Source: Posidoniimonas corsicana (GTDB lineage: Bacteria; Planctomycetota; Planctomycetia; Pirellulales; Lacipirellulaceae). From it: DNA of 64,000 nucleotides. The stretch's first letter is position 1. Each line of letters opens with the position of its first letter. Location of the stretch: assembly GCF_007859765.1 (NCBI RefSeq), contig NZ_SIHJ01000001.1, positions 2,233,311 through 2,297,310 of the forward strand. Reading direction: 5' to 3'. The position numbers and the translations under genes are program-made. Below the pieces are notes generated by a model. That model saw nothing but the letters and a program-made list of their open reading frames with translations, searched no databases and was not told the DNA's origin. Below, piece after piece: positions 1 to 64,000 of this stretch.

Positions 1-1662
1 GATAAGGTCGCCGTAGGTGGCGATTGGGGCGGTTGCGGGTTCTTGGGAGATCTCGACCCGGTCTACTAGCACCGCGCCGGTCGACGGGCCCTCAACAGCG
101 ACGTGGTTTGCCTTGCCTCGGAAGAGCGAGCGGAAGGTGACGGTCTCGCCATCGGCGGGGGCGTCGCGCGGCGACACGGTAAACGTGACGTTGACCCCAT
201 CGTCACGCACCCGGACGCGGTACCAGACGCCCGGGACCGGGGGGGAGAACCCGCTCCACGAGATGCTGTTGACCTCTCGGTTGCTCTCGAGCTTCACACC
301 CGTACGCAACAAACCCCCGGCGGAATCGGGATCAGACTCGAAGCTGCAACGCGTGCATGAAGCGAGCACGTCGCCCCACGGCGCCGCAGCGACACCGCGC
401 TCGTCGACGCTCCTGGTCAGGATCGAGAACGACGCCGGACCGACCAACTGTGGCGACTCGAACCGCAAATCGCAACTCACCGTCACTGCCCCGAGCGCAG
501 GGTCGAACTCACTAGCGGAGAGCAGATAAGCGCGGCCATCGGAATTGCCACTGCCCAGACGAAGCCCGACAGGAGAGGTGGTGGCATCGCCCAACGCCCG
601 CCATTTTCGGGTGTCGAGTGCTCCCTCACGGAACCGGTCGACTAGCGAACGGCCGTCGCCAGCACCGCTGTGCGGCAGGTCACGACCTAGCACGGCGCTG
701 GTGAAGCGGTGCAGGTCGGCCGACAGCTTGACCAGGTCACGGTCGCTCCACTGCAGCCCGTCGCCACGGTTTAGTTCGATCTTTCCGCGTTGGCTCACCC
801 CGCCGCCTGGGAACGCCTCGACCTTGCCCTTGAACACATTCACCTCGGAGACGCCAAAATCATCGACGGCGACGCCAAACTCTGTGCCCAGATCGACAAC
901 CTTGCCGTTTGGGGTCTCGATCGTGAACCCGTGCCCCGCCTCCGTGACTGAGGCGACCAGCCCGCCGCGAGCCAACTTGCCCCCTGCTGGCTCGACGAGG
1001 AACTCGGCCGGACCGACGAGCATAATCTTCGTTCCGCTGCTGTAGGTCAGTTCGACCTCGCCAGCGGCGATCCCGATGGAACGGCCGGCGTCGAGGGTCG
1101 CCCCTGTGTGGTGCGTCTCCAGTGCGCTCCGCCAAACGACGCCCGGCGACACGTGCGATAGGGTTACCTCCCTCGCGACCGACTCGGCAGGTGCGGGCGT
1201 CGGCTCCGGCGCCGTCGCGACGGTGTTCTCATCCGGCGATCCGTTCACCCAGAATAAGGAGAGCGTCATGGCCAGGAGTACCGCCGCGGCGAGCTGCCAA
1301 ACGCCGACCACGCGCCGGCTCGCACGCACGCTAGCGGGCGTTTCTGGATTGAGCAACGCGAGCATCGAGGCCGAGGCCTCGCACGTGTCGTTGGGGGCGC
1401 CGTCGCTCGCCACGAGGTCCCGCAGCAACTCGGCCTCGCCGAATCGACGTTTCCCGTCGCTGGCAAGCAGGTCGCGGTGTAACGCCACGAACCGCAGGTA
1501 ATAGCTTCTCGCGGCGGGGCGTTGTCCTAGCCACTCGTTCAACCGCGCCGACTCGTCCGCCGACAGCAGTCCGTCGTGCAGCCTGTCGCACAGCACATGG
1601 ACCTCGTGGGCCTCGGCTGCGGTCAGGGAGTCGGGCGTTGTGTGATCGGGTGCGGGGGGCAT
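1..1662 (-). CDS. FecR-domain transmembrane protein with LamG-like C-terminus (3' end outside window)
   Basis: The frame is open from an ATG at 1662 to the window edge, giving 554 residues without a stop. Residues 1-100 are a cytoplasmic region with the acidic/Leu-rich look of planctomycete anti-sigma-like proteins. One membrane segment follows near residues 108-130 (VWQLAAAVLLAMTLSLFWV). Next comes a FecR-type domain (GKVVDLGTEFGVAV, then VFKGKVEAF), and after about residue 300 a beta-rich region that looks like a concanavalin/LamG fold. In known systems FecR proteins sense or relay a periplasmic signal to an ECF sigma factor. Here the ECF gene lies 61 bp upstream on the same strand, so an anti-sigma or sensor role is likely but inferred. 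The C-terminus is not visible. Confidence 0.8.
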   Translation of the reverse strand, partial: MPPAPDHTTPDSLTAAEAHEVHVLCDRLHDGLLSADESARLNEWLGQRPAARSYYLRFVALHRDLLASDGKRRFGEAELLRDLVASDGAPNDTCEASASMLALLNPETPASVRASRRVVGVWQLAAAVLLAMTLSLFWVNGSPDENTVATAPEPTPAPAESVAREVTLSHVSPGVVWRSALETHHTGATLDAGRSIGIAAGEVELTYSSGTKIMLVGPAEFLVEPAGGKLARGGLVASVTEAGHGFTIETPNGKVVDLGTEFGVAVDDFGVSEVNVFKGKVEAFPGGGVSQRGKIELNRGDGLQWSDRDLVKLSADLHRFTSAVLGRDLPHSGAGDGRSLVDRFREGALDTRKWRALGDATTSPVGLRLGSGNSDGRAYLLSASEFDPALGAVTVSCDLRFESPQLVGPASFSILTRSVDERGVAAAPWGDVLASCTRCSFESDPDSAGGLLRTGVKLESNREVNSISWSGFSPPVPGVWYRVRVRDDGVNVTFTVSPRDAPADGETVTFRSLFRGKANHVAVEGPSTGAVLVDRVEISQEPATAPIATYGDLI

Positions 1663-1723
1663 CGTGTCGTGGCGGTCGTGGGGCTCCGTGGGCCGGGCGA
1701 CGCGTCCGGCGGATTATCAATTG

Positions 1724-2278
1724 CTAGTGGTCGAGGGCGAGCTTGCGCTCCAGGCAGGCCATCAGCGCCCGCCGGATCCTTCCCAGCGACTTCGAGAGGC
1801 GGTTCGCCGTGACGCCGATCTCTTCGGCAATCTTGTTGACCGACGCGCCCGTTTCGTAGCGTCTTCGGATCAGGGTCCGATCGGATTCCGGCAGGTCCTT
1901 CAGGCACGACTCCAGCACCTCAATCCGTGGCTCCGTTTGCGCAGCGTACTCGGCGGCGTCCTCAGCGAGCCGTTCGAGCGTTTCGTCGTCGAAGGGTCGG
2001 GCGCGGTGCTTGTTTCGCTCGTAGTGCTTAAGGCTTTGCAGCCTGGCGATCTTGCAGGCCCAGGCGAAGAAATTGGTGCCGGTTTGGAAGGTCTCGAACT
2101 TGTCCCACAGCACGAGGCTGGTCTCCTGCAGCACGTCGGATGCGTCGTTGGAGGTGGGGAGCAGGGCGAGCAGGAAGTACTGCAGCCGCTGGTAGTTCTC
2201 CGAGTAGAGCGCGACAAACTCGGCCGTCCGGTCCTGCTTCGAGGGCGACGCCGGGCCGCTTCTGTTGGGGGTGTCCAT
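1724..2278 (-). CDS. ECF-type RNA polymerase sigma factor (sigma-70 family)
   Basis: This 184-aa protein has sigma region 2 near residues 15-85 (FVALYSENYQRLQYFLLALL, then LQETSLVLWDKF and ARLQSLKHYERN). Region 4 is near residues 120-180 (CLKDLPESDRTLIRRRYETG, then a KIAEEIGVTANRLSKSLGRIR helix-turn-helix). It resembles the Rhodopirellula/Verrucomicrobium ECF family. The ATG at 2278 was chosen; an upstream TTG at 2317 would add 13 residues without sigma similarity. No strong Shine-Dalgarno is visible. It sits between a DUF1559 gene and the FecR-like gene, all on the minus strand. The FecR partner suggests membrane control of its activity, which is inference from the arrangement. Confidence 0.9.
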   Translation of the reverse strand: MDTPNRSGPASPSKQDRTAEFVALYSENYQRLQYFLLALLPTSNDASDVLQETSLVLWDKFETFQTGTNFFAWACKIARLQSLKHYERNKHRARPFDDETLERLAEDAAEYAAQTEPRIEVLESCLKDLPESDRTLIRRRYETGASVNKIAEEIGVTANRLSKSLGRIRRALMACLERKLALDH

Positions 2279-2352
2279 GGTCGCGATTCGGGGTGGTGGA
2301 AGCCGCGTGCCGTCCAACGGGCGAATGGCAATTGTAATAGGCGCCGCGGCGT

Positions 2353-3363
2353 TTAGGGCCCCGGGTAGAGGTCGGCGTCGTCGTCGCGTCCGCCGAACTT
2401 GTAGAAGACCTCCTCGTCGACGCCGAACTCGACGGTGCGGATGGAGCCGTCGCAGAAGGCCATGTTCATGGCGCCGGCGTGGGGCGCGCCGAAGGGGGGG
2501 ATGTCGTTGCCGTTGGCGGTGTCAAAGCCGGCGCCGTCCTGGGCGGGCGTCCACGCCACCGAGGCGTTGTTGCTGGTCGGCTTCCAGCCGGTGTAGCGGA
2601 GGTTGTCCTGGTCGTGGCCGACGAAGATGTTCTGGTCGTCGGCCGGGTCGGAGCCGTCGAGGTACTGGGCCGGGTCCATGTACTTCTCGCCGATCAGCGC
2701 GGTCTTGCTGGTGCCGTCGGTGATCTTGGCGAGCCGCACGGTGCTGCGCTGGTACATGGCGCCGTTCTGGGTCTTGGTGATCCAGGCGGTGAAGGAGTTG
2801 ACCGCGGCGGGGTTCTCCGGCCCGCCCTGCCCGGTGGGGTTGATGTTGCCCGCGTTGCCGGCGTAGTCGGACCGGGCGACAAAGCAGTCGCCCACGCGGC
2901 AGCTGCGGAGGTTGAACGCCAGGAAGTTGTTGCGCAGGATCGGGTAGAGCTGGGCCTCGCGTCGCGAGGGGCAGGTGAACATGTCGATGGGGGTCTGCAC
3001 CAGGCGCAGCATCTGGGCCTCCTTGTCGGCGGCGCTGCTGATGCCCGAGGCGACGTCGCGGAGCCCCTGCTCCTCGACGTAGGCCAGCAGGCCGTAGGGC
3101 CAGCCGCCGCGTTGGTCCTTGCCGTAGCCCTTGTCGGGGTCGGGCTGCCAGCGCCAGCCGAAGCCGGAGGTGGGCAGGAAGCCGTGGGTGCTCTCATGGT
3201 TCAGGCATCCCAACGACAGCTGCTTCAGGTTGTTCTTGCACTGCGTGCGGCGGGCCGCCTCGCGGGCCGCCTGCACCGCCGGCAGCAGCAGCGCGATCAG
3301 CACCCCGATGATGGCGATCACCACCAGCAGCTCCACCAGCGTAAATGCGGTACGACCTCTCAT
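2353..3363 (-). CDS. DUF1559 family protein with prepilin-type N-terminus
   Basis: The 336-aa product starts with a type IV prepilin-like leader: [20 protein letters not shown] at residues 7-26, then [20 protein letters not shown]. This is the N-terminal methylation motif followed by the DUF1559 (SBP_bac_10) signature. The C-terminal [17 protein letters not shown] block is also typical. Planctomycetes carry many such paralogues; their role is unproven but they are thought to be pseudopilin-like secreted or surface proteins. An AGGAAG Shine-Dalgarno lies just before the ATG. It may be co-transcribed with the PEP-CTERM gene 48 bp upstream and the ECF sigma gene downstream. Confidence 0.92.
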
Positions 3364-3411
3364 AGATTCTTCCTGACTTCCGTGGAGAACTGCGGGGCAA
3401 CGATCCGAACG

Positions 3412-5316
3412 CTAGCGAGCCCGCCGCCTGCAGGCCGAGAACACTAGTGGCAGCAACGCGAGACACCCGGCCCCCGGCTCGGGCGCTGCTACTGAGCCGG
3501 CCGATGCGCCGGCGGACGCTCCGTACTGCGACCGCCACAACGCGTAGTCCGCCTGCACAACCGTCCCGGCGCCGGTGCCGTTCCCGTTAAGGGCGGAGTC
3601 GCTCTGGCCCAGGTTGTCCCGCCAGACGGTGTAGTCCGCCGCGTCGACGGACCCATCGTTGTTGAAGTCGCCGGGCAGCCCTTGCGGGAGAACGGTCAGC
3701 TCATCGTCGAAGACGACCTTCCCGAACCGCGAGAAGTCCTCGGTCGGCAGCGAGAACTCGAACACCAGGTCTTCCTCCGCGCCGGAGGCGGCGAAGTCGT
3801 AGAGCGCGCCGAGGCCTTGGGCGGCGCCGCTCGCCAGGTTGAGCATACCCAGCGGGTTGAGTTCCGAGACGGCGCCCGACCCGTCGTCCGCTACCCGCCA
3901 CCCACCACCGATGGGCGTCCAGCCGCCCGAGGAGGGCGAGAGTGAGCCCGACTCGGACGTAATCGCGTAGGTGTCGATCGAGACCGCCTCCCGAAAGCCG
4001 TTGATGATCTGGGCGGCCCCGGTCGTGCGGTCGACGTTGAGTGTGAGGGTGTCGGTCGCTACGCCCTCGTAAACGACAAGCCCTCCCACCGATCCCTCGC
4101 CGGCCGGCGAGAAGGTAAACGCGACATCGTCCGTATCCTCGCCGAAGGGGCGGTCGTCTGGCTGGAAGACAGCGCCAAGCGCGATGGTCGTGCCCGTCGC
4201 GAACGCCTGCGAGGAGAGTGGGTTGAGCTCCGACAGTCCGGTCGCCTCCGGGTTGGCCTCCCGCCACCCGCTGCTGCCGATCGTGCTCGCCATGCTGGTC
4301 CAGTTGGACTGATCAAGCGAGCCGGCAGCGGACAGCACATCGTACGAGTCGATCGGGATCGCGGCGGCCGCCCCGGGGTTGCGTATCCAGGCCTCGCCCG
4401 ACCGGCGGTTCACTACCAGCACCGGCTGCTGCTCGACCACGACGCTGGTTTGTACGCCGTTGGTCCCCCCGGCGGTCGATACCGCTCGCAGCGTGACCCC
4501 GAGTCCCAGGCTGGGGACGTCGGACGTGTCGACGGCGGAAAAGCCATTGATCACCGATCCGGAATCGGCCAGCAGGTAGGAGTCTCCGACCGCCGGCGCC
4601 GCGCCCTGGGTGTCGATCTTCAGCGTGCCGCCGAGGTCGAGCTGCCCGCCAACCGAGATTGCCGAGGGGCCGCCGGCGCCAAAGCTCCACGTGTGTGTGC
4701 CCGCCTGGCCGAGGATCGCGTTGCCCGAGATCGCCAGCGTCACGCCGTTGCCCGTGATCGTGAGGTTCCGGTCCAGGAACGCCGCGCCCGCGGTGACGCT
4801 CGCCGAGCCGGACAGGTTAACGGAGCTGGCCGCGTTGGCGTTGGTGGGCGTGGCAAGCTCGTTCCCGATTGTCAGCACACCGCCGGAGGCGTTCAGGGTT
4901 CCTAGCCCGCCATCGAGTCCCACTACCAGATTGGCGGGAACGTCGCCGGCCGTGTTCTCCGTGCCCGTGCCGACGACCAGGTGGTCTCCCGCGGCGATAT
5001 TCAATGTGCCGCTGTAGGCTCCGCCGCGGCCGAGCACCAGCTGCGGGGTCGGCGTAGACGAGAGGTCGCCGTCAACGTCGGCTACCGGGTTGGTGCCGAC
5101 TGCAAACCCCGGGTCGGCGCCGATCACCGCGCGGCTGAAGGTGCCGTCCGGCGCGACGAGGAAGCTCCAGTTGTTGTCGTCAGAGAACGAGACGCCGTCG
5201 CCGCCGAACCCGCCGTCCGAGCCGATCCATATGTTCTCTTGCGCCGTCGCGACGCCCGCAAGCGGCGCCGCGAGAAACGCCGCGACCAGGGCCGTGGTTC
5301 GCAAAGTGGGCATCAT
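3412..5316 (-). CDS. PEP-CTERM secreted protein with dockerin-like repeat
   Basis: The predicted protein has 634 aa and a signal peptide (TTALVAAFLAAPLAGVATA). The middle is a Gly/Ser/Thr-rich beta-repeat region resembling autotransporter/PEP-CTERM passenger repeats (for example LNASGGVLTIGNEL). Two copies of a roughly 100-residue module beginning VVNRRSGEAWIRN and LNVDRTTGAAQIIN follow. Near the C-terminus are a dockerin-type Ca-binding pair (GDFNNDGSVDAADYTVWRDN, then a degenerate second copy) and a PEP-CTERM tail (PEPGAGCLALLPLVFSACRRR). The ATG at 5316 was chosen because it starts the signal peptide and has AAGG upstream; the frame stays open to 5382. Export and cell-surface sorting are expected; the binding function is unknown. 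Confidence 0.8.
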   Translation of the reverse strand: MMPTLRTTALVAAFLAAPLAGVATAQENIWIGSDGGFGGDGVSFSDDNNWSFLVAPDGTFSRAVIGADPGFAVGTNPVADVDGDLSSTPTPQLVLGRGGAYSGTLNIAAGDHLVVGTGTENTAGDVPANLVVGLDGGLGTLNASGGVLTIGNELATPTNANAASSVNLSGSASVTAGAAFLDRNLTITGNGVTLAISGNAILGQAGTHTWSFGAGGPSAISVGGQLDLGGTLKIDTQGAAPAVGDSYLLADSGSVINGFSAVDTSDVPSLGLGVTLRAVSTAGGTNGVQTSVVVEQQPVLVVNRRSGEAWIRNPGAAAAIPIDSYDVLSAAGSLDQSNWTSMASTIGSSGWREANPEATGLSELNPLSSQAFATGTTIALGAVFQPDDRPFGEDTDDVAFTFSPAGEGSVGGLVVYEGVATDTLTLNVDRTTGAAQIINGFREAVSIDTYAITSESGSLSPSSGGWTPIGGGWRVADDGSGAVSELNPLGMLNLASGAAQGLGALYDFAASGAEEDLVFEFSLPTEDFSRFGKVVFDDELTVLPQGLPGDFNNDGSVDAADYTVWRDNLGQSDSALNGNGTGAGTVVQADYALWRSQYGASAGASAGSVAAPEPGAGCLALLPLVFSACRRRAR

Positions 5317-5395
5317 GGTGATATCGCCTTGATGATGAGGCGCCGGAGCCGGGGCCCGCTGCGCTTGGAGTGTGGGACGCATACCGAAGCCGTGG

Positions 5396-6409
5396 TCAGG
5401 CGCGGCGGCGGCCGGCGCCGGCCACGGCCGTCAGGACCAGAGCGGCCAGCGCCGCGGAGGTGGGCTCCGGTACGCCCAGCGAAGCGAACGCCGCCAGCAC
5501 CTGCTCGGGGCTCCCGCCCGCGGCGAGGTAGGCGTCTTTCCACTCGCGGAAGTCGCTCACGTTGATTACCCCGTCGACGTTGAGGTCGCCGTCGGTGCGG
5601 GCGAGCGTCATGCCGAAGGTGTCGTTGGTCTCGCGCCAGTTGTTGAGGATCGGGTCGAAGTCCTGGGGGTACTCGACCAGGCCGTTGCCGTCCGTGTCGC
5701 CGGGGATCGCGACAATGCCGAGCGTGAGCACGGGCCACTCGCCCTGTTGGCCCGCCTCACGCATGGTCACCTTGTAGGCGTCCCACACGGTCGCGAAGTC
5801 GTCGGCGCCGTAGCTCAGCCGCAGGAACACGTAGTCGCCCGCGCCCGAACCCCCGTCGTACGCGTTGTTCAGGTAGGTGAGCAGCGCGGCGTCACCGGCG
5901 GCGTCGGTGAAGTTGTTGGGCGCGCCGACGAAACCGACCGGGCTCGAGGCGTTGAGGAAACCCTCCTGGATCAGCGCAACGCCGGGCGTCGGATCGGGCG
6001 CCGATCCGTTGTAGTAGTCGTCCGTGAGGATCGCGGGGTTCGGGTCCGTCCGCACGGCGTACAGGTCGATGTCGGTGGTTGTCGGGCCGGTTCCCACCTC
6101 GTGGACCATCACGCCCAGGTTGGCGTCCGTAAACGGGTTGGAGACGGCGCCCAGGTTCGGGATCTGGAACGGCAGCACAATCGCCGTCAGCCCCTGGCCG
6201 AACCACTCGCCGACATTCGCGTTGTAGGTGCCGAAGGTCTCGGGGTGGACCTGGGGCCATTCACCGGCGGGCGGCAGGATGTCGCGCACCTCGAGGAACC
6301 CGTCGTTGGCGTCGGAGTAGATGGTTAGCCCCATGGCCGCGGGCTGCGTGGCGCACGATGCCGCGAGGCAGGCGAGCAGGGCGACCGACGTCAGAGTCGT
6401 TCGTGTCAT
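5396..6409 (-). CDS. PEP-CTERM secreted protein with dockerin-like repeat
   Basis: This 337-aa protein has a signal peptide (TLTSVALLACLAASCATQPAA), a body of about 220 residues without a recognised family, then two dockerin-like Ca-binding loops (GDTDGNGLVEYPQDFDPILN and GDLNVDGVINVSDFREWKDA). The tail is PEP-CTERM (PEPTSAALAALVLTAVAGAGRRRA). An AAGGAA Shine-Dalgarno precedes the ATG. It lies 79 bp upstream of another PEP-CTERM gene on the same strand and may be co-transcribed with it. The body could be a surface binding module; no catalytic motif was seen. Confidence 0.82.
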   Translation of the reverse strand: MTRTTLTSVALLACLAASCATQPAAMGLTIYSDANDGFLEVRDILPPAGEWPQVHPETFGTYNANVGEWFGQGLTAIVLPFQIPNLGAVSNPFTDANLGVMVHEVGTGPTTTDIDLYAVRTDPNPAILTDDYYNGSAPDPTPGVALIQEGFLNASSPVGFVGAPNNFTDAAGDAALLTYLNNAYDGGSGAGDYVFLRLSYGADDFATVWDAYKVTMREAGQQGEWPVLTLGIVAIPGDTDGNGLVEYPQDFDPILNNWRETNDTFGMTLARTDGDLNVDGVINVSDFREWKDAYLAAGGSPEQVLAAFASLGVPEPTSAALAALVLTAVAGAGRRRA

Positions 6410-7128
6410 CGATTCGTTTCCTTCTTCAGGACTACTTCAGCCAGAGCTTCGCGGATTGGGTTTCACCGGAGGTAGGTGGAACGCCGCTCGACGCCGACTC
6501 TGCGGTGGTTGACGGCTAGGGAGGAGATGGCTGCGGGCGACCGCCGGGACCGGGTCGGCGACGCCTGCACGGCCTTTCGGAGTAGGGGGCGGAGCGACCG
6601 CTGGACCCGACCTGGGCGTACGGACAGTGCTCATGCAGGTAATACGAGGAGCCCGCCGTTTCTGCCAATGATTCTCAGAAAAGAACTGCCGCCACGACTC
6701 GCTCACCGAGCCCGGAACGGGATTGGCAACGGAATTGGCAGCTGGCGCGCCACTTTGCCTGATCGCAGCATATGCCACTCGTTTATTCCGGCGACTCTCT
6801 ATTTTTCTCGTAGAAACCGGCCACCCAGCGCGGTCCAATGGAGGAGATGCAGTGGGCTGCCTTGGGCACCGGTGCGTGCCCAAGGCATGGCATTCGGCGA
6901 TGGAGTGAGAGGAGTTTGCGGCGCGTCGGTCCGGAGCGAGCAGGGTTTTGTCCCACTGGACGCTGCTGTAAGGGACAAAACTCCAAGCGTCTTGTCCGCC
7001 CTGTCGACTGGTTAAGACTGCTATACAAGATCCAAACGCAAGCGGACGGGGACAGAACCAGCCGACTTTTGTCCCTAAGATTGCATGTGCTGTAAGCGGA
7101 CAAAACTATTTACACCGAGGAGCATCGG
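6410..7128. other. 719-bp intergenic region without a supported gene
   Basis: This gap separates a minus-strand PEP-CTERM gene from a plus-strand isomerase gene, so it should hold both promoters. The short open frames in it have neither family similarity nor the codon bias of the neighbours. Its right half, from 6811, is occupied by a structured repeat that recurs near 35.6 kb and is listed separately. The left half shows no strong structure. Confidence 0.6.
6811..7105 (+). repeat. Composite intergenic repeat, copy A (30-bp box plus three hairpins)
   Basis: The element begins with a 30-bp box at 6811-6840 (TAGAAACCGGCCACC core) that matches 35590-35619 at 27 of 30 positions. A perfect 11-bp hairpin follows (6859-6869 with 6876-6886, core CCTTGGGCAC). 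Then come two inverted repeats built on TTTTGTCC/GGACAAAA: 6945-6954 with 6972-6981 (10 bp perfect) and 7067-7074 with 7098-7105 (8 bp). The last arm ends 24 bp before the ATG at 7129, so the element could form part of that gene's leader. Copy B has the same order of parts. Confidence 0.7.
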
Positions 7129-8052
7129 ATGCGGCTGGGGTTCATGAGCGCCATCCTGCCCGAGCTAACGCTCCAGCAGGTCGCGGACGTGGCGGCGGAG
7201 ATCGGCTACACATGCGTGGAGGTGATGTGCTGGCCGACCGGCCGCGCGGAACGCCGGTACGCGGGCGTGTCGCACCTGGACATCGACCTGATCCAGCGCG
7301 GCGGCCAGCAGGTGCTCGACATGTTCGCCGCCCGCGGGCTCACGATCAGCGCGCTGGGCTATTACCCCAACCCGTTGGACCCGGACCCGGCGGTCAGCGG
7401 GGCGAGCGTGGCTCACCTCAAGCGGGTGATCGACGCCGCCAATTCGTTGGGACTGGAGAACGTCAACACGTTTGTGGGCCGCGACTGGACCCGCTCGGTC
7501 GACGACAACTGGCCACGGTTCCTCGACGTCTGGCGGCCGGTCATTGCGCACGCCGAGGCGGCGGGCGTGCGGGTGGGCATCGAGAACTGCCCGATGCTGT
7601 TCACGGCCGACGAGTGGCCCGGCGGCAAGAACCTGGCCCACTCCCCACGCGTGTGGCGGCGGATGTTCGCCGACATCGCGAGCGACTCGTTCGGCCTGAA
7701 CTACGACCCGTCGCACATGGTCTTTCAGCAGATGGACTACCTGAAGCCGCTGCGTGAGTTCTCCGGGAAGTTGTTCCACCTGCACGCTAAGGATGTGCGT
7801 GTGCAGCGGCACCTGCTGGACGAGGTGGGCGTGCTGGCCCACCCGAACGACTACCACACGCCGAAGCTGCCCGGCCTGGGCGAGGTGGACTGGGGCGCCT
7901 TCTTCAGCACGCTGGGCGATGTTGGCTACCAGGGGCCGGTGTGCGTCGAGGTGGAGGACCGCGCCTACGAGGGGACGCTCGAGAACCGGAAGGCCGCGCT
8001 GCGGCAGTCGCACAACTACCTGCGGCAGTTTGTCCAACAGGATGTGCGTTGA
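7129..8052 (+). CDS. Sugar phosphate isomerase/epimerase family (TIM barrel)
   Basis: The 307-aa protein belongs to the AP-endonuclease-2/xylose isomerase-like TIM-barrel superfamily. Likely metal ligands are the Glu in VGIENCP (about residue 150), the Asp and His in NYDPSHM (about 190), the His in FHLHAKD (about 222) and the Glu in [11 protein letters not shown] (about 275). Members isomerise or epimerise sugars or sugar phosphates, or cleave inosose; the exact substrate cannot be read from sequence. GAGGAG lies just upstream of the ATG. It is a single gene with large gaps on both sides; the composite repeat lies directly upstream. Confidence 0.85.
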
Positions 8053-8727
8053 GCGCGCAAGGCGTCGATCAGATCAGGCAGCGCAGTCGAGAAGACGCTC
8101 GTGGGCTCTGAACTGCCGCGCTGCATCGGCGGTACCCAGGCTTGCCGGAGCAGCGCGGCGGTTGAGTCGTGCAGAAGGCAGAGGCTGCCGCGCCGCTTGA
8201 TCCGGTCTACGAGTTCCGCCTTGAGGCCGTCGTCACACAACCGTGCGCATAGAAGCGCCCCCACGCGGGCCCAGCGGCGGCCTCGAGCCTCACCTCAGGA
8301 GGCCGCCATCACGCATGGCCGGGTTGCGTCACGCTAACAACCCGAGCCAAGCGGCGATCGTGCGGAGAAGATACGTCGCCGCTGAATTCATGGGCCCGCG
8401 CTACGGGGGCGTTGTTGGTAAACGGGCGTGACGTTTCTTGCGGCCGTTTCGTATTTGGCGTGCTCCTTCAGGAGCCAGCCGCTCGGTCCCCGGGGGGCGA
8501 ACGCCACGCACTAATTGGGAGATGCAACACCCGTGCCAATGGCCACCTTGCGCGACTTTCATCAGCGGCCCGCGTGTTTGCCGGCAACAAGGAATTGACG
8601 ATCGCGAGAGACGGTTTGTGTGTCGTGCGGAACCGCACGGTGTAGCGCCTACCGGTTGTCGCTTGGAGCGCGCGGGCGCGGCATTCACCCTAGGCGACAA
8701 GAAGAGCAGCAAGTCGTGAGAGTCGTC
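8053..8727. other. 675-bp intergenic region, no convincing gene
   Basis: The gap lies between the 3' ends of the isomerase gene and the CBS-domain gene. An 82-codon minus-strand frame (8264 to 8016) has moderate GC at third positions but no recognisable family and overlaps the isomerase 3' end. It could be a decayed gene or chance. No clear terminator hairpin with a T-tract was found. Confidence 0.5.
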
Positions 8728-9255
8728 TTAGCCCGCCACGCCGACGCGGTCGGCCAGGTACCGCAGGATGTCGCGGATCGAAACGAGCATCACCGGCCGG
8801 CCTTCGCGGTCCAGCACCGGCAGGTGGCGGTAGCCGCCGATGTCCATCTGCTGCAGCGCCAGCGCGATGCGGCAGTGCTGGTCGACCGTGACCGGGTTGG
8901 GCGTCATGTACTTCATGATCGGCTGGTCGCGGCGGTCGGTGGTGTCGGCGCCGAGCCGCGTCACCGCGTCGCGCTCGCTGAAGATGCCGGCCAGCCGGCC
9001 CTTGTTGTCGACGATCGTCACGCAGCCGACCGCCATGTCGACCATCTTCTTCAGCACCTCGCCGACGGTCGCCTCGGGCGACACGCTGGCGTGCATCCGC
9101 ACGTCGAGCCGGTCGACGGTGTCCTCCATCAGCGAGGCCTCGGCCGACGACTGCGGCGCCCGGACGGATAGCTCGGCCAGGGGCGCGCCGCAGGACTCGC
9201 AGATGTCTGCGCCCTCGATGTTCTCGGCGCCGCAGGCTGGGCAGGGGATAAGCAT
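8728..9255 (-). CDS. Zinc-ribbon plus CBS-pair protein
   Basis: The 175-aa protein opens with a zinc ribbon (CPACGAENIEGADICESCGA, residues 5-24, two CxxC knuckles). A CBS-domain pair follows: MHASVSPEATVGEVLKKM, then VTIVDNKGRLAGIFSERDAV, and MTPNPVTVDQ, then YRHLPVLDREGRPVMLVSIRDI. CBS pairs usually bind adenosine nucleotides and tune a partner. It lies 97 bp downstream of korB on the same strand, and a second CBS-pair gene lies upstream of korA. Regulation of the oxidoreductase by energy charge is possible but inferred. No catalytic domain is present. Confidence 0.88.
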   Translation of the reverse strand: MLIPCPACGAENIEGADICESCGAPLAELSVRAPQSSAEASLMEDTVDRLDVRMHASVSPEATVGEVLKKMVDMAVGCVTIVDNKGRLAGIFSERDAVTRLGADTTDRRDQPIMKYMTPNPVTVDQHCRIALALQQMDIGGYRHLPVLDREGRPVMLVSIRDILRYLADRVGVAG

Positions 9256-9352
9256 GGCAGAGGGAGAGGTCGGAGGCCAGTTGTCAGAGGTCAGGATCCG
9301 TGTGGAGAGCGCGCCAAAAGTCCCTGACCCCCGACCTCTGGCTTCTTGCCCC

Positions 9353-10378
9353 CTACTCCACTTCCCAGGTCTCGCCGGCGTTGAACAGCTTCTCCAGGTC
9401 GCCGATGCCGTGGGCCTTGGTGGCCTCCTCGATCTGGTCGTTGATCATGTCGTCGTACTTGGGCTTCTCGACCGCGCGGAACACGCCGATCGGCTCGGGG
9501 TAGCCGTCCTCGTACCGCATGCGGCTGAGCAGGTAGGCCAGGCTGGGCTCGTGGGAGCGCTCGTCGTGGAAGAGCAGGTCGTCTTCGGCGATGCCGCTGC
9601 CGAGCTGCACGACCTCCGGCTCCAGGCCGTTGAGGCGGATGCCCTTGTCGCGGTCCTTGCCGAAGATGAGCGGCTTGCCGTGCTCGAGCTCGAGCGTGGT
9701 GTCGGCCTTGGTGTTGCGGTCCTTGGCGTAGTTCCAGGCGCCGTCGTTGAACACGTTGCAGTTCTGGTAGACCTCGACAAACGCGGTGCCGCGGTGGTCG
9801 GCGGCGCGCTTGAGGGTCTCGGCCAGGTGCTTGATGTTGGTGTCGATGCTGCGGGCGACGAAGGTCGCCTCGGCGCCGATGGCGATCGACAGCGGGTGCA
9901 GCGGGTTGTCGATGGAGCCCATTGGCGTGCTCTTGGTCTTCTTGCCGGCGGGCGAGGTGGGCGAGTACTGCCCCTTGGTGAGCCCGTAGATCCGGTTGTT
10001 GAACAGCACGATGTTCAGGTCCATGTTGCGGCGGATGGCGTGCATCAGGTGGTTGCCGCCGATGGACAGGCCGTCGCCGTCGCCGGTGATGACCCACACC
10101 TGCAGGTCGGGCCGGCAGGTCTTGAGGCCGGTCGCCACGGCCGGCGCGCGGCCGTGGATGCTGTGCATGCCGTACGTGTTCATGTAGTACGGGAACCGGC
10201 TGCTGCAGCCGATGCCGCTGATGAACACGATCTTCTCCTTGGGCAGGCCGAGGGTCGGCATGACCTTCTTCATCTGCGCCAGGATGGAGTAGTCCCCGCA
10301 GCCGGGGCACCAGCGGACATCCTGGTCGCTGGCGAAGTCGTTGGGGGTGAGGACGGGGAGCGGGAGGTCGACGGACAT
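9353..10378 (-). CDS. korB: 2-oxoacid:ferredoxin oxidoreductase, beta (TPP-binding) subunit
   Basis: The 341-aa subunit binds thiamine pyrophosphate. Visible marks are CPGCGDYSILAQMKK near residue 24, GIGCSSRFPYYMNTYGMHS near 55, and the TPP/Mg motif GDGDGLSIGGNHLMHAIRRN near 97-116 followed by NNRIYGLTKGQYSPTS. With the alpha subunit it performs CoA-dependent oxidative decarboxylation of a 2-oxoacid, probably 2-oxoglutarate, reducing ferredoxin. Length and the long C-terminal extension (after about 240) fit the Kor-type beta subunit. The gene lies 90 bp downstream of korA, so an operon is likely. Pyruvate as substrate cannot be excluded. Confidence 0.9.
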   Translation of the reverse strand: MSVDLPLPVLTPNDFASDQDVRWCPGCGDYSILAQMKKVMPTLGLPKEKIVFISGIGCSSRFPYYMNTYGMHSIHGRAPAVATGLKTCRPDLQVWVITGDGDGLSIGGNHLMHAIRRNMDLNIVLFNNRIYGLTKGQYSPTSPAGKKTKSTPMGSIDNPLHPLSIAIGAEATFVARSIDTNIKHLAETLKRAADHRGTAFVEVYQNCNVFNDGAWNYAKDRNTKADTTLELEHGKPLIFGKDRDKGIRLNGLEPEVVQLGSGIAEDDLLFHDERSHEPSLAYLLSRMRYEDGYPEPIGVFRAVEKPKYDDMINDQIEEATKAHGIGDLEKLFNAGETWEVE

Positions 10379-10468
10379 GGGGAACCTTAGGGCATCAAGT
10401 CCAGCGTGCCTTGTCGGGCGGCGGCTGGTTGGTGTGGTCTGTGTGGGGTGGTTTGCTTGGTGACGGGC

Positions 10469-12337
<1,869 letters not shown>

Positions 12338-12497
12338 CTTAAGCGTTGGTTCCTTGTGTCGCCGGGCGTTGGGCGGCCTGGCGAAAGAGGCGAGCACAGA
12401 CGGGCGTCGGCGCTCAGTGGGAGGTTAGGTGTGTGCTGGCGGGCGGGTCGGTGGTGGCAAGCCCTGGGGAAGGCGGCATGGCGTGGGGTCCGCGGGA

Positions 12498-12962
12498 TCA
12501 GGCGCCTTCGCGCTCGGCGGTGGGGCGGTCGCCGGTCGGCGATTGCGTGTACACGGCGTCCGGGAAGTGCTCCACCAGGTAGTGGACAATCCCCCGCACC
12601 GCCACCACGCCCGTGGGCGAGTCGTCCGGGTCGACCACCGGCAAGTGGCGGTAGCCCCCCTCGGACATCAGGCGGATCGCCTGCCCGACCGTGGTCTCCG
12701 GCCGGATGGTCATCAGGTCGGTCGACATCGCGGAGGAGACCGGGGCCGCAAGGTCCGCGCCCTCCGCAAGCAGCCGCAGCGCGTCGCGCTCGGTGAAGAT
12801 GCCAACCAGCTTGGCGCCGTCGCAGACCATCACCGCGGCCTGCTTCTGGGCGCGTAACAGCCCCAGCACGTTCGCGAGTGGCTCGTCGGGTGCGGTTGCT
12901 AGGGGGGTGTCGGGCTGAGTAGCGCCGACGCTCTCACTCGAAAGACTGAGCTGGAAGTCCAC
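12498..12962 (-). CDS. CBS-domain pair protein upstream of korA
   Basis: The 154-aa product consists almost wholly of two CBS motifs: LANVLGLLRAQKQAAVMVCD with LVGIFTERDALRLLAEG, and MTIRPETTVGQAIRLMSEGG with YRHLPVVDPDDSPTGVVAVR. The GTG at 12962 was chosen since the sequence from VDFQLSLSSE onward looks native. A TTG at 13055 would add 31 residues including a CPDC pair, which might be half of a zinc knuckle like that of the CBS protein at 8728-9255. The second CBS motif closely resembles that of the other protein (GGYRHLPV in both). Start and partner are uncertain. Confidence 0.82.
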   Translation of the reverse strand: MDFQLSLSSESVGATQPDTPLATAPDEPLANVLGLLRAQKQAAVMVCDGAKLVGIFTERDALRLLAEGADLAAPVSSAMSTDLMTIRPETTVGQAIRLMSEGGYRHLPVVDPDDSPTGVVAVRGIVHYLVEHFPDAVYTQSPTGDRPTAEREGA

Positions 12963-13451
12963 GGCAGAAGGACCTGAGCAGTCGGGGCACTCGGATGCCG
13001 CCGTGCTAGCGAACCGGAGATGGGCGTCACGCGCGTCGGGCAACACGCCCGGCAAGACGCTTTGGCATGCGAGAGCGCGGGCGCGGGGCCGGCATCGGCC
13101 TGCGCCGCGTCGGTTGCCCGACGTGCGTAGCCGCTACAACACGCTCTCACGCCGGAGTTTAACATCCACCCATCCCAGTTTGAACCGCAAAAGAGACGCT
13201 TTTGACGCGGAATTTGTCATTATTGCCGCAGCCCCTTAGCACGCTTGCGGAACCGGCCCGATCCGCCCCCGCCAGCGTGACCAAGTTCACGCTGGCCGCC
13301 GCTCTGCGGTTCGCCTCCCGGGGGGTGGTTGTCTATGATGACTAGTCGCCAGACGCGACTCTAGCCTGCGGGGGCCGGCCTGAGGGATCCACACACCGCC
13401 GCCCGCATCCCACCGAGTCTCGAGCCCCTCGCCGGGCGAAGCCGATTGCCT
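12963..13451. other. Intergenic region between divergent genes with one hairpin
   Basis: This gap of about 490 bp lies between the CBS gene (minus) and the glycosyltransferase gene (plus). It should contain both promoters. The only strong structure is the inverted repeat at 13271-13296. No other coding frame is supported. Confidence 0.5.
13271..13296. promoter_or_regulatory. Perfect 10-bp inverted repeat, possible operator or hairpin
   Basis: GCCAGCGTGA (13271-13280) and TCACGCTGGC (13287-13296) are perfect complements separated by 6 bp. It lies about 155 bp upstream of the glycosyltransferase start in a divergent promoter region. There is no T-tract on either strand, so a dyad operator is at least as likely as a terminator. 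Confidence 0.45.
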
Positions 13452-14231
13452 ATGAAACCGCGTTCCCGCTGCCTTACCGCCCTGCCCGTCTACAACGAGC
13501 GCGCCCACCTGACCTCGGTGCTGGATGAGGTCCGACGGCACGCCAAGGATGTCCTGGTTGTTGACGACGGCTCCACCGACGGCGTCGGGGAGTGCCTCGA
13601 CAAGCGGACCGACATCTACGTCGAAACCCACGCACAGAACAGGGGTTACGGCGCCGCGCTGCGGACCGCGTTCGACTACGCCATCAAGCACGACTACCTG
13701 GTGGTGGTGACCATCGACTGCGATGGCCAGCACGAGCCGCAGCGGATCTCCGAGCTGTTCGACGCCTGCAGCAACGCCGACATCGCCTCCGGCAGCCGCT
13801 ACCTCGGGCTCGACGAGGCCACCGCCGGCGCCGCCCCCGCCGACCGCCGCCGCATCAACCGGCAGATCACCCAGGAGCTGAACGACCGCCTCGGGCTGTC
13901 CATCACCGACGCCTTCTGCGGCTTCAAGGCCTACCGCGTTGAAGCGCTCAAGCGGCTCGACCTCACGGAGGACGGGTACGCCATGCCGCTGGAATTGTGG
14001 GTCCAGGCCGTCCACCGCCGGCTGCGGATTACCGAGGTCCCGGTGCCGCTCATCTACCTCGACGAGGAACGCAGCTTCGGCGGCGCCCTCGACGAGTCCG
14101 CCAAACGCCTTGCCTATTACCGCGAGGTCGTCGATCGCGCGGTCGCCGCCCTCCCTTCGCCACTAGTGCCGGGCGTGTCGCAGGACCCGGTCCCGCTGAG
14201 CATGGACCCGTGCCTCTCGCAGGACAAGTAG
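13452..14231 (+). CDS. Family 2 glycosyltransferase, DPM1/polyprenyl-phosphate type
   Basis: The 259-aa protein is a GT-A fold transferase. ALPVYNERAHL at residues 9-19 and VLVVDDGSTDG near 37-47 form the nucleotide-sugar site; TIDCDGQHEP near 91 is the DxD-type metal motif. SGSRYLG and DAFCGFKAYR are typical of polyprenyl-phosphate mannosyl/glucosyltransferases. No C-terminal membrane segments are present, so it is the short soluble form. The ATG at 13452 is preferred over the in-frame TTG two codons earlier. Only one base separates its stop from the next start, suggesting translational coupling. Confidence 0.88.
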   Translation: MKPRSRCLTALPVYNERAHLTSVLDEVRRHAKDVLVVDDGSTDGVGECLDKRTDIYVETHAQNRGYGAALRTAFDYAIKHDYLVVVTIDCDGQHEPQRISELFDACSNADIASGSRYLGLDEATAGAAPADRRRINRQITQELNDRLGLSITDAFCGFKAYRVEALKRLDLTEDGYAMPLELWVQAVHRRLRITEVPVPLIYLDEERSFGGALDESAKRLAYYREVVDRAVAALPSPLVPGVSQDPVPLSMDPCLSQDK

Positions 14232-14232
14232 C

Positions 14233-15813
14233 GTGTCCCGGGCCGACCGCTCTGCGTATCGCCAGTTCCGCGCGCCGCGGGGTGACGGCCAGTCGCTGGT
14301 CGACCCAGGCTGGTCCGACCTGCCTGAGTTGGTCGAGTCCAACCGCCGCCAGTCCGCTGCCCTGCCCTACGACTTCGGCGGGCAGTCGCTCGCCGAGCTC
14401 CGCCAGGCGGCCCGGTTCACCTTACTGCATGCCGCGGGCGCGCTAACCGAGAGTGCCGCCGACCTGCCGCTCGTGATGACCGGCCACCAGCCGGAGCTGT
14501 ACCACCCCGGCGTCTGGTTCAAGAACTTCCTGCTCGACCGGCTGAGCCGCGAGGTGGGTGGCCGCGCGGTCAACCTGATCATCGACTCCGACCTCTGCCG
14601 CGCGCCTAGCGTCAACGCACCGACCGGCGACGCCAACGGGCCCCGGGTCGAGGCGGTCCCGTTCGACGCCGCCGCGGCGCCCCTGCCTTACGAAGAGCGG
14701 GGTGTTGCCGACCCGGCGCTGCTGCGATCGTTCCCCCAACGCGTTGAAGAGGCGCTCGGCGGGCTGGTCGAAGGCCCGCTGGTCGCCGAGCTATGGCCGC
14801 AGGTGTTGTCCGCCGTTGCGGCGGGCGCCAACCTCGGCGCGGCGTTCTGCTCCGCCCGCCACACGCTGGAACGCGAGTGGGGCCTCGACACCGCCGAGGC
14901 ACCCATCAGCGCCGTGTGCGACAGCTCGCCGTTCCGCTGGTTCGCGCTTGACCTGCTGCTGCGGCTCGACGACTTCCACGCCGCCCACAACCAAGCGCTG
15001 GCCGAGTACCGCGCCGCCCACAAGATCCGCACCCCCGCCCAGCCGATCCCCGACCTGCACCGCCAGGACGGCTGGCTCGAGGCGCCGTTCTGGGTCTGGA
15101 CCGACCGCGACCCCACGCGGCGGCCGCTCTTCGCCCGGCAGTCTGGCGGTGGACTCCTGCTCTCCAACCTCGCGGGCGGCGAGTGGCGGCTGCCCGATAT
15201 ATCCAGTTTCAACGCCGGCTCCGCCGCCCTGGCCGGGCTTCGATTCGAACAAGGCGTCAAGATCCGCTCCCGCGCGCTGATCACCACGCTGTTTGCCCGT
15301 CTGCTGCTGGCCGATGTGTTCATCCACGGCATTGGCGGCGCCAAGTACGACCAGGTCGCCGAGCGCGCGGCCGAGCTGTACTACGGCTTCGCCCCGCCGC
15401 CGCACGCCACGGCGACCGCCACGCTTCGGCTGCCAATCCCGCACGACCGTGTCGACCGCGGCCGGCCGGTTGAGATTGCCGCGGATCTACGCTCGCTGGA
15501 GTTCCACCCCGAGCGGCACACTACTTCGCCCGACGCGGCCGCGCAGGCGGCAATCGAAAGCAAACGCCGCTGGGTCCAGACTGACAAAACGCCGGCCAAC
15601 GCCGCCGAGCGGCACCGCGCGATCACGTCGGCCAACGCTGCGCTGCAGCCCTACGTCGAAGAGCAGCGGGCCGCACTCACCGCCGAACGCTCTCAAGTCG
15701 CCGCCCAAATCCGCGCCGCCGCGTTGCTGGAGTCGCGTGAGTACGCGTTTTGTTTGTTCCCTGAGGAGGACCTGAGGGAGCGGATGGAACGGGTGGTAAA
15801 GGTTGGAGGGTGA
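14233..15813 (+). CDS. BshC-like conserved protein of unknown function
   Basis: The 526-aa protein starts at GTG immediately after the glycosyltransferase gene. Its N-terminal half contains LVMTGHQPELYHPGVWFKNF near residue 82, reminiscent of the TGQQPG nucleotide-binding-like motif of BshC (bacillithiol cysteine ligase). The second half has ADVFIHGIGGAKYDQVAERA near 360, and residues 430-510 form a predicted coiled coil, as in BshC. Overall similarity looks distant, and I see no bshA or bshB here. Its coupling to a GT2 gene is unusual for a thiol pathway. Function should be treated as unknown. Confidence 0.7.
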   Translation: MSRADRSAYRQFRAPRGDGQSLVDPGWSDLPELVESNRRQSAALPYDFGGQSLAELRQAARFTLLHAAGALTESAADLPLVMTGHQPELYHPGVWFKNFLLDRLSREVGGRAVNLIIDSDLCRAPSVNAPTGDANGPRVEAVPFDAAAAPLPYEERGVADPALLRSFPQRVEEALGGLVEGPLVAELWPQVLSAVAAGANLGAAFCSARHTLEREWGLDTAEAPISAVCDSSPFRWFALDLLLRLDDFHAAHNQALAEYRAAHKIRTPAQPIPDLHRQDGWLEAPFWVWTDRDPTRRPLFARQSGGGLLLSNLAGGEWRLPDISSFNAGSAALAGLRFEQGVKIRSRALITTLFARLLLADVFIHGIGGAKYDQVAERAAELYYGFAPPPHATATATLRLPIPHDRVDRGRPVEIAADLRSLEFHPERHTTSPDAAAQAAIESKRRWVQTDKTPANAAERHRAITSANAALQPYVEEQRAALTAERSQVAAQIRAAALLESREYAFCLFPEEDLRERMERVVKVGG

Positions 15814-15840
15814 AACGGGGCGGCCCTCGTTCACACTGTC

Positions 15841-16287
15841 ATGCATAGCACTCTCAACGCGTTAGCTGCCGGCGAGGAAGTCACTCGAGAGCAGTTGGAG
15901 GAACTGGCCGGGCAGCTCATCGAGGCGCTGAAGCGCGCGATCCGTGTGGACGAGGTGGAGGTGATTAAATCGCGAATCGATGTTTCGGGCGCATTCCCCG
16001 GATGGTTCTGCAAGTTGGCGTGTCAGTCGCCGATGCCGCCGTTTCAATACCAATGGCAGGCGCTGCTGAGTCTGGACGGCTATGATCAAGACGATGGCGC
16101 CCGGGGGATCAACTGCTGTGCCCACGTTCTGGTCTTTGTGAGTGGGAAACGCGTGGCCTCTGATTCAGGCAGCGTGATCCGGCTTGACCTCCGTGAGTCG
16201 GACGGTGTGTGGAAGTGGGTGGAAAGCGGCTGGGAAGTCGATGAGTATCAAGAGTTCGAAGACATCGTGGCGTTTCTATGGAGATAG
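15841..16287 (+). CDS. Hypothetical protein
   Basis: The 148-aa product is not recognised. The N-terminus is a helix with a heptad look (REQLEELAGQLIEALKRAI), followed by a beta-rich body with a Trp-rich C-terminus (WKWVESGWEVDEYQEFEDIV). There is no signal peptide or membrane segment. It lies 27 bp after the BshC-like gene on the same strand, and a small membrane protein gene follows 44 bp later. A short antisense frame exists but has no better claim. Confidence 0.6.
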   Translation: MHSTLNALAAGEEVTREQLEELAGQLIEALKRAIRVDEVEVIKSRIDVSGAFPGWFCKLACQSPMPPFQYQWQALLSLDGYDQDDGARGINCCAHVLVFVSGKRVASDSGSVIRLDLRESDGVWKWVESGWEVDEYQEFEDIVAFLWR

Positions 16288-16331
16288 TAGGGGGGCGGTA
16301 GCGAAGCGTACGCCCATCGTTGAGCGCAAAC

Positions 16332-16763
16332 ATGCGGTTTCAGTACTCACTCACAGAATACGTCGCTCTGCTAGCGCTTTTAGCGGGTCTCGGGACGTTC
16401 GCCGCTTCTCTCTTCCTGCCAGCCTCAAGCGATGGCATGATCGGTTTGGCGATGCTCCTGCTAGGCGTTCTTGGCGTTTTCGGCGCTGCACCCTCCGCCG
16501 AGCTTTGGGCCTACAGCTTTCTGGGAACGCTTCTTAACCTAGCGCTGCTGCTGGCAGCAGCGAGCTGGTCAGCCAGGCATCGCAACGTAAGGCGTCCTGT
16601 ACGTGTTAGTTGCGGTGTCTTCTTGCTTGCCGGGTTTCTTGTTTTGACCTTGTTTCCAGCACGCAATAGTGACGGCGCCGTCGGCTACCGAACGTGGGTT
16701 AACTCATTCCAGTTTGCCGGCGTGAGTTTGTTGCTGCCCGTGTCGCGTAGGGTGTCAGGGTGA
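16332..16763 (+). CDS. Small integral membrane protein, unknown
   Basis: This is a 143-aa protein with four predicted membrane segments: about residues 10-30 (VALLALLAGLGTFAASLF), 35-55 (MIGLAMLLLGVLGVFGA), 60-78 (AYSFLGTLLNLALLLAA) and 95-115 (VSCGVFLLAGFLVLTLF). The ATG at 16332 is used; an in-frame TTG lies four codons earlier. No family is recognised. Its last codons (RRVSG) overlap one arm of the repeat hairpin at 16748-16827, so the C-terminus may have been reshaped by that element. Confidence 0.6.
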   Translation: MRFQYSLTEYVALLALLAGLGTFAASLFLPASSDGMIGLAMLLLGVLGVFGAAPSAELWAYSFLGTLLNLALLLAAASWSARHRNVRRPVRVSCGVFLLAGFLVLTLFPARNSDGAVGYRTWVNSFQFAGVSLLLPVSRRVSG

Positions 16764-16827
16764 ACTAAGAGCATCAGTCCCGAAGAAGGCGCCAGGAACC
16801 ATTACTATATAGGTTCCTGACACCCTA
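16748..16827. repeat. REP-like inverted repeat between convergent genes
   Basis: TAGGGTGTCAGG (16748-16759) pairs perfectly with CCTGACACCCTA (16816-16827). An inner hairpin, CAGGAACC (16793-16800) with GGTTCCTG (16812-16819) around an 11-nt loop, shares the right arm. The GGTGTCAGGAACC-type core resembles REP palindromes mobilised by RAYT (Y1) transposases in other genomes; that link is inference and no RAYT gene is in this window. It sits between a plus-strand and a minus-strand gene end and could also act as a bidirectional terminator. Confidence 0.6.
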
Positions 16828-16836
16828 TCTGCGGTC

Positions 16837-17892
16837 CTACCTGCGGCGGCGCTGCAGCATTCCCAGCGTGGCCATCAGCAGCAGCGTCGCGGCCGCTGGC
16901 TCCGGCACGTTGGCCGGCGCCAGGTAGGGGAACACGTTCAGGAAGGCCGCATCGTTGCCGTCGACCATGTCGGTGGTGATGGCGTTGTTGGTCAGCAGGC
17001 CCAGCTCGGCGTCGATGACGTCGTCGGCCAGGCCGCGGCCGTTGAGGAACCCGTCGGCGCTGGCGGTGTCGAACGTCAGCACGTCCGGCAGCAGCACGCC
17101 GGTCAGGCTCATCGCGGTGGCCGTGTCGCCGCCGTTGAGGGCCTCGATGCGGGCCTGGACCTCGGCGCCGAACTCGCTGGGGTCGTCCATCGGCGCACCG
17201 GCGTTGAACGCCTCCTTGCGGGCGTCGCCAGAGATCAGCACGGTGTTGATGGCAGGCCGGCCGATGCGGTCGAGCTGCATCCCCCCGCTGTCGACCGTGC
17301 GGGCCCAGACGGCGATGTTCGAGTCCATCGTGGTTGGGTTGATCAGGTCGGCGCTGGGGACCTCCAGCACGATGGCGGACACGTCGGCGCCGGCGAAGAA
17401 GTCTTCGCCCGTGAAGCCGCCGGTTCCGTCGAGCGTTTCGTTAAACCCGTTGAGGTCGAAGAAGAACGGGTCGTCGTACTGGCCGGCCGAAACCTGCACG
17501 CCGCCGACCGTGGTGCTGCCGCCGGTGACGCCGGCGTACGCGCCGCCCGCCGAGCGGGTGACGGTGTAGGCCTGCACGCCGCCGGCCGCCGGGGCGAACG
17601 ACGCGGAGTAGGTCAGGTCTTCGACGGCGTCGCCGTCGTAGTCGATGGCGAACTCGTACGCGACCGACGGGTCGAACGTCCTCGGGCTCAGCACGCCGGA
17701 CAGCGGGTTCACCGTCATCACCAGCACGGAGTTCGACGGGTTGGCGGGCGACTGGAAGGCGTACAGGTCATTAATGTCGACCTGGCCGGCGCCCGACAGC
17801 GATGGTGCGTCGAGGTGGTCGGCGGCGTCGAGCCGGCCGGCGGCCGCGCACATCGCTAAGGCTGCGAGAGTTGTGATCGGGAGTTTCAACAT
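16837..17892 (-). CDS. DUF4331 family PEP-CTERM protein
   Basis: The 351-aa protein has a signal peptide (TTLAALAMCAAAGRLDA) and opens its mature part with the DUF4331 signature ADHLDAPSLSG, DINDLYAFQSP. Further family marks are FAIDYDGDAVEDLTY near 88 and the GRPAINTVLI/RKEAFNAGAP region near 215-235. It ends with a PEP-CTERM tail (VPEPAAATLLLMATLGMLQRRRR). DUF4331 proteins are secreted and of unknown biochemical role. It is divergent from a TPR-HupE gene pair, an association I believe recurs in other genomes, which suggests a shared export or metal-related function. Confidence 0.88.
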   Translation of the reverse strand: MLKLPITTLAALAMCAAAGRLDAADHLDAPSLSGAGQVDINDLYAFQSPANPSNSVLVMTVNPLSGVLSPRTFDPSVAYEFAIDYDGDAVEDLTYSASFAPAAGGVQAYTVTRSAGGAYAGVTGGSTTVGGVQVSAGQYDDPFFFDLNGFNETLDGTGGFTGEDFFAGADVSAIVLEVPSADLINPTTMDSNIAVWARTVDSGGMQLDRIGRPAINTVLISGDARKEAFNAGAPMDDPSEFGAEVQARIEALNGGDTATAMSLTGVLLPDVLTFDTASADGFLNGRGLADDVIDAELGLLTNNAITTDMVDGNDAAFLNVFPYLAPANVPEPAAATLLLMATLGMLQRRRR

Positions 17893-18192
17893 GAGGAGGG
17901 CTCGCTAGGGGTGTCGGCGTCAGTGGCGCTGGTTGGTTTGCGTCTAACCTGGTTCTGCACAGACCAGCGGGAGGGCGCCTTACGAGGGCAGGACGGCGCC
18001 CCCGCCGGTCCGCACGCTGGATCTACGGCCATCGACGCGGCCCGGATTCGGCGAACCGGCGAATTCGAGGATGATTCGCTAATGGTGAGATCCAACCCCG
18101 CGCCGCAGACGCATAGCTAACGGCCCTCCGCGCGGCCTGGGCTACCGCTGCGCGACGCCGGGGGCCGCGAACGCCACAATTGGGAGCACGCC
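17893..18192. other. 300-bp divergent promoter region
   Basis: This lies between the DUF4331 gene (minus) and the TPR gene (plus). No extra gene is supported and no strong repeat was noticed. Promoters for both directions are expected here. Confidence 0.45.
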
Positions 18193-19410
18193 TTGCGGCG
18201 CATCGAGAACGAAACTGTTGGGTGGGCACGAACGCGGACGCGGTTCGCCGCCGGGCTGCTGGCCTGGTTGCTCGCCAGCGGAGCGCTGGCGGGCCGACCG
18301 TTTACGCCCGAGAGCGACGGCCAGGTGCTCGAGACGCTCCCCAAGGCGTTGCTCGCCGAGCAGGGCGCGCTGACAGCGCTCCGCCGGCGGCTGTCTGACG
18401 ACCCCAGCGACCGCGAGCTGGCGGTCGAGGTGGCCGAGCGGTATGTATCGCTGGGCAAGCAGCAGTCCGACCCCCGCTACTACGGCTACGCCCAGGCCGC
18501 CCTCGCCCCCTGGTGGTCGCAGGAGGCCCCGCCGCCCGACGTGCTGCTCTTGCGGGCGAAGATTAAGGAACGCGACCACCGCTACGATGACGCCATCGCC
18601 GACCTGCGGCTGCTGCTGGAGGGCGCGCCGCGGAACGTCCAGGCGTGGGTGGAGCTGACGAACCTGTACCGCGTGCAGGGCCGCCTCGATGAAGCGCGGC
18701 AGGCGTGCGAGAACCTATCCGGCTTCGCCGACGCCGCGTCCGTTATGTTTTGCGGTGTCCCGGTGCAGGCGGCGACCGGCCAGGCGGAGGAGGCCTACGC
18801 CGCCCTCGGCCGCATCCTGCCGGTGGCGCGCGACCGCTGGACCGACGCGCTGCCGTGGGTGCTGACCATGCAGGCGGAGGTCGCGCGGGCGCTTGGTAAG
18901 AACGATGAGGCCCAACGCCACTACCGCGAGGGGCTGGAACTCCACCCCGACGACACCTACCTGCTGCGGGCGTACGCCGACTTCCTGCTGGACCGGGGCC
19001 GCGAAGACGAGGTGCTGCCGCTGCTGCGTGACCACACCAGCGACACCGGCGTGCTGCTGCGGGCGGCGATCGCCGCCGACCGGCTGGGGCGTGCGGACGC
19101 GGCCAGGGACTGGAGCGGGCAGCTAGAGAGCCGCTTCGAGGAGATCCGCCTGCGGGGCGGCGAGCCCCACGGGCGGTACGAGTCACGCTACGCGTTGGAG
19201 CTCCAGAAGCAGCCGAAGCAGGCGCTCGGGCTGGCGCTGGCCAACTGGCAAAAGCAGCGCGAGGTTCGCGACAGCCGCAACGTGCTGGAGGCGGCCCTCG
19301 CCGCCGACGACCCGTCCGCCGCGTCGCCCGTGCTGGCGTTCCTAAGGCGGTACAACACACAAGACGTCGACCTGCAGCGGCTGGTCGACCAACTGGAGGC
19401 GGCCGAGTGA
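18193..19410 (+). CDS. Exported tetratricopeptide-repeat protein
   Basis: The 405-aa product has an N-terminal hydrophobic signal (FAAGLLAWLLASGALAG, residues 17-33) and helical repeats with TPR spacing, for example YDDAIADLRLLLEGAPRNVQ and DEAQRHYREGLELHPDDTYL. The start is a TTG at 18193, supported by GGGAG seven bases upstream; no ATG or GTG lies in frame before the signal. Its stop overlaps the GTG of hupE (GTGA), so the two are translationally coupled. A scaffold role for the neighbouring HupE and DUF4331 proteins is inferred from this arrangement. Confidence 0.85.
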   Translation: MRRIENETVGWARTRTRFAAGLLAWLLASGALAGRPFTPESDGQVLETLPKALLAEQGALTALRRRLSDDPSDRELAVEVAERYVSLGKQQSDPRYYGYAQAALAPWWSQEAPPPDVLLLRAKIKERDHRYDDAIADLRLLLEGAPRNVQAWVELTNLYRVQGRLDEARQACENLSGFADAASVMFCGVPVQAATGQAEEAYAALGRILPVARDRWTDALPWVLTMQAEVARALGKNDEAQRHYREGLELHPDDTYLLRAYADFLLDRGREDEVLPLLRDHTSDTGVLLRAAIAADRLGRADAARDWSGQLESRFEEIRLRGGEPHGRYESRYALELQKQPKQALGLALANWQKQREVRDSRNVLEAALAADDPSAASPVLAFLRRYNTQDVDLQRLVDQLEAAE

Positions 19411-20552
19411 CCAGCCTCCGCAACTCGGTGCTGCGGTTCACAATCGCCGCGTCCGCCCTGCTGACCTGCGTCCCGGCGCTGGCCCACAAGCCGAGCGACA
19501 GCTACCTGCGCCTGACCGGCGGTGGGGAGCGGCTGGAGGTCGAGTGGGACATCGCCCTGAAGGACCTCGAGTTCCTGATCGGGTTGGACGACAACCAGGA
19601 TGGCGACATCACCTGGGGAGAGCTCAAGGCGAAGCAGCCGGCCATCGCCGCCCGGGCGCTGAGCCGTCTCAACTTGTCGGCCGACGGACACGCGTGCGAG
19701 TTGGCGGTCCGCACCTTGCAGGTCAACCACCACAGCGACGGCGCGTACGCCGTGCTGTCCATCGAGACCGACGCCCCGGGCGACGCCGCGGAGCTCGAGA
19801 TCCGCTACAGCCTGCTGTTCGACGTTGACCCGACCCACCGCGGCCTGGTGCTCTACCAGGGCGGCGGCGCGACCAGCACCCACGTGCTCAGCCCGGAGGA
19901 GCCCACGCTCTCCCTCCACACGGGCGACGCCAGCCTGCTCGACGCGTTTGTCGACTACACCCGCGAGGGCGTGTGGCACATCTGGATCGGGTACGACCAC
20001 ATCCTGTTCCTGCTGTCGCTCCTGCTGCCGGCCGTGCTGGTTCGCGAGGATCGCCGTTGGCGGCCGGTCGATTCGTTCCGCCCGGCGTGCCGTTCGGTCG
20101 TGAAGATCGTCACGGTCTTCACGCTGGCGCACTCCATCACGCTGTGGCTGGCGGTGACCGAGTATGTCACGCTGCCCAGCGCCATGGTTGAGGCGACGAT
20201 CGCGCTGTCGATCATCGTGACCGCGATCAACAACCTGTGGCCGGTGCTGCCGTTGTCGGGGTGGATGATCGCGTTCGGGTTCGGCCTGGTGCACGGCTTC
20301 GGCTTCGCCAACGTGCTGATCGACCTGGGCCTGTCGAGCGCAACCTTGGCCGTGGCGCTGCTCGGGTTCAACGTAGGGGTGGAGCTCGGCCAGCTTGCGA
20401 TCGTGTTGGTTTTCTTCCCGATCGCGTACCTGCTGCGCGACACGGAATTCTATCGCTGGGTGGTGCTACGGGCCGGTTCCGTGCTGATTGCTACCGTGGC
20501 GGCGATCTGGCTGTACGAGCGGGTGGCGAACGTCGAGATCCTCGGCTTCTAG
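19407..20552 (+). CDS. HupE/UreJ family membrane protein
   Basis: The 381-aa protein has a signal sequence (FTIAASALLTCVPALA) and a periplasmic domain of about 160 residues with an EF-hand-like loop (DDNQDGDITWGEL, near 65). At least six membrane segments of the HupE/UreJ_2 family follow. Family marks are VWHIWIGYDHILFLLSLLLP near 190, VFTLAHSITLWLA near 235 and FGFGLVHGFGFANVLIDLGL near 290, with conserved His residues that suggest metal handling. Better-known HupE/UreJ proteins are Ni or Co permeases next to hydrogenase or urease genes; neither is nearby. The transported ion is therefore unknown. Confidence 0.87.
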   Translation: MTSLRNSVLRFTIAASALLTCVPALAHKPSDSYLRLTGGGERLEVEWDIALKDLEFLIGLDDNQDGDITWGELKAKQPAIAARALSRLNLSADGHACELAVRTLQVNHHSDGAYAVLSIETDAPGDAAELEIRYSLLFDVDPTHRGLVLYQGGGATSTHVLSPEEPTLSLHTGDASLLDAFVDYTREGVWHIWIGYDHILFLLSLLLPAVLVREDRRWRPVDSFRPACRSVVKIVTVFTLAHSITLWLAVTEYVTLPSAMVEATIALSIIVTAINNLWPVLPLSGWMIAFGFGLVHGFGFANVLIDLGLSSATLAVALLGFNVGVELGQLAIVLVFFPIAYLLRDTEFYRWVVLRAGSVLIATVAAIWLYERVANVEILGF

Positions 20553-20860
20553 CGTTTCGCCTTGGACGAGTTGCCTGTCGTTGCAAGAATCCAGTGGGGA
20601 ACTGGTTCTTCACGCGTTCTTCACTTCTTCTTCACGCGGATGGTTCTGCGTTCGCTTTCTGGGGGCCTCTATTCGCGAAACGCCCCTCTGCGAGATAGGT
20701 CGCAACCCTGGCGTGGCGAACAGCTGGAGAGACGCCCGCCGCCCGGCTAGGATGACTGGTTGAGGCACTCGTCGATTGACTCGTCCGAGACGGTCTCCCC
20801 ACCAGTTCTGGCGTGGGTGATCGACGATTTCTGAATGAGCACCAGGATCAGGGGTCCATC
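20553..20860. other. 308-bp intergenic region with a phased repeat array
   Basis: This gap follows hupE and precedes the large PEP-CTERM fusion gene on the same strand. It contains the direct repeats at 20606-20635, listed separately. No gene is supported in it. Confidence 0.5.
20606..20635 (+). promoter_or_regulatory. Three TTCTTCAC direct repeats with 11-bp phasing
   Basis: TTCTTCAC occurs at 20606-20613, 20617-20624 and 20628-20635, so the starts are exactly 11 bp apart. Copies 1 and 3 are both followed by GCG. Direct repeats one helical turn apart are the usual form of OmpR/PhoB-class response-regulator sites such as Pho boxes. The array lies 226 bp upstream of the next start codon. The bound protein is unknown. 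Confidence 0.55.
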
Positions 20861-23800
20861 ATGCGGTACCGGTACAGGTTGGCTTTGTTGTTGGCGGTAG
20901 GCGGCGTTTGTTGGGCCGGGCAGCGCGCGGCCGGCCAGAGCTACCGTGTCGAGCGGGTCGCGTCCGGCCTGCAGCAGCCGGTCTACATGGACCAGGCGCC
21001 GGGCGACCCGTCCAACATCATCTACTACATGACGCGGACCACCATGGGCGGCGCGAACGCCGGCAACGGCACGCACGGCAGCCTCTGGCGGTACGACATG
21101 AACACCAGGGCCGCCACCGAGGTCCTCAACCTCAGCCACCGCAGCCTGACGCTCGACCTCGGCCCGCAGGGCTTCGCCTTCCACCCGGACTTCAACAACC
21201 CGGGCACGGACGGCTACCAGAAGATCTACGTGTCGTCGGCGGCCACCGGCGGGCCGGTCAACTACGTGGAGGAGTACGCCGCCAGCGGGCCGGGCGGCAC
21301 GGTCCCCACGGGCGGCGGCGGGCTGCCGGTCGTCAGCCGTACGCTGCTGGAGTACACCAACGTGTTCGGCGACAACAACCACGTGGTCGACTGGATAGGC
21401 TTCGACCCCCGCGCGTACGAAGCGCCGATCGGGTCGCCGGAGCGCAACTACCTGTACATCTCCGCCGGCGACGGCTCCAACGGCCGCCCAGCGGACCAGC
21501 GCCCGGAGCAGAAGTCGGACATCGTGCAGGGCAAGCTGCTGAGGATCGACGTCGACCCGAACAAGGCGGACTTCTACCCCGCCGACCCGCAGAAGAACTT
21601 CGCGATCCCGGACACCAACCCGATCCCGCTGTGGAACGCCACGCACGACGCCAACAACCAGCTGGTCGGCACCACGCTCAACTACACCGGCCCGACCCAG
21701 TCGGTCAGCTACTCGCCGGCGCTGCCTGAGCTCTACTTCACCGGCACGCGGAACACCTTCCGCATGAGCATCGATCGCCAGACCGGCGACTTCTGGTCCG
21801 GCGACGTCGGCGAGATCCAGCGCGAGGAGATCAACTTCCTGCCCGCCGACCCGTACGACGGCTCGCAGGTCCCCTACGACTTTGGTTTCCCACAGGTGGA
21901 GGGGACGGGCGTGTTCGTGAACCGCTCCAACGGCGACACCAGCATCCAGTGGGACCTGTCCGGCGGCGGTTCGGTGACGGTCGACAGCGTCAACCCGATC
22001 CAGGAGGGCCCCCACGGTCAGCTGAACGTGGGCTCCACCGCCGGCGATGAAGAGATCCGCAGCACGCCGCGCAGCGCGTACATCGGCGGCTACGTCTATC
22101 GCGGCCCGATCCAGGAACTGCAGGGCAAGTACTTCTACTCCGACTTTGTGCAGGGCAACATCTTCTCGCTCGACTTCGACACGAGCACGCCGATCGAGGA
22201 CTTCAGCGGCTCGAACCAGAACCTGGTGGAGGTCCCGACCGACAACGGGAGTGTGATGCTTGCCTCGCTGGGCACACGCGAGGTGGTGCTCAACCGCAAC
22301 CTCAACTCGCTGTGGCACACGCTGATGGTCGACCCCCAGGACCCGACCTACACCCCCGCCCTGGGCGACGACTTCGGCATCGGCCGCGTGGTTTCGTTTG
22401 GCGAGGACAACGCGGGCAACCTGTACATCATCGACATGGGCGGCCAACGCGGCAACGCGGGCTTCGGCAACGACTACCCCGGCGGCGCCACCGGGCAGAT
22501 CTTCCGCGTCGTGCCCAACCTGCAGGTATTCGTTACCGTCGACCGCGTCACCGGGGCGCTCACGTTCAGCAACGAGGCGGGCGAGCCGGTCGACGTCCTG
22601 GGCTACCAGGTCACCTCCGGCGCCGGCGCCCTCAATCCCGACGCGCTGACGCCGATTACCGGACGGCTCGACAACAGCGGCACGGGAAGCGGTGAAGTCG
22701 ACGGCGTCAACGCGTGGGAGGTCACGTCGGCCGAAGGCGACAACACGCTGTTCAGCGAGGCCTCCACGGGGACGGCTGCGTCGCTGGCGGCGGGGCAGTC
22801 GTTCGCGCTCAGCCCGGCGGGCGGCTGGGTGCAGTCGATCTACGAGGACCTAATACTAGAGGTGACCCTGGATGGCGGCGCCACGGTGCAGGCGCAGGTC
22901 GCCTACGTGGGAAACAGCGGCGCGCCGTTTGACCGGGGCGACCTCGACTTCGACGGCGCGCTCGACCCGGACGACTGGAACCTGTTCCGCAGCAACTTCT
23001 TCTCCGAGTTCGACGGCCTGACGGTTGCCGAGTCCTACGGCCTAGGCGACCTGGACGGCGACGGCGACAACGACCACGACGACTTCCTGCTGTTCAAGGC
23101 CGACTACACCGCCGCCAACGGCGCCGCCGCCTTCGCCGGCCTGCTGCAGGCGCCCGAGCCGGGCGCCGCGTTGCTGGCGTCGGTCGCGGTGGCGTTCGGG
23201 TGCGCCCGCCGGCGGCGCCAACGCTCCGCGTCTCCTGTTAGCTTGCTGACGCTCGCCGTGGCGGCCGGCGTGGCCGGGCTGGCCGGCGGCGACGCCGAGG
23301 CCGCGCTGACCCACCAGTACACGTTCAACAGCGGGCTGACCGATAGCGTCGGCGGCGTCGACGGCCAGGCGTTCGGCGCCGCGGCTGTGGACGGCCAGGG
23401 CAAGTTGAGCTTGCCAGGCGGCTCGGGCGACTACGTCGGGTTCGACGCGTCGCAGATCGGCATCTCGTCGTACACCGACCTGACCATCGAGACCTGGTTC
23501 ACCGCCGACAACCACCAGACCTGGGCGCGGCTGTTCGACTACGGCGACCGCTCGGTCGCCAACGAGGGCTACGTCTACTACTCGCCGCAGAGCGGGCTGG
23601 GCGGCAACCCCGCGCTGGCCCGGTTCACCACCCAGGCCGACATCACGGCAATCACGTCGGCGTCGCCGCCGACCGGCGTGCAGCACCACCTGGCGTTTGT
23701 CATCGACGACAACGCCAACGGCGGGGCGGATCAGTTCTCGGTGTACCTCAACGGCGTGCTGGCCGGGACGACCGCGCACAACAAATCGCTCAGCGACGTG

Positions 23801-24613
23801 ATCGACACTAACGCGTTCTTGGGCCGGTCGACGTTTGTCGGGAACGACCCGTTCTTCGACGGCTCGATCGACGAGTTCCGCATCTACGACCACGCGCTGT
23901 CGGCGAGCGAGGTCGACCAGAATTTCCTGGCCGGCCCGACCCCGGTCGCGTCGATGGTGCTGTACGTGAACACCATCTCGGGCGACCTGACCCTGTCCAC
24001 CACTGACGCCAGCCCGGTCAGCATCGACTACTATGCCGTCAGGAGCGCGGCCGGCGCGCTGAGCACCACCGGCTGGGTCAGCCTGGACGATCAGGGCTTG
24101 GGGGCCGGCGCCGGCCCGGGCCAGGGCTGGGAGGAGGCGGACCTGTCCGACCCGACCGAGCTGGGCGAGCTGTACCTGCTGGGGACATCGCCGGTGGCGG
24201 GCGACGCGCCGCTGCCGCTCGGCGCGGCGTACGACCCGTCGGTCTTCGGCGCGGGCGCCCCGGGCGACCTGATCTTCGAGTTCGGCCTGCAAGGCGCCAA
24301 GGCGATCGCCGGCCAGGTGGTCTACGTCGCCCGGGCGCCGGGCGACTACAACAACGACGGCGCCACTGACGCGGCCGACTACACCGTGTGGCGCGACAGC
24401 CTGGGCGCCACAGGGCTGGCGCCGTTCACCTCGGCCGACGGCAACGGCGACGGCCGGGTTACCCAGGAAGACTACGCGGTCTGGCGGGACAGCTACGGGC
24501 TCACCGCGGCCGGCGCCGCCGCGCAGGCCGCGCCGGAGCCAATGGCAGCCGGTTTGACAGCGCTCATGGCAATCTCGTTTAGCCTGACGCAGCGCACGCG
24601 GGTAGGCTGCTAG
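20861..24613 (+). CDS. Double PEP-CTERM fusion: glucose/sorbosone dehydrogenase-like plus LamG protein
   Basis: This 1250-aa protein looks like two secreted proteins joined in frame. Part one has a signal peptide, a PQQ-type glucose/sorbosone dehydrogenase beta-propeller (residues about 28-575, for example YLYISAGDGSNGRPADQRPE and SDIVQGKLLRIDVDPN), a dockerin-like pair (GDLDFDGALDPDDWNLF) and a full PEP-CTERM tail (PEPGAALLASVAVAFGCARR). Part two begins with a signal-like hydrophobic stretch (VSLLTLAVAAGVAGLAGG), a LamG domain (ALTHQYTFNSGL onward), a dockerin pair (GDYNNDGATDAADYTVWRDS) and a second PEP-CTERM. Both other frames contain stops within about 12 bp at the junction (23239 and 23247), as expected if an old stop was lost by an indel. 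The ATG at 20861 begins the signal peptide. Confidence 0.8.
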   Translation: MRYRYRLALLLAVGGVCWAGQRAAGQSYRVERVASGLQQPVYMDQAPGDPSNIIYYMTRTTMGGANAGNGTHGSLWRYDMNTRAATEVLNLSHRSLTLDLGPQGFAFHPDFNNPGTDGYQKIYVSSAATGGPVNYVEEYAASGPGGTVPTGGGGLPVVSRTLLEYTNVFGDNNHVVDWIGFDPRAYEAPIGSPERNYLYISAGDGSNGRPADQRPEQKSDIVQGKLLRIDVDPNKADFYPADPQKNFAIPDTNPIPLWNATHDANNQLVGTTLNYTGPTQSVSYSPALPELYFTGTRNTFRMSIDRQTGDFWSGDVGEIQREEINFLPADPYDGSQVPYDFGFPQVEGTGVFVNRSNGDTSIQWDLSGGGSVTVDSVNPIQEGPHGQLNVGSTAGDEEIRSTPRSAYIGGYVYRGPIQELQGKYFYSDFVQGNIFSLDFDTSTPIEDFSGSNQNLVEVPTDNGSVMLASLGTREVVLNRNLNSLWHTLMVDPQDPTYTPALGDDFGIGRVVSFGEDNAGNLYIIDMGGQRGNAGFGNDYPGGATGQIFRVVPNLQVFVTVDRVTGALTFSNEAGEPVDVLGYQVTSGAGALNPDALTPITGRLDNSGTGSGEVDGVNAWEVTSAEGDNTLFSEASTGTAASLAAGQSFALSPAGGWVQSIYEDLILEVTLDGGATVQAQVAYVGNSGAPFDRGDLDFDGALDPDDWNLFRSNFFSEFDGLTVAESYGLGDLDGDGDNDHDDFLLFKADYTAANGAAAFAGLLQAPEPGAALLASVAVAFGCARRRRQRSASPVSLLTLAVAAGVAGLAGGDAEAALTHQYTFNSGLTDSVGGVDGQAFGAAAVDGQGKLSLPGGSGDYVGFDASQIGISSYTDLTIETWFTADNHQTWARLFDYGDRSVANEGYVYYSPQSGLGGNPALARFTTQADITAITSASPPTGVQHHLAFVIDDNANGGADQFSVYLNGVLAGTTAHNKSLSDVIDTNAFLGRSTFVGNDPFFDGSIDEFRIYDHALSASEVDQNFLAGPTPVASMVLYVNTISGDLTLSTTDASPVSIDYYAVRSAAGALSTTGWVSLDDQGLGAGAGPGQGWEEADLSDPTELGELYLLGTSPVAGDAPLPLGAAYDPSVFGAGAPGDLIFEFGLQGAKAIAGQVVYVARAPGDYNNDGATDAADYTVWRDSLGATGLAPFTSADGNGDGRVTQEDYAVWRDSYGLTAAGAAAQAAPEPMAAGLTALMAISFSLTQRTRVGC

Positions 24614-24715
24614 CACGGCGCCCTGGCCCAATCTTGCCGGGCGTCGGCGTGTCTTGTAGTGTTCGGCCGATTCTCTCCTCTCGTCCGCCCAATCCGACTC
24701 GTCACGCCCTGCCCC

Positions 24716-26260
24716 ATGCGGCTCCGAACCGCCCTGCGACTGCCGGCCGGCGTCAGGCGCTGCCTGTCTGCGCTCTGCCTCGCGGCAAGCGTGTGCGCGG
24801 CGGCCGGCGCGCAGGACGACACGCAGACCCTGCTGCGCGAGCTCCAGCAGGAGGTGCAGCAGTTGCGGGCGCAGGTCGAGCGGGACCGCACCGCGATCGA
24901 GACGCGTCAGACCGACCTCGAGCAGCGGGTCCGCACGCGCGGCGAGGAGGCGTTCAGCCGGATCGAGTCGCTAGAGGGGACCGAGGCCGAGCTGCAACGC
25001 CAGCTCGAGCTGCGGGTGCCGTCCTACGACGCGCTGCCGCAATCGGCCGCGCAGGAGCTCGCCGACGGGCTCAGCCTGACCGAGCGGCTCGAGAACCTCA
25101 TCATCTTCCACGGCTACCTGCGGTCGGGATTTGGCTCCAACGGCCGCGGCGGCGGGCAGGACCCGTTCCAGGCGCCCGGCGCGCCGGCTAAGTACCGGCT
25201 CGGCAACGAGGCCGATACGTACGGCGAGATCATCTTCGACAAGGAGTGGTCGCCGGACCGCAAGAAGCCGCAGTTCCGCGGCGAGGTGATGATCGCGTTC
25301 CAGACCAGGCAGAATGACACCTTCGACGTCGACAACGACGTCTACCTCGTGCGTGAGGCGATGGTCGAGGCCAAGAACTTCGCCATCGCACCGGACTGGG
25401 TTTGGTGGGCGGGGCAGCGCTACTACGACCGGCACGACATCCACATCAACGACTTCTTCTACCTCGACATGTCCGGCTACGGCGGCGGCGTCCGTGAGAT
25501 CGACCTCGGCTGCTGTACCCTCGACATTGCGTACCTGGGCGGGTCGCTCGAGGACGTGATCACGCACCGCGGCGTGCTGACCGGCCACCACCTCGACATG
25601 CGCCTGCAGGACGTGCCGGCGCCGTTCGGCAGGGCGATCCTGTGGCTCGACCTGGCGATCCGGCCCGGCGGCGACCTGCCCGACGCCCGCCGGGTGGAGA
25701 ACTCGCGCGGGGCGGCGGGCGGGGTGATCCACATCGTCGAGGACGTGCTGGGCGGCTTCAACAAGGCGGCGCTGCTGCACGGCCGAGACGCCGCGGCCAG
25801 CTTCTCCACGAGCCTCTCCGATCCGTTCACCACGCTCGACGCCACCCGCCAGACGCTGGCCGCCGAAGTGCTGACCGTGCAGCCCGCCGACTGGCTCAGC
25901 ATGCAGATGGCGTTCGTGTGGCGGTCGGTCGAGAACGACAGCATCCCCGACTCGCGGGTGGTGTGGACCTCCGGCGGCCTCCGCCCGATCCTCCACCTGA
26001 CCGAGTACTGGGCGTTGGCATTCGAGTACGGCGCCGACCACGTCGATAACGACAACCTGGGCGTCGCGGGTACCCTGCAGAAGTTCACCATCGCCCCCGA
26101 GCTGCGGGCCGGCAACCAGTTCTTCTCCCGCCCTTCGCTGCGGGCGTTTTGCACCTACGCGGTGTGGCCCGAGCAGTTCGAGGGGCTGGTCGGCGGCCCC
26201 GCCTACGCGATGTCGACGGACGGGTTCTCGATGGGCTGCCAGGTCGAAACCTGGTGGTGA
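24716..26260 (+). CDS. LamB-like carbohydrate porin
   Basis: The 514-aa protein has a signal peptide (LSALCLAASVCAAAGA), a periplasmic coiled coil (QTLLRELQQEVQQLRAQVER and a following heptad region, about residues 35-90) and a beta-barrel region like the LamB/carbohydrate-selective porin family (HGYLRSGFGSNGRGGG near 120, GQRYYDRHDIHINDFFYLDM near 230). The N-terminal coiled coil is typical of porins that trimerise and contact peptidoglycan. It should sit in the outer membrane and pass sugars. The ATG at 24716 is preferred over an upstream open extension. Its 3' end lies 7 bp from the convergent baeRF gene. Confidence 0.82.
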   Translation: MRLRTALRLPAGVRRCLSALCLAASVCAAAGAQDDTQTLLRELQQEVQQLRAQVERDRTAIETRQTDLEQRVRTRGEEAFSRIESLEGTEAELQRQLELRVPSYDALPQSAAQELADGLSLTERLENLIIFHGYLRSGFGSNGRGGGQDPFQAPGAPAKYRLGNEADTYGEIIFDKEWSPDRKKPQFRGEVMIAFQTRQNDTFDVDNDVYLVREAMVEAKNFAIAPDWVWWAGQRYYDRHDIHINDFFYLDMSGYGGGVREIDLGCCTLDIAYLGGSLEDVITHRGVLTGHHLDMRLQDVPAPFGRAILWLDLAIRPGGDLPDARRVENSRGAAGGVIHIVEDVLGGFNKAALLHGRDAAASFSTSLSDPFTTLDATRQTLAAEVLTVQPADWLSMQMAFVWRSVENDSIPDSRVVWTSGGLRPILHLTEYWALAFEYGADHVDNDNLGVAGTLQKFTIAPELRAGNQFFSRPSLRAFCTYAVWPEQFEGLVGGPAYAMSTDGFSMGCQVETWW

Positions 26261-26267
26261 CGCCGGC

Positions 26268-27392
26268 TCAGAACCGGTACACCGCTGCGCAGCCCGAGTC
26301 GCTCGCGTCCGGCTCCGCGTCGCAGACCAGCACGTCGCCGCCCGTGCGGAGCACCTGTGACACCACGCCGGCGCACCGCTGACGCTGCTGTCCGGGGCCG
26401 TCCGCCAGGTCGGCTCGGACGTACAGCGTGTCGACGCGGCCCTGCTCGGCCGCCGACGCGATGGCGTCCAGGTCGCGGCTGCCCTGGTCCCGCGACTCGG
26501 CCAGCCCCAGCCGCTCGGCAATCGCCCGCTGATCCGCCGCGAACAGCGGCTCGACCAGCTGCCACACCCGCGGGTGCAGGTCGTCGGCGGACAGGTCGTC
26601 CGGGTTGCCCGGCACCGGCTCCGCGACCAGCCGTTGATAATCGCAGGCCTCGCGGAACAACGGGAACAGGTACTCCACGCCGCAGAACACCAGCGGGGCG
26701 CGCTGGCCCGGCAGGTACTTCATCAGCGGCGCGTTGAGCCGGTGGAAAAACTGCAGCAGCTCCTTCTTGTGGTCCTCGCCCTCGCCGCCGCCGTGCCCGT
26801 GGAAGATGGCGTCGCCGCCGGCGCTGCTGCTAGTGGCCGCCGCGTGGGAGTGGAACTGCAGCGCGGACTGGTACTCGTCGATGTTGAGCGCGTCGACCAG
26901 GTCCTGCGGGAGGTTGGCGTGCTCGACCTCCGACAGCCCGTGCTTGTCGCCCTCGAACAGACGCACACGGTTCTGGCTGACCGCCAACGCGTAGCAGCGG
27001 CCGTCGCCCTGCAGGCTGCGGAGGAGCGGCGGCAGGTAGTACTCGTCCGCCACGACGACCAGCTCCGGCGTCGCCGCGGTGAGCCGGTAGCCGACCGCGC
27101 TGCCGGGCGACAGCAGGATCGCCAGGCCCTCGGTCGAGTTCTGCCAGAAGTCGTCTTCGGGCCGGCCGGGAAGCTGCTGCGCGGGGGCCAGCAGGCGGAG
27201 CTGCAGCTCGCGGTCGTGCCCCGCCTGCTGGAGCTGCTTCTCGGCGTCCGCCAACAGGTTCTTCAGGCGGATCGGGTCTTGCTGAACCTCACGGCCCTTG
27301 CGGTGGGTCGGCAGGTAGATCGAAACGCACGGCTTGGAGGAGTGGTTTGCCAGCGACGAAATATCAGCGTGCTTGATCTCGGTGGTGTTCAC
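26268..27392 (-). CDS. baeRF-family protein (bacterial archaeo-eukaryotic release factor-like)
   Basis: The 374-aa protein carries CVSIYLPTHRKGREVQQDPI near residue 20 and RLKNLLADAEKQL, the start of the baeRF family 3/7 type domain. The middle has YALAVSQNRVRLFEGDKHGL, and the C-terminal part is an eL30/Pelota-like domain (GRVDTLYVRADLADG). A His-rich insertion (FHSHAAATSS, then HGHGGGEGEDHKK) lies near 210-235. Such proteins are predicted ribosome-associated or RNA-acting factors. The GTG at 27392 is chosen because AAAGGAG lies at ideal spacing. It lies 197 bp downstream of pntB on the same strand. Confidence 0.8.
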   Translation of the reverse strand: MNTTEIKHADISSLANHSSKPCVSIYLPTHRKGREVQQDPIRLKNLLADAEKQLQQAGHDRELQLRLLAPAQQLPGRPEDDFWQNSTEGLAILLSPGSAVGYRLTAATPELVVVADEYYLPPLLRSLQGDGRCYALAVSQNRVRLFEGDKHGLSEVEHANLPQDLVDALNIDEYQSALQFHSHAAATSSSAGGDAIFHGHGGGEGEDHKKELLQFFHRLNAPLMKYLPGQRAPLVFCGVEYLFPLFREACDYQRLVAEPVPGNPDDLSADDLHPRVWQLVEPLFAADQRAIAERLGLAESRDQGSRDLDAIASAAEQGRVDTLYVRADLADGPGQQRQRCAGVVSQVLRTGGDVLVCDAEPDASDSGCAAVYRF

Positions 27393-27589
27393 AGCGGATC
27401 TCCTTTCAGCGGCGGGGTCGGTTCGCATTCGCCCGCGGCCGGCGCCAGGTGCGCAGCGACACGCGGGGGCTGAAAGAAGGAAGCAAATGGGGCGCCGGCG
27501 GCTCGGAGGCACGGACCTGCGGGGGCTGGGTGGCCGCGCGGCGGCCAGGCTGTGCGGCAAGCGGCCGGAGAGCCCGGGGCAGCCCCGCC

Positions 27590-28999
27590 TTAGGAGAGTT
27601 CGCCCACCAACTCGTTCATGCTGTCGTGCGCGTCGCCGAAGAGCATGTGGGTGTTGTCGTAGTAGAACAGCGGATTATCGACGCCCGCGTAGCCGGCCGC
27701 CCTGCCCCGCTTGAGCATCACGACCCGCTTGGCCTCCCACACCTCGAGCACCGGCATGCCGGCGATCGGGCTGCCCGGGTCGGTCAGCGCGCTGGGGTTC
27801 ACGATGTCGTTGGCGCCGATCACCAGCACGACATCCGTGTCGGGGAAATCGGCGTTGATCTCGTCCATCTCCAGCACGATGTCGTACGGGACGCTCGCCT
27901 CGGCCAGCAGCACGTTCATGTGCCCGGGCAGGCGGCCGGCGACCGGGTGGATGGCGAACCGCACGTTCTTGCCCTGGGCGCGGAGCTTGTCGCCCACCTC
28001 GCGGACGGCGTGCTGCGCCCGTGCGACGGCCATTCCGTAGCCGGGCACGATAATCACGTTCTCGGCCCGCTTCAGCTCGTCGGCCAGGTCGCTGACGCTG
28101 GTCTCGGTGACCGTGCCGGCCTGCTCCATGGAGCAGGACTCCCCGCCCGCGGCCGCCTTCGGCTCGGCGCCGAACCCGCCGAACACGACGTTCCAGATCG
28201 AGCGGTTCATCGCGTGGCACATGATGTAGCTGAGGATGGCGCCGCTGGCGCCGACCAGCGCGCCGGTCACGATCAGCAGGTCATTGGAGAGCATGAAGCC
28301 GGCGGCCGCCGCGGTCCAGCCGGAGTAGCTGTTGAGCAGCGAGACCACCACCGGCATGTCCGCGCCGCCGATGGCGGCCACCAGGTGCACGCCCAGCAGC
28401 AGCGCGATCACAGTGGCGAGGAGCAGCAGCACGAGCGGGGCGACGCCGCCCAGGTGCAGCACGAACATCACGCCCAGCACGGCGCTCAGCACCACCGCGG
28501 CCAGGTTCAGCAAGTGCCGGCCGGGCAGCAGCAGCGGCTTGCCGGACAGCTTCCCGCAGAGTTTCAGGAACGCGACCACCGAGCCGGTGAACGTGATCGC
28601 GCCGATCCAGACCGCCAGGAAGATCTCGGTCAGGTGGATCCGCTGCCCGACCACGGTCTCGCCGTGGGGCCCGAAGTAGCTCGCGAAGCCGACCAGCACC
28701 GCCGCGGCGCCGACAAAGCTGTGCAACAGCGCGACCATCTCCGGCATGGAGGTCATCGCCACCCGCGAGGCCATCACGGCGCCCACCACGGCGCCGATCG
28801 CCACCGCCACCGCGACCCACACCAGCCCCTGGCTGGTGATCTCGTGCGAGGTCATCGTCGCGCCCACGGCGATCGCCATGCCGATGATGCCGTACAAGTT
28901 GCCGCGGCGCGCGGTCTCTTGGCTGCTGAGCCCCTTGAGGCTGAGGATGAACAGCACCGCCGCGACGAGGTACGGGATGGAGAGTAAGACCTGGTCCAA
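27590..28999 (-). CDS. pntB: NAD(P) transhydrogenase, beta subunit
   Basis: The 469-aa integral membrane protein has about eight or nine membrane segments in residues 1-270 and a C-terminal NADP(H)-binding domain ([20 protein letters not shown] near 296, [20 protein letters not shown] near 330, [16 protein letters not shown] near 370). With PntA it couples hydride transfer from NADH to NADP+ to proton entry, supplying NADPH. No ATG fits the conserved start; a TTG at 28999 ([11 protein letters not shown]) is used, without a clear Shine-Dalgarno. It lies 128 bp downstream of pntA, with a long hairpin in between, so expression may be modulated at the RNA level. Confidence 0.93.
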
Positions 29000-29039
29000 G
29001 GTTGAATCGCGTGGTTAGGGGGAGTGTGGGGCGATTGGG

Positions 29040-29124
29040 GATTGCGGATTGGGGATTGTGGATTCCGTTCGCTTGCGATTTGGCGAGAGTTCAATCCGCA
29101 ATCCGAAGTCCCCAATCCGCAATC
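29040..29124. repeat. Long inverted repeat between pntA and pntB
   Basis: A perfect 16-bp arm at 29040-29055 (GATTGCGGATTGGGGA) pairs with 29109-29124. A second helix, 29054-29064 with 29093-29103, pairs with one G-T wobble (GATTGTGGATT with AATCCGCAATC). The two helices would form a long hairpin in the pntA-pntB mRNA, starting just 3 bp past the pntA stop. The arms are also built from tandem GATTG units. It could be a REP-like element, an mRNA stabiliser or an attenuator. Confidence 0.65.
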
Positions 29125-29127
29125 GAT

Positions 29128-30711
29128 TCATCCCTTCCTAAACATCTTGAGCATGCGTTGGGTCACCAGGAACCCGCCGGCGACGTTGATCATCGCCAGC
29201 AGGATGGCCGCCAGGCCGAGCACCACCGCCGGGGTGACGCCGGCGTCGCCGATCGCGCCGCCGGTCAGCAGGCCGCCGACGATGATGATGCCGCTGATCG
29301 CGTTGGTCACCGCCATCAGCGGCGTGTGCAGCGCGGCCGAGACGTTCCAGATGACGTGCCAGCCGACGATGCACGCCATCACGAACACGGTCAGGTGCTG
29401 CACGAAGGCCTGGGCCTCGCCGCCCGCGGCGCCGGCCTCGCCGCCCGCTTGGAAACGCAGGTAGCCCCACACGGCCGCCAGCAGCAGGCCCGCCGTGATC
29501 ATCACCGCGTCCATCGACTTGCCCCGCGGCGCATCGGCTTCCTCTTGCCTGGCCGGCGTGGGCTTGGTTGGCTTGGGGGTGGGGGGCGTGGGCGCCGGCA
29601 GCTCGGGCGGCGGCCAGGTGACCTGCCCGTCGTGCGTGACGGTGATCGCCCGCGTCACGACGTCCTCCATGTCGATCCTCGGCTCGGCCCCGCCCAGGTG
29701 CTTGATCAGGTTGACCATCACGTTGGCGTACAGCGAGCTGGCGGTGTCGGCCATGCGGCTGGGCATGTCGGTGTAGCCGATCACCGTGACGCCGTGTGTC
29801 TGGACCTTCTCGCCGGGCTCGGTGTACTCGCAGTTGCCGCCCTGCTCGCCCGCCAGGTCGACCACGACCGAGCCGGGCTTCATCATCTCGACCATGTCTT
29901 TCAGCCACAGCTTGGGCGCCGGCCTGCCCGGGATCAACGCCGTGGTGATGACGATGTCGACCTCCTTGGCCTGCTCGCGGAACAACGCGAACTCGGCGTC
30001 GAGGAACGCCTGCGACACCTCCTTGGCGTAGCCGCCGGCGCCCTCGCCCGACTCCTCGATCTCGACCGTCAGGAACTCGCCGCCCAGGCTCTCGACCTGC
30101 TCCTTGGTGGCCGGCCGGGTGTCGAACGCCCGCACCACGGCGCCCAAGCCCTTGGCGGCGCCCACCGCGGCCAGGCCGGCCACGCCGGCGCCGATCACCA
30201 GCACCTTGGCCGGCGGCAGCATGCCGGCGGCGGTCATCTGGCCGCCAAAGAACCGCCCGAAGTTATTGGCCGCCTCGATCACGGCGCGGTAGCCGGCGAT
30301 GTTGGCCATCGCGCTGAGCGTGTCCATGGACTGCGCGCGGGTGATCCGCGGCACGGCCTCCAGCGCGAGCGCCGTGACGCCGCGGTCCGCTAGCTTCGTC
30401 AGCAGCTCGGCGTGCTGGGCGGGCTGCAGGTAGCAGGCCAGGATGTCGCCCTTCTCCAGCCGCCCGACCTCCTCGTCTGTGGGCGGCCGCACCTTGAGGA
30501 TCATCCCGGCGTCGAACCACAGCGACTGCGTGTGGTCGGTCACCTCGGCGCCGGCGTCGCGGTAGGCGTTGTCGGTGAACCCCGCCTGCTCGCCGGCGCC
30601 GGCCTCAATCACGACCCCGTGGCCCAGTTTTAGCAGCGCGCGGACCGAATCGGGCGTCGCGGCGACACGGCGTTCGCCGGCGGTGATTTCTCTAGGGATC
30701 GCGATTCGCAC
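29128..30711 (-). CDS. pntA: NAD(P) transhydrogenase, alpha subunit
   Basis: The 527-aa protein has the alanine dehydrogenase/PNT N-terminal domain ([20 protein letters not shown]), the NAD-binding Rossmann domain ([20 protein letters not shown] near 170) and a Pro-rich linker ([18 protein letters not shown] near 390). Four membrane segments follow at the C-terminus, ending [13 protein letters not shown]. This is the fused E. coli-type alpha subunit. The start is GTG at 30711; the frame remains open upstream to 31530, but that part is antisense to the next gene. It heads the pntA-pntB pair, divergent from the redoxin/cytochrome gene with about 210 bp between. Confidence 0.93.
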
Positions 30712-30922
30712 AGCGTGGGTCCGCGTCGTATGGGGCCAAAATGAGAGGAGCGCCAGGAGAGGGTCAGGATAACGCTCGCCGCGTGCGGTGTCACCGGCCC
30801 CGCCACGGTGGGCGGCGGAAGCCAGGGGCCCGCCAGTGGAGAAGGAAGCTTCACTTGTCCGAGCGGATGCGGCACAATGAACCACGCTCGTCCGCCCAAA
30901 CCGACCCGCCGAGAAGCCGATT

Positions 30923-32869
30923 ATGTTGCGCTCCGTTGTGCGTCGTTCGCTGCTGCTGACCTGTGTGGCTGCTCTTGCGGCGCCGCCCGCCCACGCCGTC
31001 CCCACGCCTGACTTTAGGCTGCCCGACCACCTCGGCAAGGAGCACGCGTTGTCGGACCACGCCGCGAGCGAGCTGGTGGTGGTCGCGTTCCTGGGGACCG
31101 AGTGCCCGCTGGCCAAGCTGTACGCGCCGCGGCTGCAGCGGCTGGCTGACGAGTTCGGCCCGCGGGGCGTGGCGTTCCTGGCGGTCGACTCGAACTCGCA
31201 GGACTCGCTGGCGGAGATCGCCTCATTCGTCCGCCGGCACGGGGTCGAGTACCCGGTGCTCAAGGACCAGGCGAACCGCGCGGCCGACCTGCTGGGCGCC
31301 ACGCGGACGCCCGAGGTGTTCGTGCTCGACCGGTCACGCGCGGTGCGGTACCAGGGCCGCGTCGACGACCAGTACGTGGTCGGCGTGAAACGCGACGAGC
31401 CCACCCGCGAGGACCTGCGCGAGGCGCTCGAGGAGCTGCTGGCGGGCCAGCCGGTGTCGCGGCCGCAGACCAAGGCGCTCGGCTGCCTGATCGGCCGCAC
31501 GCGCGAGGTGAACGAGGACAGCCCCATCACCTACAGCAAGCACATCGCGCCGATCTTCCAGCAGCGCTGCGTCGAGTGCCACCGCGAGGGCGAGATCGGC
31601 CCGTTCCCACTGCTGACGCACGAGCAGGCGGCGGGCTGGGGGGAGATGATCACCGAGGTGGTCCGCGAGCAGCGGATGCCCCCCTGGCACGCCAACCCGG
31701 AGCACGGCTCGTTCGCCAACGACCGCAGCCTGCCCGAAGACGAGAAGCGGCTCATCTACCAGTGGGTCGAGAATGGCTGCCCCGAAGGCGACCCCGCCGA
31801 GCTGCCCGCGCCGCCTAAGTACACCGAGGGCTGGCCCACCGACCGCGAGCCCGACGTGGTCTTCGCCATGGCCGACGAGCCGTTTGTGGTTCCCGCCGAC
31901 GGCGGCCCCTCGGGCGTGCCCTACCAGTACTTCAAGGTCCCGTCTGGTTTCGAGCAGGACCGCTGGATCGACGCCGCGGTTGTGCAGCCCGGCAACCGCC
32001 AGGTGGTGCACCACATCATCGTCTACGCCGAGCCGCCCGGGGGCGATCGCCGCCGCGACTGGATCTTCCTCACCGCGTACGTGCCCGGCCTGCGGCACGA
32101 GCCGATGCCCGCCGGCGCGGCGAAGCAGGTCCCCGCCGGGTCGGACTTTGTCTTCGAGATGCACTACACGCCGGTCGGCTCTGAGCAGACCGACACCAGC
32201 CGGCTGGGGCTGCTGTTCGCGGAACCCAAGGCGATCAACCAGGAGGTCGTCACGACCGAGATCGGCAACACCGGCTTCAAGATCCCGCCGCACGACCCCA
32301 ACCACGTGGTGACCGCCAGCAGCCAGCCGCTCGCCAAGCCGGCGACCCTGCTGTCGCTCTCGCCGCACATGCACCTCCGCGGCAAGGCGTTCCGGTACGA
32401 GCTCGCCACGCCGGGCGGCGAGCGCGAGGTGCTGCTCGACGTGCCCGCGTACGACTTCAACTGGCAGACCCGCTACGTGCTGAGCGAGCCGCGCGAGCTG
32501 CCCGCCGGCTCGGTGATCCACTGCCGCGCGGCGTTCGACAACTCCGACGGCAACCTGGCCAACCCGGACCCGACCAAGACCGTCCGCTGGGGCGACCAGT
32601 CGTGGGATGAGATGATGCTGGGCTACTTCGACGTGCTCCTGCCGCGCGACGACGCCCGCCCCGCCGGCGCCAAGCCGGTCCGCACCGGGCTGGACGTGGT
32701 CGGCATCTTCGACGCGGCCGACGCCGACCACAACGGCGGGCTGACCCGCGAGGAGGCCGAGGGCCGCGACCTGCTGGCCAAGCACTTCGCCAGCATCGAC
32801 GCCAGCGGCGACCAGCAGCTGCAGCTGGGGGAGATCCTCGTGGCGCTGCGGGCGATGATGAACCGCTAG
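30923..32869 (+). CDS. Redoxin, cytochrome c and copper monooxygenase-like fusion with EF-hands
   Basis: The 648-aa secreted protein has a signal peptide ([16 protein letters not shown]). A redoxin (AhpC/TSA) domain at about 30-160 has a single candidate Cys61 in [14 protein letters not shown] heme c motif CVECH (216-220) sits in a planctomycete cytochrome-like segment with RMPPWHA near 252 as a possible axial region. A PHM-like type II copper monooxygenase C-terminal-like region carries [11 protein letters not shown] near 365, FEMHYTP near 410 and [12 protein letters not shown] near 480. Two EF-hands ([13 protein letters not shown] and [13 protein letters not shown]) end it. The parts suggest a periplasmic redox enzyme. 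Substrate is unknown; the domain boundaries are approximate. Confidence 0.85.
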
Positions 32870-32891
32870 CGGAACGATTAGTGCGCCGCTG

Positions 32892-32930
32892 CCGGCTTGT
32901 CCGGCTGTGCGATCGCTGTACTCGCTCCGC
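32892..32930 (+). repeat. 39-bp direct repeat, left copy
   Basis: This stretch (core TTGTCCGGC, then GTGCGATCGCTGTACT) matches 34588-34626 at 36 of 39 positions in the same orientation. The two copies bracket the 1.7-kb segment with two unknown genes. The right side of the repeat lies 47 bp before the start of the first of these genes. Confidence 0.65.
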
Positions 32931-32976
32931 ACTGTCAGGCGTTGTAACCCGTCCGCCCGATTACGGAGCCACCGCC

Positions 32977-33795
32977 ATGGCCATTGCCGGAACCGCGTTG
33001 CACTCGCCGTTTGATCTGCGATCGCTGCAAGATGGGTTGGGCCGCGTCAACCACCAGCCCGTCAGCGTTCACTCGTTCACAAACAAGCGATTCACCGTCA
33101 ACTTCCGCGCGCCGATCGACCAGGTTCGGAAGCTACTGCACGCCGCCATCGAACCCGACGAGATCCCCAGCACGGGGTTGGGGATGTTCGGGATGTGCGC
33201 CTGCGACTTCTGGGTGAACCGCCTCGGATGGCTGCCGATTCCACGGATCCGCAACAACGACATGCTGTTTCGCGTCAGCGCCCGCATCCGCAAGGGCGGC
33301 CGCAGCCACCGCGCGTTCTACACCATCGGATCCAATTCGTCGTCGCGGCTGCTAGGGTTCCTCGGTCAGCGGTTCTCCCACTTCCGGAAACGGGTATCCG
33401 ACTTTCAGCGGGTCGATAACGGCGCCGAGTACTCCCTCCAGTGCATCGACCCCGACCCGCTCGCTCGGGGCCAGCTTTGCGCCGAAATGGATTCGGTGTC
33501 AAAGGAACGACCGGAAACGACCGTCTTCTCCGACATCCAAGACGCCACCGAGTTCGTGTTCAACGTCGACGGGAGCTGCGGGTACAGCTTCGCCAAAGAC
33601 AGGCTGTCGTTTCAACCGATCGACTACCCCGAGTGGGACATGTACTTCTGCCACGGCTGCACCTATCGTTTCCCGCTGTTGGACCACTTGGTTCAATCCT
33701 TGGGTATCGACGCCGAGTTTGATTCGGTTCTGTTCATGCAGAACACACGGCAAACGTGGTGTTCATCATGGCTCTACCCAAGTCGTGCGGCGTAG
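32977..33795 (+). CDS. Conserved hypothetical, possibly DUF2071/acetoacetate decarboxylase-like
   Basis: The 272-aa product has FTVNFRAPIDQVRKLLHAAI near residue 30, GLGMFGMCACDFWVNRLGWL near 60 and MLFRVSARIRKGGRSHRAFY near 90. This order resembles DUF2071/acetoacetate decarboxylase-like proteins, but I could not confirm the family. There is no signal peptide or membrane segment. The ATG at 32977 with GGAGCC upstream is chosen over an in-frame GTG at 32881, which would translate the direct repeat. It is the first of two genes between the repeats. Confidence 0.6.
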   Translation: MAIAGTALHSPFDLRSLQDGLGRVNHQPVSVHSFTNKRFTVNFRAPIDQVRKLLHAAIEPDEIPSTGLGMFGMCACDFWVNRLGWLPIPRIRNNDMLFRVSARIRKGGRSHRAFYTIGSNSSSRLLGFLGQRFSHFRKRVSDFQRVDNGAEYSLQCIDPDPLARGQLCAEMDSVSKERPETTVFSDIQDATEFVFNVDGSCGYSFAKDRLSFQPIDYPEWDMYFCHGCTYRFPLLDHLVQSLGIDAEFDSVLFMQNTRQTWCSSWLYPSRAA

Positions 33796-33903
33796 TGAAT
33801 CGATTAACTTGAGTTGGCCGGGCGACATGCCCATGCCCAGGCGTCGCACTGCGGGCGAGCGCGCAGTGGCACCCGGCGTCGGCCAGCTTGATGGGACTGG
33901 GCT

Positions 33904-34500
33904 ATGAAGTATTACTATCTCTGGCATGGATACCCGCCTAAGCAAGCGCACTGGGGACGTGAATGGAGAGTCAAATTTGAGCCGCCGGATGTTGAAGGGA
34001 TGGTTAAGCTCAGAGGGCCTAAGGAGTTAGGCGACTGGAACAGGCAAACCGAAGGGCGGTGTCCAGATGCATCGTTTGTGGTGGACTTCACCGTCGCGAG
34101 CGGTCGATCCTGGCCGATCTTCTCAGCACGGATGAAGCAGTTCGTTGAGGGGCTAGTCCCCGGCGATCTCCAGTACCTTCCGTTTCGGCTTGTGAACGAC
34201 CCCGATAAGCCCAAGATTCCTGCCCGCACAATGTACCTGGGCAATGTGCTTACGGTCGTGGACTGCATCGACAGGCAACGTACCAAGGTCCGCAATGACG
34301 ATTGGACCCCGCGTCCTAACGGAATGTTTGAAGTAAGAGGTCCAGTTTGGCTAAGACGCAGCTTAATCGCGGATGAGCGACTCTTCGTGATTGGCGGGAC
34401 CCCTACTATGGTCTTGCGAGAGGACGTCAAAGAGTTAATCGAAGCGGAAGGCTTCCGTGGGGTGGTCATCGTTCAGGAAATGCCTGTCACAGACGATTGA
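33904..34500 (+). CDS. Imm11/DUF1629-like putative immunity protein
   Basis: The 198-aa protein begins MKYYYLWHGYPPKQAHW and ends with LFVIGGTPTMVLREDVKELI followed by EAEGFRGVVIVQEM. This resembles the C-terminal signature of the Imm11/DUF1629 immunity family, in which a region near FxxxGxxxxxxVxxxVKxxxExxxxxGxxF is found. No cognate polymorphic toxin is visible beside it, so it may be an orphan immunity gene or a different family. Codon third positions are more A/T than in neighbouring core genes, consistent with acquisition. The assignment is tentative. Confidence 0.5.
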   Translation: MKYYYLWHGYPPKQAHWGREWRVKFEPPDVEGMVKLRGPKELGDWNRQTEGRCPDASFVVDFTVASGRSWPIFSARMKQFVEGLVPGDLQYLPFRLVNDPDKPKIPARTMYLGNVLTVVDCIDRQRTKVRNDDWTPRPNGMFEVRGPVWLRRSLIADERLFVIGGTPTMVLREDVKELIEAEGFRGVVIVQEMPVTDD

Positions 34501-34587
34501 ACAGTTCTTGTCCCGTATGGGGAGGGTTTCCAGCGAATCTCATCGGCGAGTCGGGCGGCCGGGGTGGCCCGTTTGGGGCTCCACTGT

Positions 34588-34626
34588 CCGGCTTGTCCGG
34601 CAGTGCGATCGCTGTACTTACTCCGC
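34588..34626 (+). repeat. 39-bp direct repeat, right copy
   Basis: This copy matches 32892-32930 at 36 of 39 positions in the same orientation (the differences are T/A, C/T and G/A). It lies between the convergent ends of the immunity-like gene and the zinc-ribbon gene. Direct repeats around a small gene cassette can mark recombination or a duplicated intergenic module. Confidence 0.65.
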
Positions 34627-34635
34627 CGGGCGCCA

Positions 34636-35310
34636 CTACGATCGACTGCACTTGGGGCAGCGAATAGAGAAACCACCGAACGCACTCGGTTCAGGTGTTC
34701 CACGCCACCCTTGATTGGTTGCGTGCGCTGCCATAATCAGCACCCAACGCTGCTTGCTTTGCGCATCACGAGGCGCTCTCCCAAGATCTGGATGCTCCAT
34801 ACACTCGCTTTGGAAACAACTTGTGCAAACTAGAGTCCCCATCATTCGAAGGGCTTTCTGGAGAACACTTCTCGATGACTTGTCCGTAGGATCGCCATTG
34901 AGGCTACTGGCACAGCCAGCGAGTTGTGAGATGTCCAGCTTATAGATGCCGTCGCCTGTAAACGCCAAAGAGTCGACTTGCCCAGCGATCACAAACCCAA
35001 AGTCTTCGCCAACGTGATCTCTCTCGATTTCAACACGTTCAGGCGTCGTAATGAAACTGCCATCAGAAGCGATGCACTTCAAATCGTCGTAGGCTCGGCG
35101 TGAAGCGATAAAGAAGCATCCTCCATCTACCGCGAACGCGCCCGCCTCATCAGTTGCGGCTGCGTTGATAGCAGTGGCCGGAAGGCGACATCGGCCAGAG
35201 AGATCCGAACTGACATGATACACCGCCGGCTCATTCACTAGATCGCCTACTACGACCTCACTACCACAGAGTGAAAAGCCAATGTAGTCATCGCAATCAG
35301 ACTTACTCAC
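34636..35310 (-). CDS. Unknown protein with C-terminal Cys pairs (possible zinc ribbon)
   Basis: The 224-aa product is not recognised. Residues 1-140 look like a mixed alpha/beta fold. The C-terminus carries CTSC near 164 and CPKC near 220, two Cys pairs about 55 residues apart that could hold zinc, with the GW and FSIRCPKC pattern often seen near zinc-binding tails. The start is GTG at 35310, two bases after the stop of the preceding 70-codon frame, so the two are probably translationally coupled. Third-position GC is lower than in core genes. Confidence 0.6.
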   Translation of the reverse strand: MSKSDCDDYIGFSLCGSEVVVGDLVNEPAVYHVSSDLSGRCRLPATAINAAATDEAGAFAVDGGCFFIASRRAYDDLKCIASDGSFITTPERVEIERDHVGEDFGFVIAGQVDSLAFTGDGIYKLDISQLAGCASSLNGDPTDKSSRSVLQKALRMMGTLVCTSCFQSECMEHPDLGRAPRDAQSKQRWVLIMAAHATNQGWRGTPEPSAFGGFSIRCPKCSRS

Positions 35311-35312
35311 CC

Positions 35313-35525
35313 TTAGCTCCGCTGGTGATAAAGACCTTCTACTAGGAACACCAATATCTCCTGCTCAGAGACGTTTGGGTAACGGCTTCTCTGGAACGCC
35401 AGCGGTGCATCGGTTATCGACTCTTGGCACACCATCGACGAGTTGTAAAGCATCGCCGGCTCTAGATCCGTAGTATGCCCGTATCCCCCGACGCGCATAG
35501 TTGGTCCACAACCTAGTCCGCCCAT
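35313..35525 (-). CDS. Small hypothetical protein upstream of and coupled to the zinc-ribbon gene
   Basis: The 70-aa frame opens at ATG 35525 and ends two bases before the GTG of the next gene, which lies in another reading frame. The GGAG used by the downstream gene lies inside its 3' end. No family is recognised; the sequence begins MGGLGCGPTMRVGGYGHT and ends with VEGLYHQRS. It may be a real small partner gene, or chance coupling. Confidence 0.4.
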   Translation of the reverse strand: MGGLGCGPTMRVGGYGHTTDLEPAMLYNSSMVCQESITDAPLAFQRSRYPNVSEQEILVFLVEGLYHQRS

Positions 35526-35589
35526 CCGCGCGCCCCGCAGAGGCAGCTACGATTCATCCCTCAGCGGCCCGACTCGAGGTGGTTTTCAA

Positions 35590-35853
35590 TAGAAACCGGC
35601 CACCCTGCGCGATCTAATGAACGGTTGCCCGGTATGCCGTGGCGACCGTTCTGGGGCGCTGTCTAAGTCTAACGGGGCGGCTGACCTTGGACTGGGTTGT
35701 GTCCGCTGGGATGCGCACGAACGGACAAAACCCCCTGCCGCTGAGACGCGGGGGGGGCTGCAAGTCGTTGCTCAAAAACGGCTTAGGCGAAAAGCGGTGC
35801 GGAGCTGTGCCCGGAGTTTTGTCCGCTTCGCGCGTGTTCTCGGACAAAACTCC
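35590..35853 (+). repeat. Composite intergenic repeat, copy B
   Basis: The 30-bp box at 35590-35619 matches copy A at 27 of 30 positions. It is followed by a 7-bp hairpin (35619-35625 with 35645-35651, GAACGGT). Then come two TTTTGTCC/GGACAAAA inverted repeats: 35694-35705 with 35722-35733 (one mismatch in 12 bp) and 35813-35825 with 35841-35853 (13 bp perfect, GGAGTTTTGTCCG). The order box, hairpin, two TTTTGTCC hairpins is the same as at 6811-7105, although the sequence between them differs. Confidence 0.7.
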
Positions 35854-35914
35854 CGGGGAGGTAGGGGGCACGCGAGGATCGGCGAGCCGTGTGCCGTCTT
35901 CACCCCCACCCCGG

Positions 35915-35935
35915 CCCTCCCCCGCGGGGGGAGGG
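35915..35935. repeat. CCCTCCCCC/GGGGGAGGG hairpin at a gene 3' end
   Basis: CCCTCCCCC (35915-35923) pairs with GGGGGAGGG (35927-35935). A very similar hairpin occurs at 57633-57652, also just 3' of a minus-strand gene. There is no T-tract, so it may be a repeat element or an unusual transcription stop. Confidence 0.5.
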
Positions 35936-35943
35936 AGTCTGGC

Positions 35944-37188
35944 CTAGCGGAACAGGCTGAACGAGCCGCTGATGCTCCGCTTGGGCGCCTCGATGACGTG
36001 CGGGTGGATGTCGAACGGGATGACCCGCGCGTTCTTGCTGTTGGGCGGCACGCGGGCGAACTTGGGGTTCAGGCCGCTGGCCACCTGGCCGTGCTTCTGC
36101 TGGAACACCTGCTTGAACTGCGACTCGACCTGCGCGGCCTTGCTGGCGGCCTGCGACGGCAACGTGGCGCGCTGCAGCGGGTCGGACGGCGTGTTGTACG
36201 CGGCGCCGAACGCCTTGATGACCGGCATCATCTGTTCGGTGGGGAGCAGGTTGCCCTGGTCGTCGATCCGGGCGACCTCGTCGTACGACCCGACCGTGAC
36301 GTAGCTCTGGTAGCGGTCGTGGAACTCGTAGGCCTCGATGTTCAGGCGGCGCATCTCTTCGACGAGCAGGTGGGCGTTTTCGGCGGCCTCGATCAGCGGG
36401 TCGACGTCCGGCTTCCGCTGGCTGCGGGTGCTGGCGAGCGAGGCGGTCTGGAGCTGCGCCTTGCCGGCGAACGTGGCGACCTTCACCGTGTAGCGGCCCT
36501 TCATGTCCAGCAGGCTGTGCTTGACCCCTTTGTTCATGTCGGCCACGAACTTGTCCACGCCCTTGGGCACAAAGTACTCCTTGGGCAGCAGCGGGTTGCG
36601 GGTGATGAACGCGGTGCGCATCGGCCCGTGGGGCTCGGCGTTGCTCACCTTCTGGATGACCCGCTCCTGGTGCCGGCGGATGTAGGCCAGCGTCTGGAAG
36701 GTGGGCTTGTCCTCTTCGATCTTCAGCGCGTCGGGCTCGAACCGCTTGATGTTGTCCAGCATGCGCTGGGCCTCGGGGTCGTCGACGTTGGGGAAGTCGC
36801 CGACCAGCACGGCCCACTCGTGCACGGTGTCGCCGCTGCGGTACTTCATCTGCTTCCGGTTGCCGTGCTTGTCCACACCGCGGCCGACGTTCTCGGTGTC
36901 GAGCTCCAGTTTGAGGTCGTGCACGTAGGACCGGGCGTTGAGCCGCTGGCGGAGCTCCAGGGCGACCTGACGGGCCTGCTGCTCGGCGCCCTCGCCGGTG
37001 AAGGTGGAGGCCATGATGAGCCACGGCCCGTGCGTCTGCTCGAGCGAGTAGGACTCGCTGGGGTCGGCCTCGACCCGCTGCACCGGCACGAAACGGCGGA
37101 ACAGGTTCTGCGCGGCGGCCGGCGGGGCCGGCGCCAGCACGGCGGCGAGGGTGAGCAGGAGGGCCGGTTTGAGCATGCGTCCGAGCAT
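35944..37188 (-). CDS. Secreted SPOR-like protein, unknown
   Basis: The 414-aa protein has a signal peptide (ALLLTLAAVLAPAPPAAA). HGPWLIMASTFTGEGAEQQA near 53 and RQVALELRQRL, plus a second GRYTVKVATFAGKAQL near 232 and AHLLVEEMRRLNIEAYEF near 272, have the repeating pattern of SPOR-type domains. The middle contains LVGDFPNVDDPEAQRML near 125. No catalytic motif is seen. Start is ATG 37188 with GGAGAC upstream; a second ATG lies four codons later. It is divergent from sppA and may be an envelope protein. Confidence 0.65.
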   Translation of the reverse strand: MLGRMLKPALLLTLAAVLAPAPPAAAQNLFRRFVPVQRVEADPSESYSLEQTHGPWLIMASTFTGEGAEQQARQVALELRQRLNARSYVHDLKLELDTENVGRGVDKHGNRKQMKYRSGDTVHEWAVLVGDFPNVDDPEAQRMLDNIKRFEPDALKIEEDKPTFQTLAYIRRHQERVIQKVSNAEPHGPMRTAFITRNPLLPKEYFVPKGVDKFVADMNKGVKHSLLDMKGRYTVKVATFAGKAQLQTASLASTRSQRKPDVDPLIEAAENAHLLVEEMRRLNIEAYEFHDRYQSYVTVGSYDEVARIDDQGNLLPTEQMMPVIKAFGAAYNTPSDPLQRATLPSQAASKAAQVESQFKQVFQQKHGQVASGLNPKFARVPPNSKNARVIPFDIHPHVIEAPKRSISGSFSLFR

Positions 37189-37430
37189 GGACTGTCTCCG
37201 TTGTGCCTAACAGGGCGCTTTGGATCAGGGGCGATGGGGCCGGGACGTTAGCGGATTGGCGGGATCGGATCCAGGCCGGCCCACCCCTTTTTCCGCCGCC
37301 CGATGCTGGTCGCTGCGGTAAGATAGGGGGGCGGGGCTCAGCGCGCCGGCCCAAGAACCGGCGCCAAGCGGCGAACTCCCCAGGTGATCATCCCCGCCCC
37401 TTCCCAGCACACCCGTCCAGGCCGAACCCT

Positions 37431-39257
37431 ATGACCTCCCTTCACCGACCCTACGCCGCGCTGCTAGCGGCTTGCCTGCTGGCCGCGACTCCTATTGTTG
37501 CCGTTGCCCAGTCGACGCCGACCGACGGCGTCCGCGTGGCGCAGAAGCCGGCGGCCTCGAAGACCGCCAAGAAGGTGCGATACGCCAACCTGGTGCTCAG
37601 CGGCGCCGTGCCGGAGGGCCCCGGCGGCGCCGGGCCGTTCGCCGAGATGAAGACCAGCCTCGCCAAGCTGGTCGCGAAGATCGACCGCGCCGCGGACGAC
37701 GACTCGATCGAGGGCATGGTGCTCGACCTGCAGAACCCGCAGCTCGGCCGCGGGGGCGTGGATGAGGTGCGGGCCGCGATCAAGCGGTTCCGAGAGTCCG
37801 GCAAGACGGTGCACGCCCAGCTCGAGATGGCCACCCCCGGCGACTACCTCATCGCGTGCGCCTGCGACCAGATCATCATGCCCGAGAGCGGCCTGCTGGT
37901 GCTGCCCGGCGTGCGCGCCGAGGGCCTGTTCATGAAGGGCCTGCTGTCCAAGGTGGGGATCGAGGCCGACTTCCTCCACATGGGCGACGCCAAGGGCGCC
38001 GGCGAGACCTACACCCGCGACCAGTGGAGCGAGCCGGTCAAGAAGAACCTGACCGCGATGGTCGACGACCTCTACGTGCAGCTCTACGAGACCATCGGCC
38101 TCGACCGCCCGGTCACTGAAGCCCAGGCCCGCGAGGCGGTGGACCAGGGCGTGATCAGCGCCGGCGAGGCGCTGAAGCTGGGGCTGATCGACCGCGTGGC
38201 GTACCCGGACGAGGTGCGCGCCACGCTGGCCGGTAAGCACGAGGGCGACAAGCTGGTGTACGTGGAGAACTACGGCGCGAAGAAGGTCGACACCGACTTC
38301 TCCGGCCCCGCGGGGTTCTTCAAGCTGATGGGCGTGCTGGCCGGCGCGGGCAACGACGGTCCGGCGCGTGGCAAGAAGGTTGCGGTGGTGTACGCGGTGG
38401 GCCCGATCATGACCGGCAAGAGCGAGTCGGACCTGTTCGGCGCCACGACCATCGGCTCGACCTCCATGGTCGAGGCGCTCGACACCGCCAACCGTGACAA
38501 GGATGTCGTGGCGATCGTGCTGCGGGTGAACAGCCCCGGCGGCTCGGCGATCGCCAGCGACCTGATCTGGCGCAAGATCCAGCAGATCGAGAAGCCGGTG
38601 ATCGCCAGCATGGGCGACGTGGCGGCCAGCGGCGGCTACTACATCTCGATGGGCGCGGACAAGATCATCGCGGAGCCGCAGACCGTGACCGGTTCGATCG
38701 GCGTGGTGAGCGGCAAGATGGCGCTGGCCGGCCTGTACAAGAAGGTCGGGCTGTCGGTCGACGTGATCAGCCGTGGCGAGAACAGCGGCATCTTCAGCAG
38801 CACCGACAAGTTCACCGAGCGGGAACGCCAGGCCATGCTGCGGATGATGGAGGACGTCTACGGGCAGTTCACCAGCAAGGCCGCCGAGGGGCGCCACATG
38901 GAGCAGGACAAGCTGCTCTCGCTGGCCAGCGGCAAGGTCTACACCGGCCGCCAGGCGAAGGAGAACGGCCTGGTCGACGAGCTCGGCTCGCTGCACGACG
39001 CGGTCGCCGAGGCCAAGAAGATGGCCGGCCTGAAAGCGGACGAGAAGGTCCGGATCATGACGCTCCCCGAGCAGCCCGACCTGTTCGAGGAGCTGTTCGG
39101 CGGCGGCAAGCAGCAGCGCGAGGTGTCGGTGCGGGTCGAGGGCCTGGCCCTGCCGGCCGGCCTGCGTGAGGCGGTCGGCCGGTTCAGCGTCTGGCAGCGG
39201 CTGCTGCAGAAGGAACGCGTGGGGCTGTTTATGCCCGTCGAGATCGTGGTTGAGTAA
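37431..39257 (+). CDS. sppA: Signal peptide peptidase SppA (67K type)
   Basis: The 608-aa protein has a signal sequence (YAALLAACLLAATPIVAVA) and two S49 peptidase domains (about 40-290 and 320-560). The catalytic Ser lies in MGDVAASGGYYISMGADKII near 400, and IVLRVNSPGGSAIASDLIWR near 363 is the family motif. The N-terminal half has the matching GMVLDLQNPQLGRGGVDEV. SppA degrades remnant signal peptides in the membrane. The ATG at 37431 was chosen since it starts the signal sequence. Its 3' end overlaps the convergent metalloprotease gene by 29 bp. Confidence 0.92.
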   Translation: MTSLHRPYAALLAACLLAATPIVAVAQSTPTDGVRVAQKPAASKTAKKVRYANLVLSGAVPEGPGGAGPFAEMKTSLAKLVAKIDRAADDDSIEGMVLDLQNPQLGRGGVDEVRAAIKRFRESGKTVHAQLEMATPGDYLIACACDQIIMPESGLLVLPGVRAEGLFMKGLLSKVGIEADFLHMGDAKGAGETYTRDQWSEPVKKNLTAMVDDLYVQLYETIGLDRPVTEAQAREAVDQGVISAGEALKLGLIDRVAYPDEVRATLAGKHEGDKLVYVENYGAKKVDTDFSGPAGFFKLMGVLAGAGNDGPARGKKVAVVYAVGPIMTGKSESDLFGATTIGSTSMVEALDTANRDKDVVAIVLRVNSPGGSAIASDLIWRKIQQIEKPVIASMGDVAASGGYYISMGADKIIAEPQTVTGSIGVVSGKMALAGLYKKVGLSVDVISRGENSGIFSSTDKFTERERQAMLRMMEDVYGQFTSKAAEGRHMEQDKLLSLASGKVYTGRQAKENGLVDELGSLHDAVAEAKKMAGLKADEKVRIMTLPEQPDLFEELFGGGKQQREVSVRVEGLALPAGLREAVGRFSVWQRLLQKERVGLFMPVEIVVE

Positions 39258-40458
39258 CCCGACGCGTACGGAGCAGCGTCGCGAGGAGCAGCCCCGCGAA
39301 TGTGGCGGCGGAAGGCTCGGGCGCGGCCGATGGACTCAGCCCGGCGCTAGTCCCGTAGTTGTCGCGCCAGAGCAGGTACTGGCCGGATCCGACCGCGGCC
39401 CCGGTGGCGTCGTTGGGCAGCGTGCCCGCCGGCTGGCCGACGTTGTCGCGCCACACGGTGTAGTCGGCCGCGTCGACGAGGCCGTCGTTGTTGTAGTCGC
39501 CTAGGAGCGGGTCGCCCCCCATCGGCGGCGCAATCGTGGCGACCTCCCAGCCGATGTCCTGCATCGCGGCCGCGTCGAGCGCGGTGAGGTACTTGCGTGT
39601 CCCGCTGGTCACGTCCGGGTCGAGCGAGGCCTCCTGCGTGATCGACGTGCCGAGGATGGTGCTATCGACGCCGTAGCCCCAGTGGCCGCCGATCGCCGCG
39701 GGGTACGAGTTTCCGTTGGCCGCGTAGGCGTTGCTGCCGAGGAAGCTGCCGCCAGAGATCAACGCGTACCACTCCGACGCCGTGCCCAAGCCGAGCGCGT
39801 GGCCGACCTCGTGGATCACTACCGAGTAGAAGTCGTCTTTGAACGTGCCGACGTCGGTGGTCCAGTCCCAGTGCCAATCGGCGCTGCTGTCGGAGTCGAA
39901 GGTGACCGAGCCGCCCCAGGCGGCGAACTGGCCGGCGGGCTCCCCACGCGATTCCACCGCCTGGGAGAACGAGTCGCTGATCGCGTTGATCTGGTCCACC
40001 TCGGCGGACGTGAAGAAGCCGCCGTTGCCACCCTGGCTCCACCCGTAGCCGCCCGGGCCGCCAATGCCCAGGGTCGTGCCGGCGATGGACCGCCCGCCCG
40101 CGTAGATGCGGTACTCGTCCGCGGCGATTACCTGGTCGGACAGCGTGACGGAGCCCCCCGTCGCCGGGTGGGTGAAGGTCATGTCCCACGCCCAGGTAGC
40201 AACGCCGTTGAACGCCGAGCTGGCCAGCGGATTGGGGGTTCGGATTTCGGAGAACGTGTCGAGCAGGATCTCGGAGTAGTAGCGGGCTACCTCGTCCAGG
40301 GCGGCCCGGGCCTTCTCGCCGGCCGCGGGCCCGTCCGGGTTGCCGGCGCCGAAGAAGTTGTAGGAGTCGTAAGAGTAGTCGATCACCACATTGACCGCGC
40401 CCGCCTGGGCGGCGAGCGCCAAGACCAACGCCGGGGCCAGGGCAAACCGTAGGTGCAT
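39229..40458 (-). CDS. Matrixin-like PEP-CTERM metalloprotease with dockerin repeats
   Basis: The 409-aa protein has a signal peptide (FALAPALVLALAAQAGA) and a zincin active site VVIHEVGHALGLGTASEW near residue 224, matching the HExxHxxGxxH pattern in part; the third ligand is probably in the following GHWGYG region. A dockerin-like pair (GDYNNDGLVDAADYTVWRDN near 340) and a PEP-CTERM tail (PEPSAATFAGLLLATLLR) follow. AGGAGG lies just upstream of the ATG at 40458. It is likely a secreted protease. The last nine codons overlap the 3' end of sppA. Confidence 0.88.
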   Translation of the reverse strand: MHLRFALAPALVLALAAQAGAVNVVIDYSYDSYNFFGAGNPDGPAAGEKARAALDEVARYYSEILLDTFSEIRTPNPLASSAFNGVATWAWDMTFTHPATGGSVTLSDQVIAADEYRIYAGGRSIAGTTLGIGGPGGYGWSQGGNGGFFTSAEVDQINAISDSFSQAVESRGEPAGQFAAWGGSVTFDSDSSADWHWDWTTDVGTFKDDFYSVVIHEVGHALGLGTASEWYALISGGSFLGSNAYAANGNSYPAAIGGHWGYGVDSTILGTSITQEASLDPDVTSGTRKYLTALDAAAMQDIGWEVATIAPPMGGDPLLGDYNNDGLVDAADYTVWRDNVGQPAGTLPNDATGAAVGSGQYLLWRDNYGTSAGLSPSAAPEPSAATFAGLLLATLLRTRRVTQPRSRRA

Positions 40459-40738
40459 TTTCCGCCTCCTGCGTGGGGGATCGTCCTCAAGGGAATCGGG
40501 CGAACGCAGACTACGGGCCAACCGGGCGGAGGTCAACGATTCTGCCCGCCGGCCGCGGGGGCGATGCCCGCAACGCTGGCGTCCCGCCGGTTGACCCCCG
40601 CTCGCGGGCCGACGTAGAATCTGGGTTTGCACCGGGCGGATCACGCCCGGGGGATCGGCCGGCGTTGGCTTGGGCAAGCGCCGGCTCGTTTTCTGCCGTC
40701 GTATTTACTGCCCACATTGCTATGAGCGGGGGTCCCGC

Positions 40739-42022
40739 GTGCCTGGCGTTTGTGTGATTGGCCTCCAGTGGGGTGACGAGGCGAAGGGCAAGATCGTCGA
40801 CCTGCTGACGCAGCAGAGCGACTTCGTGGTCCGCTACCAGGGCGGCGCCAACGCCGGCCACACTGTGGTGGTGGGCGACCAGACCTACAAGCTGTCGCTG
40901 TTGCCCTCGGGCGTGCTGACGCCGGGCGTCACGTGCGTGATCGCCGGCGGGGTGGTGATCAACCCTGCCAAGGCGATCGAGGAGCTGGACGAGCTGAAGG
41001 GCCGGGGGATGACCCACCTGGACAACCTCAAGATCAGCGACCGCGCGCACGTCATCATGCCGTGGCACTTCGCCGAAGACCGGGTGCTGGACAAGAGCAC
41101 CGGCGGCGAGGACATCGGCACCACGCAGCGCGGCATCGGCCCCTGCTACCGCGACAAGGTGGGCCGGTCGTTCGCGGTGCGTATGGGCGACCTCTACCGC
41201 GACTCGTTCGCGGAGCGCGTGCGGCACATCGCCGTGGCCAAGAACGAGCTGCTGGCCGCCGAGGACCGGATCGACGCCGACGCGGTCATCGAGCAGTACT
41301 CCGGCTTCGCCGAGAAGCTCAAGGCCCACGTCTGCGACACCACCGAGATGCTGCTGACCGCCGCCGAAGAGGGCAAGCAGCTCTTGTTCGAGGGCGCGCA
41401 GGGGTCGCTGCTGGACGTCGACCACGGCACCTACCCCTACGTGACCAGCAGCAACAGCTCTGGCGTGGGTGTGTGCAACGGGTCGGGCGTGCCGGCCAAG
41501 CACATCACCCACACGCTGGGCATCGTCAAGGCGTACTCCACCCGCGTTGGCGGCGGTCCGTTCCCGACCGAGCAGGACAACGAGTACGGCCAGCACCTCC
41601 GCGACCAGGGCAACGAGTACGGCACCGTCACCCGCCGCCCGCGCCGGTGCGGCTGGCTGGACGCGGTCGCGCTGCGGTACACGGCCCGGCTGAGCGGCGT
41701 CGACGCGATCAGCGTGATGCTGATGGACGTGCTCAGCGGGCTCAAAGAGATCAAGATCTGCACCGCCTACGAGCTCGACGGACGCACCACCGACACCTAC
41801 CCCAGCCACGTCGACGACCTCCGCCGCGTCACGGCCGTCTACGAGACCCTGCCCGGCTGGGACGAGGACATCACCGGCTGCCGCGAGATGGACCAGCTCC
41901 CGCCCGCGGCGCTGGGCTACCTGAAACGCGTGAGCGAGCTGGTAGGCGCCCCGGTCGAGTACGTGTCGGTCGGCCCGGGCCGCGAGCAGACGATTGCGGC
42001 GGCGGCCGCGGTGGGGGCCTAG
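40739..42022 (+). CDS. purA: Adenylosuccinate synthetase
   Basis: The 427-aa enzyme joins IMP and aspartate using GTP, the first committed step from IMP to AMP. GLQWGDEAKGKIVDLL at residues 6-21 is the GTP P-loop signature, QGGANAGHTVV near 35 the IMP site, GIGPCYRDKVGR near 130 and FEGAQGSLLDVDHGTYPYVT near 217 further signatures. The start is GTG at 40739, at the usual conserved N-terminus. The gene opens a run of plus-strand core genes. A divergent metalloprotease gene lies 280 bp upstream. Confidence 0.97.
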   Translation: MPGVCVIGLQWGDEAKGKIVDLLTQQSDFVVRYQGGANAGHTVVVGDQTYKLSLLPSGVLTPGVTCVIAGGVVINPAKAIEELDELKGRGMTHLDNLKISDRAHVIMPWHFAEDRVLDKSTGGEDIGTTQRGIGPCYRDKVGRSFAVRMGDLYRDSFAERVRHIAVAKNELLAAEDRIDADAVIEQYSGFAEKLKAHVCDTTEMLLTAAEEGKQLLFEGAQGSLLDVDHGTYPYVTSSNSSGVGVCNGSGVPAKHITHTLGIVKAYSTRVGGGPFPTEQDNEYGQHLRDQGNEYGTVTRRPRRCGWLDAVALRYTARLSGVDAISVMLMDVLSGLKEIKICTAYELDGRTTDTYPSHVDDLRRVTAVYETLPGWDEDITGCREMDQLPPAALGYLKRVSELVGAPVEYVSVGPGREQTIAAAAAVGA

Positions 42023-42092
42023 CTCCGGCGCGTCGCCACGAAACCACCACGGCCCCCACGAACGCAGCTCAACCTCCCCTACGCAGCCCGCC

Positions 42093-42848
42093 ATGACCGC
42101 CGGCGTTGACCCGCCCCCGTCGCTCGCCGAACTGCCCCCCGAGCGGTGGCCCCGGCACATCGCGATCATCATGGACGGCAACGGCCGCTGGGCCGAACGC
42201 CGCGGGCTGCCCCGCATGCAGGGCCACGAGCGCGGCGTCACCTCGGTACGCCGGGTCACCGAAGAGGCGGCCCGCCTGGGCGCCATCGGCGACCTGACCC
42301 TCTACTGCCTGAGCAGCGAGAACTGGAAACGCCCGCAGGCGGAGCTCGACTTCCTGATGCGGCTGCTCGCGCAGTACATGGTCGACGAGCGGCCGACCAT
42401 CATGGACAACAACATCCGCGTGTCGATGCTTGGCCGCCGCGCCGGCCTGCCCGACGACGTGCTCGCCGAGGTCGATAAGACCATCGAGCTGAGCGCGGCC
42501 AACACCGGCATGCGGCTCAACCTGGCGATCAACTACGGCGGCCGCGCCGAGCTGACCGACGCGGTCGCCCGGATCGCGGCCGAGGCGGCCGACGGCGCCC
42601 TCTCGCCGGCCGACGTCAGCGAGCAGGTGATCTCCGACCGGCTCTACACGGCGGGCCTCCCCGACCCGGACCTGCTGATCCGCACGGCGGGCGAGCTGCG
42701 GATCAGCAACTTCCTGCTGTGGCAGGTTAGCTACGCGGAGATCTGGGTCACCGAGCGGTGCTGGCCCGACTTTACCGAAGAGACGCTCCACCACGCGATC
42801 CACGACTTCGCCCGGCGCGAACGCCGTTACGGCGGGTTGAATGTCTGA
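42093..42848 (+). CDS. uppS: Isoprenyl transferase (undecaprenyl diphosphate synthase)
   Basis: The 251-aa protein carries HIAIIMDGNGRWAERRGLPR near residue 20 and YCLSSENWKRPQAELDFLM near 72. RTAGELRISNFLLWQVSYAE near 195 is the conserved C-terminal signature. It condenses isopentenyl diphosphate onto a prenyl diphosphate to make the C55 carrier for peptidoglycan and other glycans. It lies 70 bp after purA and 42 bp before cdsA. A longer frame reaches back into purA; the ATG at 42093 was chosen since the native start is there. Confidence 0.96.
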   Translation: MTAGVDPPPSLAELPPERWPRHIAIIMDGNGRWAERRGLPRMQGHERGVTSVRRVTEEAARLGAIGDLTLYCLSSENWKRPQAELDFLMRLLAQYMVDERPTIMDNNIRVSMLGRRAGLPDDVLAEVDKTIELSAANTGMRLNLAINYGGRAELTDAVARIAAEAADGALSPADVSEQVISDRLYTAGLPDPDLLIRTAGELRISNFLLWQVSYAEIWVTERCWPDFTEETLHHAIHDFARRERRYGGLNV

Positions 42849-42890
42849 ACCCCCGCGCCCCCGCAACCTTTCACCCCGGCCGGCTCCCCT

Positions 42891-43844
42891 GTGCTGATTT
42901 GGCGACTACTGGTTGGAGCGGTGCTGGTGAGCGTGCTGGGGGGGCTGGCCTGGCTCGACTACCACTCGCCCAGGCCGGGCCTGTGGCTCTCGCCGCTGGC
43001 ATTCCTGGGGGCGTTCCTGGGGGCGGGCGAGCTCGTGCGGCTGTTCGAGAGCAACGCCAAGCTGTACGAGAGCGACTCCGCCACCGGCGAGCCGCGCCAC
43101 ATCACGCCGACCCGCTACGTGGTGGCGACCGGCGCCCTGCTGACCGTGGTGATCAGCTTCGCACCGCTGTTCTACCCGACCCGCGGCGAGGCGGTCGCCA
43201 GCGCGGGCTGGACCGCCATTGGTCTGGCGCTGAGCGTGCTGATGGCGATTGTCGTCGAGATGCTCCGCTACCAGCAGCCGGGCGTGGCGACCATCCGGCT
43301 CTCGCAGGCGGTGCTGGCAATCGCCTACAGCGGCGGCCTGATGGGGTTTGTCGTGCAGCTCCGTCTGATCAGCGGCGACCGCTGGGGCGACGACGGCCGC
43401 TGGGGGCTCATCGCCCTGCTGTCCGTGGTGGCGATCACCAAGTGCAACGACACCGGCGCCTACTTCACCGGCCGGATCTGCGGGCGGCACAAGATGACGC
43501 CCATCCTCAGCCCGGGGAAGACCTGGGAGGGCGCCGCCGGCGGCCTGGCGCTGGGGCTGGTGGGCGGGCTGCTGGTGCTGGGACCGGTGGCCGAGTATTG
43601 CGGCTGCGTTTCGGGGAAGTCGGGCGCCGCCTGGTGGACCGGTGTGGCCGTCTACAGCGCGGTGCTGGTGGTGGCCGCCGTCTGCGGCGACCTGGCGATC
43701 TCGCTGCTCAAGCGGGACGCCGGGTTGAAGAATTCCAGCTCGTGGCTCCCCGGGTTTGGGGGGGTGCTCGACCTGCTGGATTCGATTATCTTCTCGGCCC
43801 CGATTGCCTATGTCCTCTGGGTGCTGGGGGTGGTGGGGCCGTAG
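42891..43844 (+). CDS. cdsA: Phosphatidate cytidylyltransferase
   Basis: The 317-aa membrane protein has about eight membrane segments and the CDS signature: SPGKTWEGAAGGLALGLVGG near 203 and LLKRDAGLKNSSSWLPGFGG followed by VLDLLDS near 272-295. It makes CDP-diacylglycerol from phosphatidate and CTP for phospholipid synthesis. The usual KD and GHGG of the signature read KN and GFGG here. The GTG at 42891 begins directly with a membrane segment (WRLLVGAVLVSVLGGLAWL). It follows uppS, as in many bacteria. Confidence 0.93.
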   Translation: MLIWRLLVGAVLVSVLGGLAWLDYHSPRPGLWLSPLAFLGAFLGAGELVRLFESNAKLYESDSATGEPRHITPTRYVVATGALLTVVISFAPLFYPTRGEAVASAGWTAIGLALSVLMAIVVEMLRYQQPGVATIRLSQAVLAIAYSGGLMGFVVQLRLISGDRWGDDGRWGLIALLSVVAITKCNDTGAYFTGRICGRHKMTPILSPGKTWEGAAGGLALGLVGGLLVLGPVAEYCGCVSGKSGAAWWTGVAVYSAVLVVAAVCGDLAISLLKRDAGLKNSSSWLPGFGGVLDLLDSIIFSAPIAYVLWVLGVVGP

Positions 43845-44135
43845 CCTGCCAGGAGGCCAGCCCCGCTACAAACGGGGCAATTGCCACAACCCGCTGCCCC
43901 GGCGATACTTGCGCGTGTGGGGGCGCCAACTCCTGGCGTCGGGATTGGCGGATCAGGTATAGTTTGAAGCAGTGGCGGGCGCGGATGTCCGCCGGTTGAG
44001 GCGGCCTTGCGGCCGCCGTTGTCGTTCCAGGAGAGTGACCATTCTTCCGCCGCAGGTTCTTCCTCCACAGGCCGAAGGCGTTGCGTAGGAAATCGGGAGC
44101 CGGCCCAGGCCGGCGCGAAGCCCTACGCCCCCAAC
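43845..44135. other. Leader region before phoH with a GC hairpin
   Basis: The 291-bp gap between cdsA and phoH contains GGCGGCC (44000-44006) and GGCCGCC (44011-44017) around a 4-nt loop, a perfect 7-bp hairpin. It lies about 120 bp before the phoH ATG. A promoter for the phoH-pgpH-ybeY-corC run is expected here. No gene is supported. Confidence 0.45.
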
Positions 44136-45083
44136 ATGATCGAAGCTTTCATTCCGGTCAGTGGTCCCGACCAGCTCATCCAGCTCTTCGGCCCCTCCGA
44201 TCAACACCTCCGCAGGATCCGCGAAGCCGTCCCCGCTAAGATCCACGCGCGGGAGGGTAAGATCCGCGTCAGCGGCGACGAGGCGGCCGTCCTGCAGGCG
44301 ACCGCTATCATCGAGCAGCTCAAGAACGAGGTCAGCGTCGGCGGCGTGATCTCCGCGGAGTTTGTCGACACGGTGCTGGCCGGGCTCACCGATTCCAAGG
44401 CGACCGGCCCGGTCGAGATGAAGGTCGACGTGCAGCGGGCCGGCGTGAGCATCCGCCCCCGCACGGCCGGCCAGGGCGCGTACATCGAGGCCATCCGTTC
44501 CAACGACCTGGTCTTCTGCATCGGGCCCGCCGGCACCGGCAAGACCTACCTGGCCGTGGCCGCCGCGGTCGAGGCCCTGCGGCAGAACCAGGTCCGCAAG
44601 GTGGTGCTGGTCCGCCCCGCCGTCGAAGCGGGCGAGAGCCTCGGCTACCTGCCGGGCGACCTGCGGGCCAAGATCAACCCGTACCTGCGGCCGCTGCTGG
44701 ACGGGCTGGGCGAGATGATGGACTTCGACCAGCTCAAGCGGTACATGGCCGAGGACGTGATCGAGGTCGCACCGCTGGCCTACATGCGCGGCCGCACGCT
44801 GAACAACGCGTTCATCATCATGGACGAGGCGCAGAACACGACCGTCGGCCAGATGAAGATGTTCCTCACCCGCATGGGCGCCAACAGCAAGGTGGTGGTC
44901 ACCGGCGACGCGACCCAGGTCGACCTGCCGCCGCACACCATGAGCGGCCTGATCGACGCCCGCCGCCGGCTGCTGGGCATCGAGGGCTCCGAGTGGGTGG
45001 AGCTGTCTAAAGAAGACATCGTGCGGCACCGCCTAGTGCAGGAGATCGTCAACGCCTACGAGGAGGGCCCGGACGCCCGCTGA
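44136..45083 (+). CDS. phoH: PhoH family ATPase
   Basis: The 315-aa protein has an N-terminal KH-like region (residues 20-80) and a RecA-like core with Walker A FCIGPAGTGKTYLAVAAAVE near 127-146, PGDLRAKINPYLRPLLDGLG near 177 and Walker B NAFIIMDEAQNTTVGQMKMF near 227. PhoH/PhoL ATPases are linked to RNA metabolism and ribosome maturation with YbeY. The ATG at 44136 (MIEAFIPV) is the native start; the frame stays open into the leader. It heads a tight run with pgpH and ybeY. Confidence 0.95.
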   Translation: MIEAFIPVSGPDQLIQLFGPSDQHLRRIREAVPAKIHAREGKIRVSGDEAAVLQATAIIEQLKNEVSVGGVISAEFVDTVLAGLTDSKATGPVEMKVDVQRAGVSIRPRTAGQGAYIEAIRSNDLVFCIGPAGTGKTYLAVAAAVEALRQNQVRKVVLVRPAVEAGESLGYLPGDLRAKINPYLRPLLDGLGEMMDFDQLKRYMAEDVIEVAPLAYMRGRTLNNAFIIMDEAQNTTVGQMKMFLTRMGANSKVVVTGDATQVDLPPHTMSGLIDARRRLLGIEGSEWVELSKEDIVRHRLVQEIVNAYEEGPDAR

Positions 45084-45092
45084 TGATCCCGC

Positions 45093-47363
45093 ATGTCTAA
45101 CGGCGCGAAAACGCGAACACGCAGCCAGCGGGTGGCGTCGGTCGAGCTCCCCCGCGGACGCTTCGCCGCATTGGCCGCCAACCTGCGCAAGGGCCGCGTG
45201 CTCCTGCGGATTGCGCTGTGCATGCTCACGGCGCTCGCCATCCTGGCCATGACCCGCGGCTGGGACCCGCCCCGCGACTTCCGGCCGGACCGCATCCCGG
45301 AGCGGGCGGTCACGGTCCGCACGCCGTTCGACGAGGTCGACCCCGAGGCGACCGACGAGGCCCGCGACGAGGCCCGCCGCCTGGCGGTGGCCGTGTACGA
45401 CCACAACCCGGCGTCGATCACGCTGCTCAAGAGCGAGCTGAAGAACGACCTCAGCACCCTGATCAGCGCCGACAACTTCGAGGCGGTCAACCAGGACCTG
45501 TGGGAGAGCTTCTCGCCGCCGCTGGCCGAGGGCACGCCCGAGCCGACCCTCGAGGAGCAGCAGCAGCAGTTCCAGCGGTTCAAGCAATCGCTCTCGCAGG
45601 AGGGCGCGATGGACACGCTCAAGGGCGCCATCGACGAGCTGTTCTTGCCGCTCGAGCAGCACGGCGTGATCGCCCAGCTGCCCGCCGAGCACGACGCCAA
45701 CCCGGAGCGGATCGAGGTCCGCCCGCTGGGCAGCACCGGCAGCTTCGACGCCACGTTCCCGGTGAGCGAGGTGCGGTTGGAAGACGTGCTCAACCGGCTG
45801 CAGCGGCAGATCACCCAGAAGGTGCCCAGCCTGGAGGTGGCCAACCGCGTGTTCGCGCGGATCAGCGACCGGCTCCCCGCGGCCACCTCGCTCAAGCTCA
45901 ACCGCGAGGCGACCTCCACCGCGCAGCGTGAGGCGGTCGACAAGGTGGAGCTCGTCCAACGCCACTTCCAGCGGGGCGACCTCATCGCGCCCGCGGGCCA
46001 GCCGCTCACCGAGGAGCAGCTCACGCGGCTGGAGCTGGAGTACCAGCAGGAGATCGCCGACCGCTCGGCCGGCCAGCGGCTTGGCCTGGCGCTGGCGGTG
46101 CTCGGCATGTACGTGGCGCTGTTCACGGTCGGTGGGTTCTTTGTCTACCGGCTGGACGGCGGGTTCGTTTCCGAGCTGCCGCGGCTGGTGACCCTGCTGC
46201 TCACCATCCTGGCGACGGTCGGCGTGATGCTGCTGACCCACGCCAACGGCTGGCGCGCCGAGGCGATACCGCTCCTGCTGTTCGGCATGACGATCGCCGT
46301 GGTGAGCCGCCAGGACGTGGCGCTGTTGCTCAGCGCGGCGATGACGCTGGTCATCGTGATGGCGGTCGGCTACGACCTGGTCGACGCCATCGTGCTGCAG
46401 GCGGCGGCCACCGGCGCTATCCTCACCCTCGACTCCGTCCGCACCCGCAGCAAGCTGCTGGTGGTCGGGTTCCTGGCGGCCGCGGTCGGCCTGCTGACCG
46501 CAATCGGCGCCGGCGTGGTGGCTGGTCACGAGATCGCCCCGACCGTCCGCATCGCGTTGAACCTGGCGCTGTGGTGCGTGATCGCGGGCTCGCTCATGAC
46601 CTGCCTGCTGCCGCTGGTCGAGAAGGTCTACGGCGTGCAGACCGACCTCAGCCTGATCGAGCTGGGCGACCCGGCCCACCCGCTGCTGCAGGAGCTGATC
46701 CGCCGTGCTCCGGGCACCTACAACCACTCGATCACCGTGGCCTCGCTGGCGCAGGCGGCGGCCGAGTCGATCGGCGGCCGCGGGCTGCTGGTCCGGGTCG
46801 GCGCGTACTTCCACGACATCGGCAAGATGCTCAAGCCGGGCTACTTCATCGAGAACCAGTCCCGCGGCGATAACCGCCACGACACGCTGGTGCCGGCGAT
46901 GAGCACGCTGGTGATCATCGCCCACGTGAAGGACGGCGCCGACCTCGCGCGGCAGAACAACCTGCCCGAGTGCATCGTCGACTTCATCCAGCAGCACCAC
47001 GGCACCACGCTGGTGGAGTATTTCTACCGCCAGGCGGCCAACAAAAAGAACGAGGACCCGGACGCGGCGGACGTCGACGAACGGTCCTTCCGCTACCCGG
47101 GCCCCAAGCCCCAGACCAAGGAGGCCGGCGTGCTGATGCTGGCCGACGCCGTGGAGAGCGCCAGCCGCGTGCTGGTCGAGCCGACCCCGGCCCGCATCGA
47201 GAGCCTGGTGGAGGACATCACCCGCAAACGGCTGGACGACGGCCAGTTCGACGAGTGCGGCCTGACGCTCCAGGAGCTGCGGAAGATTGGCGACAGCCTG
47301 GTGAAGTCGCTGACCGCGGTCTACCACGGTCGCGTGAAGTACCCCGATCAGGAAACGGCCTAG
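45093..47363 (+). CDS. 7TM-HD family phosphohydrolase (PgpH-like)
   Basis: The 756-aa protein has one N-terminal membrane segment, a periplasmic 7TMR-HDED region to about residue 340, seven membrane segments at about 340-520 and a cytoplasmic HD domain. HD-domain marks are APGTYNHSITVASLAQAAAE near 540, VRVGAYFHDIGKMLKPGYFI near 565 and CIVDFIQQHHGTT near 630. The PgpH relatives hydrolyse c-di-AMP. It lies 9 bp after phoH and 9 bp before ybeY, a classic arrangement. Substrate is inferred from the family. Confidence 0.92.
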   Translation: MSNGAKTRTRSQRVASVELPRGRFAALAANLRKGRVLLRIALCMLTALAILAMTRGWDPPRDFRPDRIPERAVTVRTPFDEVDPEATDEARDEARRLAVAVYDHNPASITLLKSELKNDLSTLISADNFEAVNQDLWESFSPPLAEGTPEPTLEEQQQQFQRFKQSLSQEGAMDTLKGAIDELFLPLEQHGVIAQLPAEHDANPERIEVRPLGSTGSFDATFPVSEVRLEDVLNRLQRQITQKVPSLEVANRVFARISDRLPAATSLKLNREATSTAQREAVDKVELVQRHFQRGDLIAPAGQPLTEEQLTRLELEYQQEIADRSAGQRLGLALAVLGMYVALFTVGGFFVYRLDGGFVSELPRLVTLLLTILATVGVMLLTHANGWRAEAIPLLLFGMTIAVVSRQDVALLLSAAMTLVIVMAVGYDLVDAIVLQAAATGAILTLDSVRTRSKLLVVGFLAAAVGLLTAIGAGVVAGHEIAPTVRIALNLALWCVIAGSLMTCLLPLVEKVYGVQTDLSLIELGDPAHPLLQELIRRAPGTYNHSITVASLAQAAAESIGGRGLLVRVGAYFHDIGKMLKPGYFIENQSRGDNRHDTLVPAMSTLVIIAHVKDGADLARQNNLPECIVDFIQQHHGTTLVEYFYRQAANKKNEDPDAADVDERSFRYPGPKPQTKEAGVLMLADAVESASRVLVEPTPARIESLVEDITRKRLDDGQFDECGLTLQELRKIGDSLVKSLTAVYHGRVKYPDQETA

Positions 47364-47372
47364 GCGCAGCGG

Positions 47373-47822
47373 ATGCAGATCTCGGTAAACAACTCGCAGG
47401 CCACGCTCGCCGTCAACGAGCAGATGCTGATCGACGCCGCGTCGGACGTGCTTTCGGAGGCCGACCTGACGGACGGCACGCTCAGCATCGCGGTCGTGGA
47501 CGACGAGCAGATCCACAAGCTCAACCGCGAGTTCCTCGACCACGACTACCCCACCGACGTGCTGAGCTTCGACCTCGGTGACGCGGGCCGGTTCGAGGGC
47601 GAGGTGATCGTCAGCGCCGACACGGCGGCCGCGAACGCGCAGGAGTATGGCGTGCCGGCGGCGCAGGAGTTGCTGCTCTACGTGATCCACGGCACGCTGC
47701 ACCTGGTCGGCTACAACGACAAGTCCGACGAGGAGGCGGCCGAGATGCGCCGGGCCGAGCAGCTCCGCCTGCAGCGGTACTTCCCGGGCGGGCGCCCCGC
47801 CACTCCCCCAGGAGACCGATAG
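47373..47822 (+). CDS. ybeY: Endoribonuclease YbeY with altered zinc motif
   Basis: The 149-aa protein matters for 16S rRNA 3'-end maturation and ribosome quality control. LSIAVVDDEQIHKLNREFLD near 37 and DHDYPTDVLSFDLGD near 57 are the family blocks, followed by YVIHGTLHLVGYND near 110. The usual metal motif HGxLHLxGYDH has its last two residues changed to ND here, so the third metal ligand would be Asp rather than His. It lies 9 bp after the HD phosphohydrolase gene and 2 bp before the CorC-type gene. Confidence 0.93.
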   Translation: MQISVNNSQATLAVNEQMLIDAASDVLSEADLTDGTLSIAVVDDEQIHKLNREFLDHDYPTDVLSFDLGDAGRFEGEVIVSADTAAANAQEYGVPAAQELLLYVIHGTLHLVGYNDKSDEEAAEMRRAEQLRLQRYFPGGRPATPPGDR

Positions 47823-47824
47823 CC

Positions 47825-49141
47825 GTGTCCCCCGACGCCCTGCTGTGGCTCGCCATCGCGTCCGCCGCGCTCAGCTGCCTGACCGCCATCGGGGCGCGCA
47901 CGCTGCGCGAGTTCTCGCGGCACGACCTGCAGGAGCTCTGCCAGCAGACCGACCGGCTCGACCGCTTCAGCGAGGTGCTCAAGATCCACGACCGCAGCGC
48001 CCTGGCGGCCGAGATCCTGACCGTGATCAGCTCGGCGGTGTTCGTGGCGTCCGCCTCGTTGTGGGCGCTGTTCACCTGGGGCGGCGAGGTGCTGGCCGAC
48101 TCGGAGGTCACCCCCAGCTGGGGCGTGGTGGCCGTTGGCGCGGCGGCTCTGGGGATGGCGTTTATCCCGCTGCGCATGCTGCTGCCGTGGTCCGTTTCGC
48201 GGCTGTGCGCGTCGTCGTTCCTGTACTACACCTGGCCGATCTGGAAGGCCGTGGCATGGCTGATGACCCCCCTGCTGTGGGCGGCCCACGTGTTCGACAC
48301 CACCCTGCACCGCATGGTCGGGCAGACCCCCATCACCCTCGACAGTGAGACCATCGAGGAAGAGATCCGCACGATCGTCTCCGAGGGGCACCGCGAGGGC
48401 CTGCTGGAGGAGGACGCCCGCGGCATGATCGAGGGCGTGATCGAGCTCGGCGACGCCGACGTCGCGCACGTCATGACGCCCCGCACCGACATGCACATGC
48501 TGCAGGCGGACACGTCGTGGGAGGATATCCTGGACGACGTGATCAAGATGGGCCACACCCGCATCCCGGTCTACGGCGCCAACCGCGACGACATCCTCGG
48601 CGTGCTGTACGTAAAGGACCTGCTGCCGGAGCTCGCCAAGCCGGGCGCCGAGCCCCGCGCCCCGCTGGCCGAGCTGGTCCGCAAGCCGGTGTTCGTCCCC
48701 GAGACCAAGGCCGTCGACGACCTGCTGGAGATGTTCCAGCAGATGCGGACGCACATCGCCATCGTGCTGGACGAGTACGGCGGCGTGGCGGGGCTGGTCA
48801 CCATCGAGGACGTGCTGGAGGAGATCGTCGGCGAGATCGTCGACGAGTACGACCCCGAGGTCGAGCAGGAGGTCCAGCGCATCAACGACGACGTCTGCGA
48901 GGCGATCGGCAGGGCCCACGTCGACGAGATCAACGAGCTGATGGGCTTCGACCTGCCGGAGGACCAGGACTTCGACACCATCGGCGGGTTTGTCTTCTCC
49001 GAGCTGGGGCGGGTCCCCGTGCCGGGCGAGACCTTCGTCTGGGAGGAGCAGATCCACCTGACCGTCGTCGACGCCAGCAAACGCCGGGTCGAGCGGGTCC
49101 GCGTCGAACGGCTGCAGAACGCCGCCGCCGAGAGCGCCTAA
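47825..49141 (+). CDS. CNNM/CorC-type hemolysin family membrane protein
   Basis: The 438-aa protein has three or four N-terminal membrane segments (DUF21/CNNM-like, about residues 3-20, 58-80, 95-115 and 125-150), a CBS pair (MTPRTDMHMLQADTSWEDIL near 220 and ILGVLYVKDLLPELAKPG; MRTHIAIVLDEYGGVAGLVT near 307) and a CorC_HlyC transporter-associated domain at 350-430. Such proteins are linked to Mg or Co efflux or sensing. The start is GTG at 47825. It ends the phoH-pgpH-ybeY cluster. Confidence 0.9.
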   Translation: MSPDALLWLAIASAALSCLTAIGARTLREFSRHDLQELCQQTDRLDRFSEVLKIHDRSALAAEILTVISSAVFVASASLWALFTWGGEVLADSEVTPSWGVVAVGAAALGMAFIPLRMLLPWSVSRLCASSFLYYTWPIWKAVAWLMTPLLWAAHVFDTTLHRMVGQTPITLDSETIEEEIRTIVSEGHREGLLEEDARGMIEGVIELGDADVAHVMTPRTDMHMLQADTSWEDILDDVIKMGHTRIPVYGANRDDILGVLYVKDLLPELAKPGAEPRAPLAELVRKPVFVPETKAVDDLLEMFQQMRTHIAIVLDEYGGVAGLVTIEDVLEEIVGEIVDEYDPEVEQEVQRINDDVCEAIGRAHVDEINELMGFDLPEDQDFDTIGGFVFSELGRVPVPGETFVWEEQIHLTVVDASKRRVERVRVERLQNAAAESA

Positions 49142-49248
49142 CCGCCGCCCGCCGCGCTCAACCTTGCGGGCCCGCGGGACCGCCATCAAACTAGCGGTTC
49201 TCCCCTCCGCCCGCATCCAACCACTTCTTACCTCACGCCCCCGACACG

Positions 49249-50223
49249 ATGTCTCAAATCAAGCGTATCCTGGTCACCGGCGGCGCCGGCTTCCTCGGCT
49301 CCCACATCTGCGAGCGGCTCGTAGCCGACGGCCACGACGTCATCTGCCTGGACAACTTCTTCACCAGCCAGAAGAGCAACGTCACGCACCTGCTGGACCA
49401 CTCGAACTTTGAGCTCATCCGGCACGACATCACCCACGACATCTACCTCGAGGTCGACGAGATCTACAACCTGGCCTGCCCCGCCGCGCCCGGGCACTAT
49501 CAGTACAACCCGATCAAGACGATGAAGACGTCCGTCATGGGCGCCATCAACCTGCTGGGCATGGCCAAACGCTGCAACGCCAAGATCCTGCAGGCGTCCA
49601 CCAGCGAGGTCTACGGCGACCCCGAGGTGCACCCCCAGCCCGAGAGCTACCGCGGCGCCGTGAACCCCATCGGCACCCGCGCCTGCTACGACGAGGGCAA
49701 GCGCGCCGCCGAGACGCTGTTCATGGACTACCACCGATCAAACAAAGTGAACATCCGAGTGGTGCGGATCTTCAATACTTACGGCCCCCGCATGCACCCG
49801 TACGATGGCCGGGTGGTCTCGAACTTCATCCGCCAGGCCCTACACGGCGAGGACATTACGATCTTCGGCGAGGGCAACCAGACCCGCTCGTTCTGCTACC
49901 GCGACGACCTGGTCGAGGGCATCATCCGCATGATGAACGGCCCGGACGACTTCATCGGGCCGGTGAACATCGGCAACCCGGGAGAGTTCACCATCCGCGA
50001 ACTGGCCGAGCAGGTCGTCGAGCTGACCGGCTCGAAGTCTAAGTTCGTCACCAAGCCGCTCCCCTCCGATGACCCCACCCAGCGCCAGCCGGACATCACG
50101 CTCGCCAAGGAGAAGCTCGGCTGGGAGCCCAAGATTGCGCTCCGCGAGGGCCTGACCAAGACGATTGAGTGGTTCCAATCGGTTGACCTCGACGACTTCC
50201 GCGCCCCGACGCCTAACTATTGA
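49249..50223 (+). CDS. UDP-glucuronate decarboxylase (UDP-xylose synthase-like), SDR family
   Basis: The 324-aa enzyme has the NAD-binding Rossmann start [20 protein letters not shown] (residues 5-24), the catalytic [11 protein letters not shown] near 120 and [13 protein letters not shown] near 145 (Tyr-x-x-x-Lys), and [20 protein letters not shown] near 172. This is the UXS branch that converts UDP-glucuronate to UDP-xylose or UDP-4-keto-pentose. It is likely used for surface polysaccharide. A gap of 107 bp to the CorC-type gene suggests its own promoter. dTDP-glucose dehydratase-like activity is less likely. Confidence 0.9.
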
Positions 50224-50661
50224 TTGGCGGCTACGCCCCAGGCGCCCCTCGCTCCCTTCACGAACCGAGCATCGGTTTTAAGTAGCGAGATCGGCCCTCC
50301 TCTTGAGCATTGAACCGCGCTTCCTGCTTCGCAGCCGTGGCGATGCGAGGTTCGCTGGCGTCAGGCGTCGCGGATCCTACCCGCTGCTGCGCGCCCGACG
50401 CGCGATGTTCTTCCGCGAATGTGGCAAGTTGCTGGGGTCGCGCGTTCTTAACCTGCGGGGGCATTCCGACCGGCAGAACCACTGGAATCTTATTAGCCGG
50501 CGGAGTCCCGGGATCGAGGCGAGCACCCCGAGAGATTTGCCTATGAGTTCGTTGAACGGTAAACCGCGGTGAGGTAGGCTTTCCGAGTGCTTGGCATTTC
50601 ACCGGCCAACGCCCACCCATGAAGGCAGTTTGTGTGGATTCACTTTACGAAGGAGGCAGTT
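50224..50661. other. 438-bp intergenic region, no supported gene
   Basis: The gap precedes the sulfatase gene. A 120-codon minus-strand frame (50620 to 50258) has weak third-position GC bias and no family. AAGGAGG sits immediately before the GTG chosen as the sulfatase start. No strong repeat was seen. Confidence 0.5.
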
Positions 50662-52305
<1,644 letters not shown>

Positions 52306-52341
52306 CCGCCAGTTGAGAGTCGACCCATAACGCGTCCGTCA

Positions 52342-52373
52342 GCGGCGGGCCCCTGCCAGCAGGGGCCCGCCGC
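52342..52373 (+). terminator. Rho-independent terminator after the sulfatase gene
   Basis: GCGGCGGGCCCCTG (52342-52355) pairs with CAGGGGCCCGCCGC (52360-52373) around a 4-nt loop, followed by GTTTC. It lies 36 bp after the sulfatase stop and before the HAD gene. The T-tract is short, but the 14-bp stem is perfect. Confidence 0.75.
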
Positions 52374-52439
52374 GTTTCAACCTGCCGTGGCCAATCGCGG
52401 TTTTTTTCCGCCCGACCCATCCGGAGCCCGAACGTCGCC

Positions 52440-53459
52440 ATGAGAACCCACGCCCGTATCTGTCTTGTGCTGGCGGCCTTGTCTGCCTCTGCCGGGTGGC
52501 GCCAAGCCCTGGCAACCGGTCCCGCCCCCCTGCCCTCCTGGAACGAGGGGCCGGCCAAGTCGGCCATTCTCCAGTTTGTCGGCAAGGTGACCGACGAGAC
52601 CTCGCCCGACTTCGTGCCAGTCAAAGACCGCATCGCCACCTTCGACAACGACGGCACCCTGTGGGTCGAGCAGCCGATGTACACGCAGCTCGTCTTCGCC
52701 CTCGACCGGATTAAGGCGCTCGCGCCCGACCACCCCGAGTGGAAGACCACGCAGCCGTTCAAGGCCGTGCTGGAGGGCGACCTCGCCGCGCTGAAGACCG
52801 ACGCCAAGCAATCGCTGCTGGAGATCATCGCCGCGACCCACGCCGGCATGACCAGCGAGGAGTTCGCGCAGACCGCCAGCGACTGGATCGCACAGGCCAA
52901 GCACCCGCGGTTCAAGCGGGTCTACACCGAGTGCGTCTACCAGCCGCAGCTCGAGCTGCTGGAGTACCTGCGTTCCAGCGGGTTCAAGACCTTCATCGTG
53001 TCGGGCGGCGGCATTGAATTCATGCGCCCTTGGACCGAACGGGTGTACGGCATCGCCCCGCCGCAGGTGGTTGGCTCGAGCGTGGCGACCAAGTTTGAAA
53101 TGAAGGACGGGCGGCCCGTTGTCATGCGGCTGCCGGAGATCAACTTTGTCGACGACAAGGCCGGCAAGCCGGTCGGCATCAACCAGCACATCGGCCAGCG
53201 GCCGATCCTGGCGTTCGGCAACTCCAGCGGCGACCGCGAGATGCTGCAGTACGCCACCGGCGGCGACCGCCCCGGCCTGGGCCTCTTGGTCTACCACAAC
53301 GACGCCGAACGCGAGTACGCCTACGGCCCGGCCGGCGGCCTGCCCGACTCCAAGATCGGCACGTTCCCCCAGGAGCTGATGGACGAGGCGGAGAAGAACG
53401 GCTGGGTGGTCGTCGGGATGAAGGACGCGTGGTCGCGGGTCTTCCCGGCCGAGCGGTAG
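52440..53459 (+). CDS. Exported HAD-superfamily phosphatase
   Basis: The 339-aa protein has a signal peptide (MRTHARICLVLAALSASAGW) and the HAD motif I RIATFDNDGTLWVEQPMYTQ near 62. Motif II is likely TFIVSGGGIEFMRPWTERVY near 185, and motif IV near LAFGNSSGDREMLQYATGGD around 258. This pattern fits a periplasmic HAD phosphatase; the substrate is not visible. It follows the sulfatase terminator and should have its own promoter. It lies 56 bp before the APC permease start. Confidence 0.85.
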   Translation: MRTHARICLVLAALSASAGWRQALATGPAPLPSWNEGPAKSAILQFVGKVTDETSPDFVPVKDRIATFDNDGTLWVEQPMYTQLVFALDRIKALAPDHPEWKTTQPFKAVLEGDLAALKTDAKQSLLEIIAATHAGMTSEEFAQTASDWIAQAKHPRFKRVYTECVYQPQLELLEYLRSSGFKTFIVSGGGIEFMRPWTERVYGIAPPQVVGSSVATKFEMKDGRPVVMRLPEINFVDDKAGKPVGINQHIGQRPILAFGNSSGDREMLQYATGGDRPGLGLLVYHNDAEREYAYGPAGGLPDSKIGTFPQELMDEAEKNGWVVVGMKDAWSRVFPAER

Positions 53460-53515
53460 GCGTCTCGGTGCGGGCGCAGTCCAGCACGCGGTTGTCGGAA
53501 TAGTTGGGGCATCGG

Positions 53516-54826
53516 ATGAGTGACGGGTCCGGCAAGCTCGGCACGCTCTCGACGCTGTCGATCGGCATCGGCGGCATGGTGGGCGGCGGCATCTTCGCCA
53601 CCACCGGGCTCGCCGTGCAGCTCACCAAGGGCGCGGTCCCGCTGGCGTTCGTGGCGGCCGGGGTGGTGGCGCTCCTGACCAGCTACTCGTACCTCAAGCT
53701 CTCTGTCGCGTTCCCCGGCGAGGGCGGGACGGTGGAGTTCCTCAACCGCGGCTTCGGGACCGGCGTGCTGACCGGCGCGTCGAACATCCTGCTCTGCTTC
53801 AGCTACATGGTGCTGGTGGCGATCTACGCGTACGCGCTGGGCAGCTACGGCGCCAGCTTCTTCCCGGCCGACGAAGCCGGTTTGTGGCGGCGGGTGATTG
53901 CCAGCGGCGCGCTGGTGGCGCTGACGGCCGCGAACGTGCTGGGAGGATCGGTGGTCATCCGGTCGGAGAACGCGCTCAACCTGGCGAAGATGGTCCTGCT
54001 GTTGTTGCTGGTCGCGGTCGGCCTGGCCACGCCTATGGCGTGGGAACGGCTGGCGCCGGAGAACTACGTGCCTCCGCTGTCGGTCGTCTCGGGGGCGATG
54101 GTCGTGTTCTTCAACTACGAGGGCTTCGAGCTGATCGCCAACGCGTCGGGCGAGGTGCGGGACCGCCGCCGGTCGCTGCCGATCGCGTACCTGGGCGGCG
54201 TGGCCGCGGCGATCGTGTTCTACGTGCTCATCGTCGCCGTGACGGTTGGCCACCTGCCGTACGCCGAGGCCGCCGCAGCCGGCGACCACGCGCTGGCGGC
54301 CGTGGCCGAGAAGATCATGGGCCCAACCGGGCACGCGTTGATCGCCCTGGCCGCCGTGCTGGCGTGCGGGTCGGCTATCAACGCCACGCTGTACAGCGCC
54401 GGCCGGCTGACCTACACGGTCGCCCGGTCGGGCGAGCTGCCGCAGGAGTTTGAACGCCAGATCCGCGGACTTCCATTGGAGGGCACGTTCCTGCTTGCGG
54501 TGGTAGGGCTGTTGCTGGCGAACCTCGTCCCGCTGGACGCGATCGCCACGATGGGCAGCGCGGGGTTCCTGTTCATCTTCCTGGCGGTGAACGTCGCGAG
54601 CGTGCGGCTGGCGGGCCAGACCGGCGCGCGGCGGTGGGTGTCAATGCTGGGTGCGGCGAGCTGCGCGGCGGCGCTGGCGCTGATGTGCGTCCAGATCGAG
54701 CAGGGTCCCCACAGCCTGCGGCAGCTGGCGATCCTGGGCGGCCTGGTCGCGGCGGCGCTCTTGATCGAGGTGCTCTACCGGTGGTGGACCGGGCGCACGA
54801 TCCACGTCCACCACTCGAAGCCCTAG
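53516..54826 (+). CDS. APC-family amino acid permease
   Basis: The 436-aa protein has about twelve membrane segments. The start LSTLSIGIGGMVGGGIFATTG is the APC-family TM1 substrate-binding motif, and VFFNYEGFELIANASGEVRD near 202 matches the TM6-region pattern. It would take up an amino acid with a proton or exchange it; which one cannot be told. The ATG at 53516 follows a weak GGGGC. It ends 26 bp from the convergent VanZ-like gene. Confidence 0.87.
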   Translation: MSDGSGKLGTLSTLSIGIGGMVGGGIFATTGLAVQLTKGAVPLAFVAAGVVALLTSYSYLKLSVAFPGEGGTVEFLNRGFGTGVLTGASNILLCFSYMVLVAIYAYALGSYGASFFPADEAGLWRRVIASGALVALTAANVLGGSVVIRSENALNLAKMVLLLLLVAVGLATPMAWERLAPENYVPPLSVVSGAMVVFFNYEGFELIANASGEVRDRRRSLPIAYLGGVAAAIVFYVLIVAVTVGHLPYAEAAAAGDHALAAVAEKIMGPTGHALIALAAVLACGSAINATLYSAGRLTYTVARSGELPQEFERQIRGLPLEGTFLLAVVGLLLANLVPLDAIATMGSAGFLFIFLAVNVASVRLAGQTGARRWVSMLGAASCAAALALMCVQIEQGPHSLRQLAILGGLVAAALLIEVLYRWWTGRTIHVHHSKP

Positions 54827-54851
54827 CTGAAGGGCGTGACGCCGCCGCGAT

Positions 54852-55259
54852 CTAGGCCTGCTGGGCTTCCGCTGCGGCCCGCCGGATCGAGAGCCACGCC
54901 CAGCTCCCGACCACGGCGCCGACCAGGTCGGCCGCGAGGTCGAGCGGGTCGTACATGCGATTGAAGATCGGCTGGGTGACCTCGTCGAACAGCCCAATCG
55001 CGATGGTGATGAGCGTCGCGACCACAATAGTCACGCCCGGGGACAAGCCGCGGACACGCATCGTCACCAGCGCGGCTGTCAACGCGTACGAGAGCACGTG
55101 GAGGATCTTGTCCGTTCCGTTGACGGGCGCGGCCGCCAGCAGGTCCTGCGGGTAGTGCGTCGCGGAGAACAGGACTAGCAGGTAGACTGCCAGCAGCCAC
55201 GGAGCGTGCTTCTCGAGCGTGGCGACCCAGCGGCGGCGGAGATCGGAGGCGGGCGTCAC
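54852..55259 (-). CDS. VanZ-like family membrane protein
   Basis: The 135-aa protein has four membrane segments. [20 protein letters not shown] near residue 50 and [20 protein letters not shown] followed by [10 protein letters not shown] near 88-112 match the VanZ-like pattern (conserved DK-H and DE-Q-F-D residues). VanZ confers low-level teicoplanin resistance in enterococci; most homologues like this one have no known role. The start is GTG at 55259, in the region just upstream of tadA, which runs the other way. Confidence 0.82.
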
Positions 55260-55326
55260 GATGGTTGGCGTAGCCGGGCTGTCGCGGGGAGCGGTGGCGG
55301 TGGAATCAACAGGGAGAGGCCCGCGC

Positions 55327-55785
55327 GTGCACGAGCAGACCGACGAACACTACCTGCGGGAGGCGTTGCGCCAGGCGGCCGAAGCCGCGGCGGCCGGCGA
55401 GGTCCCGGTGGGAGCGATCATTATAGCAGAGGGCCGCGTGCTGGCAGCGGCCCGCAACGAACGCGAGTCGCTCCGCGATCCCACCGCCCACGCCGAGATG
55501 ATCGCCATCACCCAGGCGGCGCAGGCGCTGAACGCCTGGCGGCTGGAGGGCTGCACGCTGTACGTCACGCTGGAGCCCTGCCCGATGTGCGCCGGCGCGA
55601 TCGTCCAGGCCCGCATCCCCCGCGTGGTCTACGGCGCCGCCGACCCGAAGGCCGGCGCGGTGGACAGCCTGTACCAGATCCTCACCGACGACCGGCTCAA
55701 CCACCGTGTCGAGGTGAGCAGCGGGGTGCTCGCCGCCGAGTGCGGCCAGGTGCTGACAGACTTCTTCCGGGCCCGCCGGAAGTAG
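55327..55785 (+). CDS. tadA: tRNA adenosine(34) deaminase
   Basis: The 152-aa zinc enzyme makes inosine at the wobble position of tRNA-Arg. The zinc site is [12 protein letters not shown] near 53 and [13 protein letters not shown] near 83, and [20 protein letters not shown] near 22 is the family start. GTG at 55327 was chosen because GGGAGAGG lies seven bases upstream; ATG at 55261 would add 22 residues without similarity. It is divergent from the VanZ-like gene. It ends 16 bp from the convergent 3' end of the large CPFC-motif gene. Confidence 0.9.
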
Positions 55786-55801
55786 CCGCCTGCGGTGGCC
55801 G

Positions 55802-57544
55802 CTACTCCCCGCTGCGGAGGATCACCCAGAACAGACCGAAGCAGAGCACGCCGGCCAGGGTCGGCGCGGCGATCAGCAGCGTGCGGCTCGGGGGATCGGG
55901 CAGCTCCTCCAGGTCCGCCACCGCCTGGGCGGCGGGCTCGGCCGGCGCTTCGTCGGGGACCGGTTCGGTGTCCGCCAGCGCCTTCTCCTCAGCGGCCTTG
56001 CTCTTGGTCACGCCTTCGGCGGGTTCCGCGGGCATGACTTCTTGCAGGTCGTCGGCGTCGGGCTCCGGGGCGGACGGTTCCTTGCTGGGCGCGCCCGCGG
56101 TGAAGGCGGCCGGGTCCGGCAGGTCGTCGCCGTCGGTCTCATCGGTTGCGAGATCCTCGGTCGGCACGTCCTCGGCCAGCACAACCGGCTCGTCGCCCAC
56201 GCTGCTCAGGCCGGTGGGCCGGGCGTCGGCTTCGGCGCCGACTTTGGGGCGGGCCTGGGCGAGAAAACCGAACGCCCGTAGGCTGCGGGCGCGCTTCACG
56301 GCGGCCGGGTCGAGCTCCTCGATCGACGCCAGCGCGGCGTTGGCCCGCTCGGCCAGCTCGCCTTCCTGTTCGGCCGCGACGTCCAGGTACGTGATAATCG
56401 GCTCGCGGACGTACTTTTGAACGCCGGAGTCTTCCTCGCCGGCCTGACGGTACATGTCGGCGAGCCGCTCGAGCACGGACCAGTCCTCCCAGCGGGCCAG
56501 GTCGGGGATCACCTGGTCGGCGAAGTCGGGGTTGTCCAGCAGCAGCCGGGCCGAAGCGATCACGCGGTCCTGCGGCACGAGGTCGGATTCCTCGGCCAGG
56601 AACCTCAGCGCCATCAGCGCCGAGTAGATGTGCGAGTAGTCGGCCGACTTGCCGCCGATCTTGTCGCCCGACAGGAACCGCTCGTCGATCAGGTCGAGTC
56701 CCTCGGGTCCGCGGAGCGTGAGGTAGCAGGCGATCATGGCGTCCAGGCCGAGCTTCTTGCGGCGCTCGTCGAGCCGCACCGCCTCGATCGACAGCGCGCC
56801 GGCCAACGGCCCGCCGGCGACAAACGACGCCGCGGCCGCCGACTCGGCGGCGGGGATCAGCCGCCGCGAGTCCGACACCAGCATCGCTTCCAGGCGGGGG
56901 ATGTCATCGTCGGTCCCGCAGACGCCCAGCATCGTGAAGAACAGCCGGCGGCGGCTCGGGCTCACCGCGGGGTCCTCGATCCACGCCAGCAGCTGCTGGC
57001 GGTTCATCTGGTCCTTGAGCCCTTTGACCACCGGGTAAGGCGCGCGGGCGAACTCGTCGTACGCGTCCTGGGCGAGCATGGTGTCTTCGTGCTGCAGGTA
57101 GTCCTGGAAGAACGCCATCCGCTCGACGCCCGCCTCGGGCAGCGTCTGGAGCCGCTTGATGTACTCCACGGCGGTGTCGGTCAGCTTGAGCGGGATGGCC
57201 CACTCGTACGGCTCGCCCGACCCGCGGATCAGGTACGAGGCGTCTTGGTCGGGCTCGCCAAAGTAGATCGCGTCGATCTCGGTCTGGCCGGCTTGCAGGC
57301 CGTCGCCGAACAACACGTGGTCCACCTTGAAGCCCGCTTTGCCGGCGTCGGGGTCGAGCGGGCCGTTGGCGGCCTCGATCGGCGCGGCCGCGCGGACCAG
57401 CCGAGCGATCACGGCGGCGTCGCTGGCGTCGAGCTCCTCGGTCAGGGTGCTCTGTTCGGCCGAGCAGAACGGGCACGCGCGGGCTGCGCGGTGTGGCGCG
57501 GCCAGCAGGGCGAGGATCAGCAGCAGTGCGGCGAGACGACGCAT
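55802..57544 (-). CDS. CPFC-motif exported protein with C-terminal membrane anchor
   Basis: The 580-aa protein has a signal peptide (LAALLLILALLAAPHRAARA) followed at once by CPFCSAEQSTLTEELDASDA, a redox-like CxxC. A helical, HEAT-like region spans about 150-410 (for example RLEAMLVSDSRRLIPAAESA), then an acidic Ala/Pro-rich linker at 440-550 and a C-terminal membrane segment (LIAAPTLAGVLCFGLFWVIL). No family is recognised. It lies downstream of an ABC permease/ATPase pair on the same strand, which suggests a link to membrane transport, but that is inference. Confidence 0.65.
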   Translation of the reverse strand: MRRLAALLLILALLAAPHRAARACPFCSAEQSTLTEELDASDAAVIARLVRAAAPIEAANGPLDPDAGKAGFKVDHVLFGDGLQAGQTEIDAIYFGEPDQDASYLIRGSGEPYEWAIPLKLTDTAVEYIKRLQTLPEAGVERMAFFQDYLQHEDTMLAQDAYDEFARAPYPVVKGLKDQMNRQQLLAWIEDPAVSPSRRRLFFTMLGVCGTDDDIPRLEAMLVSDSRRLIPAAESAAAASFVAGGPLAGALSIEAVRLDERRKKLGLDAMIACYLTLRGPEGLDLIDERFLSGDKIGGKSADYSHIYSALMALRFLAEESDLVPQDRVIASARLLLDNPDFADQVIPDLARWEDWSVLERLADMYRQAGEEDSGVQKYVREPIITYLDVAAEQEGELAERANAALASIEELDPAAVKRARSLRAFGFLAQARPKVGAEADARPTGLSSVGDEPVVLAEDVPTEDLATDETDGDDLPDPAAFTAGAPSKEPSAPEPDADDLQEVMPAEPAEGVTKSKAAEEKALADTEPVPDEAPAEPAAQAVADLEELPDPPSRTLLIAAPTLAGVLCFGLFWVILRSGE

Positions 57545-57632
57545 GGGGTCACCTGTGTGGGTAGACGCGTTGCTTACAGCGGGCCTTTATTCTACGCGCA
57601 GGGGGAGCCGAACCCCAAGCCGCATCGATCCG

Positions 57633-57652
57633 CCCTCCCCCGTGGGGGAGGG
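57633..57652. repeat. CCCTCCCCC/GGGGGAGGG hairpin, second copy
   Basis: CCCTCCCC (57633-57640) pairs with GGGGAGGG (57645-57652). Outer arms AACCCCAAGCC (57611-57621) and GGCTTGGGTT (57651-57660) pair with one bulge. It resembles the hairpin at 35915-35935 and also lies just past the 3' end of a minus-strand gene. Either a small repeat family or transcription stops. Confidence 0.5.
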
Positions 57653-57727
57653 CTTGGGTTGTCCGCTAGAGTTTGTTTGCCCGTGCCGCTGCTAGGCGGC
57701 TTGCCCCAGCGCGGCGTTGCTCGCCGG

Positions 57728-59089
57728 CTAGCGTGTCCCGCTCAGCGCCCGCGCGACATCGGTGCGGTAGGCCGAGAGCGCCGGCAGGAATCCCGCCAGC
57801 GACGCCAGCACCACCAAAGCGGGGATGATAATCAGCTCCAGCCGGTCGAACTCCCACACGGCCAGCCGCACGCCGGTGGTCTCGACCACGTAGGGCGCCG
57901 CGGCGCCGATGATCAGGTGGCCCAGCAGGATTCCGGCCAGCCCGCCGGCGACCGACAGCAGGATCGACTCGAACAGCACGATCAGCATCACGGCCACCCG
58001 GCTGGCGCCCAGCGCCCGCATTACGGCGATGTCGTGGCTCCGCTCGCTCATCGAGTTGTAGATGCTCACCAGGATGCTGATCGACGCCACGACCACGATC
58101 ATGATGGTCAGCACCAGCAGCACCACCTGCACCGGGCCGACAATCTCTTCCAGCAGCTTTGTCACGACGCCGCCCGGCGCCACGGCCTGGGCGCTGCGGG
58201 TGGCGTCCTTGTTGATGGAGTAGATCAGGCTGTTGGGCCCGAACGCGTTGTTGCACAGCACCAGGATGGAGGTCACCTCCCGCAGCTCCGGCGGCAGCGG
58301 CTCGACCTCGCCGCCCTCGTTGTCGTACAGCCTGGTCTGCGACACTACGCCCTTGAGCTCGGAGTCGGCCGCGGGCGGGGGCGGGGTCTCGATCCCCTCG
58401 TGCGGCTTGGAAAGCGAGTGCCCCGCCAGCAGGTAGAAGCCCTCGATGTTGACGAACACGGCCCGGTCGTTGGCGGTGCCGGTCGGCTCCAGCACGCCGA
58501 CAATCTCGAACGCCTCGTGCTTGTCGCCCTCGGCGCTGATGCCGTGCGTCGGGTTGAACGTGGAACCGACCTTGAGCCCCGCCTGCTGCGCGACGATCGA
58601 CCCCACCACCGCCTGGAACGGCTTGTCGGTCTTGAAGTTCTGCCCCTCGGCGAACTCGTACACCCGGGGGCTGCCGTCGGCGTTGGTGCCGAACTGGATC
58701 TTGTCGAACAGGTCACGGGTAACGCCCACCACGCGGAACAGCTTGCCGTTCGCCTCGTAGCTGTCCCCCAGGCAGTACGGGATGGCCACCTTGGTGACGT
58801 CGGCGTACTTGCCGTCGGTGAAGTCGCGGTAGTAGGCGTAGGGCACCGGGAACAGCGGCGTGCCGACGTGGAACACGGTGCTCAGCACCAGGTCGGTCTT
58901 GCTCCCCTTGCCGCTGCCGATGATCAGGTGGTACCCGGCCGCGTCCTGGCTGAACTGCCGCACCGCCACGCTGTGGATCACGATCACGCAGATCATCACC
59001 GCCACGCCGAGCGCCATCGACAGCCCCGTCAGCGACGACGCCAACGCCCGCTGCCACATGTTACGCCAGGCGATCGTCCAGAAGCTCAT
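57728..59089 (-). CDS. ABC transporter permease, MacB/FtsX type
   Basis: The 453-aa protein has an N-terminal membrane segment (LSMALGVAVMICVIVIHSV), a large periplasmic MacB-like core (about 45-290) and three C-terminal membrane segments in the FtsX domain: VVLLVLTIMIVVVASISILV near 320, MLIVLFESILLSVAGGLAGI near 365, and IIIPALVVLASLAGFLPALS near 415. It pairs with the ATPase gene 27 bp upstream. Such systems export peptides, antibiotics or lipoproteins rather than import solutes. The substrate is unknown. Confidence 0.9.
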   Translation of the reverse strand: MSFWTIAWRNMWQRALASSLTGLSMALGVAVMICVIVIHSVAVRQFSQDAAGYHLIIGSGKGSKTDLVLSTVFHVGTPLFPVPYAYYRDFTDGKYADVTKVAIPYCLGDSYEANGKLFRVVGVTRDLFDKIQFGTNADGSPRVYEFAEGQNFKTDKPFQAVVGSIVAQQAGLKVGSTFNPTHGISAEGDKHEAFEIVGVLEPTGTANDRAVFVNIEGFYLLAGHSLSKPHEGIETPPPPAADSELKGVVSQTRLYDNEGGEVEPLPPELREVTSILVLCNNAFGPNSLIYSINKDATRSAQAVAPGGVVTKLLEEIVGPVQVVLLVLTIMIVVVASISILVSIYNSMSERSHDIAVMRALGASRVAVMLIVLFESILLSVAGGLAGILLGHLIIGAAAPYVVETTGVRLAVWEFDRLELIIIPALVVLASLAGFLPALSAYRTDVARALSGTR

Positions 59090-59116
59090 GGGGAGTGGGT
59101 GGCTGGTGGTTGGCGG

Positions 59117-59794
59117 CTAGTGGCTGACGGCGGCGACGACGCGGTTTACTTCTTCGAGGTGCTCGACCCGGTCGAACTGGTCGGAGACCTCCGGCGAGTG
59201 GGTCACCAGCAGCATCGCCACGTTCTCGTCGCGGCAGACCTCGCGGAGCAGGTCGACCACCTGCTGCTGGTGCGCCGGGTCGACGTTGGCGGTCGGCTCG
59301 TCGGCCAGCAGCAGGATCGGCTTGTTGGCCAGCGCGCGGGCCACGGCGGTCCGCTGCTGCTCGCCCACGCTCATCGCCTGCGGCTTGTGGTGCAGCCGGT
59401 GCCCCAGACCGACCTTCCCCAGCAGCTCCTCCGCCCTGCCCCGGTCCTTGGGCTGGCCGGTGAACGTCATGCCCAACATCACGTTCTCCACCGCGGTGAA
59501 CGCGGGCAGCAGGTTGAAGGTCTGGAACACGAAGCCGAGCTTGCGGGCGCGGAACCGGTCGCGGCCGGACTCGGGCAGCCGTGTGACCTCCACGCCGGCG
59601 ATGGTGATGGCGCCGCTGTCGATGGTGGTCAGCCCGCTGATGGCGTTGAGCAGCGTGGTCTTGCCGCAGCCGCTGCGGCCGCGGATCACCACCTGCTCCC
59701 CCTGCTGCACCTCGAAGTGGGGCACGTCGAGGATCGGCATGCGGTCGCCGCCGGGCTCGCGGTACGACTTCTTGACGTCGGTGAGGGTCAGCAT
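59117..59794 (-). CDS. ABC transporter ATP-binding protein (MacB/LolD type)
   Basis: The 225-aa ATPase has Walker A VIRGRSGCGKTTLLNAISGL near 36-55, a Q-loop FQTFNLLPAFTAVENVML near 88, the LSGGQ-like signature AMSVGEQQRTAVARALANKP near 140, Walker B ILLLADEPTANVDPAHQQQV and an H-loop near 190. The signature reads SVGEQ instead of SGGQQ. The ATG at 59794 (MLTLTDVKKSY) is the native start. It forms an exporter with the downstream permease. The gene is the first of its run; a candidate RNA on the opposite strand lies upstream. Confidence 0.92.
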   Translation of the reverse strand: MLTLTDVKKSYREPGGDRMPILDVPHFEVQQGEQVVIRGRSGCGKTTLLNAISGLTTIDSGAITIAGVEVTRLPESGRDRFRARKLGFVFQTFNLLPAFTAVENVMLGMTFTGQPKDRGRAEELLGKVGLGHRLHHKPQAMSVGEQQRTAVARALANKPILLLADEPTANVDPAHQQQVVDLLREVCRDENVAMLLVTHSPEVSDQFDRVEHLEEVNRVVAAVSH

Positions 59795-59949
59795 CGCGGC
59801 GATCGGGCTCGGACGGAGAGGGTGGGCACGCCGGGGACTCGATGGGAGGAGCAGCAGGCCGGGCGGCGACCGTGCTACCATACGCCGCGCGGGGTGGCTC
59901 AGTTCGAGCCAGTTTGGAAGGTTCTACAAACCACTGCTCCCTCCCTTAC

Positions 59950-60250
59950 ACGCTAGCACCGTGTGCGACCATTCTTCCGATTCGCCCCGGGGATGGGAAC
60001 CCACCTACAAAGCCCTACTGCGGCAACGACTTGCAGCGAGGGCCCCCCGGGCCGCGGCACGCCGAGAGCCGTTTGGCACACCGGATGCATATCTGTTTTT
60101 TCGGTAGAAGAGATCAGGGGCGGCCACGCGGCCGACGCCGGCGGGACCCAAGCGGCCCGGTAAGCGATCCGCCCCACACGACAAGTTCCCACCCTTTCGA
60201 TTCCCGCCCCAGACGAGGCCACCGAGTCCCCGCAACTCGGTGGCCTTTCT
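59950..60250 (+). ncRNA. Candidate structured small RNA (plus strand), boundaries approximate
   Basis: No plus-strand gene lies upstream, yet a strong plus-oriented terminator ends this region. GGGATGGGAAC (59990-60000) can pair with GTTCCCACCCT (60185-60195) with one mismatch, closing a roughly 200-nt structure. Inside, GCCCT/AGGGC (60012-60016 with 60039-60043) and CTGC/GCAG (60018-60021 with 60033-60036) form a hairpin, and several GC-rich helices follow. The size and closing stem recall 6S RNA, but I see no sequence signature that proves this. tmRNA, RNase P and SRP RNA marks are absent. The 5' end is a guess. Confidence 0.45.
60216..60250 (+). terminator. Strong rho-independent terminator, plus orientation
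   Basis: AGGCCACCGAGT (60216-60227) pairs perfectly with ACTCGGTGGCCT (60235-60246) around a 7-nt loop, followed by TTCTT. On the minus strand the hairpin is followed by CGTCTGGGG, so it works best for plus-strand transcripts. The flanking minus-strand gene ends at 60306. Confidence 0.8.
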
Positions 60251-60305
60251 TATGCGCTGTGGTAGACCTCAACGCCTGCCGGATCGCCCGAGCACCGAGA
60301 ATCGG

Positions 60306-61682
60306 CTACTTGGCGGCGGGCTTCGTGGTCGGCTTTACGGCGACCTTTGCTCCCAGCGGCCGGGCGGCGTCGGCCAGCAGGCGGTCGGCGTCCGCGACGG
60401 CGGCCATGTCGCCGGCGGCTAGGGTCACGACCAGCGACACCGTCTTGCCGTCCTCGGGCGAGCGCACCAGGTAGTGCCGGTGCTCCAGCTCGATGTCTTC
60501 CACCTTGGTGCGGGCGATCACGCCCAGGCAGCCGCAGCCGGCCTGGTTGACCCACTCGCCCGACGAGACCATCTCGGTCATCGCGGCGCCAATATTGGCC
60601 CGCACGTCCTGCTCAAACTGGGCGAGCGACGGCTTCACGCCCGCCTTGGCCGGCATGCGCGTCAGCGTGGCCTGCGCGACCAGGTTCCCCTCGTGCACCC
60701 GCCGCAGCGAGACCCGCGGGCCCTGCGTCGAGGCCAGGTACCAGCCCCGGTCGTGGTGGAACTCGAAGCCCAGGTCCTTGGACGGCAGCACCAGCAGGTC
60801 CAGCGAATTGCCGCGGGCCTGCTGCATCGCCTGGGCGGTGAGGAACTCCGGCTTGGTGATCGGCTCGCGCTTGATGTTCACCTTCGCCACGCCGATGAAG
60901 CCGGGCGTGGCCGGGCCGAGGGAGCGCTTCTCCTTGACGGCCAGGTTCAGCCGCGTGACGCGGTTGATCCGGCGGTCGAACAGGCCCAGCCCGCGGATGT
61001 CGAACTCGGTCGGGGCGCCCTCCACCTCGCCGTGCACGACGCCGGCCACCTGGAACTTGACGTAGCTGGCGGCGCCCTCGTCCACCACGTTCGAGACCTC
61101 GCACACGCTGACCGAGTCGAGCCCCAGCAGCGGCCCCATCACCTCGGCGCCGACGTTCCAGGCCTTGCCCTCGGCGACGGTCTCGCCGGGCAGCAGGCCG
61201 TCCAGGAACGGGGTGCCGCCCACCACGTCCACCAGGTCGAGCTGCTCGCGGGTGAGCGGCCCGCCCGGGCTGGCGAGCTTCACGCCCTGCTCGGTGTGGT
61301 TGGCGACCAGCAGCCGCCGCCCGTCGGGCAGCGACGGCGATTTGCCGCCCTGGCCGACCTTGATCGTGGCCATCGCCACGCTGTAGTGGCGGGCGGACTG
61401 TTTATCGGCGAGTGGCGCCTCCTCGTAGGCCAGCTTGCCCTCGACGCTCATCGGCAGCTTCTTGACCGCCTCTTGCGCGGGTTCCCCGTCCTTGGGCGGC
61501 TTGTCGGCCGGCTTGGCGTCGGGGTCGCGGATGGTAATGTCGCCGCCCACCTTCAGCTGGACCTCGACCTGGAAGGCCTGGTCGGCTGGCGGCGCGGCGG
61601 TCAGGTTGTAGTCGGCAGCGCTCAGGGTGGCCGCGGACAGACCAACAAACGCCGCCAGGGCGGCGGAGAGGGAGCGAGACAT
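60306..61682 (-). CDS. Secreted hypothetical protein
   Basis: The 458-aa product has a signal peptide (ALAAFVGLSAATLSAADY). The rest is unrecognised; a region near 60-300 (YEEAPLADKQSARHYSVAMA, then VVGGTPFLDGLLPGETVAEG) looks like a beta-rich fold with two partly similar halves, and GFEFHHDRGWYLASTQGPRV near 310 is striking. The ATG at 61682 was chosen because the signal begins there; the frame is open upstream to 61871. The last codons are Lys/Thr/Pro/Ala-rich. It is probably a conserved planctomycete envelope or periplasmic protein, but no function can be given. Confidence 0.65.
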   Translation of the reverse strand: MSRSLSAALAAFVGLSAATLSAADYNLTAAPPADQAFQVEVQLKVGGDITIRDPDAKPADKPPKDGEPAQEAVKKLPMSVEGKLAYEEAPLADKQSARHYSVAMATIKVGQGGKSPSLPDGRRLLVANHTEQGVKLASPGGPLTREQLDLVDVVGGTPFLDGLLPGETVAEGKAWNVGAEVMGPLLGLDSVSVCEVSNVVDEGAASYVKFQVAGVVHGEVEGAPTEFDIRGLGLFDRRINRVTRLNLAVKEKRSLGPATPGFIGVAKVNIKREPITKPEFLTAQAMQQARGNSLDLLVLPSKDLGFEFHHDRGWYLASTQGPRVSLRRVHEGNLVAQATLTRMPAKAGVKPSLAQFEQDVRANIGAAMTEMVSSGEWVNQAGCGCLGVIARTKVEDIELEHRHYLVRSPEDGKTVSLVVTLAAGDMAAVADADRLLADAARPLGAKVAVKPTTKPAAK

Positions 61683-62270
61683 CGAAGACCTCGTGATCGA
61701 TGAGAATCGGTAGCGGTTAGCGCAGCCGGGCTGCTTATCGTGAATCGTCCATCCGCGGCGGCAGAATTCACGACAAAGCCGCCCCGCGGCGGGACGCCCG
61801 CGAGAATTCCCCCCGAAACAGCGGGGTTCTGGCGGTTTCCCCAGCTGTCTAGCGGAGTGGGGGGATGCCACTAAGTCGTGAATATGCTAGGGTTTAAGTG
61901 GAATCCATGGGCGCCATCACCACGGCTCGGAGGCCGTCGGATTGGCGAACCGGTGAACTTTCTCTCGACCCCAAGCGACTTACCTGCGTACAACAAATGC
62001 CGCCCTACCCCGCTAGCAGGCTTGACCCGCTTTGCTAGCCAGCTACGGGGCCCAACGCACGAGTCGTTGGGGGGCGGCGGCTGAGCTTGCGTTATTCAAC
62101 GCCAGGGGCAACGGCGCCCCGGCGGAGGAGCGGCCCGTCCCGTCCGGCAGACGCGGCGGCCGCAGGGAACCCAAAACGGGCAGCGGCAAGAGAATTGCTA
62201 GCTGCTTGGTAGCAAGCAGAGGAGGGACGCGGCGAACTACACGCTTGAGGGAGAGGAGAAGGCCCACGCC
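61683..62270. other. 588-bp divergent region upstream of the sigma factor
   Basis: This lies between a minus-strand secreted protein gene and the plus-strand sigma factor gene and should contain both promoters. No supported gene was seen. A GAGGAGAAGG purine stretch lies about 12 bp before the sigma ATG and serves as Shine-Dalgarno. Confidence 0.5.
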
Positions 62271-63935
62271 ATGCAACGCGCATACACCCATTCCATCCTG
62301 GACCAATTCCGCGACCAGCAGGTGCGGTACGCGCCCCGCGAGAAGCGGCTCGAGCAGATCGAGGCCGCCGAGCGCCTGGTCGCCGAGATCGACCCCGACA
62401 AGAAGTACCCGTTCGACTTCGTCTTCTTCCGGATCACCGGCTACCGCCCCGCCGAGGACAGCCTGTTCAAGATCCAGGGCGAGGACCTGCTGCACGACCT
62501 GCGGCTGTTCATCGAGGACCTGTCCGACGCCACCGACCTGCCGGCCGACGCCATGGGCGAGCCGGTGCTGACCGTGGACCAGCTGGCCGAGCAGTTCAAC
62601 GTCTCGACCAAGACCATCAGCCGCTGGCGCGAGCAGGGCCTGGTGAGCCGCCGGTTCGTGTTCGACGGCCGCAAGCGGGTCGGCTTCCTGCGGAGCAGCG
62701 TCGACCGCTTTGTGCAGTCCAACCGCGACCGCGTCGAACGCGGCGCCCGCTTCAGCCAGCTGACCGACGAGCAGCGCAACGAGCTGCTCGAGCAGGCCCG
62801 CCGGCTCGCCAGCGACGGCAGCTGCCAGGCCGAGGTCTCCCGCCAGCTCGCCAAGCGCTCCGGCCGCAGCGTCGAGACCATCCGCGCCGCGCTCAAGCAG
62901 TTCGACCAGAAGCACCCCGACCTGGCGATCTTCCCCGACGTGAAGGGCCCGCTGAAGGACTCGCAGCGCGCGAAGATCTACCGCGACTCGCGGCGGGGCG
63001 TGTCGGTCGACAAGCTCACCAAGCGGTACGGCCGCACCAAGACCACCATCTACCGGGTGATCAACGAGGTCCGCGCGCAGCGGATCATGGAGCTCGACCT
63101 CGACTACATCCCCAACCCGCGGTTCACCCGCAAGGGCGCCGACAACGCGTGCCTGGGCGAGATGCCCGAGTCCGACCAGCCCGCCAAGAAGGTGCGTCGG
63201 CCCTCGGACCTGCCGCCGTACCTGGCCAGCCTGTACGAGATGCCGCTGCTGACCCGCGAGCAGGAGGGCCACCTGTTCCGCAAGTACAACTACCTGAAGC
63301 ACAAGGCGGCCAAGCTCCGCGAGGAGCTGGACGTCGAGCGGCCCAAGTCGGCCCTGATGGACGAGATCGAGCAGATGTCCGAGCAGGCGGTGGAGGTCAA
63401 GAACCAGATCGCCCGCTGCAACCTGCGGCTGGTGGTGTCGATCGCCAAGCGGCACGTGTCGGCGGACCAGAACTTCTTCGAGCTGGTGTCCGACGGCAAC
63501 ATGTCACTGCTTCGCGCGATCGAGAAGTTCGACTTCGCCCGCGGCAACAAGTTCAGCACGTACGCCAGCTGGGCGATCATGAAGAACTTCGCCCGCACGA
63601 TTCCTGGCGAGTTCAAGCACCGCGACCGGTTCCGCACCAGCCACGACGAGCTGTTCGCGGCTACCGAGGAGCGGCGCGACAACCCGCTGATCCACGAGTC
63701 GGCCCAGAAGGACCGGGAAGCCAAGATCACGCGGCTGCTGCGGAAGCTGGACGAGCGGGAGCAGCAGATCGTCAGCTCGCGGTTCGGCCTGGATCATTCG
63801 AAGGAGCCGCTCACCCTCAAAGAGGTCGGCGCCGAGATGGGCGTCACCAAGGAGCGGATCCGCCAGATCGAGGTGCGGGCGCTCAACAAGCTCCGCGCCG
63901 CGGCCAAGGAGGAGAAGATCTCGCTGGAGATCTAA
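62271..63935 (+). CDS. Sigma-70 family factor with a three-HTH N-terminal extension
   Basis: The 554-aa protein has sigma-70 regions only in its second half. Region 1.2-like [20 protein letters not shown] is at 311-330, region 2 at about 376-446 ([47 protein letters not shown]) and region 4 at about 485-548 ([20 protein letters not shown]). Region 3 is short. The N-terminal 300 residues carry three helix-turn-helix-like units: 99-150 ([20 protein letters not shown], MerR/excisionase-like), 177-210 ([20 protein letters not shown]) and 241-268 ([20 protein letters not shown]). In region 2.4 the usual WWIRQ is WAIMK, losing one of the paired Trp residues. It may read an unusual promoter. Start is ATG with GAGGAG upstream. 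Confidence 0.85.
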
Positions 63936-63963
63936 CCCGCCGCCGGCGAACACCGATGCTCAC

Positions 63964-63998
63964 CAAGGCCCCGTGGTTTCCACGGGGCCTTGTTTGTT
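63964..63998 (+). terminator. Rho-independent terminator after the sigma factor gene
   Basis: CAAGGCCCCGTGG (63964-63976) pairs perfectly with CCACGGGGCCTTG (63980-63992) around TTT, followed by TTTGTT. It lies 28 bp after the sigma factor stop. Confidence 0.88.
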
Positions 63999-64000
63999 GG

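Follow-up and report, generated by a model that had tools for sequence, protein, structure and literature searches.

Dispersed composite elements with a promoter-like box and a resemblance to phage replication origins form a large intergenic family in a bacterial genome

The window, that is, the whole 64-kb stretch of DNA that was analysed, holds two copies of a composite element (Table 1). Using gene calls from a custom codon model, we found that copy A sits between divergent genes and copy B between convergent genes. A first-pass annotation of the window had reported the repeated box, the inverted repeats downstream of it and the closeness of copy A to a start codon, and all three were recovered here: positions 6811-6840 and 35590-35619 agree at 27 of 30 bases; the inverted repeats measure, by eye, 10 and 8 bp in copy A and 12 (with one mismatch) and 13 bp in copy B; and copy A ends at 7105, with the ATG of the next called gene at 7129. 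Together the arm words TTTTGTCC and GGACAAAA have seven exact occurrences in the window where 0.62 would be expected, and none of 100 shuffles reaches seven.

Table 1. Parts of the two element copies in the 64-kb window (HP, hairpin)
Feature	Position	Strand	Details
Copy A box, promoter-like	6811-6839	+	-35 TAGAAA 6811-6816; -10 TCCAAT 6834-6839
Copy A box spacer	6817-6833	+	17 nt including GGCCACC, between -35 and -10
Copy A linker, variable	6840-6945	+	5' part of predicted transcript
Copy A HP1	6946-6980	+	arm1 TTTTGTCC 6946-6953; arm2 GGACAAAA 6973-6980
Copy A core, type I	6981-7066	+	86 nt, begins TTAAGACTGCTATACAAG; no CGTAAGTCCTT half-site at 7/11 or better
Copy A HP2	7067-7105	+	arm3 7067-7074; arm4 7098-7105; arm offset 31 nt, type I
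Copy B box, promoter-like	35590-35618	+	-35 TAGAAA 35590-35595; 17-nt spacer; -10 TCTAAT 35613-35618
Copy B linker, variable	35619-35696	+	
Copy B HP1	35697-35730	+	arm1 TTGTGTCC 35697-35704; arm2 GGACAAAA 35723-35730
Copy B core, type II	35731-35816	+	86 nt; inverted half-sites inside
Copy B core half-sites	35759-35769; 35777-35787	+; -	TGCAAGTCGTT (+) and CCTAAGCCGTT (-); 7-nt gap; each 8/11 to CGTAAGTCCTT
Copy B HP2	35817-35849	+	arm3 35817-35824; arm4 35842-35849; arm offset 25 nt, type II

The description of a two-copy element holds only within the window. In the whole genome that carries it (G000, 6.77 Mb), there are at least 106 boxes (matches to a 22-base box with up to 3 mismatches), 206 palindromes of the form TTTTGTCC-N3-30-GGACAAAA and 128 arm2-arm3 pairs of the form GGACAAAA-N70-100-TTTTGTCC; reversed controls gave 0 for each of the three patterns. 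Of 82 box hits scored in fetched loci, two were judged by their score to be chance and 80 were kept. Downstream of 72 of these 80 boxes, and on the same strand, lie four arms that together (32 bases) have no more than 5 mismatches; the order is fixed, with the box followed by a linker, HP1, a core of roughly 85 nt and HP2. Across these 72 copies the distance from box to arm1 ranges from 70 to 244 nt, and that from arm2 to arm3 is 93 in 36 copies, 92-94 in 61 and 91-96 in all 72. The arm offset in HP2 distinguishes two types: 37 type I copies with an offset of 31 (39 in one of them) and 35 type II copies with an offset of 25 or 24. At one locus (L027, G000:C5:182614 and 182919) two tandem boxes are separated by about 300 bp, and within 450 nt of the second there are no arms. 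A search of the open-access literature found no published description of the family, which, as far as our searches show, appears to be undescribed.

Sequence conservation is distributed very unevenly along the element. Among 74 copies from G000, mean pairwise identity is 0.99 in arm2, 0.98 in arm3, 0.97 in arm4, 0.82 in arm1 and 0.84 in the box, the last value being partly ascertained since most loci were selected by the box. It is 0.59 in the core, 0.57-0.63 in the loops and 0.53-0.54 in the upstream and downstream flanks, with random aligned 85-mers at 0.53; the linker value of 0.66 is inflated by end gaps. The check on ascertainment was a set of 15 loci picked by the palindrome alone (L031-L045), of which 14 yielded an exact arm2-core-arm3 arrangement, representing 11 distinct copies. 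In all 11 the box is present on one side only, scoring 16-22 of 22 against 11-14 on the opposite side; among 240 null stretches six score 15 or 16, and a score of 17 is never reached. The box and the arms stand out as conserved against a core and flanks that are close to random; since neutral decay would have eroded box and arms as much as the core, we infer that both are kept.

The unit has clear ends. Among the 25 longest stretches shared between copies, 22 start 3-23 nt and three start 70-95 nt before the box; the end lies 1-45 nt past arm4 in 24 of them and 109 nt past it in one. We compared orthologous sites with G001, a sister species of the same genus. Of 46 intergenic stretches with matching flanking gene ends, the element is in both genomes at 3, in G000 only at 2, in G001 only at 1 and in neither at 40. 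At one of the two G000-only sites (L095/L252) the box and some of the arm sequence are found in G001, and the flanks hardly differ between the genomes as far as the box; counted as shared, this site gives 4 shared and 2 unshared sites, tallies that are not genome-wide rates since the orthologous loci were chosen for holding copies. Three further sites (L169, L177 and L192) have a copy in G001 and none in G000. Among nine orthologous site pairs, one-sided matches included, the type differs in four, and core identity is 0.53-0.61, against 0.57 between unrelated copies. A promoter slot can persist while the body is replaced or has diverged beyond recognition.

High copy number, intergenic location, clear unit ends and presence or absence at some orthologous sites are properties of a non-autonomous mobile repeat of the REPIN, MITE or Correia kind, in which the promoter would be a passenger and past spread would be due to some transposase. 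The inverted palindrome pair around a diverse spacer of similar length also resembles REP dimers as they are described in sections of PMC3733652. We nevertheless consider this explanation unlikely. The palindromes carry no GTAG or CGTC tag in the alignments inspected by eye; no target duplication was seen at three empty sites, where the flanks have diverged; and the old copies retain promoter and arms. Recent mobility is not supported: near-identical copies are lacking among 72, with 0 pairs 90% identical over at least 120 bp and 2 pairs 85% identical over 100. We read the surroundings of Y1 transposase genes, five of five in G000 and two of six in G001, one of the latter two being picked for a known nearby box. 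Three of these seven genes lie near a copy; they belong to different subgroups and share no common arrangement, and on these seven genes a Y1 transposase is an unlikely driver. Separately, Y1 (IS200-like) transposase matches of equal score number six in genome G013 and three in G011, and are probably recent insertion-sequence copies.

The box, which looks like a sigma70-type promoter, combines the -35 hexamer TAGAAA, a 17-nt spacer and a -10 hexamer. Across the family the search used TAGAAANNGGCCACC alone, a pattern without the -10; of its 31 hits outside G000, in other genera, 29 give a likeness to TATAAT that peaks where the spacer after TAGAAA measures 17 nt, several of the 29 being inside genes and not all of them being elements. 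At this offset 3.31 of 6 TATAAT positions match, compared to a mean of 1.51 over 30 offsets and 2.45 at the next best. The same -10 position scores 4.21 in G000 and 4.08 in G001, genomes for which the search pattern itself included the -10 letters. A strict consensus promoter scan called no promoter at copy A. In another genus, g13, several of the best box hits read TTGAAAC..GGCCAC, but at 6-11 of 13 their scores are hardly above the background of 7-9, so that a promoter in g13 is at most tentative. The viral contigs contained no exact match to the promoter box, and a full-box scan of named genomes, near kin left out, returned two hits in Rhodobacteraceae that we read as chance.

RNA polymerase would start about 7 nt after the -10 and transcribe into the body. 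The orientation of the promoter-like box at the 5' end, together with the nearly constant body length, is what would be expected of a family of more than 100 small RNA genes that share one promoter and a protein-bound 3' scaffold of two hairpins and differ from copy to copy in the 5' part, the likeness to phage origins described below being then secondary or coincidental. Folding of whole copies relative to shuffles gives a mixed result, copy B being significant (z -3.57) and copy A not (z -1.00). The parts fold little better than dinucleotide shuffles: the mean z is -0.32 for linkers in G000 (n=72; upstream control -0.31) and -0.52 in G001, so that a hairpin directly 3' of the box, as the first-pass annotation had it, is not a family feature, and for cores the mean is -0.48 in G000 and -0.89 in G001. 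Consensus folds contain almost no covariation: within the arms, type I has a single pair in which both sides changed, and type II has no such pair. Arm1 pairing is partly lost in many type II copies. No copy-specific pairing was found among linker, loops, core and box; kissing loops and linker-loop pairing were rejected, native duplex energies being no better than swapped ones, as was a hairpin of the box with the following stretch. The proposal that folding is selected is not supported outside the arms. In the window Rfam gave 0 matches at the gathering threshold, and in 20 loci seven matches at E up to 5, none of them inside the element. The small RNA explanation, which together with a former mobile repeat is the main rival of the explanation preferred below, seems unlikely to us, and the results speak more for the arms being recognised by sequence than for RNA folding alone.

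A small protein encoded by the element was also rejected. There is no conserved open frame, and on the plus strand no frame stands out. The minus-strand frames of type I differ in stops (48/90/24 in G000 and 19/41/16 in G001), which we read as stops within the conserved HP2 words. The longest open reading frames average 58.5 aa against 48.8 in mononucleotide shuffles, which may be an effect of the stop-free arms.

Relatives of the element were found in other genomes. Arm2-arm3 pairs occur in 9 of 59 genomes including G000, with 89 in G001, 24 in G028, 8 in G027, 2 in G003 and one each in four genomes; reversed controls give 1 or 2 arm pairs in seven genomes, so that counts of 1-2 carry little weight. 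The arm words of genus g13 are TTTTGCCC/GGGGCAAAA, and one of its genomes, G026, has 27 palindromes and 29 arm2-arm3 pairs of this form. Among 20 fetched g13 loci 17 have four arms, and in 11 of those the core is exactly 85 nt. Since these loci combine other arms with the same core length, core length and layout outlast a change of arm sequence. The first-pass annotation's view of a composite element with a conserved layout and diverged spacers is borne out by the kept box and arms and by these relatives in other genera. Elsewhere, the 24 pairs of G028 stand in a different layout with GGACAAAACCCCACCGACTTTTGTCC-like repeats, another lineage-specific TTTTGTCC element, and G016 (L057) and G032 (L056) have 26 and 5 TTTTGTCC palindromes, most of those listed having a GGGGTCCCATGTTTTGG-like or GGGGTCCCAACTTTTGG-like loop, another genus-specific form.

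Scanning viral contigs for three spaced arms returned L195 and L196. In L195 a TTTTGTCC/GGACAAAA array with 10 exact motif copies lies directly after a primase gene, and an 11-mer, CGTAAGTCCTT, lies between inward-facing copies. This 11-mer was fixed after L195 had been inspected. Half-sites matching it at 9 or more of 11 positions are present in 19 of 37 type II cores of G000 (0.6 expected) and 2 of 37 type I cores, in 4 of 13 type II (0.2 expected) and 4 of 23 type I cores (0.3 expected) of G001, and in 5 of 12 cores from the g13 genomes G026 and G013 (0.1 expected), compared to 0 of 110 linkers. Most hits at 8 of 11 or better, whichever their strand, lie 27-30 nt from one end of the core, positions that imply an 11-7-11 inverted pair with a 7-nt gap. 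Type I cores, including that of copy A (Table 1), are mostly without the half-site. Two unrelated motifs, the iterons and the core 11-mer, coincide in the same order in the elements and in phage origins.

We then scanned viral contigs for GGACAAAA-N20-50-GTAAGT-N20-50-TTTTGTCC and obtained nine contigs, with arrays in L195, L385 and L386; five (L384 and L387-L390) look like chance. In L391, which has three motifs, CGTAAGTGCTT, a form common in type II copies of G000, stands between inward ones (by eye). The L385 array holds TGTAAGTCCAT (by eye), has no primase within its fetched stretch and adjoins the gene of a GYF_2 protein, which is at most a hint at planctomycetes. A stricter scan with GGACAAAA-CGTAANTCNTT-TTTTGTCC returned L195 and L386 only, both with the array directly after a primase gene. 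The L386 primase, a DUF3987 protein (PF13148), is 70% identical to that of L195 over 364 aa, and its gene ends just before its own array; this contig has 13 exact motif copies, including one at a distance of 2 kb. The primase of L195 matches phrog_3022 (E 5.7e-56) and no Pfam family at E 0.001, and is called DUF3987-type because of its L386 relative.

A search with the L195 primase yielded 47 stretches, 45 of which, its own contig included, encode relatives. Downstream of 23 other primase relatives the iterons are mostly other words, for example TTCACC, and the core motif is kept beside the relatives in L366 (11/11) and L345 (10/11), out of 24 loci. By eye, the regions 3' of the primase match in L340-L382 share an origin plan of inverted iterons, an AT-rich centre and a CTCGCG...CGCGAG-like stem palindrome. 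A scan of viral contigs for tight arm clusters recovered L195 and L386 together with four others. In L403 the array is without the core motif and lies downstream of the gene for a distantly related primase (22% identity), and TTTTGTCC arrays in L402, L404 and L405, the last with CGTAAGTAGTT (by eye), have no detected relative of the L195-type primase. One iteron word may serve several different initiators. The arrays of L196 and L403 lie at or after replication genes, and, by eye, L402 and L404 are contigs with terminase-like frames. For the TTTTGCCC form, the scan found 10 contigs with such iterons and no relative of the L195-type primase in any of them. An origin link through the host's own DUF3987 genes was rejected: the 4-kb loci of the two in G000 contain no element copy or array, only scattered one-mismatch TTTTGTCC hits. 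At one G000 site (L197, G000:C2:402091) a DUF3987 primase gene is followed directly, by eye, by a tyrosine-integrase-like frame, probably an integrated mobile element.

The position of the elements relative to genes bears on a further explanation. Of 63 copies in G000 with both neighbours called, 21 lie between convergent, 33 between codirectional and 9 between divergent genes, against 15, 54 and 37 of 106 element-free background stretches of at least 250 nt; in G001 the copies divide into 8, 24 and 3 of 35, against a background of 30, 84 and 47 of 161. The elements are enriched between convergent genes and depleted between divergent ones, the convergent enrichment being weak in G001. This distribution, and extra arms at a spacing of about 10 or 14 bp, would suit a host regulatory or chromosome-organising element in which a host protein binds four TTTTGTCC half-sites at fixed spacing near gene 3' ends, serving as a terminator or in supercoiling or looping. 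Such a role would leave the promoter and the phage-origin core unexplained, and TTTTGTCC palindromes occur in only 13 of 59 genomes and 7 of 37 genera; we consider it improbable. A general role as an RNA leader, suggested by the position of copy A, does not extend to the family, the downstream gene being antisense in 37 of the 63 copies. A PEP-CTERM association, seen by eye beside a few copies, was rejected. In G001 two Acido-Lenti-1 RNAs (RF01687; L126:904-948 and 1043-1087) lie 400-600 bases upstream of an element copy.

The explanation that we put first, with a probability of roughly 0.42, is that the element is a dispersed unit that has its own sigma70-type promoter and a body mimicking, or descended from, the origin of a phage or plasmid with a DUF3987-type primase-helicase. 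Computed support comes from layout, copy number, conservation, promoter spacing and the iteron and core motif common to phage origins; both the promoter-like box and the origin likeness of many bodies had been overlooked in the first-pass annotation. The body reads TTTTGTCC/GGACAAAA, then a core of about 85 bp, often with a central inverted repeat, then TTTTGTCC/GGACAAAA again, and the arms would be binding sites of the C-terminal DNA-binding domain of the primase. When such a phage enters, the 100 or more chromosomal copies might bind its initiator as decoys, competing for it or misdirecting it, comparable to phage-encoded resistance (PER), which works by competition for the initiator. Alternatively, the copies might be fired as minimal satellites. 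We lean towards decoys and a benefit to the host, because even old copies that have diverged from one another retain promoter and arms, and favour satellites less because PICMI, described among the smallest satellites, still carry genes. The full scenario, in which more than 100 transcribed mimics form a permanent array of decoys, or a firing trap, against phages with a DUF3987 primase, the iterons switch from TTTTGTCC to TTTTGCCC between genera together with phage initiators, and bodies are exchanged between fixed promoter slots, is speculative and rather doubtful as a whole. The origin link is a testable lead rather than proof.

The elements share with the origins of DUF3987-primase phages the TTTTGTCC/GGACAAAA iterons and, in part of the copies, the order GGACAAAA - GTAAGT core - TTTTGTCC. 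Those origins adjoin the primase, whereas the elements are without a primase gene, each carry a promoter and a core that measures about 85 nt, and number more than 100 on the chromosome. Fusions of primases with DUF3987 are mentioned in part of PMC5862659. According to an excerpt of PMC8965321, a phage origin supplied in trans gives phage-encoded resistance; PER is made by cloning, whereas the mimics proposed here would occur naturally, at scattered sites, and persist in two species or more. PICMI satellites, as presented in sections of PMC10803314, rely on phage functions, the PICMI model using DUF3987 primases, and carry integrase, AlpA and primase genes, whereas the elements are without a conserved open frame. 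With REPINs and REP dimers, as characterised in portions of PMC8049555 and PMC3733652, the elements have in common two inverted palindromes, a diverse spacer, intergenic location and high copy number; they differ in being without a GTAG or CGTC tag, in having no consistent RAYT neighbour that we found and in carrying a promoter. Correia repeat enclosed elements (CREE) occur in about a hundred or more copies with promoters, according to passages of PMC5039591, and measure 69-151 bp with 26-bp inverted repeats, which were not seen in the elements. MITE and Correia elements are recognised by terminal inverted repeats and target duplication; the ends of the present element are the promoter and arm4. 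Most interspersed repeats known from bacteria are REP/REPIN, MITE or Correia-like elements. The origin-like reading, if true, would be a new way for a genome to store binding sites for the replication protein of a mobile element, and its novelty among these repeats would rest on the combination of a conserved promoter and an origin-like body, kept in more than 100 old copies, with recognition letters that change between genera.
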